DNA from: a bacterium
GTDB taxonomy: Bacteria > Zhuqueibacterota > Zhuqueibacteria > Residuimicrobiales > Krinioviventaceae
Direction of reading: 5' to 3'
Assembly: GCA_029561455.1 (NCBI GenBank)
Contig: JAKQIY010000074.1
Coordinates: forward strand, 62,001-126,000
Length of the DNA: 64,000 nt
In this document: in pieces, positions 1 to 64,000 of the stretch
Layout of the letters: each line of letters starts with the position of its first letter
Position numbering within the stretch: position 1 is the first letter of the stretch
Translations under genes and position numbers: made by a program
The notes under the pieces: generated by a model
The model's database searches: none
What the model saw: only the letters and a program-made list of their open reading frames with translations
What the model was told of the DNA's origin: nothing

Positions 1-923
1 CCCTGCTGCTGGGCCTGTCGGGAACCGGCAAGACAACTTTGTCCGCCGACCCGGAGCGGGCATTGCTTGGCGATGATGAACACGGCTGGAATGATACCGG
101 CGTAGCGAATTTTGAATATGGCTGCTATGCCAAACTGATCAACCTGAATCCTGCCAAAGAACCGGATATCTATAAAGCGACTTTTCACCCGGATCATTAC
201 TTAAAGCACGGCGCTATTGTGGAAAATTTGATGGTCTATCCCGATGGTTCTTTTGATCTGGACGACGAACGTTACACTCCGAATTCCCGCGGTTCTTACC
301 CATTGCGTTATAATTCGAATGTTAAGGAATCAGCGGTCTCCGGCCATCCAACAACTATATTATTTTTAATGGCGGACGCTACCGGTGTTCTGCCGCCCGT
401 GAGTAAAATGACCCCGGAACAGGCAATGTTCTGGTTTATTATGGGTTACACCTCTAAACTGGCCGGCACCGAAACCGGCATTACCGAACCGCAGGCGACC
501 TTCTCCCGGTTTTTTGGCGCACCTTTTATGCCCAGAAATCCCGGAGATTATGCCGACTTGTTGGGTAAAAAGATGAAACAACACAATGTTCAGGTTTATG
601 GGATCAATACCGGTTGGAGCGGCGGTTCATTCGGCGTCGGTAAGCGGATGGATATTACCCTGACCAGGGCAATGGTGCGTGCTGCCCTGAATGGTGATTT
701 AAAGAAGGTGGAATATGTTAAAGATCCGATCTTTAAAATTTATATTCCCAAAGCCTGCCCGAATGTGCCGAACGAAGTTTTAAATCCGGTTAATACCTGG
801 GCGGACAAAAACGCTTTTGCCGAAACCGCCAAAAAGCTGGCAAAGCAATTCAAAGATAATTTTGACAAGAATTTCCGCGGCAAAGTCGATGAAAAAATTG
901 CCGCCGAATGCCCTGAAGCTTAA
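1..923 (+). CDS. pckA: Phosphoenolpyruvate carboxykinase (ATP), 5'-truncated by window edge
   Basis: Reads open from base 3 and continues upstream of the window, so only the C-terminal 306 residues are present (the family is about 530). The first residues carry the ATP-binding P-loop GLSGTGKTTLSAD, followed by the DDEHGW metal/nucleotide segment and the ITEPQATFSRFFGAPF block typical of ATP-dependent PEPCK. The enzyme interconverts oxaloacetate plus ATP with PEP, CO2 and ADP in the cytosol and is the main gluconeogenic entry. No terminator hairpin follows directly; a family A repeat starts 14 bp after the stop. The TTG at 39 is internal, not a start. Confidence 0.97.
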   Translation, partial: LLLGLSGTGKTTLSADPERALLGDDEHGWNDTGVANFEYGCYAKLINLNPAKEPDIYKATFHPDHYLKHGAIVENLMVYPDGSFDLDDERYTPNSRGSYPLRYNSNVKESAVSGHPTTILFLMADATGVLPPVSKMTPEQAMFWFIMGYTSKLAGTETGITEPQATFSRFFGAPFMPRNPGDYADLLGKKMKQHNVQVYGINTGWSGGSFGVGKRMDITLTRAMVRAALNGDLKKVEYVKDPIFKIYIPKACPNVPNEVLNPVNTWADKNAFAETAKKLAKQFKDNFDKNFRGKVDEKIAAECPEA

Positions 924-936
924 ATAATAATACACA

Positions 937-1141
937 GGCTGTATCAAAAGTACTTATTAAACAAAGGTCACTTGAAATACTAAAGCACACAAAATAAACT
1001 TGTCATTTCGAGCGAAGCGAGAAATCTTGTTTCTACAATATATTAAATACGAAAGATTCCTCATCGCTGCGCTCTTCGGAATGACAAGGATAGTTTTTTA
1101 CATAAGCAAAATCCCTCAATTTTTGACTTTTGATACAGCCC
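937..1141. repeat. MITE-like repeat family A, copy 1
   Basis: A 205-bp non-coding element bounded by GGCTGTATCAAAAG and its perfect inverse CTTTTGATACAGCC. Inside lie two complementary arms, TTGTCATTTCGAGCGAAGCG near 1010 and the matching GGAATGACA arm near 1078, so the transcript could fold into a long hairpin. The same ends and interior recur at 12715-12967, 62627-62838 (inverted) and, decayed, 22482-22663. No transposase is encoded, so it is probably mobilised in trans. It may also act as the 3' stem-loop of pckA. Confidence 0.9.
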
Positions 1142-1596
1142 TTAATGTTTTAGCGCCGTTATTATTTAAAAAGAAACCAGGGACTTTTATCCGGCTATCC
1201 TTTCTTAAAAAACTGTTGAACTCGCGGGGTTTACGTAAATTTTCTAGTGTGGCACATTTATTGTACATAATTACCCGGCAGGTAAATCAGGCCGGCGCTA
1301 TTTTTATTGCAAATTATTGAAATATTTAAAATTAAATTGCAAACCCCGGCTGGTGACTGTTGCTTGAAATGGGCGAAATATTATTGTCCAGTTATCAAAT
1401 GTGGCAGTTTGTATCTGGTCCCTGTCGGTTTTTATAATAAAACAGTGAGGAACTTTTTCAAGAAAAAGTTGCATCGCGGCCGCCATTCCCGGAATTGTAT
1501 TAAAAAGAATGAACCAGTTATTTGTTCTGAATAATTATGCTGCTTGAAAATGAGTGCCCTGTTTTGAACAGTATGTTCTAAATTATGAGGTAATTT
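1142..1596. other. Intergenic, no gene seen
   Basis: Open frames on both strands here overlap each other and have no Shine-Dalgarno or recognisable product. A small hairpin, AACTTTTT-CAAG-AAAAAGTT, lies near 1452-1471. The last 30 bp hold the GAGGT ribosome site of the next gene. Confidence 0.5.
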
Positions 1597-1992
1597 ATGG
1601 GACAAACACAAATGCTTTTGCTGGTGCTGGTTCTTATTCTTATTGCCGTTGCTACTTTTGCCGGTATTGAGATGTTTAAATCCTGGGCGGATACCTCCAA
1701 CCTGGAGGCGGTAACCAATGATTTGCTTTATATGGCATCGCGGGCGCAGGAATATTATATGAAGCCGGCAGCCATGGGCGGCGGCGCCAATAGTTTTAAT
1801 GGGCTGACAATAGCGATTTTAACCGACAGACCGGAGAATGAAAACGGCGCCTATAGTATTGTGTCGGCAGATGATGATATCGTGGTGATCAAGGGCGAGG
1901 GCAACCGCGATTCGGACAAAGACGGTACCAATGTTATTGTGCACGCCAATGTTTTTGCCGACAGTGTGGGGGTCGAGTTCATAAACAAGTAA
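1597..1992 (+). CDS. Small pilin-like membrane-anchored protein
   Basis: 131 residues starting MGQTQMLLLVLVLILIAV, a hydrophobic stretch to about residue 25 directly after a Gly-Gln pair, then a soluble domain. A G/Q junction before an uncharged helix resembles class III (type IV pilin-like) signal sequences, with cleavage possible after Gly2; Glu26 ends the hydrophobic segment instead of sitting at +5. The rest (Met-Gly-Gly-Gly-Ala near 60, acidic DxDxDG loop near 109) looks like a small extracellular domain with a possible calcium loop. SD GAGGT lies 7 nt upstream. It is monocistronic, with a terminator at 2122. Function unknown; pilin-like is inference from the N-terminus only. Confidence 0.75.
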   Translation: MGQTQMLLLVLVLILIAVATFAGIEMFKSWADTSNLEAVTNDLLYMASRAQEYYMKPAAMGGGANSFNGLTIAILTDRPENENGAYSIVSADDDIVVIKGEGNRDSDKDGTNVIVHANVFADSVGVEFINK

Positions 1993-2121
1993 TCGACGGT
2001 CAAACTGGCGGACTGGAATAGAAAATTTTAATTCCAGGTCTATTCGAAAGAGTGGCTGTCTTTATTGTTTTTGCAATTGTGATAAAATTGGGGTGATAAT
2101 AAGCAAAGTTTAATCCTTTTA

Positions 2122-2156
2122 AATCCGGCTGGTATACAGGCCGGATTTTTTCTTTT
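2122..2156 (+). terminator. Rho-independent terminator
   Basis: Stem AATCCGGC / GCCGGATT with a 10-nt loop, followed by a T-rich tract. It ends the pilin-like transcript. Confidence 0.85.
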
Positions 2157-2232
2157 AAAACCTGTTACCTCTTGCTTGATTTTTCGTATTATGAGAATGA
2201 TATGTTATTTCATAACTCAGGAGGAGGTGTAA

Positions 2233-3783
2233 ATGACTAGAAATAAAACAGCGGGAAATACCGCCTTGATTATTATTTTACTATTTGTTGTAGTTAAACT
2301 TGTCATCCATCTGTACACCAATATCTTTGCCGGATATGGTATCTTTCGCGACGAATTGTATTACCTGGCCTGCAGCGCCCGGCCCGCTTGTGGGTATGTC
2401 GATCAACCCCCGTTTTCTCTTTACTTTCTCGCCTTGTTCCGTCCGATTTTCGGCGATTCCGTTTTTGTTATCCGGCTGATTCCGGCGTTGTTAGGCGCCC
2501 TGACGGTCTTCCTGGCCGGTTTAATCACCCGGAAAATGGGCGGTGGAATTGCCGCAATAATCATGACCTGTACAGCTGTGGCCCTGGCGCCAATCTACCT
2601 GGGCATGAACTATATTTATTCCATGAACAGTTTCGATATATTCTTTTGGACACTGGCTTTTTATATTCTCATCCTCATCTGGAAAGAGGATAAGCACAAA
2701 TACTGGCTTACCCTGGGCGTGGTAATCGGCCTGGGTATGCTCAACAAGATCAGTATGGCATGGTTGGTCATCGGGTTGATCGTTGCCGTATTACTAACCG
2801 AAAAACGAAAAATTTTACTGACCCGCTGGCCTTATATCGGGGGCGGTATTGCCTTGTTATTGTTTTTGCCTTTTATAATCTGGAACTTTACTCATGATTT
2901 TGCTCACCTGGAATTTATGCGCAATGCCTCGCAATTCAAATACAGCGGTATAACCCGAATGGATTTTATAACAGGACAAATTTTGAATATGAATCCGGCG
3001 ACCTTAATGGTGTGGCTGGTTGGTCTTTACTATCTGCTGTTCAATCGTCAGGGCCGGCAAATGAATGTGCTGGGCATTATTTACCTGGTAACTTGTACAA
3101 TTTTATTGATCAACGGTCACAGTAAAGCCGAGTATATTGCCCCGGCTTTTGTGCCGTTACTGGCGGCGGGGAGCGTGCAGTTTGAACAGTGGGCGCGCAA
3201 AAAACAGTTGCGTTGGTTAAACATATACATTCCTGTTTCAATAGTACTATCAGGAATTTTTATTGCGCCGCTGGCCTTACCGGTATTGCCGGAGGATGAA
3301 TTTATTGCCTATACAAAATCTATCGGCATGGCGCAAAAGTCCCCCGAAGGCAAGCAGTTATCCGACTTGCCGCAGTATTATGCGGATATGCACGGCTGGG
3401 AGAATATGGCAAAAACAGTAGCCGATATTTATCATACGCTGTCGGCTGAGGAGCAAGCTCAAGCCGTGATCCATGTGAGAAACTATGGCGAAGCCGGCGC
3501 AATTGATTATTATCGCTATAAATACGATCTACCGCAGGTTATTTGTCCCCATAATAATTATTGGATATGGGGTTGGCAGGATATTGATGAAACCAAATCG
3601 GTTGTTATCCTGGTCGGCGGCGACCGGGAAGATTATACTGATGTTTTTGAACAGGTTGAGCCGGCCGGCGTCATCGTCAGCCCTTATGCCATGCCTTATG
3701 AAACAAATTTGCCGGTTTATATCGGCAGGATTTTAAAAAAGCCGTTTAAATCTGTTTGGCCAGGGATTAAGAATTTTAGCTGA
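2233..3783 (+). CDS. Glycosyltransferase family 39 / PMT_2-type membrane protein
   Basis: 516 residues with about a dozen hydrophobic helices over the first 350 and a soluble C-terminal part. The first luminal loop, GIFRDELYYLACS at about residue 35, carries the acidic Asp-Glu pair conserved in ArnT/PMT-like glycosyltransferases, and YVDQPPFSLYFL follows as in the PMT_2 family. Such enzymes move a sugar from a polyprenyl-phosphate donor to lipid, protein or glycan on the periplasmic side. The acceptor cannot be told. SD is a very strong AGGAGGAGGTG. It is a single gene with its own terminator at 3790-3826. Confidence 0.88.
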   Translation: MTRNKTAGNTALIIILLFVVVKLVIHLYTNIFAGYGIFRDELYYLACSARPACGYVDQPPFSLYFLALFRPIFGDSVFVIRLIPALLGALTVFLAGLITRKMGGGIAAIIMTCTAVALAPIYLGMNYIYSMNSFDIFFWTLAFYILILIWKEDKHKYWLTLGVVIGLGMLNKISMAWLVIGLIVAVLLTEKRKILLTRWPYIGGGIALLLFLPFIIWNFTHDFAHLEFMRNASQFKYSGITRMDFITGQILNMNPATLMVWLVGLYYLLFNRQGRQMNVLGIIYLVTCTILLINGHSKAEYIAPAFVPLLAAGSVQFEQWARKKQLRWLNIYIPVSIVLSGIFIAPLALPVLPEDEFIAYTKSIGMAQKSPEGKQLSDLPQYYADMHGWENMAKTVADIYHTLSAEEQAQAVIHVRNYGEAGAIDYYRYKYDLPQVICPHNNYWIWGWQDIDETKSVVILVGGDREDYTDVFEQVEPAGVIVSPYAMPYETNLPVYIGRILKKPFKSVWPGIKNFS

Positions 3784-3789
3784 CCCTCA

Positions 3790-3826
3790 AGCCCCGGATT
3801 GCTATTAATAAAATCCGGGGCTTTTT
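3790..3826 (+). terminator. Rho-independent terminator
   Basis: Stem GCCCCGGATT / AATCCGGGGC then TTTTT, immediately after the PMT-type gene. Confidence 0.9.
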
Positions 3827-4004
3827 GCAGAGTAGTATGAATTGTTGTGTTGTCTTTTCTTTCAATACGGTTTTTACAATTCCTTTCAAGTAATTTTGAA
3901 ATGTGTGCCGGAAATAGAAATGAAAAATTTTGTATGATGCTTTTATTTGAATAGAAAAATTCCTATATTAAGGGCTTTTTAGTTTTTGGGTTTTCAGGAG
4001 TTTT

Positions 4005-6863
4005 ATGTCAACAGCATATCATGCAAAATATTTCGCCAACGAGTTATCACGGCATCACAATGCCGGCAGTGTACAGAAATTAACGCATTCTCTGTTCGAT
4101 GCGTGTATCGACCTCAACCCGCACCAGATCGAAGCGGCATTGTTTGCCCTGCGCTCCCCGTTATCGCGCGGCGCCATTCTGGCCGATGAGGTAGGTCTGG
4201 GTAAAACGATCGAGGCCGGGCTGCTGCTATGCCAGTACTGGGCGGAACGCAAACGCAAATTACTCATCATTTGTCCTGCTGCGCTGCGCAAGCAATGGAG
4301 CATCGAACTGCAGGAAAAGTTTATGCTGCCCAATGTGGTTATCGATGCGCGGAACTATAATCAATTGGTGCACAGCGGGCAATCGAATCCTTTTGCTGCA
4401 AATTTGATCATCATTACCTCTATCAATTTTGCCAGTCGTTATAGCGTAAAAATACGCACTATCGACTGGGACCTGGTGATCATCGACGAGGCGCATAAAC
4501 TGCGTAATGTATTTCGCGCCAAGAATAAAATGGCCCAGAATATAAAATGGGCCCTCGAAGAGCGAAAAAAAGTACTACTCACCGCCACCCCGCTGCAAAA
4601 TTCCCTGCTGGAATTATACGGCCTGGCTTCGTTGATCGATGAGCATATATTTGGCGATCTTGAGGCTTTTCGTTCCCAGTATATTAACCGCGATGACGGC
4701 TTTGTCGACCTCGAAGCGCGCCTGGGGCAAATTTGCAAACGCACCCTGCGTAACCAGGTTACCGAATATATCCGTTATACCAAACGCCGGACGCTGACTG
4801 TACCCTATTCAACATCGGATGTTGAACAGGAATTGTATGAACGGATTTCTGAATTTATCAGCCGCGAAGATACCTATTCCATTCCGCATGGACAGCGTCA
4901 TTTAATGACCCTGGTGCTGCGAAAAATCCTGGCATCTTCCACCTATGCTATTTATGGCACTCTGGATATTATGCGCAACCGCCTGAAAGCGCTAGAGGCA
5001 GGAGAAACCGTTGCTAACGACATGGTGCTGGATACCATTTTCCAGGTGGAAGAAATTGAAGACGAATACCTTGAGGAAGAAGGGCCGGAGGACAATGGTG
5101 AAAACGGAACGGGTGAGATCGATCCGAAAAAATTAAAGGCCGAGATCAGGGTATTAAACGATCTGATCAAGCTGGCCAAGTCCATACCTATCGATACCAA
5201 GGCCGAGACTTTGCTGACGGCTATCGAAACCGGTTTTAGCGAAATGGAAAAGATGAATGCGCCCCGCAAAGCCATCATCTTTACCGAGTCCCGCCGTACC
5301 CAGGAATACCTGGTGGATTTGCTGTCGCATCATGGTTATAAAAACAAACTGATCTTGTTCAACGGTTCCAATAACGATAAACTTTCCAACGATGTATATG
5401 AAAAATGGGTGGCGGAGAACCGGGACAGCGGCCGGGTCAGCGGTTCGCGGGCGGTGGATATGCGCACGGCTATTGTCGAATATTTCCGCAACCATGCCGA
5501 GATCATGATCGCCACCGAAGCCGCGGCGGAAGGGATTAACCTGCAATTCTGTTCGCTGCTCATCAATTACGATTTGCCCTGGAACCCGCAGCGCATTGAA
5601 CAGCGCATAGGGCGCTGCCATCGTTACGGGCAAAAGTTCGATGTGGTGGTCGTCAATTTTCTCAACCAGCGTAATGAGACCGATTGCCGGGTCTATGAAC
5701 TGCTGGAAGAGAAATTCAACCTGTTTGAGGATGTGTTTGGCGCATCGGACGAGGTGCTGGGCAATATCGAATCGGGCGTGGATTTTGAAAAGCGGATTCT
5801 GGATATTTATCAAAAATGCCGCACCAATGCCGAAATAGAAGCCGCGTTTAATTCATTGCGCCAGGAACTGGATATAACCATTCAGGATAAAATGGCGCAC
5901 ACCCGGCAAACCCTGCTCGATCATTTTGACCAGGATGTGCATGCCCGTTTCAAGACCCAGCTGGAAAATGCCCGCGAGCAGTTGGATCGTTACGGCGTTT
6001 ATTTTTGGGAATTGAGCAAATATATTCTGGAGCAAAACGCCCGGTTTGACGACGCCGCTTTGAAATTTGACCTGCTGCAATCGCCCATGCCGGTGATCAA
6101 AACCGGCCAGTACCGGCTGGTTTCCAAGAACAAAGAGAACAATCCCGGCGAATTTTTATATCGTTTATCCCATCCCCTGGGTGAATATGTTCTATCCGCA
6201 GGTAAATATGCGGAAACACGTTCCGCGCATCTCTATTTTGACATCAGTAATCACCCGGTCAAGTTATCCGTTATCAGGGCGTTAAAGGGCAAATCCGGCT
6301 GGATAACTGTACAATTGTTGAAAATTATTTCCTTTGAACCGGAAGAATATATTATTTTCACCGGTTATGGTGACGACAGAAAATTACTGGATCAGGAAAC
6401 CTGTGAAAAATTCTTTGCCTGCCGCGCTGCGGTTGCAAATACAACCGAAGTTCCGCCGGAGGTGCAGCGCAGCCTGGATCGCTTTAGCCGCGACCAGATG
6501 CAGGAACAATTGGAAAAATCGCGCCAGTTGAATAATACTTTTTTTATTGAAGAGTGCGACAAGCTGGATAAGTGGGCTGACGATATGGTCATTGGTGTGG
6601 AAAAAGAGTTACAGCTAAATAAAACCCGGCTAAAAGCATTGAACCGGGAAGCGCGGATTACCCGCGATACGGTGGGGCAGCACCAGTTGCAGGTACAGAT
6701 CAAGAATCTTGAAGCTGAAAAACGCCAGATCAGGAAAAAACTGTTCGACCTGGAAGACGAGATCATGCTCAAGCGCGATGCGTTTATTGAAAAATTGTTA
6801 CTACGCATGAATAATGAGCACAAGGTAGAAACGCTGTTCACCATCCGCTGGTCGGTAGTATAA
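4005..6863 (+). CDS. SNF2-family ATP-dependent helicase/translocase
   Basis: 952 residues. RecA-like lobe 1 has Walker A DEVGLGKTIEAG (61-72), the DEAH box IIDEAHKLRN (159-168) and motif III TATPLQN (192-198). Lobe 2 has KAIIFTESRR (about 420) and the motif V/VI block EGINLQ...QRIEQRIGRCHRYGQ (about 508-545), typical of SNF2/RapA-like translocases. From about 780 there is a charged, probably coiled-coil tail. These proteins use ATP to translocate on duplex DNA and displace bound protein. The usual DISARM partners (methylase, DrmA/B/C) are absent, so it stands alone. Start ATG has SD CAGGAG. Target unknown; RapA-like or DrmD-like are alternatives. Confidence 0.92.
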   Translation: MSTAYHAKYFANELSRHHNAGSVQKLTHSLFDACIDLNPHQIEAALFALRSPLSRGAILADEVGLGKTIEAGLLLCQYWAERKRKLLIICPAALRKQWSIELQEKFMLPNVVIDARNYNQLVHSGQSNPFAANLIIITSINFASRYSVKIRTIDWDLVIIDEAHKLRNVFRAKNKMAQNIKWALEERKKVLLTATPLQNSLLELYGLASLIDEHIFGDLEAFRSQYINRDDGFVDLEARLGQICKRTLRNQVTEYIRYTKRRTLTVPYSTSDVEQELYERISEFISREDTYSIPHGQRHLMTLVLRKILASSTYAIYGTLDIMRNRLKALEAGETVANDMVLDTIFQVEEIEDEYLEEEGPEDNGENGTGEIDPKKLKAEIRVLNDLIKLAKSIPIDTKAETLLTAIETGFSEMEKMNAPRKAIIFTESRRTQEYLVDLLSHHGYKNKLILFNGSNNDKLSNDVYEKWVAENRDSGRVSGSRAVDMRTAIVEYFRNHAEIMIATEAAAEGINLQFCSLLINYDLPWNPQRIEQRIGRCHRYGQKFDVVVVNFLNQRNETDCRVYELLEEKFNLFEDVFGASDEVLGNIESGVDFEKRILDIYQKCRTNAEIEAAFNSLRQELDITIQDKMAHTRQTLLDHFDQDVHARFKTQLENAREQLDRYGVYFWELSKYILEQNARFDDAALKFDLLQSPMPVIKTGQYRLVSKNKENNPGEFLYRLSHPLGEYVLSAGKYAETRSAHLYFDISNHPVKLSVIRALKGKSGWITVQLLKIISFEPEEYIIFTGYGDDRKLLDQETCEKFFACRAAVANTTEVPPEVQRSLDRFSRDQMQEQLEKSRQLNNTFFIEECDKLDKWADDMVIGVEKELQLNKTRLKALNREARITRDTVGQHQLQVQIKNLEAEKRQIRKKLFDLEDEIMLKRDAFIEKLLLRMNNEHKVETLFTIRWSVV

Positions 6864-6867
6864 AAAA

Positions 6868-6893
6868 AGCGGAAAGGGGTTGCCTTTCCGCTT
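6868..6893 (-). terminator. Terminator between convergent genes
   Basis: Stem AAGCGGAAAGG / CCTTTCCGCTT. The run of seven A on the plus strand gives a U tract for the minus transcript, so it mainly ends the secreted protein gene at 6909. It also overlaps the helicase stop region. Confidence 0.85.
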
Positions 6894-6908
6894 GTCATGA
6901 TTTCTGTA

Positions 6909-8687
6909 TTAACGTACCAGGAGCATCTTTCTGGTGAGGGATTGATCGTTTACCGTCATTTTATAAATGTACACCCCTGAAGCAGCACTGACGCCGAAAT
7001 CTGTCGAGCCATTCCATGTTATGGTATGAGTTCCGACGATTTGTGTGGCGTTAACCAGGGTTTTGATTTTTGCGCCGGTTATGGTATACACTTCCAGGCT
7101 AACCAGGCCGGGTTTATCCAGGGTATAAGCGATCTGCGTTGCCGGATTAAAGGGATTGGGGTAATTCTGCGCCAGGGAGAAACACAATGGCGTTGATGTT
7201 GATTGCTCCTGCACTTTTACCGGTATCGAGCCGGTCAGCAGGCGGCCATAGATATTTCCCATTGTGGAATCGGCGTCATTTTTAAAGGTATAAACCATCA
7301 GGTATTCATTACGATAGCTGTTATGTGCAGCTCCTACCAGGCTGCCGCCTTCATAATGAATTGTGGTATCGACCGGAATGTTGCGCAGGGAATCTGTTGT
7401 AGTTTGACGATCCGCTCCCAGGAAAACCATGGCCGAATCTGCAGTGATATGCAAACGCTGGCAATAGAAATCGGAACCGGTAACCGTCCAGTTCCGGCTA
7501 TCCGGCCAGGCGACCAGGTATTCATTGTCGAGGGCGCTGTAGGCGATATCCGGAGCGTTTTGGAAATCCGGCGCGGCGCTGACCGGGAAAACCGCCAGGT
7601 CTTCTACATCGCCGTTCAAGTTTACCGCCATAGCATAATAACTGACCGTTGAATCCGTCCTTGCGCCATTCATTACCGGCAGAAGCGGTAACTTGGGGAA
7701 AAAAGCCAGGCGCTGGGCAAACAGGTCAATGTTTTGATTGGCATTATCTTTCCAGACGATCAGACATTCATTCAAACCGGTGGTCGGTACCGCCGGATTA
7801 CCTTTCCTCAGGTATTCATTATTAAAATGTGCGCGCGGTTGTGACGGATCGGCGGCAACACCGATGTTTTCTTTGATTACAAAGGCATCGGCGCCGGGAG
7901 CGCCGTCTTTTTTCACCAGTATTCCGTCATGGCCAATGCGCTGTGCTCTTATATCGCACGTAGACCAGTCGCCCTGGGCAAACACCGCTAACCATTCATT
8001 GGTAATATTGTTATAAACAACCACCGGCACATCCTGTACGTGGGCGGCGTCATCACAAACCGGGAAATTAACGGCAGGATCGGCGGGATAAAGGTAATTG
8101 CCGTCGCTGTCAACGATCTGTCCATAAATATCCGGAGTCGAATTGCGGTTATCGGCCCAAACGACCATAAAGGCGCCTGTTTGATAATTCCAGGCAACAT
8201 CGGGATAGTGAGTGGCGGCAGAATCCAGGCTAATACCGAAACAGGTATCAGCTTCGGAAGCAGCGGTGGGGATATGTTTACCATTAACATCTAACAATGC
8301 GCCATACACATCATAGTTATCAAACCACCCTTCGGTAGCGGCCCTGCGGTTGTCTTCAAACACCACCAGGTAACGTTGACTCACCGGATCGAAATCCACA
8401 TGCGGCCACCACTGGGAACCGGAATCGGAGCAAACAGAAAATTCATTGCCTTTTGGTTCGCCATTTTCTTTAATGATTTGTCCCCAAATATCGCTTTGTG
8501 TACCGGGAATATTGCGGTAATCTTCCCACACGACCAGGTATTCATTGTCGATACAGTTGTATGCAACCTCGGAATAAGATTGGTCTCCCATGCTGACACA
8601 TATTGGTATTACCGGGTCTTTGATATTGCCGATCGCCACCAGGGAAGCCAGCAGACACAGAATAAAAATAATTCTAACTTTGTTCAT
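6909..8687 (-). CDS. Secreted repeat protein with type IX sorting domain
   Basis: About 592 residues from the ATG at 8687, chosen because GGAGG lies 7 nt upstream; an earlier ATG at 8711 lacks one. An N-terminal signal peptide (MNKVRIIFILCLLASL) is followed by repeated units of about 60-70 residues containing EYLVVWED.RN or WADNRN and then DIYGQ, suggesting a beta-propeller or stacked beta repeat. The last 85 residues begin YPNPFNPATQIAYTL and end SLTRKMLLVR, the C-terminal sorting domain of type IX secretion, which also resembles a FlgD Ig-like fold. Likely cell-surface or released. Substrate unknown. Confidence 0.88.
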   Translation of the reverse strand: MNKVRIIFILCLLASLVAIGNIKDPVIPICVSMGDQSYSEVAYNCIDNEYLVVWEDYRNIPGTQSDIWGQIIKENGEPKGNEFSVCSDSGSQWWPHVDFDPVSQRYLVVFEDNRRAATEGWFDNYDVYGALLDVNGKHIPTAASEADTCFGISLDSAATHYPDVAWNYQTGAFMVVWADNRNSTPDIYGQIVDSDGNYLYPADPAVNFPVCDDAAHVQDVPVVVYNNITNEWLAVFAQGDWSTCDIRAQRIGHDGILVKKDGAPGADAFVIKENIGVAADPSQPRAHFNNEYLRKGNPAVPTTGLNECLIVWKDNANQNIDLFAQRLAFFPKLPLLPVMNGARTDSTVSYYAMAVNLNGDVEDLAVFPVSAAPDFQNAPDIAYSALDNEYLVAWPDSRNWTVTGSDFYCQRLHITADSAMVFLGADRQTTTDSLRNIPVDTTIHYEGGSLVGAAHNSYRNEYLMVYTFKNDADSTMGNIYGRLLTGSIPVKVQEQSTSTPLCFSLAQNYPNPFNPATQIAYTLDKPGLVSLEVYTITGAKIKTLVNATQIVGTHTITWNGSTDFGVSAASGVYIYKMTVNDQSLTRKMLLVR

Positions 8688-8932
8688 CAAATCCTCCATT
8701 CTTGAAAGCAACAGTTAAAACCTGTTTATAGTTTACCAATTATTAGACAAATACCTGAATCTAAAACCAGAGTATGGTGAATTCCGATTATCATTCTACT
8801 ATGAGTAAACGAGGCATCTTTTTTTTGTGAATAAATCACCACAGCAAGAATTACACCAAAATTTTTTCCTTTGATTTGTTTAAAATAGTGTTAATTTTTT
8901 TCTAGTAATCTAAAACGCAATTGGAGGGTATT

Positions 8933-10075
8933 ATGAGTAGAAAAATAGTTTGCAGGTTGTTTGTTGTTGTGGCAGCGCTGGCGGTTGTATTTACCGACCA
9001 ATCCGCCCTCGCTTTGTCCCGCAGTGAGATCAGAATACCGGATTTGCCCGGTTATACAACCCTGAAATGCGATTTTCATTTACACACGGTTTTTTCGGAC
9101 GGCAATGTCTGGCCGACCATTCGTGTGGAAGAAGCCTGGGCCGACGGGCTGGACGTGATCGCCATAACGGATCATGTTGAATACCGGCCTCATAAAGACG
9201 ACATTAATGTCAGTTTAAACCGGCCCCATGAAATAGCCGCATCGCTGGCTAATGAACTGGGAATTATATTACTGCGTGGGGCAGAAATTACCCGCTCCAT
9301 GCCGCCCGGTCATTTTAATGCAATTGTTTTAGAAGATTGCGACAAACTGAATGTTGCGGAATGGCGCGATGCGTTACAGAATGCCGCTGAACAAAAGGCA
9401 TTCATCACCTGGAACCATCCCGGCTGGCTGCAACCCAACATTATTCCAATCTGGTATGATGAGCATACGGAAATTTTTAACAAGGGCTATATGATGGGGA
9501 TTGAAATAGTGAACGACCACGAATACTATCCCCTGGCGTTTACCTGGGCTATAGAGAAAAATATCACCATCCTCGGCTGCTCCGATTCTCATTCACCGCT
9601 CATGTTCGATTTTGACAACTCGCCGGCCAACCGCCGCCCCATGACCCTGGTTTTTGCCAAGGAAAAATCCGCTCCGGCAGTAAAAGAAGCTTTATTGGCG
9701 GGGCGAACTGCGGTTTATGCGTATGGTAAGTTATATGGTAAAGAAGAATACCTGCGTTCAATATTTACACAGACCGTGGAAATTGTAAATCCTGAAATAA
9801 GTATTACAGGTAAAGGACGGGGATTTGTACGGCTGGTGAATCATTCCGATATACCGTTTCAGTTAAGCGCCGATGGCCAAGCCGACCAGTTCACTGTTCC
9901 TGGAAATTTAACGATTGGCGCCGGAGAAACCGTTATGCTGCCCATTACCAACAAGGGGATGTTGCAGGGTAAAAATCCGTTACGGATTCCATTCAAGGTA
10001 GATAATTTACTTACCGCGCCGGAGGCGCCGTTGAGTGTCGAGTTTAATATTGTTGTCGATTTTATTAATAAATAG
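8933..10075 (+). CDS. Secreted PHP-domain phosphodiesterase (Sb-PDE-like)
   Basis: 380 residues starting at ATG 8933, placed by GGAGG; the TTG at 8921 overlaps that site. A signal peptide spans about 1-27. The PHP metal site is intact: DFHLHT, SDG, TDH, GAEITR, GHFN, NHPGW and SDSH. A C-terminal domain of about 100 residues looks like an Ig or beta-sandwich. The sequence pattern matches periplasmic PHP proteins annotated as Sb-PDE family phosphodiesterases, which hydrolyse phosphodiesters with bound metal ions. An 11-bp gap to the TolB-like lipoprotein gene indicates one operon. The substrate is not known. Confidence 0.85.
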   Translation: MSRKIVCRLFVVVAALAVVFTDQSALALSRSEIRIPDLPGYTTLKCDFHLHTVFSDGNVWPTIRVEEAWADGLDVIAITDHVEYRPHKDDINVSLNRPHEIAASLANELGIILLRGAEITRSMPPGHFNAIVLEDCDKLNVAEWRDALQNAAEQKAFITWNHPGWLQPNIIPIWYDEHTEIFNKGYMMGIEIVNDHEYYPLAFTWAIEKNITILGCSDSHSPLMFDFDNSPANRRPMTLVFAKEKSAPAVKEALLAGRTAVYAYGKLYGKEEYLRSIFTQTVEIVNPEISITGKGRGFVRLVNHSDIPFQLSADGQADQFTVPGNLTIGAGETVMLPITNKGMLQGKNPLRIPFKVDNLLTAPEAPLSVEFNIVVDFINK

Positions 10076-10085
10076 GAGATCAGTA

Positions 10086-11585
10086 ATGAAGTACCTGGCA
10101 AGATTGATGTTGGTCATTATTACATGTGGAGTGTTAATTATGAGTTCATGCAGCGGTGGGAGTAAACCGGGAATATTTAGCGAACAGGCTGATATTGGTA
10201 AAATAAGCCTGGCCGGCAATGGTCATTTCAACGCTAAAAACAATGAGTATGTGATTAGCGGCAGCGGCGAAAACATTTGGGGAACCGAGGATGCCTTTCA
10301 TTTTATGTATACCAGAACCTCCGGCGACCTGGTGATGAAGACCAAAGTGAACTGGCCGGCCGAGGGGAAAAATCAGCACCGCAAAGCCGGCTGGATGGTG
10401 CGGGCGGGACTGGAAGCCGATGCGGCGTATGCCGATGTGGCGGTACATGCCGGTGACGGGCTGGTATCGCTGCAATACCGCAAAAGTAAAGGCGGGCCCA
10501 CTTTGGAAGTCAAGTCACCCCTGACCGCACCGCTTGCCATGCGCCTGGAAAAGACCGGATCGATTTTCAGCCTGTATGTTTCGCAAAACGACAGCGACTA
10601 TATCCCGGTCGGGTCGATTGTGGTGGATATGAGCGACAGTGTTTATGCCGGTTTATTTGTATGCTCGCACGATTCCACAGTCGTAGAAACGGCGGTGTTT
10701 TCAAATGTAGAATTTAGTAATACACCGGCCATAGCAGATACAAACCGGGTTCTGGAAAGTACCCTGGAAATTTTCAACATTGAAACCCGGCAAAGAAGGA
10801 TCGTCTACAGCGCAAAGCAACATTTTGAAGCGCCCAACTGGACAAAAGACGGCCAATCCCTCATATTTAACAGCAAAGGCTTGCTCTATACCATTCCGGT
10901 AACCGGCGGCGCGCCGGCGCAGATCAATACCGGCGCGGCTGTGCAGTGCAACAACGATCATGGCTTGTCCCCGGACGGTACACTGCTGGCCATCAGCAGC
11001 CAGCATGATGGTGGAAAATCTATTATATATACCTTGCCCGCAACCGGCGGCGACCCGGTGCAGGTAACGCCGCTGGCGCCTTCGTATTGGCACGGCTGGT
11101 CGCCGGACGGTAAAACCCTGGCTTATTGTGCGGAACGCAATGGCGAGTATGATGTGTATACCATACCGGTCGGCGGCGGACGGGAAAAGCGCCTGACCAC
11201 CGCGCCCGGCCTCGATGACGGCCCGGAATATTCGCCGGACGGAAAATATATTTATTTTAATTCCGTACGTACCGGGTTGATGAAGATTTGGCGGATGCGG
11301 GCGGACGGCAGCCAGCAAACCCAAATGACTTTTGGCGAAGAATATGGCGACTGGTTTGCGCATCCCTCTCCGGATAATCAGTGGCTGGTGTTTGTATGTT
11401 TTGATAAAACCGTCGAGGGTCATCCTATGAATAAAGAAGTGGTGTTGCGGATGATGCCGGTAAAAGGCGGCGAACCGGAAATCATAGCTCATTTATTCGG
11501 CGGTCAGGGTACGATCAATGTGCCATCATGGTCGCCCGACAGCAGGGAATTTGCTTTTGTCAGTTACCGGCTGGTTAATCCCTGA
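10086..11585 (+). CDS. TolB-like beta-propeller lipoprotein
   Basis: 500 residues from ATG 10086, placed by AGGAGA; the longer frame overlaps the preceding gene. A lipoprotein-like signal ends near Cys21 (IMSSC). Residues about 40-215 look like a DUF1349-type concanavalin fold (GWMVRAGL, AHVAVHAG-like). Residues about 225-500 hold some six PD40/WD40-like blades, each with W/YSPDGK followed by an aromatic-rich strand. Probably a periplasmic or surface-exposed carbohydrate- or protein-binding propeller. It follows the PHP phosphodiesterase by 11 bp, suggesting they act together. No enzymatic motif is visible. Confidence 0.82.
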   Translation: MKYLARLMLVIITCGVLIMSSCSGGSKPGIFSEQADIGKISLAGNGHFNAKNNEYVISGSGENIWGTEDAFHFMYTRTSGDLVMKTKVNWPAEGKNQHRKAGWMVRAGLEADAAYADVAVHAGDGLVSLQYRKSKGGPTLEVKSPLTAPLAMRLEKTGSIFSLYVSQNDSDYIPVGSIVVDMSDSVYAGLFVCSHDSTVVETAVFSNVEFSNTPAIADTNRVLESTLEIFNIETRQRRIVYSAKQHFEAPNWTKDGQSLIFNSKGLLYTIPVTGGAPAQINTGAAVQCNNDHGLSPDGTLLAISSQHDGGKSIIYTLPATGGDPVQVTPLAPSYWHGWSPDGKTLAYCAERNGEYDVYTIPVGGGREKRLTTAPGLDDGPEYSPDGKYIYFNSVRTGLMKIWRMRADGSQQTQMTFGEEYGDWFAHPSPDNQWLVFVCFDKTVEGHPMNKEVVLRMMPVKGGEPEIIAHLFGGQGTINVPSWSPDSREFAFVSYRLVNP

Positions 11586-11607
11586 CGCTTATAGATAATA
11601 TTCAACC

Positions 11608-11645
11608 GGGGTAAAAATTGCGCAAGTTTGCTCATTTTTTACCCC
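11608..11645 (+). terminator. Possible stem-loop after the PHP/TolB operon
   Basis: Stem GGGGTAAAAA / TTTTTACCCC with a 17-nt loop. No T tract follows, so this is a weak terminator candidate. Confidence 0.45.
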
Positions 11646-11859
11646 TGTAAGCTATTTATTGTTAATTAACAAGGGGATTTTATCAATTTTTTTTTGGATT
11701 AATATTTTTTTTGGCTTGTTGTTTGCTATAGAATGATCAGCCGGAAATAAATTTTAATAAATATTGAAAATTTATTCAAGTATTTAATATTTTTGTCGAT
11801 ACAATTTATGGAGTAACATGTATGCCGATGGGCGGCTGGTAATTTGAAGTGGAGGATTT

Positions 11860-12498
11860 ATGCAGATAACATCTGTTTCTCCTTATCATGATCCGTTATC
11901 AAAAACTAGAGATACACAGGAAAAAAGTAAAGAGACCAAAAGTACAGGATATAATTCGGAAAAATTGACTTTTACCCGAATGATGAATGAACGGTTGTTT
12001 GAGTTTTATAATCAAAAGGGGCAGGTTTCACAACAGACTGAAGAAGTAGTTGAAGATAATAATGAAGATCTGACCGATAGGGAGTCGATACGGAAAGAAG
12101 TATGGCGGCAGACGTATGCGTTGCTGCAGGAAGCGACAGCCAGGTTGCAGACCGGTTCCAAATCCGCAAGTTATGATAAAACTGGACGTATTGCCGGCGA
12201 GGAGATGGATCCGTTTGGTATTGGCGCTTATTATGCCGATCACCCGGATGACTGGAAAAAAGTGCAGCTGGGTATTGTCCCCGATTATTTTAATGTAGAA
12301 AACACCGGCAAGCGCATTTTGGATATCTGGATGCCACAGGATGGCGCTGTTCTGGATGCCGCCGGCGTTGAACACGCCAGACAAAACATAATCAAGGCAT
12401 ATTCCGAGGTGTCGGAAATGTTCGGTAATAAACTACCGCAACTGGTGCTGGATACCAAAGAGTATGTACTGGAAAAGTTATCCGAAATGGCTGCATAG
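11860..12498 (+). CDS. Conserved-looking protein of unknown function, 212 aa
   Basis: A soluble protein with SD GGAGG 7 nt upstream and a strong terminator after it, so it is a real single-gene unit. The first 80 residues are polar and low complexity (KSKETKSTG, EEVVEDNNED). Residues about 80-212 look helical, with a Trp/Pro-rich centre (PDDWKKVQLGIVPDYFNVEN, IWMPQDG). There is no signal peptide, membrane helix or known catalytic motif. The disordered head plus compact tail recalls regulatory or flagellar-export-associated proteins, but I do not recognise a family. Confidence 0.75.
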   Translation: MQITSVSPYHDPLSKTRDTQEKSKETKSTGYNSEKLTFTRMMNERLFEFYNQKGQVSQQTEEVVEDNNEDLTDRESIRKEVWRQTYALLQEATARLQTGSKSASYDKTGRIAGEEMDPFGIGAYYADHPDDWKKVQLGIVPDYFNVENTGKRILDIWMPQDGAVLDAAGVEHARQNIIKAYSEVSEMFGNKLPQLVLDTKEYVLEKLSEMAA

Positions 12499-12520
12499 CA
12501 GCCAACAATACTAGTTTTAG

Positions 12521-12555
12521 CGGCAGGAGTCTTGATGATCCTGCCGTTTTTTTTT
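12521..12555 (+). terminator. Rho-independent terminator
   Basis: Stem CGGCAGGA / TCCTGCCG, then nine T. It ends the 212-aa gene. Confidence 0.92.
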
Positions 12556-12632
12556 GCTTGGGATTTTCAGTATATTGGTTCAGCAGATGGGCCTGTGATA
12601 CAGGTTCACCCTGGTTCCAGTATGCAAAAGAT

Positions 12633-12661
12633 GTGCTATGCACCTCCGAGGTGCGTAGCAC
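12633..12661. repeat. 29-bp intergenic palindrome
   Basis: GTGCTATGCACCTC and its near-perfect inverse around a CG centre (one mismatch pair). It is the first hairpin of the gene-free island 12.6-13.6 kb. A related GGTGCGCAGCAC string occurs near 40882. Confidence 0.75.
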
Positions 12662-12680
12662 ATTGTCTGTCGCCGTAGCT

Positions 12681-12705
12681 CGGCATGGGGATGCTCCCCA
12701 TGCCG
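12681..12705. repeat. Hairpin repeat CGGCATGGGG, copy 1
   Basis: Perfect 10-bp stem CGGCATGGGG / CCCCATGCCG with loop ATGCT. An identical hairpin, with the same AGCT before and GCAT after, lies at 13413-13437. Confidence 0.9.
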
Positions 12706-12714
12706 CATGTTAAA

Positions 12715-12967
12715 GGGGCTGTATCAAAAGGACTAAAAAATGAGTATTACTTGAAATATTTCAATTATAGAGTAAAATTTCAAATTCACAGGTTTTGGAT
12801 GTAAAAAGCAAGTACGTTCTTGTCATTTCGAGCGAAGCGAGATATCTTGTTTTTTATGGTTTTAACAAAGAAAGATTCCTCGTCGCTTCGCTCCTCGGAA
12901 TGACAATGTATGTATTTTTTATATATTAGAATAAGGCATTCTACAAAAATACTTTTGATACAGCCCC
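12715..12967. repeat. MITE-like repeat family A, copy 2
   Basis: A 253-bp element with perfect 16-bp ends GGGGCTGTATCAAAAG / CTTTTGATACAGCCCC. It shares the internal complementary arms with copy 1 but has a longer spacer on the left. AAA flanks the right end and the left end, so a short A-rich target duplication is possible. It abuts the 122-bp direct repeat at 12967. Confidence 0.92.
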
Positions 12968-13088
12968 AAATATAATTGGCAATAGCCCCTTGTTCCAGGG
13001 TAAGAAACTCTGCCTCTGCTCACTTCTGGATAAGGGCATCCGAGAGGGATGTCCCTACAGTTGCCACTTGGGTTGTGAATCCCGGCGT
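12967..13088. repeat. 122-bp direct repeat, copy 1
   Basis: Begins CAAATATAATTG and ends TTGTGAATCCCGGCG. It is a near-copy of 13465-13586, about 500 bp away in the same orientation, with a handful of substitutions. The CCGGGATTCACAAC end also appears inverted near 40848. No credible coding frame. Confidence 0.9.
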
Positions 13089-13099
13089 GAGCATAGTGC

Positions 13100-13408
13100 A
13101 CTAGCCATAAAATGTCGTCTCGATACGGGCCGAATCAGCCTCTGCAGAAAAGCTGCTTTGTAGCTGGCGTAGTTCGTCTTCCCAGACCATGTACGGCCCT
13201 ACTCGACGACCGGTGTTTTCCATCAAGCCCATCATTGCCACGACCTTCAGGTCGTGGAACAAATAAAGCAAAAACATGGCTTTAGCCTAAATAAGTTTTT
13301 TCGAAACAGAGTTTCGCATCCAGGTTACACTCCAAACCGGAGTTTGGAGCGGAGGAATAGGGGTTCTCGGACAGCTTGAATATCTCCAGGGCGAGCATGT
13401 GAAATCAC
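13100..13408. repeat. Cluster of short hairpins in a gene-free island
   Basis: Holds CCACGACC-TTCA-GGTCGTGG (13238-13257), GGCT-TT-AGCC (13278-13287), CGAAAC-AGA-GTTTCG (13302-13316) and CTCCAAAC-CGGA-GTTTGGAG (13330-13349). It also carries GTCGTCTCGATACG (about 13114) and CTACTCGACGACCGG, motifs seen again in the 40.4-40.9 kb island. No gene is supported between 12499 and 13768. Confidence 0.7.
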
Positions 13409-13412
13409 AGCT

Positions 13413-13437
13413 CGGCATGGGGATGCTCCCCATGCCG
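13413..13437. repeat. Hairpin repeat CGGCATGGGG, copy 2
   Basis: Identical stem and loop to 12681-12705, including the flanking AGCT and GCAT. Confidence 0.9.
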
Positions 13438-13446
13438 CATATTAAA

Positions 13447-13465
13447 GCCGGACATGTTGTCCGGC
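13447..13465. repeat. Hairpin repeat GCCGGACA
   Basis: Perfect 8-bp stem GCCGGACA / TGTCCGGC with loop TGT, preceded by ATTAAA. The same design occurs at 27679-27697, with two compensating base-pair changes in the stem (GCAGGACA / TGTCCTGC). Confidence 0.85.
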
Positions 13466-13586
13466 AAATATAATTGACAATAGCCCCTTGTTCCAGGATT
13501 GGAAACTCTACCTCTGCTCACTTCTGGATAAGGGCATCCGCAAGGGATGCCCTTACAGTTGCCACTTGGGTTGTGAATCCCGGCGC
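13465..13586. repeat. 122-bp direct repeat, copy 2
   Basis: Second copy of 12967-13088. The two copies bracket the hairpin cluster. Confidence 0.9.
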
Positions 13587-13768
13587 GTGCGGATTTTTCT
13601 TTTTGTAATAAAATGTCCTTAAATTTTAATTTTCTTGGAAATTTCCCAAAACTTTATAATTTTGCACATACAGGATATTACAAGTGAATGAGGCTTAAAC
13701 GTTAAAGTCGTAAAATGTAAATGATTGTTATATAACTCGTTATTAATTAACAGGAAGGGAGCTTTACT

Positions 13769-14917
13769 ATGTTTCAAACTACCACGGCAATAATTGGCGC
13801 CGGTTTTATGGGACCGGTTCATACTGAGGGACTCCGCCGGCTGGGCATTAACGTCGCCGGGATTTTAGGCGTGGATGATAAAGAATCCACCAAAGCCGCC
13901 AAAACCCTTGGTTTGCCCCGCGCTTATAAAAGTTTTGCCGAAGTTATGGCAGATAAATCCGTACAGGCGGTGCATATAACCACCCCGAACCGGTTACATT
14001 TTGAAATGGCCCAGGCTGCGCTCAAAGCCGGCAAGCACGTTTTATGTGAAAAACCCCTGGCGATGAATTCAAAAGAATCCGCTAAACTGGTGGAACTGGC
14101 TGCCAAAACCGGGCTGATTGCCGGTGTGAATTATAACTTGCGTTTTTATCCGCTGAGTATTGAAGCGAAAAACCGCGTGGAAAAGGGGCTGGTCGGTTCT
14201 GTTTATTCCGTTACCGGCAGCTATGTGCAGGACTGGCTGCTGTATCCCACCGATTATAACTGGCGCGTGCTGGCTGAAGAAGGCGGCAAATTGCGCGCGA
14301 TTGCCGATATCGGCACCCACTGGCTGGATTTAGTTCAAACTATAACCGGCCTGGAAGTGGAAGCAGTGTGCGCCGATCTGTATATCGTTCACCCGGTGCG
14401 GCAGCGCCCCAAAGGTGAAGTGGAAACCTTTAAAGGCAAAGTTTCGAAAATCAAGGCTACAGAACCGGTAGAGATCAATACCGATGACGGCGGCAGCATT
14501 ATGCTGCGCTTCAAAGGCGGCGCCAAAGGCAGCCTGTTCGTTTCACAAACCACCGCGGGACGCAAAAATTGTTTGCGCTATGAAATAGCCGGGGCCGAAA
14601 GCGCCATGTACTGGAACAGCGAAGACCCGAATAATATATGGCTGGGGCATCGCAACAAGGCTAATGAAGTATTGCACCGCGATCCGGGCCTGCTCTCCGA
14701 CGCCGCCCGCGCTTTTGTCTCTTATCCCGGCGGCCACAATGAAGGCTATGGCGATACTTTTAAACAGTGCTTTAAAGCATTTTATAGTTACATTGCCGAT
14801 GGCGACATGAAGGCAAAACCGCAATTCCCAACCTTTGCCGATGGACACAAAGAAATTCTGCTTTGCGAAGCTATTTTAAAGAGCCATCAAAAAGGCGGCT
14901 GGGTTACATTAAAATAA
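13769..14917 (+). CDS. Gfo/Idh/MocA family NAD(P)-dependent oxidoreductase
   Basis: 382 residues. The N-terminal Rossmann fold is marked by [16 protein letters not shown] (about 7-22), and the signature CEKPLA (about 95) holds the conserved Lys that contacts cofactor and substrate. The C-terminal alpha/beta domain contains DIGTHWLDL, whose His is typical of the active site. Members oxidise or reduce sugars, inositols or their derivatives. The gene sits 24 bp upstream of a sugar isomerase/epimerase, a common catabolic pairing. SD GGAAGGGAG. Exact substrate unknown. Confidence 0.93.
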
Positions 14918-14941
14918 AATCATTTACAGGAGCTTATAAAT

Positions 14942-15856
14942 ATGAAACTTGGATTTGTAACCGCCATTTTACCGGATCAAACGCTGGATCAGGTGTTCAC
15001 TTTTGCCGCAGCCAACGGCTTTGACTGTGTTGAAGCCATGTGCTGGCCTAAAGGCAAGGCGGAACGCCGCTATGCCGGCGTAACCCACATCGACGTGACC
15101 GGTATGACCAAAGACGACGCCGCCCGCATTCTGGAATTAGCGAATAAAAAAGGCGTGACTATCAGCGGCCTGGGCTATTATCCCAATCCCCTGGCTCCGG
15201 ATGCCGCCGAAGCCAACGTCTATATCGAACACATCAAACAAGTCATTCTGGCGTCATCCCTGCTCGGCATCAATATCGTCAACACTTTTATCGGCCGGGA
15301 CTGGAAAAAGACTGTTGATGAAAACTGGCCGCAATTTGTTAAAGTATGGAAACCGCTTATCAAGTTTGCGGAAGATCATGGCGTTAAAGTTTGTATTGAA
15401 AATTGCCCCATGTATTTCAGCAATGATGAATGGCCGTCCGGCAAGAACCTGGCGCATACCCCGGCCATCTGGCGGCGGATGTTCGAGGAAATTAAATCGG
15501 ATAATTTCGGCCTGAACTACGATCCCTCTCACCTTGTTTGGCAGCATATCGATTACCTTAAACCGGTGCGCGAATTCGGTAAAAAGATATTTCATGTCCA
15601 TGCTAAAGACGCCCGGGTAGAACATCATCGCCTCGACGATGTCGGTATTCTGGCGACGCCGTTGCAATTCCACACCCCCAAGCTGCCGGGACTCGGCGAT
15701 GTAAATTGGGGCAAGTTTATATCGGAATTAACGGAAATCGGTTACCAGGGCCCGGTGTGTATCGAGGTTGAAGACCGCGCTTATGAAGGCTCGCTGGAAA
15801 CCCGCCAGACGGCTTTACGGCAAAGCGGTCGTTACCTGAAACAGTTTATAGCCTGA
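14942..15856 (+). CDS. Sugar phosphate isomerase/epimerase (xylose isomerase-like TIM barrel)
   Basis: 304 residues of the AP endonuclease 2 / xylose isomerase-like TIM-barrel superfamily. Metal-binding positions are visible in VCIENCPM (Glu), [10 protein letters not shown] (Asp/His), FHVHAKD (His) and VCIEVED (Glu near the C-terminus). It probably isomerises, epimerises or dehydrates a keto-sugar made by the upstream dehydrogenase. SD CAGGAG, gap 24 bp. The transcript ends at the hairpin 15879-15909. Confidence 0.92.
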
Positions 15857-15878
15857 TTTATAATATACAACTACATCT

Positions 15879-15909
15879 TTGCCTTTCCGGTAATCAACCG
15901 GAAAGGCAA
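15879..15909 (+). terminator. Strong stem-loop, terminator
   Basis: Perfect 13-bp stem TTGCCTTTCCGGT / ACCGGAAAGGCAA, loop AATCA. The T tract afterwards is short (TATCCTTTT). Confidence 0.75.
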
Positions 15910-15991
15910 TATCCTTTTCATGGTTAAATTTTTCCTCACTAATCTATTTGAAATATCCTGTTGTTTGAAAATTTTTATCAAAAGGATTATT

Positions 15992-17683
15992 ATGCCTGCT
16001 TTAAAGCAATACCCGGGACAGTTTTTTCAGATTTCACTGATTACCCTGTTTTGTCTTATAGCGGTTTACGCAACCGCCAATCCGATTTCCGGCGCTGTTT
16101 TCAATGTAAAGGATTATTACGTTACCGGCGACGGCTTTACTCCCGAAACCGCAACAATACAAAAAGCGATAAACGCCTGCGCTCAAAACGGCGGCGGTAC
16201 GGTGTATTTTCCGGCGGGAGAATACTGCACCGGCACATTGCAATTATTCAGTAATATGAATTTGTTTCTGGAGGCTGGGGCAGTGCTGTTAGCCAGTACC
16301 GATACCGCCGCATACGATTACCAGTCCCAATACGGCTTTGGCGGCTCCGGGGCGGGACGCAAAACCGGCTTGCTGGTGGCGGCGAATGCGGAGAATATTA
16401 CCCTAAGCGGGCACGGCGTTATTGACGGCCGCGGCGAGGTTTTTATGAAAATGGCGGAAATGCAGAGTTCGGCGGGACTAGACCGTTCATATACCCGACA
16501 GGGACAGGACTACCTGCATCCCCGCTTCGGCAACGCCGACGGCCCGGTAATGTGGAAGGGAAGCTATGAGGAACGGCCGGGCACTATGGTCATATTTGCA
16601 AACTGTAAGAATATTAACATTCAAAACATCACCTTACGTAATTCCCCGAACTGGAGCTTGCACTTTGCCAATTGCGACGACGCAGATGTTGACGGCATAA
16701 GCATAGACAATAACCTGCTCATCCCCAACAGCGACGGCATCGACTGCTACGATTCGCAGAACATCCGCATCAGCAATTGCGATATTCGCGCCGGCGACGA
16801 CGCTATTGCTGTGATTGGTTGCAAAAACCTGGTGGTGACCAACTGCACACTGTTGTCCCGTTCCGCCGGAATTCGCCTGGGTTATGGTGATAATGATATA
16901 AAAAATTGTACGTTTCAAAATATTGTCATCTCAAATTCCCACCGCGGTATCGGTATCTTCCAGAGGACCAAAGGGAATATTGAGAATCTGCTGTTTTCGG
17001 ACATTATCATTGAAACGCGGCTGCACAGCGGCATGTGGTGGGGCAAGGGCGAACCGATCCATATTTCCGCGCTGCCGGGAAACGGCGCGCTAACAGTCGG
17101 TAAACTGGCGCATATTCGCTTTACCAATATCATCGCTAACGCTGAAAGCGGCATTGTGGTGTGGGGCAGTAAAGAGAGCGTCATCAGCGACCTGGAATTT
17201 GACCATATCGACCTGACCATAAAAAACGGCCCGCTCACCGAGTCGTATGGCGGCAATTTCGATCTGCGGCCCGCCAATGCCCCGGAATTTAATTTGTTCA
17301 AACATGATATACCTGCGTTGTATGCCAATTTTGTAAATAATATTACAATTACTAATTTAAAATTGCATTGGGATGAGAATCTGCCGGATTTTTATACCTC
17401 TGCCATTCAGTGCGAGAATTTTACCGACATCCTTATCGACGGTCTGCAAGGCAGCCATTTTAACAACGCAAAGAACGGCGCTGTGCTCGATCTTGCTAAC
17501 GGCAGCGGTGTGAGCGTGCGTAATTGCCGGGCAGGTGAGAATACCCAAGTGTTCCTGGCGCACAAAGAGGTTACGGATTTGCGGATGTTTATTAATAATG
17601 ATCTGTCCGGAGCTAAACAACATTATTATCCTTCCAACCCCGGGGTTGGAATTGAAAATAGTAATTTCATAAAAAGCCAGTAA
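15992..17683 (+). CDS. Secreted glycoside hydrolase family 28 (polygalacturonase-like)
   Basis: 563 residues from ATG 15992, placed by AAAGGA; the longer frame from 15920 runs through the preceding hairpin region. A signal peptide ends near residue 34. The right-handed parallel beta-helix carries NSDGID (about 246) and AGDDAIAV (about 267), the acidic catalytic residues of GH28, and WWGKGEPI typical of FCB-group members. Where polygalacturonases have Gly-His-Gly, this protein reads RSAGIRLGYG, so the substrate may differ from plain polygalacturonate. No sorting domain at the C-terminus; probably periplasmic. It lies 136 bp after the isomerase gene. Confidence 0.9.
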   Translation: MPALKQYPGQFFQISLITLFCLIAVYATANPISGAVFNVKDYYVTGDGFTPETATIQKAINACAQNGGGTVYFPAGEYCTGTLQLFSNMNLFLEAGAVLLASTDTAAYDYQSQYGFGGSGAGRKTGLLVAANAENITLSGHGVIDGRGEVFMKMAEMQSSAGLDRSYTRQGQDYLHPRFGNADGPVMWKGSYEERPGTMVIFANCKNINIQNITLRNSPNWSLHFANCDDADVDGISIDNNLLIPNSDGIDCYDSQNIRISNCDIRAGDDAIAVIGCKNLVVTNCTLLSRSAGIRLGYGDNDIKNCTFQNIVISNSHRGIGIFQRTKGNIENLLFSDIIIETRLHSGMWWGKGEPIHISALPGNGALTVGKLAHIRFTNIIANAESGIVVWGSKESVISDLEFDHIDLTIKNGPLTESYGGNFDLRPANAPEFNLFKHDIPALYANFVNNITITNLKLHWDENLPDFYTSAIQCENFTDILIDGLQGSHFNNAKNGAVLDLANGSGVSVRNCRAGENTQVFLAHKEVTDLRMFINNDLSGAKQHYYPSNPGVGIENSNFIKSQ

Positions 17684-17858
17684 TATTTGTTAATAACAAG
17701 AAAGTTACTTTTAAAAATTTTTCTAAAGCTATTTAAAACCATACGATTTTGTTTGCAAATTCAAAAAAAATTATAAATATTATCTCAGTTATAATTTCAT
17801 TACTAATTATTGAATAAATGAATATTAAAACACTTTAACACTGTTCTAGAGATAACAA

Positions 17859-20093
17859 ATGAATAAATATCGATGTGTTATAGCCGGATTATTTTTATTA
17901 ATTTGCTCTTTATATAATAGTTTATACTCATTAGATTACCAGGAAACACAATTATATTATATTATTGAAAATGGCAAATACACTGCCTTGCTTTCAAAAC
18001 AAAACGGTATGATCGAATCTTTAAAACTTGCCAATTCCGATCTTGATATCGTTTCCGAATATCCAAACTTTTCTTTATTCTTTACGGAATTTGTTTATGA
18101 ATATCCGGATGCTATCCGTGCTTCCCCTTATTATCCATCACGAGATTTAATGGATATTAAAACTACAATTAAAAAATATCCTGATATTATTATTGTATCG
18201 GTTAAATGGACCACCGGAATGATCGATGCATCCTGGGACTATTTTTTTGAACCTGGGAAAAAGTATTTTAGAGTTGAAATAACACGAACAGTAGTAAAAG
18301 ATGCGGTATATAGCAACTTTCAACAATGTACAATGTACACCCCGGCTATGGATAATTCTTTTATAATAAACTATAAAGGAGATATTCAACTTACCAAGGG
18401 TGTTTATAAAGGTGGGAAAAAAGTTACTCCTGTTCCCAGAGAAACCGGAGATAATTTACCAGCTACCAATCAACATTCTATATGGACTGTATTTGATTAC
18501 GGAACACCTGCATATTTTCCAACCATTGCCTGGAATGATAATGATACTGATATAAATGTTGGCTATATTATTGTATCTAGCACTCCTAATCAACGCCGCT
18601 CTCTCTCTTATCATGGCGGCGGTGTTAACAGGGAATCTCCGGGTTTTGCAGAGGCTCAATATAACTGGTTTGGGAAATCTGATAGTGAAGCGTTATTCTT
18701 ACGAAAAGGGACAAGCTTTTCAATGGAGCTTTATTACTATCAAGACCATGGAGAGATCGATTCCTTGTGGAATTTTAACCAATCCTTATTAAGTTCCAAT
18801 TATATTTTTATACCGGCAGAAAATTATGTGGCGGCAAGTTGGGGAGGAAGAACAAGTCCACATCCTAAATATTATTGGCGGTATCCACAGGTTACATCTA
18901 ATTACATTACCTCTCAGGAACTTTTTAGACATAGAGCTTTTTCTATTCCACTATCTCAAAATGGTACGGCAGATCCACATCTTTTTTCATTAAATATAAT
19001 AAAATATGATAATAACAAAATAATTGATTTAACTCCTTATAGTGGTTCCAGACTGTTCAATCCCTCTATCCAAAATTCTAATCATATAACCTATTCAGGA
19101 AGTTTAAGTTGGGACATTGATAATATAACAAGCACTCTTAAATTTAGCGCATTTCCCGATAAACGTCATATAACAGTATCAGGTTATTTAGCCACGACTG
19201 ATAATAACCTTAAGAATACTTTTATACAGTTTGTGCCATCTCCCAGGTTAAAATACTTAATCGTTGATTCATTGAATACCTGTTTTTCATTTATCGCAGA
19301 GGATGTTTTATTAGACACAATTTCTATTGGAATTGATAATCTTGTTGGGATAAAAACTTTTATTTGTAAACAAGACACTCTATTACTTGAAATTGATAAT
19401 TCTCAAAATTCTACTACAGGGAATTTCCAATTTGATCTGTTTCCTACAATACAAAAATCTTACCGACATGAACTACAGAATCAAGAAGATCTTGTTTATC
19501 AAGAAACCTATAAAGCATATTTTATTAATACCTTTTCTAAATCAGGTTTAAGTTACCTGCCTTCAGCAGATTATTATTTATTCAATGATTATCGTAACGA
19601 AGTTGAACATACATTGAAATTATATGCCAGCAATAGTTTTGAATCTTTATTTATCTCCCAGGACAGTCTTTTTTCCGATATTGCTTCAATAAAAACAGAA
19701 TCCGGAATGACAACCAATGTAGAAATAATTCCCCATCCAAATAATATTTATGAGATTAAATATGCTTTTAAAGCAAATAATTTATATATTATAAATATTG
19801 AAAAAAATAGTACAAAAACTGTTACAAACTTTATGGATATTATTTCATCTTATCCCAATCCTTTTGTTAGTAGTGCATATATTTATTTTTTTCTAAACCA
19901 GGTAGATGATGTTGGCTGTAAAATATATAATATTCAGGGGCAACTGGTCGAAGAATTTGCCCCGATTCGTTTTATTAGTGGTTTTAATAATTATCACATC
20001 AAGATGATGCATAACCATCCGACTGGTGTATATTTTTTGCAGTTATATACTCCGAAAATATCAAAAACATTAAAGGTATTGTATATTCAATAA
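17859..20093 (+). CDS. AT-rich secreted protein with type IX sorting domain
   Basis: 744 residues. A signal peptide (MNKYRCVIAGLFLLICSLYN) is followed by a long beta-rich region with galactose-mutarotase-like features (YIIENGKYTALLSKQNGMIESL, VEITRTVV) that suggests a carbohydrate-active beta-sandwich. The last 85 residues, from YPNPFVSSAYIYFFL, form a sorting domain. No catalytic motif recognised. Base composition differs sharply from its neighbours: single sequence lines counted by hand give 27-33% G+C here against 57% in the GH28 gene. This suggests recent transfer. No clear SD; ATG follows GATAACAA. Confidence 0.8.
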   Translation: MNKYRCVIAGLFLLICSLYNSLYSLDYQETQLYYIIENGKYTALLSKQNGMIESLKLANSDLDIVSEYPNFSLFFTEFVYEYPDAIRASPYYPSRDLMDIKTTIKKYPDIIIVSVKWTTGMIDASWDYFFEPGKKYFRVEITRTVVKDAVYSNFQQCTMYTPAMDNSFIINYKGDIQLTKGVYKGGKKVTPVPRETGDNLPATNQHSIWTVFDYGTPAYFPTIAWNDNDTDINVGYIIVSSTPNQRRSLSYHGGGVNRESPGFAEAQYNWFGKSDSEALFLRKGTSFSMELYYYQDHGEIDSLWNFNQSLLSSNYIFIPAENYVAASWGGRTSPHPKYYWRYPQVTSNYITSQELFRHRAFSIPLSQNGTADPHLFSLNIIKYDNNKIIDLTPYSGSRLFNPSIQNSNHITYSGSLSWDIDNITSTLKFSAFPDKRHITVSGYLATTDNNLKNTFIQFVPSPRLKYLIVDSLNTCFSFIAEDVLLDTISIGIDNLVGIKTFICKQDTLLLEIDNSQNSTTGNFQFDLFPTIQKSYRHELQNQEDLVYQETYKAYFINTFSKSGLSYLPSADYYLFNDYRNEVEHTLKLYASNSFESLFISQDSLFSDIASIKTESGMTTNVEIIPHPNNIYEIKYAFKANNLYIINIEKNSTKTVTNFMDIISSYPNPFVSSAYIYFFLNQVDDVGCKIYNIQGQLVEEFAPIRFISGFNNYHIKMMHNHPTGVYFLQLYTPKISKTLKVLYIQ

Positions 20094-20100
20094 TTTACAT

Positions 20101-20718
20101 TTAATTATCCAACTGCAGCATTCCCAAATCATTCAGCCTATGCAACAACTCTTCCATCTCCCGTACGCAATAGCCTTTAATACCGGCCTGTCGTGCGCCC
20201 TCGATGCATTCCGGATTGTCGTCAAAAAAAAGAATCCGGTCCGCGGCAATCCCGCAATCAGCCAATACATGAGAGAAAATTTGTGGGGCAGGTTTTTTAC
20301 ACCCCAACAAATAAGAAACATAACATTTTTTGAATTTTCTCTCTATACCGCACATGGCATTCAGGGCGTTCCAATGCAGTTCATTATTATTCGTCAGACA
20401 AGCCAGGGTATATCGCTGCGTCAGCCGGTCCAGCAATTCCATCGCGCCGGGATACGGCCCGATTTCCCAGGAGATAAACTCGCGCAGAAAAGGCGCTGTA
20501 TCCATGTCGATATGTAGATCGGCAATCACCCCGGCGGCGAATTCCTGTTCATTACAACGGCCGGTTTCATAACGGGCTAACCAGGGTGAATCCAGCCAAA
20601 AGCGCCGCGCCGCTTCCCGGTTCAGTCTGCCGCTCGTTAACTCTATTATGGCGTCATTCCCGGCAAATTCAACCAATACACCGCCCAGGTCAAACAATAA
20701 CATTTCTATCTTTTGCAC
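20101..20718 (-). CDS. HAD-superfamily hydrolase (YihX-like)
   Basis: 205 residues. Motif I LLFDLGGVLVEF near the N-terminus, a Thr/Asn-rich motif II (CLTNNNE), a Lys in the CKKPAP motif III and motif IV FFDDNPEC mark a HAD subfamily IA phosphatase with a four-helix cap, most like YihX glucose-1-phosphatase. The start is GTG at 20718, with AGGA 7 nt upstream. An ATG two bases earlier is out of frame and hits a stop after four codons. It converges with the AT-rich gene, 7 bp apart. Substrate unknown, probably a phosphosugar. Confidence 0.88.
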   Translation of the reverse strand: MQKIEMLLFDLGGVLVEFAGNDAIIELTSGRLNREAARRFWLDSPWLARYETGRCNEQEFAAGVIADLHIDMDTAPFLREFISWEIGPYPGAMELLDRLTQRYTLACLTNNNELHWNALNAMCGIERKFKKCYVSYLLGCKKPAPQIFSHVLADCGIAADRILFFDDNPECIEGARQAGIKGYCVREMEELLHRLNDLGMLQLDN

Positions 20719-20764
20719 ATTCTATTCCTGATAAAATGACCTGCCCACAATTAACTTACATATT

Positions 20765-20867
20765 AAAGTGTAGCCCACCTCAACGTAAATCTTTTAAAAA
20801 CAATGAACTATTCCAATTCATAGAACAATTCGTTTTATCATATCAGTCACGCAGGTAGACCACACTT
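20765..20867. repeat. MITE-like repeat family B, copy 1
   Basis: About 103 bp with imperfect terminal inverted repeats AAAGTGTAGCCCACCT / AGGTAGACCACACTTT (13 of 16) and an internal AATTCATAGAA. Copy 2 at 40541-40642 shares ends and centre. Non-coding, sits between two minus-strand genes. Confidence 0.82.
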
Positions 20868-20873
20868 TTCAAT

Positions 20874-22346
20874 TTATTTTTTCACCTGCGCTTTTTTCTG
20901 ACCGTCCGGTTTGGGCATGAACATATCTTTGTTGGTCAGGCCGCATTCTTTGATCATTTGCAGGGCGTATTCAGCGCGGCCCAGGTCGTCCCTGCCGCCG
21001 TTATTGGTGCCGATAGAGAATTTAACTCCCGCCAGCTTGGCCAACTTAATGAATGCCGCACTCGGAATCCGGTAGCGGTTGTTGATTTCGATGGCGACAT
21101 CGTTTTTGACTGCCGCGTCAATGACCTTCAGCATCCGGTCAGGTGTCCATAGCTGGTCGTATTCCGGCTGGAGCGCTTCCGGCAAGAAGGTGGGATTAAC
21201 ATAAATATCAATCGGTTCATTATCCATTACGCCGATGATCTTATCTACGTACATATCCATAAACGCTTCTTTGTCGGGAATTTCGATCTCAGCATTGATC
21301 CACAAATGAATGCGTTTGCCGTTGTCATCGGTAAAGGTCATGGCGTCGGTGAAAACATAATCAAACTTGGCGATCATTGCCGGTGAGAACATGTTGACCC
21401 ATTCCCGACCTTCCGCCTGCATGCCGATAAATACCGGCACATTCTTCATGGTTAGCAAGTATTGCTCCAACCCGGCGTCCGTATTGATGGGGAAATCCAT
21501 ACCACAGTTTACCGCTATTCCGTAAAAAATACCCTCGTGATGCGATTTTTCGAGGGCGTCGGCCAAAGTTAGTTCGCCTTTCAAATGCACATGGAAATCG
21601 ACCAGCGGGAAGTTATTGGTGCTCAAGTCGATGATCTGCGCGTATGTGCTGTCCACCACCGGTTGTTCGACCGGTTCATCGATAACATCGGGCAGCAGTT
21701 TGATTTTGATGTTTTTATAATACACTGTGCTATTCGGGTCGTGGCATTGCAGGGCAATGGTGCCGGACGACAGCTTTCTGCCGACACTGTCCCCGAACAA
21801 TACTGAATCCTGCGGCTCAATAAAATCCACCACTATCATATCATTAACATAGACTAGTATCCGTTTACCTTTGACGATGATATGCATGTTAAACCATTCA
21901 TCATCCTGCACAAGCTGTTTATAAACATTGCGAACCCCGTACAGGCTGCCGGTCTTTTTAAACTCGTAATAACCGTCGCTGCCGGTGTGGGTATTGTTCA
22001 CCTGGATTTCATAGCCCTTTCCCGGCCAGCCCTCTTCCTGGTAAGTGGTATGAATATAAATGCCGGAATTGGCGCCCGGTTTGGTCATTACATCGGCGGA
22101 AAGTTCGAAATTGGTGAAATTGGCATTATTAAAAGAACCTGTATAAAACACATGGCCACGTTCTCCATTACACATCAGAATACCGTTTTCCACCTGGGCG
22201 GAGGCGGGATTCTCGCTGGTCGTCCAGCCGTCCAATGTTTTACCATCAAATAACGATACCCAGCCATCGTTTCCGGAACAACCAATCAGCACCGCTAGCG
22301 CGAATGCCATGCATAATACTAAAATACTAAAACGTTTTTGTAACAT
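20874..22346 (-). CDS. Lipoprotein: DUF1080 (3-keto-disaccharide hydrolase-like) fused to PHP-like metal hydrolase
   Basis: 490 residues from ATG 22346, placed by GGAGGG; the longer frame adds 29 unlikely residues. The lipobox LIGC is at about 20-23. Residues about 25-220 are a DUF1080 concanavalin-like domain (GWVSLFDGKTLDGW, GANSGIYIHTTYQE, GYEIQVNN). After a short linker, residues about 240-490 form a metal-dependent hydrolase fold beginning VDFHVHLKGELT (His-x-His) and ending with FSIGTNNGG, like PHP/amidohydrolase barrels. DUF1080 proteins act on sugars or bind glycans, so the fusion may bind and cleave a glycoside or phosphoester on the membrane surface. Downstream of it lies repeat B copy 1. 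Confidence 0.85.
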   Translation of the reverse strand: MLQKRFSILVLCMAFALAVLIGCSGNDGWVSLFDGKTLDGWTTSENPASAQVENGILMCNGERGHVFYTGSFNNANFTNFELSADVMTKPGANSGIYIHTTYQEEGWPGKGYEIQVNNTHTGSDGYYEFKKTGSLYGVRNVYKQLVQDDEWFNMHIIVKGKRILVYVNDMIVVDFIEPQDSVLFGDSVGRKLSSGTIALQCHDPNSTVYYKNIKIKLLPDVIDEPVEQPVVDSTYAQIIDLSTNNFPLVDFHVHLKGELTLADALEKSHHEGIFYGIAVNCGMDFPINTDAGLEQYLLTMKNVPVFIGMQAEGREWVNMFSPAMIAKFDYVFTDAMTFTDDNGKRIHLWINAEIEIPDKEAFMDMYVDKIIGVMDNEPIDIYVNPTFLPEALQPEYDQLWTPDRMLKVIDAAVKNDVAIEINNRYRIPSAAFIKLAKLAGVKFSIGTNNGGRDDLGRAEYALQMIKECGLTNKDMFMPKPDGQKKAQVKK

Positions 22347-22481
22347 GAGGATTTCCCTCCACAAGAATGAGTCACTTGTCATTTTTTGATGAATCAACGG
22401 CATTAAATATAATGAATTATGAGTAACATGCAATCAATTCTTTTGGCGGGTTCCGGGGAAAATAATAATTGAAAAAAGTTG

Positions 22482-22663
22482 TGGGTTGTACCAAAAACCT
22501 TTTGAAAAATTGACATTTGCTGGAAAATTAACTATTGCAGTGCTTGATTATAGATTTTAAAATAAAGATTCCTCGTCGATTTGCTCCTCGGAATGACAAG
22601 AAAGTGAGCTAATTTTAACAAGTGTAATAAGGGATTCTACTATAAAGCATTTAATAAAGTCCT
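22482..22663. repeat. MITE-like repeat family A, copy 3 (decayed)
   Basis: A recognisable but eroded copy. The left end GGGTTGTACCAAAAA resembles GGGCTGTATCAAAAG. The right hairpin arm GATTCCTCGTCG and CTCCTCGGAATGACAAG (22567-22600) is well kept. AATAAGGGATTCTAC matches the region before the right end of copy 2. The left hairpin arm and the right terminal repeat are lost. Confidence 0.65.
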
Positions 22664-22665
22664 GT

Positions 22666-22695
22666 GGAATGCAATGCATAAAGGCATTGCATTCC
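22666..22695 (-). terminator. Stem-loop after quinone reductase gene
   Basis: Perfect 12-bp stem GGAATGCAATGC / GCATTGCATTCC, loop ATAAAG, 13 bp downstream of the minus-strand stop. No clear U tract. Confidence 0.6.
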
Positions 22696-22707
22696 AACTG
22701 ATGTACT

Positions 22708-23658
22708 TTAATCCACTGCCAGCACAATTTTGCCGCGCACATGTCCTTTTTCAATATGTTCATGGGCCTTAATGGCGTCTGACAAGGGATAGCGCTGTTC
22801 CACATGCACTTGAACCAGGTGATCCGCTAACAGACCGGCTATTGTTTGCAAATCAATGATATCCGGTTTTACTACCATACCTTTGGTTGTCAAATCCATT
22901 GCTTGAGCGGCTGCAATGACTTGAGAGGCCGTCACCGTCGGCAATGTGACCATAACGCCATCCTTTTTCAGCAGCGGCAGCGCTTGTATTGCCGCCTCGC
23001 CGCCGACGGCATCGATGATCACATCCATTACCGGAATCACCCCGCTGCAGGGAAAGCTGGCATAATTAATAAATTCATAACAACCCAACGTCCCGATAAT
23101 AAACTCGCCGTTGCGGGCGGAAGCAGTACCCGTAACATACGCGCCGGCCAGTTTGGCAAACTGCACGGCAAAATGCCCTACGCCGCCGGCGGCCGCCAAT
23201 ACCATAACGCGCATGTCTTTTTGTACATTCGCGGTTTTGTGAACCGCCTGCCAGGCTGTTAATGCCGCCAACGGTACGGCGGCAGCCCGGGCATGATCCA
23301 AATTAACCGGTTTTAAAACGATCTCGTTGGTATTGACAATCGCGCATTCGGCATAAGCGCCGCCGCGTTCCGGGAATCCGATCATACCGAATACCTCGTC
23401 GCCCGCTTTGAACTCGGTTACCTGTCCGCCAACCCGTTCCACCACGCCGGAGAGATCATAACCCGGTATCCAGGGCAGGCGGTCTTTGATCTTTTCCGCC
23501 ACAAAACCGAGTCCCCGGCGGATTTTCGTATCAATCGGGTTGACGCCGCAGGCCCGAATCCGTACAAGTACCTGGTTGGAATCCATAACAGGAATTGCTG
23601 CTTCCCCATATTCCAATACCTCCGGCCCGCCAAACCGTAAAATCTGCACAGCTTGCAT
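22708..23658 (-). CDS. Zinc-independent MDR alcohol dehydrogenase / quinone oxidoreductase
   Basis: 316 residues of the medium-chain dehydrogenase/reductase family. The N-terminal GroES-like fold carries VLVRIRACGVNPIDTKIRRG and PGYDLSGVVERVG; the Rossmann part carries VMVLAAAGGVGHFAVQFAKLAG (NADPH binding). The cysteines that ligate catalytic zinc in alcohol dehydrogenases are missing, which points to quinone or enone reduction. SD GGGAGA. Single gene with a downstream stem-loop. Confidence 0.92.
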   Translation of the reverse strand: MQAVQILRFGGPEVLEYGEAAIPVMDSNQVLVRIRACGVNPIDTKIRRGLGFVAEKIKDRLPWIPGYDLSGVVERVGGQVTEFKAGDEVFGMIGFPERGGAYAECAIVNTNEIVLKPVNLDHARAAAVPLAALTAWQAVHKTANVQKDMRVMVLAAAGGVGHFAVQFAKLAGAYVTGTASARNGEFIIGTLGCYEFINYASFPCSGVIPVMDVIIDAVGGEAAIQALPLLKKDGVMVTLPTVTASQVIAAAQAMDLTTKGMVVKPDIIDLQTIAGLLADHLVQVHVEQRYPLSDAIKAHEHIEKGHVRGKIVLAVD

Positions 23659-23707
23659 TAGATAATTTCTCCCTTTTTCTTATTTCTTTATATTCTTCAT
23701 TTAACAA

Positions 23708-23735
23708 CTGAAAGCTGATAGCTGACAACTGACAA
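23708..23735. repeat. Degenerate heptamer tandem repeat
   Basis: Four 7-bp units CTGAAAG, CTGATAG, CTGACAA, CTGACAA in the gap between two minus-strand genes. Confidence 0.8.
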
Positions 23736-23756
23736 CTCTCTTCTCACGTCTCACAT

Positions 23757-26210
23757 TTAGAACATCCTCGCCGCGCTGACGCCAAAATAATACTCGTCTT
23801 TATCAACCGGCCGGGTTACATCCAACCGGAAAAACCCAAACAAACCGTTTAGGGACAAACCGATTTCATGATACCAGTCATTCATTGCATTGGGCGTAAA
23901 ATTCGTCCCCGGCCATTCTGTGTGAGCGTTCCAGGTTCTGCCGGAGGCGCCGTGCAGGATAATACCGATATTATGATCCGCAATCCAATTCAGTCCAACC
24001 AGTTCAAACGGCACCGTGCGGAAATTATGCTCCCAAAACAGAGCGCAATACTTGTCGCCGTCCAGCGGCCGTTTACGCAGGGTTTTGAATATGCCAAACG
24101 GCGAGTACAACCCGGTACTCACATCCAGCCCGCCGAGTTTCTCGATGGGCGGCTGACCGGTAGCGGCGCCGGCTACGAACCGCGCATCGAGGACATTGGG
24201 CATAAACCTGCGACGCAACAATGTAGGAATCCGCCAGTCCACGGTCAATCGGTACAATATATAATCATAAGCGCTGGAAAGCAGATTCTTGTCGCTGTAT
24301 TCCATAGTGAGCAAAATCCGTTTTTGCTCGCTTACCGGCAGGGGAGTAAAATCCTCGCCATATTGGGCGTGCAGGGAGAGAGAACGAATATCGGCTTCCA
24401 TAACTGCGGGATTGACCGGCTGCGTTATTTTACGATTTAACCAGTTTTTATCCGTTTGCTTTTCCAGGGCCGAGTGTTTTTCAGCATTCAAGCCCAGTTC
24501 AATTTTACTCTGCCAGCCCGGCAGCGTTTTACCGATAGCGACAGTGACAGCCCGGTTGCGATAATAATCAAAATAATCGGTATAGCCGCACAGTACCAAA
24601 AGGCTATTGTACAAGGGCGGGTAAATTTCCGAGCTATAACGTTGCTCCGTACCTTCTTTATAACCAGCGGAAATGTATAATTGTTTTTCCTTTTGTAAAT
24701 ACAATGTACCTTTAACACCCCAGTCCCATTTTTTGAGGCCCGTGCTATAGCCCACAAAGGGGAGCAGGTCGAAGCGTTCGCCAAAAGACACACCGGTATG
24801 CAGTCCGAACCGATATGCTGCAACGCGATTGTAATGGAACTTGGGTTTGAAACTGGTTTTGATCGTATGCTTTTTACTGGATTTTGCCGTACCGGAAGAA
24901 TCCGCATTGTCGGTTTTTTGCAGTTCATGCTTTTTGCCGGTTTCATCCTGCGCATGGACTTGCATTTTAACGACGTGTGACAAAATTCCTCTTGGGGGAA
25001 AACTCTCCAGGATCTTTTTGCTGCTGTCGATATGGGTATATGCCTTTTCTTCCAGCGCCGTCAGCGGGATGGTTTGTAATTTATCGGTCAGCAAAGTATC
25101 CCTGGCGGCGGTGGTTTGAATAACCTGGTGTTTCTTTTCCTGGTCTTTGAACAGGGTGTCGGGCAGTGTGGTATTGAGTTGATAATTGGTCAACCGGCAA
25201 AGCTGGTGAAAATAGATGTTGGGAAATTCGATCAGTCCCGGCATTTTAAATTTTATATCGCCATTGACCCGTTCATCCACCGGCAGCCAGTAATTACCGC
25301 CATAATTACTGTATTGTTGTTTATAGGAAATGTTGAAATGATTGATGGGGAAGGGAAAGCGCACCGCTTCTGAAGGACGCACGTCGATTGCGATCATGGC
25401 AAAATCGCCGTCCAGCACCGACAGTGTGCCGACCAGTCCCGGTTGCAGCTTGTTTCTGGGTGACAGGCTAATGTCGAATACCAGTTTATCATCCAGCGAG
25501 CGCTGACCCACCAGCCGGAAACGATAATAATCGACGGCATCCGGATGGGTAGGCCCGGGAATGCGGGATTCCTGGATAAATAATTCATCATCATAAAAAT
25601 TCTGAATCGAACTGGCGGGCATGGCCGGGAAATCCTCGTCCAGGTTTTTTGTAACTTTTTTGGATTTGATGATCTCGCGGCTGCCGGATTGTGCGTCCCA
25701 GTAAAATTCCGAGGTGCTTTCCATCAACACCACGACGCTGGTATCGTTGTTAAGGGTAAAACGGCTATAGGCGTCGGTCTGGAAATTGTGCATGGACTTG
25801 CGCCATTGCTGCTTTTTTTTGATTACCTGGCGCATGATCTCTACGGCCGGGTCTTCATCGGTCACCACTATTTCCGGCATTTGTATCACTATCGGCTGCA
25901 TGGCAATATTCAGTTCGGCGGCATCATTCTGGCCGATCGGACATTCTACGGAACTGTAGCCGATATAGCGCACCCGAACCACAGCCGGCAGTTCGGGGAT
26001 TTCCAGGCGATAAAATCCGGCGCTGTTGGTTATGGTGCCCCGGTAGGCGCCGACGATCTCGATATTGGCATTGGGCAGCGGCGTGCCGGTGGTTTTATCG
26101 GTTACCAGTCCGTGAATAATTTTTAGCGGTTCAGCATTTCCGGCAGAGACAGAAATTACGAGCAACATGAACAGCCGCAAGACGGTTTTTGACATGAGTT
26201 TTGCCCACAT
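23757..26210 (-). CDS. Outer-membrane protein, CarboxypepD_reg + DUF5686-like
   Basis: Up to 817 residues. After a signal peptide (ending near residue 27) comes a carboxypeptidase-regulatory-like beta-sandwich, GLVTDKTTGTPLPNANIEIVGAY to about 110. A DUF5686-type region with VTDEDPAVEIMRQVIKKKQQW follows, and the second half is made of alternating amphipathic strands ending in aromatic residues (...YYFGVSAARMF), as in an outer-membrane barrel. The terminal Phe fits a BAM signal. It resembles TonB-linked surface proteins of FCB bacteria but lacks a plug domain. Two starts are possible (26210 or 26195); neither has an SD. Role unknown, probably envelope transport or assembly. Confidence 0.88.
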   Translation of the reverse strand: MWAKLMSKTVLRLFMLLVISVSAGNAEPLKIIHGLVTDKTTGTPLPNANIEIVGAYRGTITNSAGFYRLEIPELPAVVRVRYIGYSSVECPIGQNDAAELNIAMQPIVIQMPEIVVTDEDPAVEIMRQVIKKKQQWRKSMHNFQTDAYSRFTLNNDTSVVVLMESTSEFYWDAQSGSREIIKSKKVTKNLDEDFPAMPASSIQNFYDDELFIQESRIPGPTHPDAVDYYRFRLVGQRSLDDKLVFDISLSPRNKLQPGLVGTLSVLDGDFAMIAIDVRPSEAVRFPFPINHFNISYKQQYSNYGGNYWLPVDERVNGDIKFKMPGLIEFPNIYFHQLCRLTNYQLNTTLPDTLFKDQEKKHQVIQTTAARDTLLTDKLQTIPLTALEEKAYTHIDSSKKILESFPPRGILSHVVKMQVHAQDETGKKHELQKTDNADSSGTAKSSKKHTIKTSFKPKFHYNRVAAYRFGLHTGVSFGERFDLLPFVGYSTGLKKWDWGVKGTLYLQKEKQLYISAGYKEGTEQRYSSEIYPPLYNSLLVLCGYTDYFDYYRNRAVTVAIGKTLPGWQSKIELGLNAEKHSALEKQTDKNWLNRKITQPVNPAVMEADIRSLSLHAQYGEDFTPLPVSEQKRILLTMEYSDKNLLSSAYDYILYRLTVDWRIPTLLRRRFMPNVLDARFVAGAATGQPPIEKLGGLDVSTGLYSPFGIFKTLRKRPLDGDKYCALFWEHNFRTVPFELVGLNWIADHNIGIILHGASGRTWNAHTEWPGTNFTPNAMNDWYHEIGLSLNGLFGFFRLDVTRPVDKDEYYFGVSAARMF

Positions 26211-26289
26211 TTTTTAAATGATTGCTATGAATTATGCAATATGAACGATGTAAAACGGTAAAAGTTTCTTTTAGGGGGATAATTATTCT

Positions 26290-26327
26290 GACAGCAATAG
26301 GCGTTTTGATAAAACGCTATTGCTGTC
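26290..26327 (-). terminator. Long stem-loop between GH16 and DUF5686 genes
   Basis: Stem GACAGCAATAG plus GCGTTTT paired with AAAACG and CTATTGCTGTC, with one bulge. It lies 37 bp after the GH16 stop. The better T tract is on the plus strand, so strand use is uncertain. Confidence 0.6.
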
Positions 26328-26364
26328 AATTTTTTAGAAATCACGAGTATTGATTTGTTCTAAC

Positions 26365-27441
26365 CTATTTCACCACCACCATCTTGTTCACCAGCGCGCT
26401 GCCATCAGCGAATTGCAGGCGACAGAAATAGACGCCGCCGGGCAAGTGCGCGGCGTTAAAAGGGTAGCGCTGCTCGCCCGCCGCCACATCCGGTAACATA
26501 TCCGAGGCAACTTCCTGTCCGGCCACATTCACTACCTGCAACCGGATATCCTGCTGCTGCGGCACATCAAACACAATCGTCGTAGTGGGGTTGAACGGGT
26601 TCGGATAATTGCGCAGCAGGCCGAGGCGTGGCTCATTTACTTTTTTTTTTATCCCGGTTGTTGCCGCGGTATCCTGGTACACCCTCACATAGTCGATGTA
26701 ATATTTCTGCGGAAAGATGCTGTCGTCGATGCCCTGTTGTCCGCCCCAGCTGCCGCCGATAGCCAGGTTGAGAATGAGATATTCGGGATCGTCGTAAGGC
26801 CATTCCTTGTAGGTCTTGTACTCGTTGCGGAAGGTAAACACCTTACCGTTGTTCAAGTAAAAATCGATCCGGTCTTCGAACCATTCTATAGCATAGGTAT
26901 AATAGTTTTCCCAGGGTTTATTAACCGTTACAGTCGTGCCTTTATTAGTGCCTTTGGTGTGGTTATAAGCCTGTGTGTGAATATTGAATGATACATGGCT
27001 TGGGTCGTAACCGACATTTTCCATAATATCAATTTCACCGCAGGTCGGCCAGCCGACCTCGGAGATATTGGCGCCCAGCATCCATATAGCCGGCCAGGTG
27101 CCTTTGCCGGTGGGCAGCTTGGCGCGCACTTCAACGCGGCCATAGGTCCAGTTGGCGGTATTTTTGGTGTGCAAACTGGCCGAGGTATAATGATAATTTT
27201 CATATTCTTCTTTAATAGCCTCGATGATCAGGTTGCCGTTTTCTACACGGGCGTTTTCGGCGCGTTTTTCGGTATAGTATTGTTTTTCGTTGTTACGGAT
27301 GTAGCCTACTTCGTAATCCCATTTTGTCGAATCCGGCAAACCGTCGCTATCAAACTCATCCGACCACACCAGTTTCCATTCGGCGGCAAAGCAGCTTCCC
27401 CAGATCGCCAAAATTAATAATATGAATATACTCTTTTTCAT
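26365..27441 (-). CDS. Secreted GH16 endo-beta-glucanase (laminarinase-like) with sorting domain
   Basis: 358 residues. Signal peptide 1-20. GH16 jelly-roll from about 21 to 258 with SDEFDSDGLPDSTKWDYE, GRVEVRAKLPTGKGTWPAIW and the catalytic EIDIME at 136-141 (nucleophile and acid/base Glu). This spacing is typical of endo-beta-1,3- or 1,3(4)-glucanases. Residues about 280-358 start NYPNPFNPTTTIVFDV and form the type IX C-terminal sorting domain, so the enzyme should be exported to the surface. SD AAAGG. It probably feeds the MFS transporters encoded upstream on the same strand. Confidence 0.95.
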   Translation of the reverse strand: MKKSIFILLILAIWGSCFAAEWKLVWSDEFDSDGLPDSTKWDYEVGYIRNNEKQYYTEKRAENARVENGNLIIEAIKEEYENYHYTSASLHTKNTANWTYGRVEVRAKLPTGKGTWPAIWMLGANISEVGWPTCGEIDIMENVGYDPSHVSFNIHTQAYNHTKGTNKGTTVTVNKPWENYYTYAIEWFEDRIDFYLNNGKVFTFRNEYKTYKEWPYDDPEYLILNLAIGGSWGGQQGIDDSIFPQKYYIDYVRVYQDTAATTGIKKKVNEPRLGLLRNYPNPFNPTTTIVFDVPQQQDIRLQVVNVAGQEVASDMLPDVAAGEQRYPFNAAHLPGGVYFCRLQFADGSALVNKMVVVK

Positions 27442-27558
27442 AACAAGCCTTTCAGTTATATATTACAGTGGTTCATGATTCCTGAACCTGAAAGCCGTTT
27501 ATTCATACAATTATAAAGATTATTAATGTTGTATGCAATTGTTTTTTTTCAAGGTTCC

Positions 27559-27801
27559 GCCCCGAATGGGGCTTGAGCTTCGGGGAGGTTAGTTGGCTAG
27601 AGACATTTCGTCCCTAACGGGACTTGATTGTTTATGCCAAGATCGTCCTGGATTTCATAATCCAGGGCGCACATTAAGGCAGGACATCTTGTCCTGCTGA
27701 ATAATTGCATAACTACCGTTTTTGCAAACCCGTCAGCATCACTCGTCCGGGATTAGGAAACCCCGGACGATCATAGTTGTTTTTGCCGGGCCACAGGCCC
27801 G
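27559..27801. repeat. Intergenic hairpin island
   Basis: A run of short perfect palindromes with different sequences: GCCCC-GAAT-GGGGC (27559-27572), GTCCC-TAAC-GGGAC (27610-27623), CCTGGAT..ATCCAGG (27647-27666), GCAGGACA-TCT-TGTCCTGC (27679-27697), CGTCCGGG..CCCGGACG (27744-27769) and CGGGCC-ACA-GGCCCG (27787-27801). No gene in 27442-27811. The last one may help end the MFS transcript. Confidence 0.8.
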
Positions 27802-27811
27802 ACCTACCCGT

Positions 27812-29143
27812 TTATTTCTTCAGCCAATGCCTTTCAATCTCTTCCAGGGTTTTACCCTTGGTCTCCGGCAGCACGATCCATACAAACAGAAAAGTGATAA
27901 AACACATCACCGCATAAATCACAAAATTGAGCGCTTCGCTGAACTTGTCCGCCAGCACCGGGAAACTGAGCGATACGGCAAAGCAGGCGATCCACAAAAA
28001 CACGGTGGCAATGGACATGGCGCGACCCCGCACCCGTGTAGGGAATATTTCCGCCAGCACTACCCAAATGACCGGCCCCATCGCCAGGGCAAAAAAGCCG
28101 ATGTACATCAGGATGAAAATTAAAATCCAGGTTTCGCTGAAAATCCGGTATTGAAAAGCAATCGCCGTCAGCACAAAAGAGACGCCCATACCCGCCGAGG
28201 CGATCAATAGCAGCGGCTTGCGGCCCAGTTTATCGACAAACATAATGGCAACCAGGGTCATCAGCATATTCACCGCGCCGATAATTACGGACTGCAATAT
28301 TGCCGAGGAGCGCTCCAGTCCCACAGACTCAAAGATTCGCGGCGCATAATACAGCACGCCGTTAATGCCGGTGATCTGCTGAAAAATCGCCAGCGCTATG
28401 CCGATGAGCAGGGCAATGCGCAGCCCCGGTTCCAATAATTGCTTCACTGAACCGGTTTCCTGGGCCAGGGTTTCTTTAATTTCCGTCAATTCAACCTGCG
28501 CTTGCTGTTCGCCGTTCACCCGTGTCAAAATACCCATAGCCTCATCGGCGCGTCCCTGCTTTACCAGCCAGCGGGGACTCTCCGGCACGAAAAACATCAA
28601 AGCCAAAAATACAGCCGCCGGTAAAGTTTCGGAGCCGAACATCCAGCGCCAGTTGGTTGGACCAATATCCGCGCACACCCAGTTGACAAAATAGGCGCAC
28701 AGCATGCCCGTAACAATGGTCATTTGGTTGAGCGACACCAGTCGTCCGCGGATGGCGGCCGGGGCGATTTCCGATATATACAATGGCGAAAGCATGGCCG
28801 CCGCACCCACGCCGAGGCCGCCGATAAACCGGGCAATCATAAATTCATTCACATCCCGCGGAATAGCCGAACCGATGGCAGATATAGTGAATAATATCGC
28901 GGACAGGATTAGCACCCGCTTGCGACCGATGCGGTCGCTTACCATTCCGGCAAAAGCAGCGCCGAAAATACAGCCCACCAGCGCGCTGCTCACCGCCCAA
29001 CCCTCTTGTAACGAATTGATGGCAAACTGATCCCGGAAATATCCCATCGCCCCCGCAATAATGGCAGTATCAAAGCCGAACAATAACCCGCCTACTGCGG
29101 CTACAAAAGAAACAAAATAAACGTAACCCGGTTTCCGTTCCAT
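27812..29143 (-). CDS. MFS sugar porter (SP family)
   Basis: 443 residues, 12 transmembrane helices. Sugar-porter signatures: GGLLFGFDTAIIAG in TM1, DRIGRKRVL after TM2, PESPRWLVKQGR before the central loop, QQITGINGVLYYAPRIF in TM7, DKLGRKPLL and the C-terminal PETKGKTLEEIE. It imports a hexose, pentose or similar by proton symport or facilitation. Last gene of a four-gene minus-strand operon, 65 bp after the URO-D gene. SD GAGGAGA. Confidence 0.95.
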   Translation of the reverse strand: MERKPGYVYFVSFVAAVGGLLFGFDTAIIAGAMGYFRDQFAINSLQEGWAVSSALVGCIFGAAFAGMVSDRIGRKRVLILSAILFTISAIGSAIPRDVNEFMIARFIGGLGVGAAAMLSPLYISEIAPAAIRGRLVSLNQMTIVTGMLCAYFVNWVCADIGPTNWRWMFGSETLPAAVFLALMFFVPESPRWLVKQGRADEAMGILTRVNGEQQAQVELTEIKETLAQETGSVKQLLEPGLRIALLIGIALAIFQQITGINGVLYYAPRIFESVGLERSSAILQSVIIGAVNMLMTLVAIMFVDKLGRKPLLLIASAGMGVSFVLTAIAFQYRIFSETWILIFILMYIGFFALAMGPVIWVVLAEIFPTRVRGRAMSIATVFLWIACFAVSLSFPVLADKFSEALNFVIYAVMCFITFLFVWIVLPETKGKTLEEIERHWLKK

Positions 29144-29208
29144 TTTTCACTTCTCCTCAAGAAAATCAAATCCGTGAAAACCTAGTTCTTAAACAAATAT
29201 TACATTCT

Positions 29209-30468
29209 CTACATATTACCGTTAAACTCTTTAATTGCCTGGAACATGGCAATAATGTTTTCGGGCGGGGTGTTGGCCTGCACATTATGAATACTGTTAA
29301 ACACAAAACCGCCGTCGCGGCTAAAAATTTCACAGCGCTGCAATACCTCTTTGCGCACCTCCTCCGGCGTACCGAAAGGCAGGGTGCGTTGGGTATCCAC
29401 GCCGCCGCCCCAGAACACCAGATCTTGGCCGAATTCATTTTTCAAATCCTGCGCATTCATCCCGGCGGCGGAGCATTGCACAGGATTGAGGATGTCGAAC
29501 CCGCTGTCGATCAGGTCCGGGAGCAGGGTTATTACGGAACCGCAACTATGTTTAAAGGTCTTCCAGGTGGTGTGCTTGTGAATCCAGTCATTAATGCGCT
29601 GGTAATAGGGCATATACAGGCTGCGAAAAGTTTCTTTGCTGCAAAAAGTAGAATTCTGCGTGCCGAAATCGGTACCGCACAGGAAAACGGCGTCCACCTG
29701 GTTGCCGACCACGCTGAAAATCTTTGCCAGGTTGGCCAGGGCAATGTCGCATTGCTTTTCAAATACCTGGTGAATGTAATCCTGACGTGTGAGGGTGGAA
29801 ATATACCATTCTTCAATATCGCGGATGCCTTTGGGGTCTTTTAAAAACGGCGCCGGTACCAGGGCAATATCGCCAAAGGCGGTACCGCCGAAATTGGCCA
29901 TCACCGCCCGGCCGGTCAGTGAGGCACGTTGTGCTTCATCGGCAAAGTAAACCAGGCTATCATCTGAAATCGGGCTGAATTCTTCAAGGTTATCATCGGG
30001 ATTGAGATTGTTGTCGTCAACCGGGTACTGACGGATGATTGAATCAAAAAAGAACCCGGTTTTCGGCATCTTGCCGCTCGGTTTCGCTGAGGTATCGCCT
30101 TTGGGAAAGATCAGGAAATCGCCGTTATCATCCGTTTTCACCTTGAAATGTTCAGAAACCAACAATTCCAGGCCATTATGCAATGTCCAGGGTCGCCAGT
30201 TCTCATTGCGAAAGCCGAACATGGTCTCCGGCGGGAACACGCCATCCACATCCAGGCCCAGGGCATCCTGCAGGTCCGGCTCTACCAGGCCGAGCATTTG
30301 ATAGGGTTCATGCACTTTGACCGGCCGCTTTTCCAGTCCGTAAAATTCCCGCAGGGCGGCCACGCAATTGACATGCATACCGGTGACCGAGGTGGAGCCG
30401 AAATCGACCGGCACGGCATCGGGTTGGATGTGATTCAGGCTGGCTTGCACTCTTGTCTTGTTTGTCAT
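29209..30468 (-). CDS. Uroporphyrinogen decarboxylase (URO-D) family protein, probably not a heme enzyme
   Basis: 419 residues with the URO-D barrel. It contains FGGTAFGD, VFLCGTDFGTQ, FKHSCGSVITLLPDLIDSGFDILNPVQ and LVFWGGGVDTQ. The H-x-C motif (HSCG) is the zinc site of MtaA/MtbA-type methyltransferases, and the Arg/Asp porphyrin signature of true HemE is absent. Its place between two sugar transporters suggests a catabolic demethylase or other C1-removing role on a sugar or phenolic, not tetrapyrrole synthesis. SD AGGAG. Gap 25 bp to the upstream four-TM gene. Confidence 0.88.
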   Translation of the reverse strand: MTNKTRVQASLNHIQPDAVPVDFGSTSVTGMHVNCVAALREFYGLEKRPVKVHEPYQMLGLVEPDLQDALGLDVDGVFPPETMFGFRNENWRPWTLHNGLELLVSEHFKVKTDDNGDFLIFPKGDTSAKPSGKMPKTGFFFDSIIRQYPVDDNNLNPDDNLEEFSPISDDSLVYFADEAQRASLTGRAVMANFGGTAFGDIALVPAPFLKDPKGIRDIEEWYISTLTRQDYIHQVFEKQCDIALANLAKIFSVVGNQVDAVFLCGTDFGTQNSTFCSKETFRSLYMPYYQRINDWIHKHTTWKTFKHSCGSVITLLPDLIDSGFDILNPVQCSAAGMNAQDLKNEFGQDLVFWGGGVDTQRTLPFGTPEEVRKEVLQRCEIFSRDGGFVFNSIHNVQANTPPENIIAMFQAIKEFNGNM

Positions 30469-30493
30469 AGCGCTCCTTATTTAACCGAACCGG

Positions 30494-31069
30494 TTAGTTG
30501 CTATTTTTCAGGAAATTATTTTCAATATAAAAGATCACCCGGTCGCGGGTTGGGAAAAACAGGTACAAATAGGCAAATAAGATCACAGATGGCGTCAGGC
30601 ATAGCCAGTAAGCGGATTGGCTGTAAATTGTGAATTGGGTAACGGCGAGTAATAAAATGACTATACCGAATAACGCCACCCCTTCGAGCAGCGCCAGGCG
30701 GATTATGGTTATGGAACGATATGCGGACAGTAGCAAGGGAATCTTGTCAATAGTGTTTTGTTGATTGCCGGCGATAAATGTCGCGCCGGCCATTGCCAGC
30801 CGCAGTTTGGGGAGGATGATAAAAAGCCCATACTCCAATAATGCAGCAAATACTAAAGCCAACATCATATATTTTAGCGAGAGAGTATTGATTGGTTCTT
30901 CCGGTAACGGCCGGGTCTTGCCGATTTTATAAAACACCGCCACGACTGTAATCATTGCCGCCTGGGTAACACCCATGGCAATATACATGATCTGCATGAC
31001 CCTGATCTGGGTCTCACTTATTTTTGCCTCCAGTTCATGCCTGGATATGGTTTGAATATTTTGCATCAT
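30494..31069 (-). CDS. Four-TM membrane protein, unknown
   Basis: 191 residues with helices at about 24-46, 69-90, 122-144 and 151-170. The N-terminus is polar, and the last 20 residues are charged (FFPTRDRVIFYIENNFLKN). No known motif. It lies between the MFS porter and the URO-D gene (gaps 75 and 25 bp), so it is probably co-transcribed. SD GAAGGA. Start could be either of two adjacent ATGs. The function cannot be guessed from sequence. Confidence 0.8.
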   Translation of the reverse strand: MMQNIQTISRHELEAKISETQIRVMQIMYIAMGVTQAAMITVVAVFYKIGKTRPLPEEPINTLSLKYMMLALVFAALLEYGLFIILPKLRLAMAGATFIAGNQQNTIDKIPLLLSAYRSITIIRLALLEGVALFGIVILLLAVTQFTIYSQSAYWLCLTPSVILFAYLYLFFPTRDRVIFYIENNFLKNSN

Positions 31070-31144
31070 ATATTTCCTTCACAACCTTGGTTATTATGTC
31101 TTTTATTGACCGGCAATCATAGCTCCTCCGGCCAGTTTTTAATT

Positions 31145-32482
31145 TTAGCTGATTCCCAAATCTTTTTGGATCTGTTCCAGGGAACGTCCCTTGGTCTCCG
31201 GCAGCCATTTCCACACAAAAATAAAGTGCAGGATCATCATCACGCTAAAGAACATAAAGGCATTACCGCCGCCAATTAAGGGGATATTGGCGGCAACCGG
31301 GAACAACCATGAGATAGCGGCAGCGCCGACCCAGTGTGTAAAACTGCCCAGCGCTTGTCCCTTGGCGCGCACCTTGTTGGGGAAGATCTCCGCCAGGAAT
31401 ACCCAGATAACCGCGCCCTGTGAAAATGCAAAAAAAGCAATAAAGCCGACCAGGTAGAACATGACCGCATAACCACCGAAATTTTGTGTGTAAAATGCCA
31501 GCGCCACCAGGCCCATGAACACTACCATACCCACCGAACCGACCAGCAGCAGAGTCTTGCGGCCGAATTTATCGATTACCGTCATTGCCAGGATAGTAAA
31601 GATCATATTGGTAACGCCAATGGCAACGGTTTGCAGAAGGGCGGTATCGGCTGCCAGGCCGGTCATTTTAAAAATTTCCGGAGCATAATACATTATAGCA
31701 TTAATGCCGGAAAGCTGGTTAAAACAGGCGATGAGCACTGCAAAAAGCACCGGCTTTTTATATTTGGCTGTAAATAATTGTTCTTTTTTACCGGCGGATT
31801 CTGCCTTGAGCGATTCGACAATCTCATCGAGTTCCTGTTGCACATTCGGTTCGCCAATTCTGGTCAAAATAGCGCGGGCTTCCTCGATACGGTTCTGTTT
31901 TACCAGCCAGCGGGGACTGAAGGGGATGAAAAACAACAGCGCAAAGAACAATACTGCCGGAATGGTTTCCACACCCAGCATCCAGCGCCAGGCATCGTTC
32001 TGTATTGAACCGGCGATGAGATAGTTGGAGAAAAAAGAGACCAGAATACCGGAAACGATATTGAACTGGCTGACCGCCACCAGGCGGCCGCGCATCCGCG
32101 CCGGGGAAATTTCGGCGATATACATCGGCGCCATAACGGACGAACCGCCAACTCCCAGGCCACCCAGGAACCGAAAGAATAAAAACGAATACCAGTCCCA
32201 CGCCAGGGCGCTACCCACGGCGGATACCGTATAAAACACAGCCAGAATGATGAGTACCCGCTTGCGGCCATACAGATCGCCCGGCTTGCCGACCGCAATC
32301 GAACCGATCACCGTGCCGATGAGGGCGATTGCTACGGTAAAACCCAGCCAGAAATCATTTAGGGAATATACTTGCTTTAAAGCTGCCGTAGTGCCGGAGA
32401 TGACCGCCGTATCGAACCCGAACAGAAAGCCTCCCAGCGCTGCAACCAGGGTGCACGATATTACAAAAGACTTGCCTTTCAT
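31145..32482 (-). CDS. MFS sugar porter (SP family), second copy
   Basis: 445 residues with the same signatures as its partner at 27812: GGFLFGFDTAVISG, GDLYGRKRVLI, PFSPRWLVKQNR, NQLSGINAIMYYAPEIF, DKFGRKTLLL and PETKGRSLEQI. The two are clearly paralogous but diverged, so they probably take different substrates. First gene of the four-gene operon. SD GGAAGGAGA. Confidence 0.95.
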   Translation of the reverse strand: MKGKSFVISCTLVAALGGFLFGFDTAVISGTTAALKQVYSLNDFWLGFTVAIALIGTVIGSIAVGKPGDLYGRKRVLIILAVFYTVSAVGSALAWDWYSFLFFRFLGGLGVGGSSVMAPMYIAEISPARMRGRLVAVSQFNIVSGILVSFFSNYLIAGSIQNDAWRWMLGVETIPAVLFFALLFFIPFSPRWLVKQNRIEEARAILTRIGEPNVQQELDEIVESLKAESAGKKEQLFTAKYKKPVLFAVLIACFNQLSGINAIMYYAPEIFKMTGLAADTALLQTVAIGVTNMIFTILAMTVIDKFGRKTLLLVGSVGMVVFMGLVALAFYTQNFGGYAVMFYLVGFIAFFAFSQGAVIWVFLAEIFPNKVRAKGQALGSFTHWVGAAAISWLFPVAANIPLIGGGNAFMFFSVMMILHFIFVWKWLPETKGRSLEQIQKDLGIS

Positions 32483-32646
32483 TGCCCGTTTTCTCCTTCC
32501 ATTTTACCTGATGCAATTAAAGATCGTTGTAGAGTAGAGGGATGTATCTCCAATTTAGTAAAATTTTGGACTAGTGCAAGAATTTCTATTTGCAGAGAAA
32601 ATAAAGCGGCTTGTAAATTCAGAATTTTTAAAAGTGACAATGATAA

Positions 32647-32676
32647 AAGCGCCTGATAAAAAATTACCGGGCGCTT
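32647..32676 (-). terminator. Possible terminator
   Basis: Stem AAGCGCC / GGCGCTT with a 16-nt loop; on the minus strand it is followed by TTTTATCATT. It lies between the Cys-rich protein gene and the MFS operon. Confidence 0.5.
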
Positions 32677-32745
32677 GATAAACTTTTATTTTATCCAAAA
32701 TCCAGGAATTTACATTAAAAGGAATAGATTTAAATAAGTACGGAA

Positions 32746-33312
32746 TCAGGTTAGATCAACAATAAAGTGGCAGGTTTTACCGCCGCGCCGCAGGGATTCA
32801 AGAATTGTAACATTCATGGGTTTTCCCATAGCCGTTTCCCAAATTGCCTGGTGGGTGGCGCGGGTACATTCACAATGAATATCATCAGGTTTAGCAGGGC
32901 GATAATTGGCCGCCGGACAATAACAGTGAGAAGAGGTTTCACCATAACGAATATGGACTTGTTCGCCATCTTGCCATATTTCAAAATTCTGTTTATACGC
33001 TTCGATTAATTTGTCCACATTGCCTTGACCTTTTTTGGCGATATCTGTTTTAAAGGAATGGCGCTTAAAACAACCCTGTCCGCAGCCGGCCAGCAGTTTA
33101 ACTTGCGTATCCCGATCCAGTTCTTTATCTATTGTGTCGAGCAGATCGATTAACCAATTTTGGATAAACTGTTTTTCCCCTTCAAGGCGGTTAATTTTTT
33201 CCTGGGTTGTTTCTTTCTCAGAAGCGGCATGGGTTTCGCCGTTTAAAAAAGCCAGGGTGCAGGAACATATCCCCATCCCCATTGCTTTGTGCAGAAATTC
33301 TTTTCGGTCCAT
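32746..33312 (-). CDS. Cysteine-rich exported protein, possible L-2-amino-thiazoline-carboxylate hydrolase/V4R-like fold
   Basis: 188 residues. The N-terminus MDRKEFLHKAMGMGICSC looks like a degraded Tat or lipoprotein leader (no twin Arg). Cysteines cluster as CGQGC (about 76-80), HCYCP (about 130), CECT (about 147) and a final GGKTCHFIVDL, an ending seen in L-2-ATC-hydrolase/V4R-like small-molecule domains. Cys and His pairs could bind metal or a redox centre. No SD stronger than AAAGGA. Single gene. I would call it hypothetical; the fold guess rests on the C-terminal motif. Confidence 0.75.
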   Translation of the reverse strand: MDRKEFLHKAMGMGICSCTLAFLNGETHAASEKETTQEKINRLEGEKQFIQNWLIDLLDTIDKELDRDTQVKLLAGCGQGCFKRHSFKTDIAKKGQGNVDKLIEAYKQNFEIWQDGEQVHIRYGETSSHCYCPAANYRPAKPDDIHCECTRATHQAIWETAMGKPMNVTILESLRRGGKTCHFIVDLT

Positions 33313-33431
33313 TGGTTGTCCTTTACAACAGAAAAAATTTAATTAGTTATGATATTTATTTCCTTGATTATATGATGTAAAAAAACCATTGTTCCGAAAT
33401 ATTCATTATTATGTTATGCCTCTCGGATAAT

Positions 33432-34310
33432 TTATAATCCGCACATAAGCCGTAACCCATCCACCGTGTTCATAAGCGGCTCGCGTAGTACGGAGCGGGC
33501 CAAACCGGTATGCAGCGAAACATCAACAGGTCGGGGAGCCGCGGTTTTATTCTCGTGCATGGAAACAGTAAGCAGCAATCCTTCATCATAATTACATACC
33601 GCACATAATTGCTTGCCAAAGGTAAGCCGGTTTATACGGTTCTCACCGCCGAGGTGAATAATGCCGGTATAATTATTTTCTGCCAGTTCCAAAAGAGCGG
33701 CGGCCAGGTTATTCACCAGAACCGGTGTGCGGTATTGATCGACAAACAGGGGCGTATTTTGGTTCATATGCAGACGGTTCTCGATCCACATTGAAAACGA
33801 TGATCCGCCAATAATCGACCGGCCATAGATCAGGGCGGCGCGGGCAATAACATAATTCCCCTCACTTTTCTGGAGAATTTGTTCGGAATCAACTTTGGTG
33901 CGTCCATAGACGGAAATAGGGGCAACTGGATCGGTCTCACGGTAATTGCCCTGCCGGCCATCGAACACCATATCGCTGGAAACGAAAATGAGGCGGCTGT
34001 TCAATTCGAGGGCAGCTTTATGTATCATCCGTGTACTTTCAACATTAACCCGGCGCGCCATTTCCGGATTCAGTTCACACTGATCGAGGTTGCTGTTGGC
34101 TGCGGCATGGATGATAACATCCGGTTGGAATTTCTCCAGGCATTTCATAACCTGGCACTGCTCCGTCAAGTCTAACTGAATCCATTCATCGGATAGGGAT
34201 TGCGGGGGATGATTATTAAAGACAGCCCTGATCTGCCAGGATGTTTTCGCCAAAGTATAGAGATGTCCGCCAAGGAAACCACTGGCGCCGGTTATCAATA
34301 ATCGTTTCAT
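33432..34310 (-). CDS. RmlD-like SDR (dTDP-4-dehydrorhamnose reductase family)
   Basis: 292 residues of an extended short-chain dehydrogenase. The nucleotide motif is LLITGASGFLGGHLY, IIHAAANSNLDQCE follows, and the catalytic Tyr-x3-Lys sits in VYGRTKVDSEQIL. RmlD-like features include FVSSDMVFDG and DQYRTPVLVNNLA. It would reduce a nucleotide-linked or free keto sugar with NAD(P)H. The rest of an rml cassette is absent. It follows the small Cys-rich gene by 12 bp, so the two are co-transcribed. Confidence 0.88.
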   Translation of the reverse strand: MKRLLITGASGFLGGHLYTLAKTSWQIRAVFNNHPPQSLSDEWIQLDLTEQCQVMKCLEKFQPDVIIHAAANSNLDQCELNPEMARRVNVESTRMIHKAALELNSRLIFVSSDMVFDGRQGNYRETDPVAPISVYGRTKVDSEQILQKSEGNYVIARAALIYGRSIIGGSSFSMWIENRLHMNQNTPLFVDQYRTPVLVNNLAAALLELAENNYTGIIHLGGENRINRLTFGKQLCAVCNYDEGLLLTVSMHENKTAAPRPVDVSLHTGLARSVLREPLMNTVDGLRLMCGL

Positions 34311-34322
34311 GTGTGTTGCCCA

Positions 34323-34544
34323 CTATAAATTGGATTTGGGACGGCGCTGGCCGAATTCAACAGCGCAAGGCGCATTTTTGGTAACCAGTTTTTGTAACTG
34401 CGAACACCACAAAGCCGCAAATGTCCGGCAACTGTTCGATCCATCCAGGTGTTCCTGTTTGGGAAAATCTGCAAATTCACATTTCAGATCACAAAACTTG
34501 ATCCTTGAGGTGGTTACTCCGGCATTTTTACTGTCATCCTGCAT
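34323..34544 (-). CDS. Small cysteine-containing protein, 73 aa
   Basis: Five cysteines in CDLKC (18-22), SCRTF (39), WCSQL (47) and APCAV (59), enough for a small zinc or iron site. The middle (FPKQEHLDGSNSCRTFAALW) is dense in conserved-looking charged and aromatic residues, unlike a random frame. The ATG has AGGA 7 nt upstream, and the stop is 12 bp from the SDR start, which supports a real gene. No family recognised with certainty. Confidence 0.68.
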   Translation of the reverse strand: MQDDSKNAGVTTSRIKFCDLKCEFADFPKQEHLDGSNSCRTFAALWCSQLQKLVTKNAPCAVEFGQRRPKSNL

Positions 34545-34861
34545 GTCAGTTCCTGTTTTTATCTGTTGTCGTGAAAATACTTTTCTTAATATATATTATA
34601 CTTTCCATACGTTGATTCCTGTTCCGGCTTTTTTGGTAATAACACAAAATAGGGTAAAGAAATTCTCGATACAATTACTTTTTATTTTATTTGACGCTTT
34701 TTTAAACCAAATGATTTAATAATCGGGAGAAAAGTCATAAAAATAAAAGGCAGGAATAAAAATTTTTTAATGTATATGAATAATAGTTGTAATAAAAAGA
34801 TATAGGAGGGGTATAATTTTTTAAAACTGATAAATGAACATCCAGAATAAATTATTCCTCA
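34545..34861. other. AT-rich intergenic stretch
   Basis: No gene supported. The open frame on the plus strand (34309-34719) is antisense to two genes and lacks a ribosome site. Confidence 0.5.
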
Positions 34862-34919
34862 ACACTTAAAAAACAAAAATGACACAGCCCTGAAATTGAT
34901 CGTTTTCCAGGACTGTGTT
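34862..34919 (-). terminator. Rho-independent terminator
   Basis: Stem ACACAG-CCCTG with AAA paired to TTT-CCAGG-ACTGTGT (one G-U and one bulge), then a U-rich tract on the minus transcript. It ends the acidic YggN-like gene. Confidence 0.8.
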
Positions 34920-34940
34920 TAAAAAAAATATGGAAAGGGA

Positions 34941-35522
34941 TTAGAACCACTCATAATCCTGTAGTTCCGGGGTAATATCCTGCAAGTCATCACGGATTTC
35001 ATCCAGTTCATCGGCCATGTCTTCCAACACCTCGGCCTTTTCTTCCAGTTTTTCTGCCTTTTTTTCCAGCTTTTCAGCTTCTTCTTCCATTTCACGTTCA
35101 AAGTCTTCACTGTCATAATCGGGCGATAACAATTTAAAAACATTACCCACAGCAACCAGGCCGAGGGCTGCACCGCTTATGCCCACCTTGGCGCCTTCGA
35201 GTCCGATCTTTTTCGCTTCGTCAATCAAATCAAAAGTCATCGTGTGAAATTCTTCCACCAGCTTTTGTTGCTTGCGATCCAGGTCAATTTTTTCGCCATC
35301 AATCAGCAGCTCATAGTCATCGGTAAATTCAACGGTTTCATCATCGTTTTCCTTGTTGATCAGAATAATGTCGTCGTCATCAATCCTGACGCGTACATCA
35401 TCGAAACACATATCATTATCCCCGAATTGCCTTTCATGTTGCTCCTGATCGGGTTCCGGATCGGCGGCAAAAGCACAGGCGACCATCAATAACGATAGCA
35501 CTAAATAAAATTGGATTTTCAT
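34941..35522 (-). CDS. Acidic periplasmic protein, DUF2884/YggN-like
   Basis: 193 residues. Signal peptide 1-19. A strongly acidic head (FDDVRVRIDDDDIILI, DDETVEFTDDYELLIDGE) is followed by a short hydrophobic segment (ISGAALGLVAVGNVF) and a heptad-rich, Glu/Lys coiled coil from about 140 (EEEAEKLEKKAEKLEEKAEV). The layout resembles the YggN family of periplasmic proteins of unknown role. SD GGAGG. Single gene with a terminator. Confidence 0.78.
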   Translation of the reverse strand: MKIQFYLVLSLLMVACAFAADPEPDQEQHERQFGDNDMCFDDVRVRIDDDDIILINKENDDETVEFTDDYELLIDGEKIDLDRKQQKLVEEFHTMTFDLIDEAKKIGLEGAKVGISGAALGLVAVGNVFKLLSPDYDSEDFEREMEEEAEKLEKKAEKLEEKAEVLEDMADELDEIRDDLQDITPELQDYEWF

Positions 35523-35614
35523 ATATGACCCTCCAAAAGGAAAAACGCTAGTTATATTCTGTGATTTATATCAAGATACGAATAATTTTATGCAAGGTTA
35601 CAGAGATATGGAAA

Positions 35615-37234
35615 TTACATCAATTCATTTTTAATGGCTTTTAAAAAGTCATTCAGATTAATGTTTTCCAGGTTGGAGGAACTTGAAAGGTAATTAACGA
35701 CTTCGTTGGTCATACTGGCGATACGTAAAATTTCATTGTATTGGGTGTCTCGCGCCAGGGTAGGGGTGTGATGGTAAAGCGCCACTTCAACGCTAATGGT
35801 GGGAAAATTCCACAGGTCGAGTAAATAGGCGCCAATTTCCGCATGGGTGCAGTCGCCGTATCCAAGCGCTATTTCACAATCGTAAAAACTTGCTTTTGGA
35901 TTACGTAATTGCATGGAGACAATTTTGTCGAACCGATCCGGGAAATTTTGCAGCAATATAATTTTACCAATATCATGGGTCAACCCCACCGATTTGAAAT
36001 TGCGGTCAATAGATTTACCATAGACAAGGCGGCTGAACGGCTCCATGTATTTGTTAACGACCAGAGAATGTTTCATGATTTTTTGAAAATATTCCATGTG
36101 CAGGGTGCGTGGAGCGCCCCGTTCCGAAAGCGAAGCGGTAAGCACAATATCACGGGTGGCACTCACCCCCAGCATCATAATTGCCTGTTCCAGCGACGCA
36201 GTCTTTTCACTGCTGAAAAAGGCGGAATTGGAAATTTGCAACAGCTTGGCGGCCACAGCGGTATCTTTGCTGATAATATCGGCAAGTTGCTGGAAATTTG
36301 CCTCACGGCGCACGGCATCGGAAAATTCGTTGAAAATTAACGGCAGTTTGGGCATTTGTTCGATTGTGCCCATCAGGGCGCTGATCTTACCGTCATTCAA
36401 CACTTTGCGCAGTTTTAAAACCCTGGCAATTCCGTTCTGCAAATCGGTAATGTCATTATTTTTCGGTTTCATAAATACAGAGGAAGCCAAACCCTCCGTT
36501 AATATTTGTACAACCGAAGGCTGGTATTCATAATCGCCCATTACAGCGCGGGTGGCGGCGGGATAGTCAAACTTGACATTTTTCAAAAAATCGGCGGCGG
36601 TCATTTCCGGTAGCCGGTAATCGCTGATAACCAGATCGGCCGGTATTTGCATCATTTTCATCAGGGCTTCTCGTCCGGTGGTGGCGCAGTACAGGGTAAA
36701 TTCGGCATTTTTAAATGCATCCTGTAAAAATGCCAGGTACCCGGGCTCGTTATCAACGATAAAAACATTACCCAGGGATGCTGTAATCTCGGTTAACTGG
36801 GTCATCTCTTGTTTGCTTTTGCGCAACGCAGCGGAGGCTTTGACATTGGCAGCGATTTCGTTGCGCAGCTTGTCCTGTAGCTGCTTTAATAATATATTGG
36901 CTTTACTTAAATCTCTCTGAAAGAGCAGGCGTTGTTTGCGTTCAAAAGTAACCGTCTCGGAAAGCACTACTTGTCTTTTCAGGAAAAAGTTACTGACAAT
37001 AATTCCGCTTAGCCCGCCGCAAATGGCAGGTAAAATATAAATACGCCAGGTAAACGGATTTTCACCAATAATTGACTGGTGAACAAAGATCACTACACAA
37101 AGCAGCAGTACGCCGGTAATAAATCCGGCTATTAAACCCAATACCAGATTCACTTCGGTATCCGCTATTATCGGAGTTGGTTTGGGAGTCGGAGCAGTCG
37201 GTTTTTGCGGTTTTTTATGATCCGTTTTGTTCAC
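35615..37234 (-). CDS. Membrane-anchored HDOD / response-regulator receiver protein
   Basis: 539 residues. Pro/Lys-rich N-terminus, two TM helices at about 30-53 and 66-85, and a coiled coil to about 150. Then a receiver-like domain (VFIVDNEP, DLVISDYRLPEM with the phospho-acceptor Asp, and Lys in VFMKPKNND), then an HDOD domain from about 290 (MPKLPLIFNEFSDAV, ISKDTAVAAKLLQISNSAFF). HDOD proteins are non-catalytic HD relatives used in signalling. Here it is tied to the membrane and a phosphorelay input. No partner kinase nearby. Confidence 0.9.
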   Translation of the reverse strand: MNKTDHKKPQKPTAPTPKPTPIIADTEVNLVLGLIAGFITGVLLLCVVIFVHQSIIGENPFTWRIYILPAICGGLSGIIVSNFFLKRQVVLSETVTFERKQRLLFQRDLSKANILLKQLQDKLRNEIAANVKASAALRKSKQEMTQLTEITASLGNVFIVDNEPGYLAFLQDAFKNAEFTLYCATTGREALMKMMQIPADLVISDYRLPEMTAADFLKNVKFDYPAATRAVMGDYEYQPSVVQILTEGLASSVFMKPKNNDITDLQNGIARVLKLRKVLNDGKISALMGTIEQMPKLPLIFNEFSDAVRREANFQQLADIISKDTAVAAKLLQISNSAFFSSEKTASLEQAIMMLGVSATRDIVLTASLSERGAPRTLHMEYFQKIMKHSLVVNKYMEPFSRLVYGKSIDRNFKSVGLTHDIGKIILLQNFPDRFDKIVSMQLRNPKASFYDCEIALGYGDCTHAEIGAYLLDLWNFPTISVEVALYHHTPTLARDTQYNEILRIASMTNEVVNYLSSSSNLENINLNDFLKAIKNELM

Positions 37235-37376
37235 TGCCAGTTATACCCGGTTAATGATATTACGGTTGAAAGTGCAGGAAAATATAAAAGACGTGTTACA
37301 ATTTATGTACCATACCGGTAAAATTAATAAATTTTATTATAAAAGCAAGCCATAATTTCGGGAAAAACTAAATTCC

Positions 37377-38795
37377 TCAATAATTCTTTTGATGATTATA
37401 ATCGTCTGATGAAAGAAATTTTACCTTTATACCAATGCCTGGGCCCGGCGCGGCAGTAACAATAGCAACCGGCGCGTCCTTGCCTGGAGTTTGGGTTCCG
37501 TCACAACTGGCATCCAATTGACCGATAAATGAAAAAACACCATAAAGTAAAGCATAGAGTCGTTTTTGCGCAGGAGTAGCGCAGGGAATGAAAACCGGTA
37601 CGTTACATCGGGCCGCCGCCAGCAGTCTGGCGGCAACGCCGGCTGGCGTTTCATCGATGACGGCAGAGATCGCTTTATTGCCAGCCGCTTCCAATACCTG
37701 GTGAATAGCCTGAATGAGGTGCGGTTCGCCTTCCGGCAGTTGCTCGCGGATGGCATTATTGTCATCTTGCCAGGTTTCGGTGTAACGGCAGATCTCGCTC
37801 AGATTTCGTGTGGTTTCGACGGGATAAATCCCCTCGGCAGTTTCCCCGGTCAGGGTCAGAGCGTCAACGCCATCCAGAACGGCATTGGCCGCATCGCTGA
37901 TCTCAGCCTGGGTGGGTCGCGGTTTACCGGTCATGCTGCCCAGAATATGGGTAGCGAGGATGACCGGCGCCCCTGCCTGTCGGCATTGCCGTATGATGGA
38001 TTTTTGCACCTGGGGGACTTGTTCCGCCGGGATTTCATTGCCCAGATCGCCGCGGGCGATGAGAATGCCCCAGGCGCACTCTATGATCTCCTGCAGATTG
38101 TTTATCCCTTCGCGATTTTCAATTTTTGCAATGATCTTTATGGAACTACCGGCTTGCTGTAACAGCTCCTGCATTTGCATAACATCCTGCCGGTTGCGCA
38201 CAAAAGAATGGGCAATAAAATCAACATTTGTCTTTATCGCCAGATCGATATAAGCGCGATCCTGCTCCGTAATACCGGGCAGGCCCAGATCGACGCCGGG
38301 GACATTCACGCTGCGCCGGTTGGTCAGAACTCCGCCACGCAGAACCCGGCACTGCACCCGGGTCGTTTCTTTATCGACGACCTCCAGAACAATTTTACCT
38401 TCATCCAGTAAAAGGGTACACAGCGTGGGAATGTTTTGCACCAATAGCGGAGTGTTGACAGCGAATTCCGGGGCATTTACCCGCGGCGGATGCCCGGAAA
38501 TAATTGTAACCATCTGCCCTGCTGTCAGGGGCAGGTCGCCGGCCAGACCGCAAGTGCGAATTTCTGCGCCTTTAGTGTCCAGAATAATGGCAATATCCTG
38601 CGACACCCGGCGGATATTGTGAATGATCCGTTCAGTTGAGGTAACGGACTGGTGAGCGGTATTGAGGCGTACAGCGTTCATACCGGCCCGGTAAAGACTG
38701 GTGATGAATCCCTCGCTGCAATTCAAATCGGATACCGTGCAAATAATTTTTGTCAGCCGGGGCGTATCAGTGGCAGCTGTGGATAAAGCCGGCAA
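37377..38795 (-). CDS. pyk: Pyruvate kinase
   Basis: 472 residues. Catalytic barrel motifs: ILDTKGAEIRT, IAKIENREGINNLQEI (the active-site Lys), IARGDLGNEIP and the signature ending in DALTLTGETAEGIYPVE. The B domain lies at about 75-165. It converts PEP and ADP to pyruvate and ATP, the last step of glycolysis and of the Entner-Doudoroff route. The start is TTG, set by AGGAG 9 nt upstream; no in-frame ATG fits. Some motif positions are unusual (ATHILGSM in place of ATQMLESM), so it may be a divergent isozyme. Last gene of DUF2461-eda-pyk (54-bp gap). Confidence 0.93.
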   Translation of the reverse strand: MPALSTAATDTPRLTKIICTVSDLNCSEGFITSLYRAGMNAVRLNTAHQSVTSTERIIHNIRRVSQDIAIILDTKGAEIRTCGLAGDLPLTAGQMVTIISGHPPRVNAPEFAVNTPLLVQNIPTLCTLLLDEGKIVLEVVDKETTRVQCRVLRGGVLTNRRSVNVPGVDLGLPGITEQDRAYIDLAIKTNVDFIAHSFVRNRQDVMQMQELLQQAGSSIKIIAKIENREGINNLQEIIECAWGILIARGDLGNEIPAEQVPQVQKSIIRQCRQAGAPVILATHILGSMTGKPRPTQAEISDAANAVLDGVDALTLTGETAEGIYPVETTRNLSEICRYTETWQDDNNAIREQLPEGEPHLIQAIHQVLEAAGNKAISAVIDETPAGVAARLLAAARCNVPVFIPCATPAQKRLYALLYGVFSFIGQLDASCDGTQTPGKDAPVAIVTAAPGPGIGIKVKFLSSDDYNHQKNY

Positions 38796-38849
38796 TGGAT
38801 TGTGCTCCTGTCAGGTTCATCCGGTGCATAAGTAAAGCACCGTTAAATT

Positions 38850-39488
38850 TTAACTCTTTTTTACTTGAGATGCCAGGTCAACCGCTTCGCGGGTCAGTTT
38901 GGCAATAAGATCAAATTTACCGCCGCAGATCAGATCGGTTTTCACCATCCAGCTACCGCCGCAGGCCAGCACCGGCGGGAAGGCCAGGTATTCTGCAAGG
39001 TTGTTCACGCCGATGCCGCCGGTCGGGATGAATTTCATCATATTATAGGGCGCGCTCAGGGCTTTGAGAGTAATCAGACCGCCAAATGCTTCGGCGGGAA
39101 AGAATTTTACAACATCCAGGTCGTAATCCAGCGCCCTTTCTATATCTGTAGGGGTACATATACCGGGTGTTACCGGAATATTGTTTTTCACACAATAGCC
39201 GACAACCTTGTCGCTAAATCCCGGTGCAACAATAAATTGCGCGCCGGCATCAACGGCTGCTTTAACCTGGTCGATTTTAAGCACGGTTCCGGCGCCAACC
39301 AGCATTTTTTTATTTTGCGCCATGTTATGGATAGCCTGGGCTGCGGCGGCGGTGCGAAACGTGATCTCGGCGCAGGGCAGGCCGCCATTGCAGAGGGCGT
39401 CGGCCAGGGGCTGCGCATCATCAGCATTTTGAATGGCAACCACAGGAATGACCCGGATTGCCGCAAGTTTGTTGAGTATAGCGTTCAT
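38850..39488 (-). CDS. eda: KDPG / 4-hydroxy-2-oxoglutarate aldolase
   Basis: 212 residues of a class I aldolase TIM barrel. Catalytic Glu41 in AEITFRT and Schiff-base Lys128 in DVVKFFPAEAFGG are both present, along with the phosphate site FIPTGGIG and ACGGSWM. It cleaves 2-keto-3-deoxy-6-phosphogluconate into pyruvate and glyceraldehyde-3-phosphate, the last step of the Entner-Doudoroff and hexuronate pathways. Placed 33 bp after the DUF2461 gene and 54 bp before pyk, so its pyruvate and PEP products meet in the same operon. Confidence 0.96.
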   Translation of the reverse strand: MNAILNKLAAIRVIPVVAIQNADDAQPLADALCNGGLPCAEITFRTAAAAQAIHNMAQNKKMLVGAGTVLKIDQVKAAVDAGAQFIVAPGFSDKVVGYCVKNNIPVTPGICTPTDIERALDYDLDVVKFFPAEAFGGLITLKALSAPYNMMKFIPTGGIGVNNLAEYLAFPPVLACGGSWMVKTDLICGGKFDLIAKLTREAVDLASQVKKS

Positions 39489-39521
39489 TTCATCTCTTTT
39501 CTTTATTTATTACCAGTTTTA

Positions 39522-40220
39522 TCAGGCGGTCATTTCTACCAACCAGCGATGCAGGGGCAGCATGTTTTTAAAATGAGCCAGGCAAAAATCCGGCAGGTCG
39601 GCAGAATGTACCTGTTCCGGCAGCGGGATTTGCATGATAACTCCCAGGCTTTTAAAGAGTAGCAGCCGCGCATATTGGTAATTCGGATCGTAACCGTGCG
39701 GCACCCGTTTATATTGATCTCCGCTGACCACATAATCTTTTCCAGCCCCCTGGATCTGTTGCAGGGCTTTCATCAACTTGTCCGCCTGTTTCTCGTTCAT
39801 TATGGCGGCGCGATAACGTTGCAGCAAATCCGAGGTAAATTCGTAAAGTCCGGCAGCCAGCATCATGTTATCCGGTTCCAACTGGAAATAAAAACCGGAA
39901 CATTGCAGCTTGGGCGCGGACCCTTCCCAGAATAAAATACCGAGGTGCTCTTTAAAGGGCGCTTTGTTTTTACTGAAACGTACATCCCGGTAAATGCGGA
40001 ATAACGACCGGTCGGTACGGGGATCGAAAATGATGTCCGGGGCAATAGTTTGCAGGCGCCGTCCCATTTCCATAATAAAAGCCCGCGCCGGGGTTACCAG
40101 GCAATTTTCATAGAGGGTTCTATGCGCTTCGAACCATGCCTTATTGTTATTTGTGCGTAAATCCTGTAAAAAATCCAGTCCTTCACGGGGGAAACCATTA
40201 AATTGTATGGCTGTGCTCAA
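39522..40220 (-). CDS. DUF2461 family protein
   Basis: 232 residues from TTG 40220, which has AGGAG 8 nt upstream; longer frames to 40274 lack a ribosome site and read into repeat DNA. It carries the family pattern GLDFLQDLRTNNNKAWFEAHR, DRSLFRIYRDVRFSKNKAPFKEHLG and FYFQLEPDNMMLAAGLYE. No enzymatic residue is obvious, and the role is unknown in all bacteria I know of. Head of the operon with eda and pyk. Confidence 0.9.
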   Translation of the reverse strand: MSTAIQFNGFPREGLDFLQDLRTNNNKAWFEAHRTLYENCLVTPARAFIMEMGRRLQTIAPDIIFDPRTDRSLFRIYRDVRFSKNKAPFKEHLGILFWEGSAPKLQCSGFYFQLEPDNMMLAAGLYEFTSDLLQRYRAAIMNEKQADKLMKALQQIQGAGKDYVVSGDQYKRVPHGYDPNYQYARLLLFKSLGVIMQIPLPEQVHSADLPDFCLAHFKNMLPLHRWLVEMTA

Positions 40221-40387
40221 TGAATTTTCTCCTGAAAATATTTTAAGTGCTATGTCATTATCATGCATGTACAAACCGACGGATTTAGTGCCTGCGATTA
40301 TTGTGCATTTTTATATTTACTAAAATAAAACGAGTTTTTGTGATTTCCAAGCACTTTAGCGCGGGGGGACAGGAAACAGGGTGAAAA

Positions 40388-40508
40388 CCGGCTAAAGCCG
40401 GGTCTTCAAACACGTCCCGAAAGGTGAAGCAACGGGACTACTCGATGACCGTAATATATTTTAGAATAACTGATCGTCGAGTAGTCCGTCCCGCTTGGCG
40501 GGACGGAC
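40388..40508. repeat. Intergenic hairpin island with stacked palindromes
   Basis: CCGGCT-AA-AGCCGG (40388-40401). A 14-bp arm GGACTACTCGATGA at 40435 is paired with its inverse at 40474-40487 (one mismatch). A perfect 11-bp stem GTCCGTCCCGC / GCGGGACGGAC lies at 40484-40508. No coding frame is credible here. Confidence 0.82.
40418..40451. repeat. 34-bp direct repeat, copy 1
   Basis: CGAAAGGTGAAGCAACGGG followed by ACTACTCGATGACCG. It matches 40787-40820 with a single substitution. Confidence 0.85.
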
Positions 40509-40540
40509 GTATCGAGACGACATTTCCTGGTCAATCGCAA

Positions 40541-40642
40541 CAAAGTGTAGCCCACCTCGCCGCAAATACTGCAAAAGTTTGGTCAGGTTCGAATTCATAG
40601 AATTTTTTTTATAGCAGACTCGTACCCCAGGTGGACCACACT
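40541..40642. repeat. MITE-like repeat family B, copy 2
   Basis: About 102 bp with ends AAAGTGTAGCCCACCT and AGGTGGACCACACT and a shared centre AATTCATAGAA. The ends are more symmetric here than in copy 1 at 20765-20867. Between them the two copies differ by many substitutions. Confidence 0.82.
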
Positions 40643-40681
40643 GAAATACTACCGGGGTCGCAGGGCCTGTCACTAGATCAA

Positions 40682-40744
40682 ACCCCGTCAGGGGTGCAAT
40701 GTTTATAGCAAAATTTAAAAAATACTTGTAACCCCGTTAGGGGT
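40682..40744. repeat. Two ACCCC-GTnA-GGGGT hairpins
   Basis: ACCCC-GTCA-GGGGT (40682-40695) and ACCCC-GTTA-GGGGT (40731-40744), same orientation, about 49 bp apart. Confidence 0.75.
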
Positions 40745-40786
40745 GGAACATGTATATTAACACGCGCCCGGCATCTCGATACGTTA

Positions 40787-40820
40787 CGAAAGGTAAAGCA
40801 ACGGGACTACTCGATGACCG
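40787..40820. repeat. 34-bp direct repeat, copy 2
   Basis: Second copy of 40418-40451. It is followed by CGCCGGGATTCACAAC (about 40846), inverted relative to the ends of the 13-kb direct repeats. Confidence 0.85.
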
Positions 40821-40922
40821 GACTTTTCCTGATCGCGCCGGGATTCACAACTCCGGTGTGATCAGAGCTAATAAATTCCAGGTGCGCAGCACATCCAGGT
40901 GCGAAAAAATTCAAAAAAATGC

Positions 40923-40950
40923 TTGACTTTTACAAATAAAGATGTATATT
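40923..40950 (+). promoter_or_regulatory. Promoter of the GntR-slipin operon
   Basis: -35 TTGACT (40923-40928), 16-bp spacer, -10 TATATT (40945-40950). The -10 box lies inside the operator palindrome, which fits autorepression. Confidence 0.75.
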
Positions 40951-40989
40951 ACTATTGTACTATATGTATAGTACAATAGTAATATACAT
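40942..40989. promoter_or_regulatory. Perfect 48-bp palindromic operator
   Basis: Two 23-bp arms (40942-40964 and 40967-40989) are exact inverse complements with only TG between; the core reads TTGTACTATATGTATAGTAC. It overlaps the -10 box and the likely transcript start, 13 bp upstream of the SD of a GntR(YtrA)-type gene. It is probably the binding site of that repressor, though a transcript stem-loop cannot be excluded. Confidence 0.85.
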
Positions 40990-41015
40990 ATCTAAATTGC
41001 AAGGAGGTGGTTTAT

Positions 41016-41393
41016 TTGATACAGTTTAAGCTCGATCCCAAAAGTGGCGTGCCGTTCTATCGACAGATCATCGACCAGATACGATACGGCATTGCTTCCG
41101 GACAGTTAACAGTGGGAGAACAGTTGCCAACAGTTCGCGCTCTGGCAGTGGAATTGAAAATCAATCTCAATACCATTACCAAGGCCTACAAGGAACTGGA
41201 AATACAAAGTATTTTGGAAACGCAACAGGGAACCGGCACATTCATTGGCCCCAAAGCTGTAGTCATTCCGGAAAAAGAAAAAAATGCCAAGTTGAGTGAT
41301 ATTTGTCAGGAATTTTTGATGATAGCCCGCAGCTATGGATTCAGTCTTGAAGAAGTAATAAATGAATTAAAGTTAAAAGGAGGCAAACAATGA
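41016..41393 (+). CDS. GntR family transcriptional regulator, YtrA subfamily
   Basis: 125 residues. The start is TTG at 41016 (MIQFKLDPKSGVPFYRQI), 8 nt after AGGAGG; a GTG at 41007 overlaps that site. The winged-helix domain carries YRQIIDQIRYGIASG, QLPTVRALAVELKINLNTI and TKAYKELE, and a short all-helical C-terminal dimer part of about 50 residues defines the YtrA type. Such proteins repress their own operon and usually bind cell-wall or metabolic signals. The gene overlaps the slipin gene by 4 bp (ATGA), so they are translated together. Confidence 0.93.
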   Translation: MIQFKLDPKSGVPFYRQIIDQIRYGIASGQLTVGEQLPTVRALAVELKINLNTITKAYKELEIQSILETQQGTGTFIGPKAVVIPEKEKNAKLSDICQEFLMIARSYGFSLEEVINELKLKGGKQ

Positions 41394-42310
41394 GAATAAA
41401 AATTGAGCCTGAATTAAGAAGGACCCATATTCATCGCAAAGGTGCTTGTAACAATCCTATAGCCTTTACGGCGCTGGTGATATTAATTGGCCTTAATTTT
41501 CTGATTTATTTTTTACTATCTAAAAACGATATTACCCTGGTCTTGGGGATTATTCTGGCAACGCTGATCGCCTCTTCCATACACATTGCCGACCAGTGGG
41601 AAAAGGCGGTGGTATTGCGGATGGGCAAGTTCATTGGTCTGAAAGGCCCTGGGCCGTTTGTAATTATCCCCATCGTCGACCGGGTACACAATTATATCGA
41701 TCAGCGGGTGCGGGTGACGGATTTTAAAGCGGAAGAAACCCTGACCAAAGATACTGTGCCAGTAAATGTTGATGCTGTAGTCTATTGGACGGTTTGGGAT
41801 GTGGAAAAGGCTGCCCTGGAAGTTCAGGAATATACCAGCGCTGTTGCATATATCGCGCAAACCGGCTTGCGCGATATAATCGGCAAACACGAGTTGGCCG
41901 ACCTGCTGCAGAATCGGGAAAAAATTGGCGAAGCGTTGCAGACCACGCTGGATGAAAATACCAATCCCTGGGGCATTACCTGCCAGAATGTGGGCATCAA
42001 GGATATTGTTATCCCCGCAGCCCTGGCAGATGCGATGAGCAAGCAGGCGCAGGCAGAACGGGAACGCCAGGCGCGCGTTATTCTGGGCACAGCGGAGACG
42101 GAAATATCTGCAAAATTTGCCCAGGCCAGTGAAAATTATTTGAATAATCCTGTCGCCCTGCAGTTACGCGGTATGAATATGTTGTTTGAGGGATTAAAAG
42201 AAAAAGGCTCCCTGATCATTGTGCCCAGTTCAGCGCTGGAATCTATGAACCTGGGCGCTATCGGTGGATTGTCGGCCCTGGCGGAACAGCAGACCAATGC
42301 ACAAAAGTAG
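41390..42310 (+). CDS. Slipin / SPFH (band 7) membrane protein
   Basis: 306 residues. Two hydrophobic segments at about 23-42 and 45-64 anchor it. The SPFH domain follows: ADQWEKAVVLRMGKFIGLKGPGPFVIIPIVDRV and RVRVTDFKAEETLTKDTVPVNVDAVVYW. A coiled-coil tail (KQAQAERERQARVILGTAE) leads to the conserved C-terminus ALQLRGMNML and IIVPSSALE. It forms membrane-bound ring or scaffold assemblies. In bacteria slipins are often paired with an NfeD protease, but here the partner is a GntR repressor and a 30-aa membrane peptide. SD AAAGGAGG. Confidence 0.93.
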   Translation: MRIKIEPELRRTHIHRKGACNNPIAFTALVILIGLNFLIYFLLSKNDITLVLGIILATLIASSIHIADQWEKAVVLRMGKFIGLKGPGPFVIIPIVDRVHNYIDQRVRVTDFKAEETLTKDTVPVNVDAVVYWTVWDVEKAALEVQEYTSAVAYIAQTGLRDIIGKHELADLLQNREKIGEALQTTLDENTNPWGITCQNVGIKDIVIPAALADAMSKQAQAERERQARVILGTAETEISAKFAQASENYLNNPVALQLRGMNMLFEGLKEKGSLIIVPSSALESMNLGAIGGLSALAEQQTNAQK

Positions 42311-42330
42311 CATTAAAATATTCAGAACAA

Positions 42331-42361
42331 TCGGAGCTCTGTACACACCGCAGAGCTCCGA
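42331..42361 (+). other. Hairpin between slipin and a small ORF
   Basis: Perfect 11-bp stem TCGGAGCTCTG / CAGAGCTCCGA, loop of 9. No T tract follows, and the SD GGGAGA of the next small frame begins 3 bp later, so it may set mRNA stability or couple or block translation. Confidence 0.7.
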
Positions 42362-42374
42362 CCGGGAGAACAAT

Positions 42375-42467
42375 GTGAATCCTGTCATCGACTATTCTCG
42401 TCCGTTGCTGGCGATCTATATGGTAGCTTTTTTGATCTGTCTGGTATTATTAATTCTAATCCGTTAA
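42375..42467 (+). CDS. Putative 30-aa single-pass membrane peptide
   Basis: Start GTG at 42375 with GGGAGA 5 nt upstream. The peptide reads MNPVIDYSRPLLAIYMVAF and then a hydrophobic run to LILIR: a polar head, one TM helix and an Arg anchor. It is too short to prove, but the ribosome site, hydrophobic profile and position 64 bp after slipin make a real membrane microprotein plausible. Confidence 0.45.
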   Translation: MNPVIDYSRPLLAIYMVAFLICLVLLILIR

Positions 42468-42805
42468 TGATTGTGCGGCGCCGGTTGCATCAAAATTTAT
42501 GGTAACCGAAATGAATTGCTCCGGTAGCGACGGTAAAAATGAAAAATCTCAAACTCTTACATTCCCCTTGCTTTTGTGAAAAAAAACAGCTAACATTTCA
42601 AACGCCGGTATTTACTTTTTCCGGGAAAATAACTGCGCCCAGGGTATTTAACGACTTGATTATTTGACCGGTTAACAGTTTTAGGCAAGGTTTTTGTATA
42701 GCTTGTAATGGCCGTTATGTATTTAAAATTATTGAAATGAGATAATTTCACACAAATCCCTACCCGGCCGAATATTGTAGTAAAACACAGGGAGAGTGAC
42801 CAATC
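42468..42805. other. Intergenic, AT-rich, no gene seen
   Basis: No frame with a ribosome site. It probably contains the promoter of the M1 peptidase gene. Confidence 0.5.
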
Positions 42806-45800
42806 ATGAAAAAACTGATCCTGTTATGTGGACTGATCCTGGTTCAGTCACTACACGCCCAAATCCCGGTTATAAATAAAGAGTTTCGCAGGGCGGAAGC
42901 GGAAAAAAAAGATGTAATTGCTAAAAAAATACTGTCAACCCAGGAATATACGCGGGCTGAATTTATCGGCTGGGATATTGATTATTATTCACTGGATTTG
43001 TTCCCGGATATAAAATCAGAAACATTGTACGGCCGTGTCCAGGTGCGGGGAACTGTTTTAAGCGATGTTATGGAATGGGCGGGATTATCATTATGGGCCG
43101 GAATGCAAGTCAACAGTATTGTATCATCCGCTAATACTGCCGACACCCTTGATTTTATCCAAAAAGAGGAAATTGATATACTTCTGATCAAACTGGAGCG
43201 GCCATTTCTCAAGGGAGAAGAAATTTGTTTTACAATAGATTACCAGGGACGCCCTCAAAATTCCGGTTACGATGCCTTTGATTTCGGTTCCCAACTCGAT
43301 AAACCTATGATCTGGACGTTGAGTGAGCCGTTCGGCGCTAAAAGCTGGTGGCCCTGTAAGGATACGGCTACCGACAAACCCGATTCCATAGATATTCGGG
43401 TTACGGTTCCGCAGGAATTAACTGTAGTATCCAATGGTTCTTTGCGCAGTAAAACTGCGGTCGGGGATAATTACATCTGGTGGTGGCACGAGCAATATCC
43501 GATAGCGCCTTATCTTGTTTCCCTGGCCATATATGAATATGATATTCACTATGATAATTATATTTACAACGACGGCGCCGATACTATGCAAATCCAGTTT
43601 TATAATTTTCCCGGCGTGTATGAGCAATATAAAGGCGATATGCAAAAAGTAAAGGGGATGATCACCTTGTTTTCACGGTTGTTTGGCGAATATCCTTTTG
43701 TTGAGGAAAAATATGCCCAGGCCGATTTCCTGGGCGGCGGCGCTATGGAACACCAGACCTGTTCATCGTTCAGTTTTTTTGGCGAATGGGTCTATGTGCA
43801 TGAACTGGCGCATCAGTGGTGGGGCGATCTGATCACCTGCAGCGATTTCCACCATATCTGGCTGAATGAAGGTTTGACCACTTATTGCGAAGCATTGTGG
43901 TATGAAGCAAGATATAAAAATTATACAGCCAGCGATTACCAGATGAGTATGAATTTATATCTCGGTCCGGGCACGGTGTACGTAGAAGACCCCGAACATG
44001 ATAATATCTTTGACGGCGGACTCAGTTATGCCAAGGGGTCGTGGATCCCGCACATGCTGCGCCATATTGTAGGAGACAGTACTTTTTTTGTTATTTTACA
44101 GGAATTTTATAAATCCCCGCTGCATAGCTACGGTACGGCGACTAGTGAAGATTTTAAAACACTGTGTGAACAACTCTCCGGTCAAGAACTCGAGACCTTT
44201 TTCCAACAATGGATTTACGAAGAAGGGCACCCTCATTATTATTACTATTGGAACTGGGAGAAAACCACCAACGGTTTGTACCGGGTATTTGGCCAAATCA
44301 AGCAGGTGCAATCTGTGGGGCCGGTCTTTGCCATGCCGTTGGATATCACAATACAAACGGAAAACGGCGACACGACTTTTGTGATGTTGAATGACGAAAA
44401 GTATACGGATTTTGAATACCTGGTAACCGCGCAACCAGTGATGGTACTATTAGATAAAGATAACTGGATACTGAAACAAGTAAGCGGTAATTTTACTCCC
44501 AATTTTGTGTTACTGGATTACCAGATCGACGATTCACAAATGAACGATAATGGATTGATCGACGCCGGTGAAAACGTGACCCTGTTGGTACAGGTACAAA
44601 ATATTGGCGTTAACGCTGCAAATTATCAATTACAGTTAACTACAGACGACCCGGATATTACTATCATCGATGGCGCCTGTGATCTGTCGATCGTGGAAAG
44701 ATATTCTGCTGCCGATAGTATGGAAGCGCCTTTTACTCTTTGGGTTTCTCCCACGGCGCGGGGCCATTTTGCAGAATTCTCTCTTTCAGTATCGACGGAC
44801 AATAATTACAGCCAGAACCTTAATTTCCCTGTTGCTATAAACATTCCCCCTATTTTATTTGTGGATGATGATAACGGAAAGAACTATGAGGCTTTGATTA
44901 CGGCTAGTCTTGAAAATAATTATATTCCATTTACAATCTGGAATGTTAACGAGAACGGCCCGGTTGATTTACAGTCCTATAATATGGTGATTTGGGCAAC
45001 CGGTAGCGACCGGGACAGCGCCCTGACTGCCAATGAGCAAAAGGCGCTTGCCGGATTTTTAAATAATGGCGGCAAGTTATTGCTGACCGGCCAGAATATC
45101 GGTTATGATCTATGCGGCCAGGGTTCAACTGCCGACTCGGTTTTTTTTCGCAATTACCTGCATTCCAGTTATATTAACGACCGGATCGAGGCCAACCAGG
45201 TGTTGGGGCGTAAAGATGATCTGCTCGGTGATAACCTGATGTTTAATATAGCGGCGCCTGAAGGCAGCGCCGGCGACCGTTATTCGCCTGATGTTATTGT
45301 CCCGATAGAACCGGCGCGTACATTTTTACTTTATTCTACCACACAACAATGCGCCGGTCTTTACTATAGTGATGATTTCACCGGCGCTAAAGTTATCTAT
45401 ATACCCTTTGGACTTGAAGGCATATCCACTGAGCAGGATCAGGAAAGCGCCGGTAGATTTTACAAACGGGCCTTACAATGGTTTGCCGAGCCGGCTCAGG
45501 TAACCCGCGTGCAACAATGCCCAGAGAGCCCGACCAGACTATACTTGTATCCGAATTACCCGAATCCGTTCAACCCCGAAACCCGCATTGATTTTGAGGC
45601 GCCTGAGCGCTGTTTTGTTACCTTGCAGGTTTTTAATTTATTGGGCGTTGAGGTCGCTGAACTGGTGCGAGAATATAAAAATCCCGGAACATATTCTGTG
45701 ATGTGGGACGGCAGGGATAGTTTCGGTAAAGCTGTTCCCAGTGGTGTATATATCTATAAAATATCTGCCGGCAATCATCAGGCCAGTCAGAAAATGCTGT

Positions 45801-45811
45801 TGATGCGTTAA
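42806..45811 (+). CDS. Secreted M1-family metallopeptidase with sorting domain
   Basis: 1001 residues. Signal peptide 1-18. The M1 N-terminal beta domain leads to GGGAMEHQT (the GAMEN exopeptidase loop, changed to GAMEH) and the zinc site HELAHQWWGD (about 332-341) with the third ligand in WLNEGLTTY (about 355). A long beta-rich central part (possible Ig and FlgD-like domains) is followed by the type IX sorting domain from YPNYPNPFNPETRIDF. It should cleave peptides at the cell surface. SD GGGAGA. Single gene. Confidence 0.94.
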   Translation: MKKLILLCGLILVQSLHAQIPVINKEFRRAEAEKKDVIAKKILSTQEYTRAEFIGWDIDYYSLDLFPDIKSETLYGRVQVRGTVLSDVMEWAGLSLWAGMQVNSIVSSANTADTLDFIQKEEIDILLIKLERPFLKGEEICFTIDYQGRPQNSGYDAFDFGSQLDKPMIWTLSEPFGAKSWWPCKDTATDKPDSIDIRVTVPQELTVVSNGSLRSKTAVGDNYIWWWHEQYPIAPYLVSLAIYEYDIHYDNYIYNDGADTMQIQFYNFPGVYEQYKGDMQKVKGMITLFSRLFGEYPFVEEKYAQADFLGGGAMEHQTCSSFSFFGEWVYVHELAHQWWGDLITCSDFHHIWLNEGLTTYCEALWYEARYKNYTASDYQMSMNLYLGPGTVYVEDPEHDNIFDGGLSYAKGSWIPHMLRHIVGDSTFFVILQEFYKSPLHSYGTATSEDFKTLCEQLSGQELETFFQQWIYEEGHPHYYYYWNWEKTTNGLYRVFGQIKQVQSVGPVFAMPLDITIQTENGDTTFVMLNDEKYTDFEYLVTAQPVMVLLDKDNWILKQVSGNFTPNFVLLDYQIDDSQMNDNGLIDAGENVTLLVQVQNIGVNAANYQLQLTTDDPDITIIDGACDLSIVERYSAADSMEAPFTLWVSPTARGHFAEFSLSVSTDNNYSQNLNFPVAINIPPILFVDDDNGKNYEALITASLENNYIPFTIWNVNENGPVDLQSYNMVIWATGSDRDSALTANEQKALAGFLNNGGKLLLTGQNIGYDLCGQGSTADSVFFRNYLHSSYINDRIEANQVLGRKDDLLGDNLMFNIAAPEGSAGDRYSPDVIVPIEPARTFLLYSTTQQCAGLYYSDDFTGAKVIYIPFGLEGISTEQDQESAGRFYKRALQWFAEPAQVTRVQQCPESPTRLYLYPNYPNPFNPETRIDFEAPERCFVTLQVFNLLGVEVAELVREYKNPGTYSVMWDGRDSFGKAVPSGVYIYKISAGNHQASQKMLLMR

Positions 45812-46187
45812 ACGGTCCAGGAAAAGAAAAATAACACCGGGGGTTATATTCAAGTGAAGAGCGGTAAAGCGTGTTTTCCCTGGAGTTGTATCAATAGCTG
45901 TTTATTTTATATTGCATTTGTCCCCCTAAACTCTTATCTTTATAAGGTATATCATTTGTATCCGGCGGCGGTTCTCCAGGCGTTGTTCTTTGCTCAGAAT
46001 GGCCTGGCAGTAGATTGTTGGCGTAGCCGTAATTTATAAGATGGTGTTTTTTTGTGAATATAAATCATTCGGGGGTATCCGGGGTGAGCCGGAAACGAGA
46101 ATGAATTCCTTTGCGATCATTATAAACCGGGAGTGGCAATTTTCGGTAAGAGGTCAGGAATGATACCAGGTTAGTAGCCGAGATGTT
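45812..46187. other. Intergenic, no gene supported
   Basis: A 61-codon frame at 45854 has GTG and no ribosome site; I do not consider it a gene. ATAAC-n-GTTAT at about 45830 is a weak stem. Confidence 0.5.
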
Positions 46188-47378
46188 ATGCGATTAAACA
46201 GAATAATAAATTTATTAATTGTTACACTACTGCTAACGTCGCTTGCCGGAAAAGGCCAGGAAATAGGCAAACAGCGCGAAGAGTTGAAGCGTTTACGCGA
46301 ACAGATTGACAAGTACGAGCAGGAAATTGTTCAAAAAAAAGCCAAAGAAGCCAATACCCTGGAATTGATTACCAGTCTTGACCGTGAAATAGATGTAATG
46401 CATTCATTTATAGGCGATCTGAACTCTGATATTCGCAGCCGGGAACGGCAAATTTCAACGCGGCAGAAGGAGATCGAGCAGATTTCCGGGGAGCAGGAAA
46501 AACTGGCCGATTTGATTAGAAAGCGAATGGTTAATTATTACAAACATGGCCGCAGGCATAGTTTTGATTTGTTGTTATCCAGCAAGTCCTTTAACCAGGT
46601 CGGTGTGTGGTTAAAGTTTCAAAAGCTGATCACTGAAAATGATATGCGCAGCTATCAAACATTGATCAATAATAAAAAACGTATCATTCAGGGTCAGCAG
46701 TTATTGCAAGCGGAAATTTATGCCAAAGAGCAAAATCTTTCGGAACATCATAAAGAAGCGTCCCGCCTGAAAAACAGCCGGGAGAAACGCACCCAAATAT
46801 TGGATACAATACGCAGCGACACCCGGCTTTTGGATAAACAATTGCAGGAATTAAAACAATCCCAGGATCACATCAAGAACCTGATTTCCAAAAGCGAAGA
46901 AGAGCGCATCACGCGGAGTGTTCGCAATACCGCACCGGAGCCTGGCAAAAATACCGCACTACCCGCCGGTGCACGATTTATAGATTTGAAAGGCAAAATG
47001 CCCTGGCCGACGCAAGGCAAGATTACCAGCCATTTTGGCCGGCAGCGGCACCCGGTTTTAAAAACTGTTACCGATAATTTAGGTATTGAAATAAAAGCGC
47101 CGCTGGGAACGCCGGTTACGGCGGTTAATGCCGGTCAAATTCAGGCTATTACCTGGCAGCGGGGATTGGGAAATATTGTTATAATCAGTCACGACGACGG
47201 TTATTATACTGTGTACACGCATCTCGCTGAAATCAACGTCGATCCGCTTCAGGATGTGCAACGGGGCCAAGTCATCGGCACCGTTGGCGATACCGGTTCG
47301 ATGAACGGCCCGGTACTGCATTTCCAAATCTGGAAAAATACCCAGAATTTAAACCCGGAAGAATGGATCGCCGGTTAG
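46188..47378 (+). CDS. EnvC-like murein hydrolase activator (degenerate LytM)
   Basis: 396 residues. Signal peptide 1-23, then a long coiled coil to about 240 (RLREQIDKYEQEIVQKKAK) as in EnvC/NlpD-like proteins, then a LytM/M23 domain from about 270 to the end. The zinc ligands are largely missing: the H-x3-D site reads NLGIEI and the HxH site reads GPVLHF, while YTHL is kept. Active M23 enzymes need all of these, so this is more likely an activator of N-acetylmuramoyl-L-alanine amidases during division than a peptidase itself. First gene of the housekeeping run to 56594. Weak SD. Confidence 0.9.
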   Translation: MRLNRIINLLIVTLLLTSLAGKGQEIGKQREELKRLREQIDKYEQEIVQKKAKEANTLELITSLDREIDVMHSFIGDLNSDIRSRERQISTRQKEIEQISGEQEKLADLIRKRMVNYYKHGRRHSFDLLLSSKSFNQVGVWLKFQKLITENDMRSYQTLINNKKRIIQGQQLLQAEIYAKEQNLSEHHKEASRLKNSREKRTQILDTIRSDTRLLDKQLQELKQSQDHIKNLISKSEEERITRSVRNTAPEPGKNTALPAGARFIDLKGKMPWPTQGKITSHFGRQRHPVLKTVTDNLGIEIKAPLGTPVTAVNAGQIQAITWQRGLGNIVIISHDDGYYTVYTHLAEINVDPLQDVQRGQVIGTVGDTGSMNGPVLHFQIWKNTQNLNPEEWIAG

Positions 47379-47413
47379 TGAAAGACAGGCAATGAAAGAA
47401 AGATATTTCGATA

Positions 47414-48496
47414 ATGAGTTTTGATAAAATCATCGGACAGCAGCGGCCAATAGAAATTTTGCAACGCGCCCTGGAGCATAGGCGGGTTCCTCATGCCTAT
47501 TTGTTCAACGGGCCGGAAGGCGTTGGCAAGGAAGCGCTGGCGATAGAATTTGCCAAAGCTTTAAATTGCAGCGCATCACAACAGCGCCCCTGCAATAGTT
47601 GTTCGAATTGCGCCCGTACCGGACGTTTCGAGTATCCCGATTTTCAGTTTATTTTTCCGGCCCCCAAAGCGGTTACTGTTCAGGATGAACGCCAGGTGCT
47701 GGACAGTCTTGTGAAAAACCCCTACGCGCGAAAAAAGCTGTGGGCATCGCCGACTGTCAGTATTGATAAAATACGGGAACTGCGGCGTACCAGCATGATC
47801 AAGCCGATGGAGGGCAAACGTGTGGTCGTTATAACCGAAGCGCACAGTATGACGACCGATGCCGCCAATTCATTGCTGAAAATTTTGGAAGAGCCGCCGG
47901 AAGCCATGCATATTATTTTAATTACCTCGAAAATTAATGCATTATTGCCAACGATTATTTCCCGTTGTCAGGAGATCAGGTTTTCCGCATTAGCGGATGA
48001 CGATATAAAACAGGGATTGATAGATAAAGAAGGAATCGAGCCGGATAAAGCCGGTGTTATTGCCCGTATCAGCCAGGGCAGCTATGGCCGTGCCCTGCAA
48101 TGTCTCGATGAAGAATTTGAAAATACCCGCAACCTGGCAATGGATTTTATCCGGGTTTCTTTAAAAGCGCCGTCCGCCCAGTTTGAACTGGTTGATAGAA
48201 TATTGGCCGATTATGATAAAAAAACAGTAAAGGAAATCATTAACCTGCTGCTCATCTGGTTTCGTGATTCCATGAATTATATGCAAGCCAACCCGGAAAT
48301 GCAAAAGTATATCGTCAACCGCGACAAAATGGAATTGTTGCAAAAATTTACCAATGCATTTTCAAAAATCGAGTTTGAAAAAATATTTCAGCGGTTGGAG
48401 AATTCCATTCAATTGCTGGATAAAAATGTGCAAATGAATATTCTTTTATTTGTATTGCTAATCAAATTACAGGAATGTTATCTAGTTAAAAGGTAA
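47414..48496 (+). CDS. holB: DNA polymerase III delta' subunit
   Basis: 360 residues of an AAA+ clamp-loader protein. GPEGVGKEALAIEFAKAL is the P-loop, here with Glu in place of Thr/Ser. The four-Cys zinc knuckle reads CSASQQRPCNSCSNC, sensor 1 LLKILEEPPEAMHIILIT, and the SRC motif TIISRCQEI is present. The delta' subunit is the rigid stator of the clamp loader, and weak ATP motifs are normal. It lies 35 bp after envC and 5 bp before ricT, as in Firmicutes. Confidence 0.93.
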   Translation: MSFDKIIGQQRPIEILQRALEHRRVPHAYLFNGPEGVGKEALAIEFAKALNCSASQQRPCNSCSNCARTGRFEYPDFQFIFPAPKAVTVQDERQVLDSLVKNPYARKKLWASPTVSIDKIRELRRTSMIKPMEGKRVVVITEAHSMTTDAANSLLKILEEPPEAMHIILITSKINALLPTIISRCQEIRFSALADDDIKQGLIDKEGIEPDKAGVIARISQGSYGRALQCLDEEFENTRNLAMDFIRVSLKAPSAQFELVDRILADYDKKTVKEIINLLLIWFRDSMNYMQANPEMQKYIVNRDKMELLQKFTNAFSKIEFEKIFQRLENSIQLLDKNVQMNILLFVLLIKLQECYLVKR

Positions 48497-48501
48497 GTGT
48501 T

Positions 48502-49374
48502 ATGATAGAGGTGGTCTTTAAAGGGGAGAGAAAAGAGTTGTATGAGAATCCGCAGGAATTCCCCTTCCTGGTGGGCGATTTTGTTATCGTGGAAGCGGAA
48601 AAGGGTGAAGACCTGGGGGTGGTGAACCAGATCGGCTCCCGGTTAAAGCGAAAAAAAGAGGGCAGCGAAACCCGGAATATCATACGCAAGCCGTCCCGCA
48701 AAGACCTGGATCGTTTTTATACCAACCGGCAAAAAGAGCTCGAAGCGTTCAAAGTATGCCGCACCAAAATAGGCGAGCATGGCCTGGATATGAAATTGGT
48801 GGGCGTTGAATACCAGTTTGATGGTCAAAAGATCACTTTTTATTTTACGGCCGAACAACGGGTTGATTTTCGTGAACTGGTTAAAGAACTGGCCAGCATC
48901 TATAAAGTGCGCATTGAACTGCGGCAGATCGGCGTCCGCGACGAGGCCAAGCGTATTGGCGGTCATGGCTCCTGCGGTCGCAAACTGTGCTGTACTACAT
49001 TTTTAAAAGAATTTGAACCGATTACCACACAATGCGCCAAAGAGCAAAACCTGCCTTTAAATCCACAAAAACTTTCCGGGTTGTGCGGCAGGTTGTTATG
49101 CTGTTTAATGTATGAAAGAGAATTTTATAAAATTCAGGCGGAAAAATTACCGCCGGTCGGCACCAAAATTAAAATGCCGCAGGCAGAGGTTTTAGTAACG
49201 GAACTCGATGTTTTTAAAGAACTGGTTACAGTAATGTTCCCTGATGAAAAAAGAGAAAAATACCCTTACCAGGATCTGGAAAAGTATGAAATGATCCGGG
49301 TAAAGGTTGAAGACGATGAAAAAGAAAAAGAGCCTGCCAAGGAAAAACGTCAGGAAAAAACAGCTCAACAATAA
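48502..49374 (+). CDS. ricT: PSP1 / RicT (YaaT) family protein
   Basis: 290 residues. The PSP1 core carries AKRIGGHGSCGRKLCC and LSGLCGRLLCCLMYE, the cysteine clusters that bind a [4Fe-4S] cluster in the RicA/F/T complex. The C-terminal 60 residues are charged and Lys/Glu-rich. In Bacillus it acts in RNA maturation and as a phosphorelay regulator, and the same neighbour order (holB-yaaT-metS-tatD-ksgA) is seen. Gap of 5 bp to holB. Confidence 0.93.
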   Translation: MIEVVFKGERKELYENPQEFPFLVGDFVIVEAEKGEDLGVVNQIGSRLKRKKEGSETRNIIRKPSRKDLDRFYTNRQKELEAFKVCRTKIGEHGLDMKLVGVEYQFDGQKITFYFTAEQRVDFRELVKELASIYKVRIELRQIGVRDEAKRIGGHGSCGRKLCCTTFLKEFEPITTQCAKEQNLPLNPQKLSGLCGRLLCCLMYEREFYKIQAEKLPPVGTKIKMPQAEVLVTELDVFKELVTVMFPDEKREKYPYQDLEKYEMIRVKVEDDEKEKEPAKEKRQEKTAQQ

Positions 49375-49383
49375 CACAATAGA

Positions 49384-51456
49384 ATGGTCTGCACAATGGA
49401 ATCTGATTATAAAAGAATACTAGTTACCAGCGCATTGCCTTATGCCAACGGTCCGCTGCATTTGGGGCATCTGGCTGGGGCGTATTTACCGGCGGATATT
49501 TATGTGCGCTATCAGCGTCTTAAAAAACGCGATGTTGTTTATATTTGCGGCTCCGATGAACATGGCGTGCCGATTACGATAGCGGCAGAGCGAAAAAAAG
49601 TTTCGCCCCAATCGATTGTAGATGAGTTCCATTACCGCAACAAGGAGGCTTTTGCCAAATTCGGCATTGCTTTTGATTATTATGGCCGTACCAGCGCCAA
49701 AATTCACCACGAGACTTCGCAGGAAATCTTTTTACGCCTGCATAAAAAAGGGATATTCAAAGTAAAAACCGAAAAACAATTATTTGATAAAAAGGCCAAC
49801 ATGTTCCTGGCGGATCGTTATGTAAAAGGCACGTGCCCGGTGTGTTCCAACCCGGAGGCCTATGGCGATCAGTGCGAAAAATGCGGTTCAACACTGTCGC
49901 CGTCGGAACTGATCAATCCCAAAAGCGCAATAACCGGTGAACCGCCGGAGTACCGCGAGACCAAACACTGGTATTTACCGTTAGGAGATTTTCAGGAAAA
50001 TGTTGCCAAATGGATAGAAACCCGCAAGCATTGGAAGACCAATGTATTGGGTCAGGTAAAAAGCTGGCTTTCCGAAGGACTTGCCGACCGCGCCGTAACC
50101 CGCGATTTAAGCTGGGGTGTGCCGGTGCCACTGGAAGAAGCCAAAGGTAAAGTACTGTATGTGTGGTTCGACGCTCCCATCGGCTATATTTCCGCTACCA
50201 AAGAATGGGCGGTATTGCAGGGCCGGCCCGATTTATGGAAGCTTTACTGGCAGGATAACCATACTAAACTGGTGCATTTTATCGGCAAGGATAATATTGT
50301 CTTTCACTGTATCATGTTCCCCGCCACCCTTATGGAACTGGGCGATTATGTTTTACCGGACAATGTGCCGGCCAATGAATTTTTAAATTTGCAGGGCAAC
50401 AAGCTCAGCACCAGTCGTAATTACGCAGTGTGGCTCGATGATTATTTGCAAAAATTTCCGGTCGATCCGCTGCGCTATTATCTGACTTTTAATGCGCCGG
50501 AGACCAAAGACGCCGACTTTACCTGGCAGGACTTTCAGCAGCATAATAACAGCGAGCTTGCCGATATTATGGGCAACTTTATTAACCGCACGTTGACTTT
50601 TGCCGGTAAACAATTTAACGGCTGCATTCCGGAGCGGGGTGTAACCGATGAACTCGACAAACAAATGCTGGCAATATTGCAGGACGCGCCGCAAAAGATC
50701 GGCGACCTGATCGAGGAATACGAGTTCCGCCGCGCCATTATTGCCCTGGTTGATATTGGCCGTGCGGCCAACAAGTATTTTAATGACCAGGAACCCTGGC
50801 GTTCGGCCAAAGATAATAAAAGCAAATGCGCCACTACCATTAGTATATGTATCCACGCCGTTCAAACCCTGGCTTTGCTCATGCAGCCGTTTATGCCGGA
50901 ATCGGCGGCAAGAACCTGGGCGATGCTTGGCTTTACCGGCAATATACAGGAAATACCATGGGATACCGCCGGCGACTGCCTGCTGACGCCCGGCGCCGCT
51001 TTTGGCCCGGTATCCATCCTGTTCCGCAAATTTGAGGATACGGAAATTCAACCGGAGATCGACCGGCTGCGCGCCATATCCGAAGCCATGTTCCCGGCCC
51101 CGGCGACGGAAAAGAAAGAACCGGAAACGCCCAAAATCAAGTATGAAGATTTTGCCAAACTGGATCTGCGGATTGCCAGGGTGCTTGAAGCGGAAAAGGT
51201 TGAAAAAGCGGACAAGTTATTAAAACTGCTCATTCAGATCGGCTCTGAACAAAGGCAGATCATTGCCGGGGTTGCCAAGTATTATACCCCGCAGGAAATG
51301 ATCGGTAAAAAAATTGTGGTGATTGCTAACCTGGAACCGGCAAAAATTCGCGGCCTGGAATCGAACGGTATGCTGCTGGCCGCCGAGGATGAAAAAGGCG
51401 AGTTTAGTGTGCTGATGCCCGAAAAAGACCTGGACAGTGGAGCAAAAATCCGTTGA
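49384..51456 (+). CDS. metG: Methionyl-tRNA synthetase
   Basis: 690 residues. HIGH motif HLGHLAGAYLPADIYVRY (about 23), zinc knuckle CPVCSNPEAYGDQCEKCG, KMSKS variant NKLSTSRN (about 338) and the anticodon-binding helical domain. From about 580 there is a C-terminal tRNA-binding (EMAP/Trbp111) domain, DFAKLDLRIARVLEAEKVEKADKLL. It charges tRNA-Met. Start ATG 49384 or 49396, neither with a clear SD. The stop overlaps the TTG of tatD by 4 bp. Confidence 0.97.
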   Translation: MVCTMESDYKRILVTSALPYANGPLHLGHLAGAYLPADIYVRYQRLKKRDVVYICGSDEHGVPITIAAERKKVSPQSIVDEFHYRNKEAFAKFGIAFDYYGRTSAKIHHETSQEIFLRLHKKGIFKVKTEKQLFDKKANMFLADRYVKGTCPVCSNPEAYGDQCEKCGSTLSPSELINPKSAITGEPPEYRETKHWYLPLGDFQENVAKWIETRKHWKTNVLGQVKSWLSEGLADRAVTRDLSWGVPVPLEEAKGKVLYVWFDAPIGYISATKEWAVLQGRPDLWKLYWQDNHTKLVHFIGKDNIVFHCIMFPATLMELGDYVLPDNVPANEFLNLQGNKLSTSRNYAVWLDDYLQKFPVDPLRYYLTFNAPETKDADFTWQDFQQHNNSELADIMGNFINRTLTFAGKQFNGCIPERGVTDELDKQMLAILQDAPQKIGDLIEEYEFRRAIIALVDIGRAANKYFNDQEPWRSAKDNKSKCATTISICIHAVQTLALLMQPFMPESAARTWAMLGFTGNIQEIPWDTAGDCLLTPGAAFGPVSILFRKFEDTEIQPEIDRLRAISEAMFPAPATEKKEPETPKIKYEDFAKLDLRIARVLEAEKVEKADKLLKLLIQIGSEQRQIIAGVAKYYTPQEMIGKKIVVIANLEPAKIRGLESNGMLLAAEDEKGEFSVLMPEKDLDSGAKIR

Positions 51457-52241
51457 AAAATGTGTTGATCGATACCCATACGCATCTGGATTTTGACCAA
51501 TTTGATGCGGATCGCGACGAGGTGGTTTATCGCGCCAAAGAGGCTAATGTGGCGGGAATGATTACCATCGGCACCGATCTGCAGACGTCGAAAAAATCTA
51601 TTGAAATTGCCTGCCGCTATCATAATGTCTTTGCCGCTGCCGGCATTCATCCGCACGACGCCGGCAATGCCAGCGAAGCAGATTTTGCGGAACTGTATGA
51701 AATGTACAGCCATCCCCGCGTGGTAGCAATTGGCGAGGTCGGTTTGGATTATTATCGCAATCTGACCAAGCCGGATATTCAGCGCCGTGTGTTCCGGCGG
51801 TTTATGCAATGGGCCAGGGAACTCGATAAACCGCTGATCATTCATACCCGTGAAGCGGAGGAAGAAATACTCGCAATTCTCCGGGATATGAGTAAAAAAG
51901 GCTGGCGCGGCGTTTTTCATTGTTTTCCCGGCGATATGGCAATGGCGGAAAAGGTTATGGATATGGGTTTTTATATTTCTTTTACCGGATCGGTCACATT
52001 TAAAAATTCCACTGCCGCAGAAATTGCCAAAAATATCCCGCTGGAACGGCTGTTGCTGGAAACCGATTGCCCCTTTATGACGCCGGTTCCGCATCGCGGA
52101 AAAAGAAATGAACCCGCTTTTGTGCAGTATGTAGCGCAAAAAATAGCCGAACTCAGGGCTATCCCTGTTGAACAGGTGGCCGGCTATACAACCGCTAATG
52201 CTTTAGAGTTGTTTGGTATAACCCTGGTTGAGGAAGAATAG
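51453..52241 (+). CDS. tatD: TatD family DNase
   Basis: 262 residues. A metal-dependent TIM barrel with DTHTHLDFDQF, GIHPHDA, AIGEVGLDYY, IIHTREAEEE, FHCFPG and LLETDCPFMTP, the usual His/Asp/Glu metal ligands. A nuclease with 3'-5' exonuclease activity. TTG start at 51453 overlaps the metG stop (TTGA). The ksgA GTG overlaps its own stop by one base. Confidence 0.94.
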   Translation: MKNVLIDTHTHLDFDQFDADRDEVVYRAKEANVAGMITIGTDLQTSKKSIEIACRYHNVFAAAGIHPHDAGNASEADFAELYEMYSHPRVVAIGEVGLDYYRNLTKPDIQRRVFRRFMQWARELDKPLIIHTREAEEEILAILRDMSKKGWRGVFHCFPGDMAMAEKVMDMGFYISFTGSVTFKNSTAAEIAKNIPLERLLLETDCPFMTPVPHRGKRNEPAFVQYVAQKIAELRAIPVEQVAGYTTANALELFGITLVEEE

Positions 52242-53038
52242 TGCCGCGTCCGGATATTAAACCGAAGCAAAGCCTCGGCCAAAATTTTCTGGTCGATGCC
52301 AATATAGCCCGCAAAATTGTGCAAAGCCTGGATTTGAACGCCGATGATGTGGTGTTGGAAATTGGCCCGGGCATGGGTGTGCTGACCAGGTTGATTCAAC
52401 CGCTGGTAAAAAAAGTTATTGCTGTGGAAATTGACGGCAACCTGGCTGCCAGGTTAAAGAGTGAATTTGCCGCCACAAATAATTGTGATATAATTCACCA
52501 GGACTTTTTAAAGTACGATCTGGCCGGTTTAGCGGCAACAAACTTGCGTATTGTGGGTAATATCCCATACAATATAACCAGCCCAATCTTGTTCAATGCC
52601 ATGGAGCATCGTGAAAAGATCCGTGATTTAACTATGCTGGTGCAAAAAGAAGTTGCTCTGCGGGTAGTATCCAAACCGGGCGCTAAAGAATACGGCATAT
52701 TAGCGGTGCAAAGCCAGGCTGTTGCCCGTGTAGAAATTTTAATGCATGTGCCGGCCACTGTGTTTGCGCCCCGGCCCAAAGTGGAATCGTCGCTGATCCG
52801 CTGGACGTTTACGGATGAGTTAGCCGTTAATATACAGAATGGTCAGGTATTTAAGAATATTGTGCGCCAGGCATTCGGCAAGCGGCGCAAAATGCTGCGT
52901 AACTCTTTAAAAGATATTTACGACAGCGCGCCTGATTTAACAGATTTCACCCGGCGTCCTGAGCAATTGACAATAACCGAATGGATAGAGTTAGCTAATA
53001 AAGTCAATACGGTGATACCGGAAAAGCCGGAAAACTAG
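52241..53038 (+). CDS. ksgA: 16S rRNA (adenine1518-N6/adenine1519-N6)-dimethyltransferase
   Basis: 265 residues. KQSLGQNFLVDANIARKIV opens the family; the SAM site is VVLEIGPGMGVLTRLI, and the catalytic NIPYNITSPIL is present. C-terminal helical domain FGKRRKMLRNSL. It methylates the 3' hairpin of 16S rRNA during 30S assembly. Start GTG (MPRPDIKPKQ), set by the overlap with tatD. Confidence 0.96.
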   Translation: MPRPDIKPKQSLGQNFLVDANIARKIVQSLDLNADDVVLEIGPGMGVLTRLIQPLVKKVIAVEIDGNLAARLKSEFAATNNCDIIHQDFLKYDLAGLAATNLRIVGNIPYNITSPILFNAMEHREKIRDLTMLVQKEVALRVVSKPGAKEYGILAVQSQAVARVEILMHVPATVFAPRPKVESSLIRWTFTDELAVNIQNGQVFKNIVRQAFGKRRKMLRNSLKDIYDSAPDLTDFTRRPEQLTITEWIELANKVNTVIPEKPEN

Positions 53039-53064
53039 CCGGTCGTGCTAACCCTGGTTTAAGT

Positions 53065-54432
53065 GTGAATACTATGGATTTACAGGACAGAAAAGAGATT
53101 ACCGAGAATATCAGCTATTTGTTACACGAGCAGGATATTCCGAAATTAAAAAACATCATCGTTGATACCCACCCGGCAGACCTTGCCGATATAATCCGCG
53201 ATATGGACGATGATGAGCGGAACGAGATGTTCAAACTGCTGGATCCGGAAACTGCTTCCGAGGTCATGCTGGAGTTTGATGACGTCACCCGCGAAGACTT
53301 GATCAAAGACCTGGAAACAAGCCGGTTATCGGAAATCGTAAATGAAATGGATTCCGATGACGCAACGGACGTCATAGCAACCCTGCCTGAACCAGTTGCC
53401 AATACTGTTCTTTCGCAAATTGATACCGAGGATCGTGTTGAAGTAGAAAAACTGCTGGTGCATGAAGAAGATACTGCCGGCGGTATCATGGCCCTGGAAA
53501 CCGTTACCGTTTTTGACGATCAAACTGTTGATGACGCCATTCAGGTGATCCGGCAGAAATCTCAGGAAATTGAGCATGTTTACCAGGTTTATGCCATTGA
53601 CCGCGAAGGACGCCTGGTAGGGATTGTGCCGCTCAAAAAATTAATTCTGAGCAGCCCGGAGACATTGATCCGGGATGTTATGCAGCGCGATGTTATTTCA
53701 GTTACGGCGGAAAAAGATCAGGAGTATGTGGCCAACCTGGTGAGTAAATATGATCTGTTGACTGTTCCGGTTGTTGATGCACATAACCGTTTGGTAGGGC
53801 GTATTACTATCGATGACGTGGTCGATGTTTTACAGGAAGAAGCCAATGAAGATATTCGCCGCATGGCCGGTATTTCAAGCGAAGAAGCGCTGCAGGAAAC
53901 GTCTTCATTCCGTTTATCCCGGAACCGGCTGCCCTGGCTGTTTATTGCCTTTGTCGGCGAACTGGTTTCGGCTTTTATCATGAGCCGATTCAATGCCTCG
54001 TTACAGCAAATCATCACCTTGTCTTTTTTTGTGCCGGTCATTATGGCAATGGGCGGCAATTCCGGCATTCAGGCGTCGACAATTGTAGTGCGCAGCATAG
54101 CGATGGATGAAGGCGGCGCTTCCAACCGCTGGGATATGTTATACCGGGAATTCCGTGTAGCCCTGATAAACGGTTTGACTTTTGCAACGCTCATTTTTGC
54201 GATCATTTATTTTTGGTTACACCAGCCGTTATTCGGCCTGGTTGTATCTTTTGCGTTAATGTTTGTGATCGTTTTTTCCGTAGTGGTGGGTACAATTATT
54301 CCGGTTGTGTTGCATAGAATGAAGTTTGACCCGGCCATAGCCACCGGCCCGTTCATCACCACATCGAATGATGTGTTCGGCTTGCTGATCTATTTCAGTA
54401 TGGCAGCCGCTTATTTAAAGTGGTTACAATAA
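53065..54432 (+). CDS. mgtE: Magnesium transporter MgtE
   Basis: 455 residues. Acidic N domain (HPADLADIIRDMDDDERNEMF) to about 130, tandem CBS domains (PETLIRDVMQRDVISV, LLTVPVVDAHNRLVGRITIDD) to about 255, and five TM helices to the end with the pore motif GGNSGIQASTIVVRSIA. The cytosolic domains sense Mg2+ and gate the channel. Start GTG 53065 or ATG 53074, no strong SD. Confidence 0.95.
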   Translation: MNTMDLQDRKEITENISYLLHEQDIPKLKNIIVDTHPADLADIIRDMDDDERNEMFKLLDPETASEVMLEFDDVTREDLIKDLETSRLSEIVNEMDSDDATDVIATLPEPVANTVLSQIDTEDRVEVEKLLVHEEDTAGGIMALETVTVFDDQTVDDAIQVIRQKSQEIEHVYQVYAIDREGRLVGIVPLKKLILSSPETLIRDVMQRDVISVTAEKDQEYVANLVSKYDLLTVPVVDAHNRLVGRITIDDVVDVLQEEANEDIRRMAGISSEEALQETSSFRLSRNRLPWLFIAFVGELVSAFIMSRFNASLQQIITLSFFVPVIMAMGGNSGIQASTIVVRSIAMDEGGASNRWDMLYREFRVALINGLTFATLIFAIIYFWLHQPLFGLVVSFALMFVIVFSVVVGTIIPVVLHRMKFDPAIATGPFITTSNDVFGLLIYFSMAAAYLKWLQ

Positions 54433-54442
54433 GTATAGTGTC

Positions 54443-55219
54443 ATGGCAATAAATAAAACCCCGGCAATTATTCTGCACAGCCGCAAGCAGGGTGAAACCA
54501 GTAAAATTTTAACCATGCTTACGGAGCAGTATGGCAAGCAGGAAGTCATTGCCAAAGGTTCACGCAGCGTTAAATCGCGGTTTTCGGGCTTGCTGGAACC
54601 TTTTAATCATATAGATATTGTTTTTTATCGTAATGAGAACCGCAGTTTTCAGTATTTAAGCCAGGCTGATCTGGTTGAGCAATTTCCGGTTCTGCATGAA
54701 CAACTTGGCAAACTCGCCCTGGCGGCGATTCCCTGCGAAATAATTAATCGCTCGGAAAAAGATGGGCATAAAAATCCGCAGTTGTTTCACCTGTTGCTGG
54801 AAACGCTGCAGGCGCTTGAAGACCGGGACAGTGGTTTGAAAAATATTATCCGCTGTTTTCACCTGCATTTTCTGGAAATTTCCGGGCTGGAGCCGGACCT
54901 GGCAGGGTGTTCGCATTGCGGTCATAACGGCGCCGACAGAAAATATATATTTACGCTGGATAGCGGCGTCTACTGCTGCCAGGAATGTGGTCAGTTTACC
55001 GAATACAGCGTCAAAATGTCCGGGCAAACCCTGGAGTGCCTGCGCTGGCTGCGGCAGGTAGATATGAAAACCGCCGCCGGCATAAAAATTCCGGCCGGCA
55101 TTGGCAAGGAACTGGATTCGCTGCTCATCACTTATATGCGTTTGCATGTGGAAGGATTAATGGTGTTGAGATCGCTGGAATACCTGGAACAATTGCAATC
55201 TAAATTGAATAATAAATAA
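54443..55219 (+). CDS. recO: DNA repair protein RecO
   Basis: 258 residues. An N-terminal OB-fold (AIILHSRKQGETSKILTMLT) is followed by a helical bundle and the four-Cys zinc site CSHCGHNG..YCCQECGQF. It loads RecA with RecF/RecR on SSB-coated DNA. Ten bp from mgtE, in the same transcript. Confidence 0.93.
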   Translation: MAINKTPAIILHSRKQGETSKILTMLTEQYGKQEVIAKGSRSVKSRFSGLLEPFNHIDIVFYRNENRSFQYLSQADLVEQFPVLHEQLGKLALAAIPCEIINRSEKDGHKNPQLFHLLLETLQALEDRDSGLKNIIRCFHLHFLEISGLEPDLAGCSHCGHNGADRKYIFTLDSGVYCCQECGQFTEYSVKMSGQTLECLRWLRQVDMKTAAGIKIPAGIGKELDSLLITYMRLHVEGLMVLRSLEYLEQLQSKLNNK

Positions 55220-55262
55220 TTTTTCATAATATAGTATGCAGCTATTTTAAGAAGGAAAGAAT

Positions 55263-56594
55263 ATGGCTAAAGTCGAAACAACAATGGACAAACTGGTTTC
55301 GTTATGCAAACGGCGGGGTTTTATTTTCCAGTCAAGCGATATTTATGGCGGGCTATCCGCCGTTTATGATTACGGTCCTTTGGGCGTGGAATTAAAAAAT
55401 AATATTAAAAAGTTCTGGTGGCGGTGGATGGTGCAGACCCGCGATAATATAGTCGGTCTGGATGCGGCTATTCTGATGGCGCCGCGCGTGTGGGAGGCTT
55501 CCGGCCATGTTGAAGGCTTTACCGATCCGCTGGTGGACTGCAAAAAGTGTAAACACCGTTTTCGCGCCGACCTGCTGGAAAATTTGAAAGCGTGCCCGGA
55601 TTGCGGCGGCGAACTGACCGAATCGCGGCAATTCAATTTAATGTTCAAAACCTTTGTCGGCCCGGTAGAAGACAGCGCCAGTGTGGTCTATTTGCGGCCG
55701 GAAACTGCGCAGGGTATTTATGTCAATTTCCCCAATGTTGTCGATTCCACCCGCGTAAAAATTCCGTTCGGCATTGCCCAAATCGGCAAAGCGTTCCGCA
55801 ATGAAATCACCACGGAAAACTTTATCTTCCGCACCCGCGAGTTTGAACAGATGGAAATGCAGTTCTTTGTCAAACCGGGGTCGGACAAGGAATGGTTCGA
55901 GCGCTGGAAGCAGGATCGGATTAATTACTATAAAACCCTGCAAATCCGCCCGGATAAAGTACGTTTCCATCAGCACGGACCGGATGAACTGGCGCATTAC
56001 GCCGCCGATGCATTCGATATTCAGTACGAATTCCCGTTCGGCTGGAAAGAACTGGAAGGTATTCATAATCGCACCAATTTCGACCTGAACCGGCACAAGG
56101 AATTTTCCGGCAAGGAACTGACTTATTATGATGATGAAAGTAAAGAAAAATTTGTGCCGTTTATCATAGAAACGTCAGCCGGAGCGGACCGGACGGTAAT
56201 GGCGGTATTGTCCGACGCTTATGAAGAACAACAATTGGAAAACGATTCGCGTACAGTGATGCATTTTGCGCCGGAAATAGCGCCGATCAAAGCCGGTATC
56301 TTTCCGCTGGTTAAAAAGGAAGGCTTGCCGGAAATTGCCTATAAAATTCGCGACGAATTGAAACCGCATTACCCAGTGTTTTATGATGAAGGCGGCGCAG
56401 TGGGCCGTCGTTATCGGCGCCAGGATGAGATCGGTACGCCGTTCTGTATTACCATCGATTTCCAGACCAAAGAAGATGAAACCGTCACCATCCGCGAACG
56501 CGACGCCATGACCCAGGAACGAGTGAAAATAAATAATGTACGTAGCTGGTTGTTTGAGCATATCGATAACCGGGTAAAATTCAACACTCTGTAA
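55263..56594 (+). CDS. glyS: Glycyl-tRNA synthetase (alpha2 type)
   Basis: 443 residues of the single-chain class II enzyme. Motif 1 and the GlyRS-specific zinc site CKKCKHRFRADLLENLKACPDCGG, motif 2 FRNEITTENFIFRTREFEQMEMQFF, and motif 3 in HFAPEIAPIKAG. C-terminal anticodon-binding domain. Charges tRNA-Gly. SD AAGGAA. Last gene of the housekeeping run. Confidence 0.97.
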   Translation: MAKVETTMDKLVSLCKRRGFIFQSSDIYGGLSAVYDYGPLGVELKNNIKKFWWRWMVQTRDNIVGLDAAILMAPRVWEASGHVEGFTDPLVDCKKCKHRFRADLLENLKACPDCGGELTESRQFNLMFKTFVGPVEDSASVVYLRPETAQGIYVNFPNVVDSTRVKIPFGIAQIGKAFRNEITTENFIFRTREFEQMEMQFFVKPGSDKEWFERWKQDRINYYKTLQIRPDKVRFHQHGPDELAHYAADAFDIQYEFPFGWKELEGIHNRTNFDLNRHKEFSGKELTYYDDESKEKFVPFIIETSAGADRTVMAVLSDAYEEQQLENDSRTVMHFAPEIAPIKAGIFPLVKKEGLPEIAYKIRDELKPHYPVFYDEGGAVGRRYRRQDEIGTPFCITIDFQTKEDETVTIRERDAMTQERVKINNVRSWLFEHIDNRVKFNTL

Positions 56595-56779
56595 GCGCCC
56601 TGCGGCTCTTGAATTCTTCTTTACGGAAAAAGCCGGAGCCGGATGATTACAGGGAAAAAATATCCAGGTAGCTTAATTGGGGGAAAAAACTGCCGATGAT
56701 TATTATTTGATTGCGTAACTAGGATAAAATTTTTAAATTTAATAAATTGACTACACCGGTTTGTTAAGGGAGTTAAACA

Positions 56780-57121
56780 ATGAATACAGTGTATGCGGCT
56801 AGAGACGCTAAAAAAATGGTAGAACGAGGCGAAGAGTTTGTTTTGCCTGTTCAACCCTCCACTATTATACGGGATTGGTTTAACAAGCAAAGCGGGTTTG
56901 CCATGGATGCCAAGTTTGTCAAGATCACCGAAGGGAACCGGGTTGCCTGTGCTGCAATCACCGGCGTTGAAGATTTACTGGAATTTGCAATGGCCAGAAA
57001 TTATACGGTTTATTTTCATCGTGCGATGTTAAAGATGAGTGATGATAAGAAATATAATACGGAAGTATATCAACAAAAGCAGGTATATTATTTTAGAATG
57101 GCGAAACAGCCGGGAGCATAA
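56780..57121 (+). CDS. Hypothetical protein, 113 aa
   Basis: Soluble, no signal peptide. SD AAGGGAG 7 nt upstream and a strong terminator at the stop support expression. The C-terminal part alternates charged and aromatic residues (YFHRAMLKMSDDKKYNTEVY). No family recognised. Confidence 0.75.
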   Translation: MNTVYAARDAKKMVERGEEFVLPVQPSTIIRDWFNKQSGFAMDAKFVKITEGNRVACAAITGVEDLLEFAMARNYTVYFHRAMLKMSDDKKYNTEVYQQKQVYYFRMAKQPGA

Positions 57122-57137
57122 TCCCGGCTGTTTTTTT
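57105..57137 (+). terminator. Rho-independent terminator
   Basis: Stem AACAGCCGGGA / TCCCGGCTGTT with a 6-nt loop and T run. The stem includes the stop codon of the 113-aa gene. It may work both ways with the convergent lipoprotein gene. Confidence 0.92.
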
Positions 57138-57142
57138 AAGAG

Positions 57143-58165
57143 TTATTTGTTTTTTCGGAGGATAAGAGGGAGCAGTAAAATCAACACCGCAATTAAAAAC
57201 AACACCAGGGTAATCACGACTGCCCAGATATTGACCAAGCGGGACTCTACAGTCATTGTAAAATCGGTAAACATGAATTGTTTCGGCTTGATATCCCAGG
57301 CAGCTTCTCTGCCTTCTACTGTTTTAGCATTTGTATCCAGGATCAGGCCGGGCATAATTACATGGTTTTCAAACTCTGTCAAGCTAATTTCCGTAAGAGA
57401 TTCCATTCTTGCTTTTTGCCGGGCCAAAAAATAAACCAGGTCGTTTTCAAGACGCTTTACTGCATTGGTGCGGAGCAGAGCCGCGAGTTTAGTCAGAAAG
57501 TCTTTTTTATATTCAAAATCATCAGATATTTCTTCTGTAAAGAGTTTGTAAAGCTGCTCTTTCCTGGCCTCGATCACGTCCTCACTCAGGGTGGAATCGT
57601 TCAGTTCTGCAGCGGCATTAATTAATTCTTTGTAAAAGCCAATAAATATATTGCGTTTTTCCCAGTTTTCTATTTTTTCGTCCACAGCTTTGGCTTGTGC
57701 AGAACTATCATCCTGAGAAGCTAAAAGTTTTATTTCATCCGGCGACAGAAAGTCGGTTATTGGTACATTATACAATTTGTTGACCGCTTTCCAGGTTTCA
57801 CGGTATTGATATATTGTATAGAACCAGCGGAATTTTTTCTTTAATTCCGGGATTATCGTCATTTCCCTGGACTTGTCCCGGCAATAGTTCATTTCTTTAT
57901 CCCAATCGGCTACCTTTTTAAAGGTTTTTTCCGCAATGTAGGTGAACTCGCCGGAGTCGTATTGGGTGATCGTCCACGATGTATCAGTGGGAATTGGAAA
58001 AGTACTCCGGCTTATATCACTGGAATCGCCCTGTACGACGACATTGTGTTTGCATGAACCATCGGGATATATTTCTGTGGTGGTTTCTATGTCCCTGCAC
58101 CCGGTAAGCAAAGATAACAGGACAAGCAAGGCGCCAATAAATTTATTCATATTTTTTCTATACAT
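57143..58165 (-). CDS. Lipoprotein with C-terminal membrane helix, sigma operon member
   Basis: 340 residues. Lipobox LTGC at about 20-23; a Lys-rich, mostly helical body; and one TM helix at about 315-335 followed by LRKNK, so the protein is anchored at both ends. It is co-directional with and 17 bp after the anti-sigma gene, so it is likely part of an ECF-sigma-controlled envelope response. SD AAGGAG. No recognised domain. Confidence 0.82.
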   Translation of the reverse strand: MYRKNMNKFIGALLVLLSLLTGCRDIETTTEIYPDGSCKHNVVVQGDSSDISRSTFPIPTDTSWTITQYDSGEFTYIAEKTFKKVADWDKEMNYCRDKSREMTIIPELKKKFRWFYTIYQYRETWKAVNKLYNVPITDFLSPDEIKLLASQDDSSAQAKAVDEKIENWEKRNIFIGFYKELINAAAELNDSTLSEDVIEARKEQLYKLFTEEISDDFEYKKDFLTKLAALLRTNAVKRLENDLVYFLARQKARMESLTEISLTEFENHVIMPGLILDTNAKTVEGREAAWDIKPKQFMFTDFTMTVESRLVNIWAVVITLVLFLIAVLILLLPLILRKNK

Positions 58166-58182
58166 GATAATTCTCCTTCCGT

Positions 58183-58935
58183 TTAAAGTACCCTGAGTAA
58201 CCGGGTGATATATCTTTTGTTTTGGATAATTTTGTTGATGTTCGGCTGTTCAAGGTCCGCTTTGATCAGTGTATTATAAAAATCCGGATTTTTCTGTTGT
58301 AGCAGTTTTAACAACAACTCGTTTTGAATTTTCAGGTTTTCATTGTTTTCCATCAATAATGCCAGCAGGTCTTGGTCTGTTCCCAAAAGTTTTAAATCCT
58401 GTGCCAGACTCTCTTGCTCCATATTGGTAAAGGCTGCTGTCGTTTCCAGTTTTTGTAAAGCGTTGTGCATGGCGGCCAGGCGATTGACCGACGCAGTCGA
58501 TGTCATAGCATTGGCGCTGTACTGCATTTTCTTTTCCAGAGCAGAGATGCGGATCATGAAAACAGATTCCTGAAAGATAAAGAGACCGGCAACAAGGACC
58601 AATGCAGAGGCCAGCGATAAACGAAAACGAGGATTGAACAATACTTGCAACACTCGTGTTAAAACACCCTCCGTCCGGTAATTGGTCATTCTTTTCATCA
58701 AGCTGACTGAATTCATTATGTTGGCGGTAAGGGCCGCCGGTTCAGTGAGTGTTATTTCCGGCGCAGCCAGGTCGGCGATATGGTTTTGCAGAATACCCAG
58801 TTGCGCGGCAATGGCGGCGCATTCCGGGCATTCGGTTAGATGTTGTTGCAGCTTGATTTGCTCTCGCTCTGCAAGTTCGCCGGGGCGATGCAAATATAAC
58901 AAGGCTTGTATGGTTTTACAGGATGTTTTTTTCAT
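58183..58935 (-). CDS. Anti-sigma factor with zinc-finger domain
   Basis: 250 residues. ZAS-type finger H32-x3-C36-x2-C39 (HLTECPEC), one TM helix at about 105-125 (LASALVLVAGLFIFQ), then a periplasmic helical part rich in Leu/Gln. It should bind and hold the sigma factor at the membrane until a signal arrives. The gene overlaps the sigma gene by 4 bp (ATGA). Confidence 0.9.
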   Translation of the reverse strand: MKKTSCKTIQALLYLHRPGELAEREQIKLQQHLTECPECAAIAAQLGILQNHIADLAAPEITLTEPAALTANIMNSVSLMKRMTNYRTEGVLTRVLQVLFNPRFRLSLASALVLVAGLFIFQESVFMIRISALEKKMQYSANAMTSTASVNRLAAMHNALQKLETTAAFTNMEQESLAQDLKLLGTDQDLLALLMENNENLKIQNELLLKLLQQKNPDFYNTLIKADLEQPNINKIIQNKRYITRLLRVL

Positions 58936-59477
58936 AAGGCATTATACTCCAATAACTTTTCCCGCAGTTGTTTGCGGGCTACAAACAGGTTACTCTTTAC
59001 GGCTTGATTGCTGATTTGCAGCAATGCGGCAATTTCTTCCATATCCCGATCTTCAAAATCCCGCAATGTTAAAACGGTACGTTGTTTGGGCGGCAGGGTT
59101 GTTAACAATTGCAGGATCACTGCCGTAATTTCTTTATTCTGGATGATCTTTTCCAGGCTTTCGGGCGCTTCAATGACCGTTTCATCAATATCATCGTTTC
59201 TGCCGCCGGGGCGCTGCTGCGCCCGCAGCCGGTCGTAACACAAGTTGACGATGATCTTGTACATCCAGGTAGTGAATTTCTTGTTGGCGTCAAAACGGCG
59301 AAGATTCTGCCAGACGCGGATAAAACACTCCTGCACGGCATCCTCGGCGTCCTGTTTATTCAGCAGCAGCCGCCAAGCAACCCGGTAGAGAAAATCCTGG
59401 TGTTGTTCCACCAGAATTTTAAAAGCCGGCAGGCTGCCGTTTTGCGCCTGTTGTATAGTTTGGGTTAGTTCATTCAA
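58932..59477 (-). CDS. ECF sigma factor (RpoE-like)
   Basis: 181 residues. Region 2: DAEDAVQECFIRVWQNLRRFD and FTTWMYKIIVNLCYDRLR. Region 4: LPPKQRTVLTLRDFEDRDMEEIAALL and SNQAVKSNLFVARKQLREKL. It directs RNA polymerase to promoters of an envelope or stress regulon. First gene of the sigma/anti-sigma/lipoprotein operon; weak ribosome site. Confidence 0.94.
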   Translation of the reverse strand: MNELTQTIQQAQNGSLPAFKILVEQHQDFLYRVAWRLLLNKQDAEDAVQECFIRVWQNLRRFDANKKFTTWMYKIIVNLCYDRLRAQQRPGGRNDDIDETVIEAPESLEKIIQNKEITAVILQLLTTLPPKQRTVLTLRDFEDRDMEEIAALLQISNQAVKSNLFVARKQLREKLLEYNAL

Positions 59478-59896
59478 AAGTGATTAACTTTCATTTAGTA
59501 ATTATTTCTTCTAATGATGATACGATGGATTCTTTAAAAAGTCAAATTATATCTGCAAATTTTTAAAAATTGCTATAAACGGCTTTACAGGATTAAAAAG
59601 ATTCTTGTATGGGAGTTGTTGCGAACAACTTGTATTCTTTTATCTTTGAACGGATTTGTTTTCTATCATGTTTTATTGCCGACAAAAATTTTTAAAACAA
59701 TATAATGATTTGTCTTGCTTATTTCCGAGAAATTATGTTTATTTTATTGAGAAATATGGCGCGAATAACCAGGGCGGAGCGGGATTTATAACAAACTGAT
59801 AAAATATATGATCTGGTATTTATAATTGTTGTTCCTGTGTTAGTATCCGGTTATTCCGGGCGGCTTGTTATTGTTTTAATAATAAAGGATTTGGCA
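59478..59896. other. Intergenic, divergent promoter region
   Basis: AT-rich; holds the divergent promoters for the sigma operon and the 91-aa gene. A hairpin AGTTGTT-GCG-AACAACT is at 59614-59630. No gene seen. Confidence 0.5.
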
Positions 59897-60172
59897 ATGT
59901 TTCTTGAAGTGCAAACCGGGCATAATATCTCTCTGAAGGGGCATGCAGTTTATTTTCCGGCGCCTGGCGCCCGCAAGCCCGATAAAGATTGGTGTATCGA
60001 CCTGATCAACAATAATGCTTATAGTCTTGAGAATGCGTTTCATGTCGTACAGTATGCTTTTAAAAACAAAAAAAAACAGGAAGAGACCTGCCGGCGTATT
60101 ATCGACGGCTTGAATATGCACCGGAATTTGTTATCCATTACTGACCAAAAGGGTGATGAAAAATTCTATTGA
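59897..60172 (+). CDS. Hypothetical protein, 91 aa
   Basis: Start ATG 59897 with AAAGGA 7 nt upstream; the longer frame from 59837 has none. A basic protein with KNKKKQEET, no signal peptide, no membrane helix. No family recognised. It lies next to the lipoprotein gene at 60217. Confidence 0.65.
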   Translation: MFLEVQTGHNISLKGHAVYFPAPGARKPDKDWCIDLINNNAYSLENAFHVVQYAFKNKKKQEETCRRIIDGLNMHRNLLSITDQKGDEKFY

Positions 60173-60216
60173 ACGATAGTGTAGACTTTTTCTCTAACCA
60201 ATGAGGAGTATAGGCA

Positions 60217-60645
60217 ATGAACTTGAAAAATAGTTTAAAAGGTGTGGCAATACTTTTCGCTTTTCTTACTTTAATTTTTACCGCTTGTCAGCAATCTCTG
60301 GAACCGAAGCAAACCACTAAACTGGAGCTAAGCAACGGCTATTATCAAATGGTCGATGAAACAGCAGAAAGGGTAACTTTTAGCATCAGTTTTGATTACA
60401 TGGTTATTGGAACCGAGTGTGTTGTTGGCGGGTATGGTATTACCTGGTGTGATAATGTTCAAGGACAAGCAAACTGGTATATAGCCCAAAAGTTACAACC
60501 GTGCAAGATTTATACAGTTGAAACCAGGCATTTTTGTCCGCCCGGCGTGGCGGTAAATCCGGTAATTTCCATGCAGGGTTATGTTGAAGGAGAATGTGAA
60601 GGAGATGTGAATCTGAGAGATTTTTTAGTATTACAGAAAAAGTGA
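60217..60645 (+). CDS. Small lipoprotein, unknown
   Basis: 142 residues. Lipobox FTAC at about 21-24, then a Cys-containing beta-rich domain (ECVVGGYGITWCDNVQG, RHFCPPG). Four further cysteines suggest disulphides. SD GAGGAG. Family not recognised. Confidence 0.75.
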   Translation: MNLKNSLKGVAILFAFLTLIFTACQQSLEPKQTTKLELSNGYYQMVDETAERVTFSISFDYMVIGTECVVGGYGITWCDNVQGQANWYIAQKLQPCKIYTVETRHFCPPGVAVNPVISMQGYVEGECEGDVNLRDFLVLQKK

Positions 60646-60821
60646 GTCTATTTTATAAAAACCCGATGGTATATGGTTATGTTGCTTTTTACCGGTTTTA
60701 AAGTACAAACGGCTATGTTTGTTACCGGTAAGATAAAATTGACTGATTAAAAGCGCCCGTTAACAGGGGTTTATAAAAAACGTAAGTAAAGTTGAAAAAG
60801 CAATCAAAAATATGGTGCGAC

Positions 60822-61205
60822 ATGAATAAGACCGGTGATAAGACAAAACCGCAAACCATAGATGATTATATCAGCCTGTTCCCAACACAAGTACGGGAAA
60901 TTTTACAAAATCTACGGCAGATCATCCGGCAAAACGCGCCGGAGGCCGTTGAAACCATGAGCTATCAAATACCGACCTTTAACCTGAACGGCAACCTGGT
61001 GCATTTTGCCGCCTTTAAAACCCATATCGGCTTTTACCCGGCGCCTTCCGGGATAGCGGCTTTCAGGGAGGAACTTGCAGATTATAAGTTCGCCAAAGGA
61101 TCGGTGCAATTCCCGATTGACGAACCGCTGCCCCTGGAGTTGATCGGCAGAATCGTGCGGTTCCGGGTTGAGGAAAATGTGCAAAAAAAGAAAAAGCAAA
61201 AATAA
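60822..61205 (+). CDS. DUF1801 / iron chaperone (YdhG-like) protein
   Basis: 127 residues from ATG 60822 (TTG at 60792 is an alternative). The pattern TIDDYISLFPTQVREILQNL, AVETMSYQIPTF, VHFAAFKTHIGFYPAP and AKGSVQFPIDEPLP is that of the YdhG/DUF1801 family. Cytosolic. Some members bind iron for frataxin-like tasks, others are unstudied. Lys-rich tail. Confidence 0.9.
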   Translation: MNKTGDKTKPQTIDDYISLFPTQVREILQNLRQIIRQNAPEAVETMSYQIPTFNLNGNLVHFAAFKTHIGFYPAPSGIAAFREELADYKFAKGSVQFPIDEPLPLELIGRIVRFRVEENVQKKKKQK

Positions 61206-61325
61206 TACTGTTAGTCTTGTGCGTTTAGGAGTTAAGCAAGTACCCCTGTTAACAGAGTTGGATGATTAATTACCAGCTTGTAAATTAAATACCAGTCATG
61301 TTGAATTATTATGGGAGGAATAATA

Positions 61326-61754
61326 ATGAAAGCCTATACGATTATCTTGTTGCTTTTACTGATATGTAGTATTCATTGTGAAAAAAGTCTTGATCCTGGT
61401 AATGCTGACAACCAGATGATAATGCAATACAAATTTATGAAAGGCTGGACCGGACATATTATCACAATTAATATTTATGCTAATGGGGTAATTACAGATA
61501 CCACCGGTACTGAAAAAGAGGCCGGTTTCAGCCATGCTGAATGGCGGCAATTGAATAATTTCCTGATAAAGTTTACGGAAATCAAGGAGCAGTTCATACC
61601 ATCGGATGGGGCGTTTTGTGATTTTGATAATCACTGGTTAGTAAAAGCCCCCGCATCTCAAGCCGATACAATTTATATCTATGAAGGCCTCGATTCTGAG
61701 CGAATCCCTGCGGAATTGCGCAGTGTGGTTGAAATGCTCAGGAAAAAGTTATAA
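61326..61754 (+). CDS. Small lipoprotein, unknown
   Basis: 142 residues from ATG 61326, set by GGGAGGAA. Signal with IHC at about 18, then a beta-rich domain with TGTEKEAGFSHAEWRQLNNFL. Lipobox is loose. Converges with the VapC-like gene, 2 bp apart. No family recognised. Confidence 0.7.
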   Translation: MKAYTIILLLLLICSIHCEKSLDPGNADNQMIMQYKFMKGWTGHIITINIYANGVITDTTGTEKEAGFSHAEWRQLNNFLIKFTEIKEQFIPSDGAFCDFDNHWLVKAPASQADTIYIYEGLDSERIPAELRSVVEMLRKKL

Positions 61755-61756
61755 TA

Positions 61757-62215
61757 CTATCTGCCGGCATAATCCATGTGGCGATCATGCTCGGTAAGAA
61801 ACGGATTGATGATCGTCAGGTTCTGGATTTTGGTAAAATGCGGCAAGTCCTCAGTGTAAAGAGTATTACATTCCGCTTTCAGGGCGGCGGAAATAATCAT
61901 GGAATTAACCAAAGAGAATTTCCAGCGCTCCATCATTTCCAGGGACTGGTGATACAAATGAATATTTGCATACACTTCGCATAACGGCTCCAGGACAAAA
62001 GTCATGTATTTATGGCAATCCGCCAGGGATATTGGGATCTTGAACAGAGTGGTTGCAGCTAACAGGAATTCATGAATAACCTGGCTGCTGGTAATTCCGG
62101 TTAAATTATCCAGGGCATGAGACACTATTTCTTTGGCTTTATCTTGTCTGGTTTTATCAGATCTGTCAAATGTCCTGATAAAAATGCTGGTATCGATAAA
62201 ATATTTACCGTTCAT
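61757..62215 (-). CDS. vapC: PIN-domain toxin, VapC-like
   Basis: 152 residues from ATG 62215, with GGGAG 7 nt upstream. PIN acidic residues: D8 (FIDTSIF), E49 (VIHEFL), and E122/D123 (YTEDL). The third acid, normally Asp in xDAxI, is Asn104 here (LVNSMIISAAL). PIN toxins are Mg2+-dependent RNases that cut tRNA or rRNA. The start lies 11 bp inside the antitoxin gene, as usual for TA pairs. Confidence 0.85.
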   Translation of the reverse strand: MNGKYFIDTSIFIRTFDRSDKTRQDKAKEIVSHALDNLTGITSSQVIHEFLLAATTLFKIPISLADCHKYMTFVLEPLCEVYANIHLYHQSLEMMERWKFSLVNSMIISAALKAECNTLYTEDLPHFTKIQNLTIINPFLTEHDRHMDYAGR

Positions 62216-62426
62216 TGATTTTCTCCCTGGTAATAAAACCTCCGGGATCCGCATAACCCCACATTTCCATAAATTTATTGTAATAGAACACCTTTTGATC
62301 TTTGTTGGCATACTGGATCAGCCATTCTCTGAACAACGCATTCAGGGTTGTACGCTCTTTATTGGCTTTATCGCGAACTTTGTTAATCAGTTCTTCCTCG
62401 GCGCTGAGGGTGATGTTTTTTAACAT
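62205..62426 (-). CDS. Antitoxin partner of the PIN toxin
   Basis: 73 residues from ATG 62426 (MLKNITLSAEEELINKVRDK), with GGGAG upstream. A short N-terminal ribbon-helix-helix-like strand and helix, then a C-terminal tail (YANKDQKVFYYN) likely to wrap the toxin. It overlaps the toxin start and lies below a symmetric operator. Confidence 0.8.
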   Translation of the reverse strand: MLKNITLSAEEELINKVRDKANKERTTLNALFREWLIQYANKDQKVFYYNKFMEMWGYADPGGFITREKINER

Positions 62427-62440
62427 ACTATGCTCCCACT

Positions 62441-62474
62441 TTACACTGAAATTGTGTACACTATTGTTGTGTAA
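62441..62474. promoter_or_regulatory. Symmetric operator of the TA pair
   Basis: TTACAC (62441-62446) and GTGTAA (62469-62474) flank GTGTACAC (62454-62461) with 7 bp on each side, all sharing one centre. It is 14 bp upstream of the antitoxin ATG and covers its promoter, as expected for a TA autorepressor site. Confidence 0.78.
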
Positions 62475-62626
62475 TATAGGATGCTGAATTTTTAAAGGCA
62501 AGTAAAAAATGTTGTAAAAAATCAATATTAATATTTTAGCAGTAAGTTTTAAAACAACCTGAATAGGGTATGCACCTATATTGCTTTTGTTTCAGCCCCG
62601 AAGAATCATATAAATAAAACACTCCA

Positions 62627-62838
62627 GGGGCTGTATCAAAAGCCCAAAAATATAAAACAAGTTACAAGTATGAGAAAAAAAGCCATTCTTGTCATTCCGA
62701 GGAGCGATGCGAAGAGGAATCTTTTATAACTAACATTTTGAAAATAAGATTTCTCGCTTCGCTCGAAATGACAAGTACGTTTTGTGTGCTTTATGTTTTA
62801 AATGACCTTTCTCAAATCAGGGCTTTTGATACAGCCCC
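62627..62838. repeat. MITE-like repeat family A, copy 4 (inverted)
   Basis: A 212-bp element with the full 16-bp ends. Its interior runs opposite to copies 1 and 2: the GGAATG-type arm comes first. Over the first 80 bp it resembles copy 1 when inverted (AAAGCACACAAAA kept). Confidence 0.92.
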
Positions 62839-62849
62839 AAAGACTTTGC

Positions 62850-63746
62850 TCACTTGTAAAACGGGAACAATACTTTAATTTCCTCTTTGCTTGGCATGTG
62901 ACCATATTCGCAAATTTCAAACGCTTCGGCGTACTGAATTTTTGCCGCCCGTTCCGGGCCGTACCACTGTTCAAGCTGCTTGCTGTACATGGTCGCGGTT
63001 CTGTGGAATTCATCGACAAATCTTTTACGCACCTGGTCGCGGCGCTGCTGCTGTTTAACCGGATCGGCAGGATACAAGTCGGCGGAACCGAGCGCGCCGC
63101 CTTCGTAAAACTGAGATTCCATGCCGGTCAGCGCATCCAGCTTTTTCTCCATCACCGCATCGATGGCCACAACAATATCGGCGTTAAAGGGCGAGGGCTT
63201 TTGAAAATCATCGGAGCTGAACAAAAACACCGGGTTCTTTTGCAGGGGCGGCACATCCGGCAGGAAAAACGGCACGGACACCATGAAAGCGGCGTCCTGC
63301 ACCAGCGTGCCGACATAGCGGTGATCGGGGTGATAATCATTGGGCCGGTGGGTAATGACTATATCCGCATTCCATTCGCGGATGAGTTTGGTGATGAGGC
63401 GGCGGTTTTCCAGGGTTGGCATCAGTTCGCCGTCATGGATATCCAGCACCTGCACGGTATTGCCGAGGATTTGAGCAGCGCGTTCCACTTCGGCGGTACG
63501 GCGCCGCGCCAGGGGGCCGCCGGCTTCGCGCCAGTGACCGATATCGCCGTTGGTAACGGATACGAATTTGACTGCATGTCCTTGTGCTACCCATAATGCC
63601 GCCGCGCCACCGGCGGAAATTTCCGCATCATCAGGATGCGCGCCGAAACAGATGATGCGTAACTGTTTTTCCGCCGCAATAGCGGGAATGCTTATCACGC
63701 AAACCAGAATAATTACCATTAAAAAGAAAAAGCGACCGTATTGCAT
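62850..63746 (-). CDS. Secreted PIG-L family deacetylase
   Basis: 298 residues. Signal peptide 1-23, then FGAHPDDAEISAGGAA (the AHPDD zinc site), VTNGDIGHWREAGG, VITHRPNDYHPDHRYVG and the C-terminal fold. Family members remove acetyl groups from N-acetylglucosamine derivatives. Export suggests action on glycans outside the cytosol. SD AAAGGA. Downstream lies repeat A copy 4. Confidence 0.93.
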   Translation of the reverse strand: MQYGRFFFLMVIILVCVISIPAIAAEKQLRIICFGAHPDDAEISAGGAAALWVAQGHAVKFVSVTNGDIGHWREAGGPLARRRTAEVERAAQILGNTVQVLDIHDGELMPTLENRRLITKLIREWNADIVITHRPNDYHPDHRYVGTLVQDAAFMVSVPFFLPDVPPLQKNPVFLFSSDDFQKPSPFNADIVVAIDAVMEKKLDALTGMESQFYEGGALGSADLYPADPVKQQQRRDQVRKRFVDEFHRTATMYSKQLEQWYGPERAAKIQYAEAFEICEYGHMPSKEEIKVLFPFYK

Positions 63747-63796
63747 AATAATGTCCTTTCTTTTCTTCCCGGTATAATAAAATGCCGGAAAACCGG

Positions 63797-64000
63797 TTAA
63801 AATTGCACCCCCGCCAGAATTTCAAACATACAATTATTTACTTTTAACGTATCATCTTTGTAGGCATAACTGGCGGCTGGACTGTAGCGGCCTTCCAGTA
63901 AGACTTTATATTTTGATGACATTTTATATTCTCCGCCGAGGCCGAAAGAACCGCCAAAATCATAATTTTTAAAGTCACTATAAATTTTATTATGAATGTC
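63797..64000 (-). CDS. Outer-membrane beta-barrel protein, C-terminal fragment
   Basis: Reads from the window edge as 67 residues on the minus strand and ends with TAA at 63797. The fragment has alternating aromatic strands (SFGLGGEYKM, YKVLLEGRYSPAASYAYKDD) and ends in Phe (AGVQF), the C-terminal signal of barrel insertion. PorT-like family is a guess. The 5' part is outside the window. Confidence 0.8.
   Translation of the reverse strand, partial: DIHNKIYSDFKNYDFGGSFGLGGEYKMSSKYKVLLEGRYSPAASYAYKDDTLKVNNCMFEILAGVQF

Follow-up and report, generated by a model that had tools for sequence, protein, structure and literature searches.

A conserved 22-bp core within a perfect 48-bp palindrome as the predicted self-operator of a YtrA-type regulator–slipin operon

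The window, i.e., the whole 64-kb stretch of DNA that was analysed, contains an operon of two genes encoding a GntR-family regulator and a slipin, with a long perfect inverted repeat located upstream of them. The features of the locus are as follows:

40923–40928, + strand: -35 box TTGACT (consensus match only)
40942–40989, no strand: perfect inverted repeat of 48 bp, 23-bp arms, TG centre (sequence, simulation)
40945–40950, + strand: -10 box TATATT (consensus; position relative to the core shared with the nearest orthologues)
40947–40954, + strand: left auxiliary half-site TATTACTA, 6/8 like TTGTACTA, 8 bp outside the core (offset-8 enrichment in orthologues)
40955–40976, no strand: predicted core operator TTGTACTATA-TG-TATAGTACAA (conserved across phyla)
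40977–40984, - strand: right auxiliary half-site TATTACTA, 8 bp outside the core (offset-8 enrichment in orthologues)
41001–41007, + strand: ribosome binding site AAGGAGG (read from the sequence)
41016–41393, + strand: YtrA-type GntR regulator, 125 aa, TTG start (Pfam, orthologue starts, model, structural matches)
41390–42310, + strand: slipin/stomatin-like SPFH (Band_7) membrane protein, 306 aa (Band_7 match, structural matches)

The spacing between TTGACT and TATATT is 16 nt; taken as a class, promoter-like matches did not outnumber those in shuffled sequences. The -10 box lies within the left palindrome arm, in agreement with the initial annotation, which had the palindrome covering it. A divergent promoter on the right arm was also considered and rejected, as inspection by eye showed no -35-like hexamer 16 nt from the mirrored TATATT. 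For the regulator gene, TTG 41016 is a more likely start than GTG 41007, since its orthologues begin with MIxFKLDP. The two genes share a 4-nt overlap.

Two repeats were found upstream of the operon. The sequence AACCCCGT(C/T)AGGGGTG is located at 40681–40696 and 40730–40745, 49 bp apart; it has 48 exact copies in the genome, many of them paired at about 49 bp (0 for the reversed control), and appears to represent a family of interspersed intergenic repeats. The second repeat, CGAAAGGT(A/G)AAGCAACGGGACTACTCGATGACCG, is located at 40418–40451 and 40787–40820, and its 45 genome copies within 3 mismatches often lie near the first one. Downstream of the operon, a large ORF of 1001 aa (42806–45811) resembles, by eye, an M1-type peptidase that ends in a sorting-like domain.

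The regulator was attributed to the GntR family by its N-terminal winged helix-turn-helix domain (Pfam PF00392, E 2e-17, 63 bits against a cut-off of 27). In the structural model, this domain is followed by helices H86–106 and H111–120, as in the two-helix C-terminal domain of about 50 aa of the YtrA type; the pLDDT was about 87–92 over residues 91–120 with a mean of 74, the wing being poorly predicted. Short GntR proteins and the YtrA structures 6sbs and 2du9 were among the best structural matches. The modeled winged helix plus two C-terminal helices fits the YtrA subfamily. The second protein contains an SPFH domain with stomatin-like similarity (Band_7, E 3.5e-37), and its best solved structural matches are stomatins (E to 8e-41). 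A membrane segment near residues 26–63 was recognized by eye only. The Pfam matches and the YtrA-type structural features bear out the earlier statement that the palindrome precedes a GntR (YtrA)–slipin operon.

A scan of genome contigs with the regulator yielded 80 close homologues (64–78% identity) from approximately 10 phyla, according to the record titles, including Bacteroidota, Ignavibacteriota, KSB1, Desulfobacterota, Myxococcota, Latescibacterota, Aminicenantes, SAR324 and Krumholzibacteria. A slipin gene is located directly downstream of the regulator in 79 of the 80 loci (74 detected by BLASTP and 5 more by eye in reading frames), L086 being the only exception; this gene takes the place of the ABC-transporter operon that is typical, if not obligatory, for YtrA regulators. 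In the 22 nearest genomes, the regulator and slipin were found together in G000, G001, G013 and G019, and both were absent from the other 18. The genome G001, which belongs to the same genus as the window's genome, carries an orthologue of the regulator. This patchy co-occurrence suggests that the module may have been transferred horizontally. The regulator tree had too few columns to test transfer, and the position of the window's protein in it is unsupported. No description of a YtrA–slipin operon was found in the literature titles and abstracts searched, subscription papers being outside the scope, and the orthologous group appears to be undescribed.

The palindrome at 40942–40989 reads ATGTATATTACTATTGTACTATA-TG-TATAGTACAATAGTAATATACAT, each arm contributing 23 paired bases around a centre of 2 nt, exactly as previously described. 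When 2 mismatches were tolerated, the arms extended to 28 nt (40937–40964 and 40967–40994). It is the longest perfect inverted repeat of the window (the runner-up has arms of 13 bp) and is present in a single copy in the 5.85-Mb genome. In ten simulated 64-kb sequences with the same base composition, the longest perfect arms were 11 bp.

Across the loci, the regulator genes share a 22-bp motif within their upstream 250 bp, TTGTACTATAnnTATAGTACAA, with the general form TTGTMMTA-N6-TAKKACAA; only this central core of the palindrome is conserved. This form was matched at ≥14/16 positions in 72 of 81 promoters and in 1 of 405 dinucleotide shuffles. Across the 58 sites that match best, a set itself chosen on the core match, the G-T at -8.5/-7.5 and the C-A at +8.5/+9.5 do not vary. 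The resulting GT-N14-AC arrangement places G and C at 8.5 bp on either side of the centre, as expected of a YtrA operator, a long palindrome whose GT and AC lie well away from its midpoint. The presence of the core upstream of orthologous YtrA–slipin pairs in many phyla makes it very probable that, as initially proposed, the palindrome contains the operator of the adjacent regulator and lies on its promoter. That the palindrome arose by chance or is an assembly artefact is scarcely credible: although the genome is a draft of 85 contigs, the arm length is far beyond chance expectation, unique sequence flanks the palindrome on both sides, and its core is kept in most of the 80 other loci.

The palindrome might also work as a DNA cruciform or an RNA hairpin, for example a terminator, instead of a protein site. 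The single strand does fold into a nearly complete hairpin (-18.4 kcal/mol, z -8.4), and a terminator scan marked the palindrome on the - strand. However, the marked stem has only 4 G-C pairs, the operon transcript would include little beyond one arm, since the predicted start is near the palindrome centre, and conservation tracks the bases of the half-sites and not the pairing of the arms. We therefore consider this explanation very improbable.

In the window's genome, the core at 40955–40976 is the sole site within 3 mismatches. The operon site was the best or joint-best motif match in 16 of 17 whole genomes, and other matches in these genomes were about as frequent as those of a reversed control pattern. 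A multi-site regulon was considered and found to be unsupported both in the window's genome, with its one site, and in the 17 others. The three core matches with 2 mismatches in other genomes, L113–L115, had no regulator or slipin match nearby in one search, which was a partial check. The single-site pattern of these predicted operators is that of a local autorepressor.

Two variants of the core were observed. In L055, L062, L067, L072 and L074 (Latescibacterota and one Gemmatimonadota bin), the half-site TTGTCATA replaces TTGTACTA with unchanged spacing, and the two half-sites could be compared with the regulator residues in order to find contact positions. Some bacterial promoters have a -7 box with a TAnnTTTG-like consensus, and in Bacteroidota loci such as L091 and L093, the core begins inside a box of this kind (TATGTTTGTAC). 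There, too, the operator would lie on the promoter, under a different sigma context.

At an outward offset of 8 bp from the core, half-site-like boxes were enriched on the left as well as on the right, both in Bacteroidota and in the remaining phyla, each group taken alone; with near-identical sites removed, the enrichment exceeded 1000 shuffles for each side of each group. Bacteroidota have another clear box on the right, at 16 bp, which reaches into their start codon; in the remaining phyla it is weaker. In the window itself, the auxiliary half-sites are degenerate and lack TTGT. The left one overlaps the -10 box, and its conservation could be that of the promoter; since promoter elements overlap the left boxes, the evidence is cleaner on the right. 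YtrA regulators are known to have extra half-sites at 7–12 nt and are reported to have weaker adjacent boxes (PMC4494728); in the YtrA of Sulfolobus acidocaldarius, binding draws in part on secondary half-sites (PMC6746942). The idea of two dimers bound side by side stands in part: the half-sites at offset 8 make extra subunits possible, but they are single half-sites and do not form a second complete dimer site.

The initial annotation had read the perfection of the 48 bp as that of an operator, with very tight repression as one possible meaning, and the comparison of orthologues does not support this. The outer arms of the window match at 13/13 positions, while the next best contiguous run outside the core among the 76 other aligned sites is 8 bp, so that none of these 76 has such arms. 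In the left arm of the nearest relatives, TATATT keeps a constant distance to the core and is exact in most of them, and its right mirror is present in none. The whole palindrome was also tried as a conserved operator and rejected, as the symmetry of the outer arms in orthologues was not above that given by column composition. Among the sites compared, only that of this genome is perfectly symmetric beyond the core.

One could still propose that the whole 48 bp is a selected extended operator on which a central dimer and cooperative flanking dimers or subunits would give very tight repression in this species. The half-sites of the orthologues, offset by 8 bp to either side of the core and by 16 bp to its right, would agree with it, as would the adjacent boxes and secondary half-sites of the YtrA regulators cited above. 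However, the palindromic form of the outer arms is not conserved, the auxiliary half-sites of the window match the half-site no better than those of relatives, and the perfection runs 5 bp past the auxiliary sites. This proposal seems unlikely to us.

Imperfect palindromes gain in perfection through template switching (PMC8794818), as quasipalindromes do in E. coli (PMC7202029). Even with the window left out, arm-to-arm matching beyond the core in the non-Bacteroidota sites exceeded that of permuted pairings (mean run p 0.016, a value that ignores relatedness, L055 and L062 being near copies). The left-only -10 box in relatives, this arm matching and the template-switch precedent are the grounds for reading the right outer arm as a mirror copy of the promoter arm. 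Template switching at a palindrome already present in imperfect form would have copied the promoter-side arm to the right, and the copy would have been tolerated because the promoter and operator stayed functional. This is the least certain step of the reconstruction, and we give it roughly even odds. Identity to the window, averaged over all sites, was 6.4/13 for the right arm and 6.0/13 for the left; as the former is not below the latter, the direction of copying is read from the -10 box only.

Thus, our preferred reading, with a probability of about 0.8, is that the 22-bp core is the predicted self-operator of the downstream YtrA-type repressor over the transcription start, and that the outer symmetry is genome-specific and may be a product of template switching. 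From the observed sequence, conservation, synteny, single target and gene co-occurrence, we infer the following binding, repression and signal. A regulator dimer would bind the two TTGTACTA half-sites, with G and C 17 bp apart, and cover the predicted transcription start (~40957–40959, just 3' of the -10 box), which would block transcription of the regulator's own gene and of the slipin gene. The weak half-sites 8 bp outside the core would probably give added contacts or subunits. Since the slipin is the only output, some membrane or envelope signal presumably lifts the repression. A more extended picture is tentative and, in our opinion, rather doubtful: the half-sites may form an array with an 8-bp period (a central inverted pair, one box to its left and at most two to its right), with more than one dimer of a minimal YtrA repressor assembling along it, in a stand-alone single-slipin module spread through many phyla, the array having been made perfectly symmetric here by template switching.

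The results link a widespread, little-studied module of a YtrA regulator and a slipin to an operator that can be recognized across phyla, and this predicted operator offers a handle on the control of bacterial slipins. They also indicate that a striking perfect palindrome may be larger than the functional site, the operator being marked by conservation and not by symmetry.

Among the known systems, NanR is a FadR-type regulator. It is reported to be a GntR-family repressor with several repeated half-sites (PMC8012715), as predicted here, but three NanR dimers bind direct repeats, in contrast to the central inverted pair of the window. The SPFH domains of the slipin/stomatin structures 3bk6 and 9oh9 align with the window slipin over ~170–220 residues; unlike in that family, this bacterial slipin is encoded with its own YtrA regulator. 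The S. acidocaldarius YtrA (PMC6746942, PDB 6sbs), which shares 31% identity with the window regulator in the structural alignment, is a self-repressor, as predicted for the window regulator, with a core and weaker flanking half-sites over the transcription start and a small membrane-protein regulon; however, it is archaeal and has a 14-bp core in a 32-bp repeat, whereas the predicted core here is 22 bp. There is also a likeness to the YtrA subfamily of GntR (Suvorova et al. 2015, PMC4494728), with its short two-helix C-terminal domain, long palindrome with distant GT/AC, nearby extra half-sites and one autoregulated operon, the last of which is assigned here by site prediction only. No Bacteroidetes YtrA regulators were analysed in Table 2 of that study, and its text does not name a stomatin or SPFH target. 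The usual partner in that subfamily is an ABC transporter, whereas here it is a slipin, and the GT-N14-AC spacing is that of the present group.
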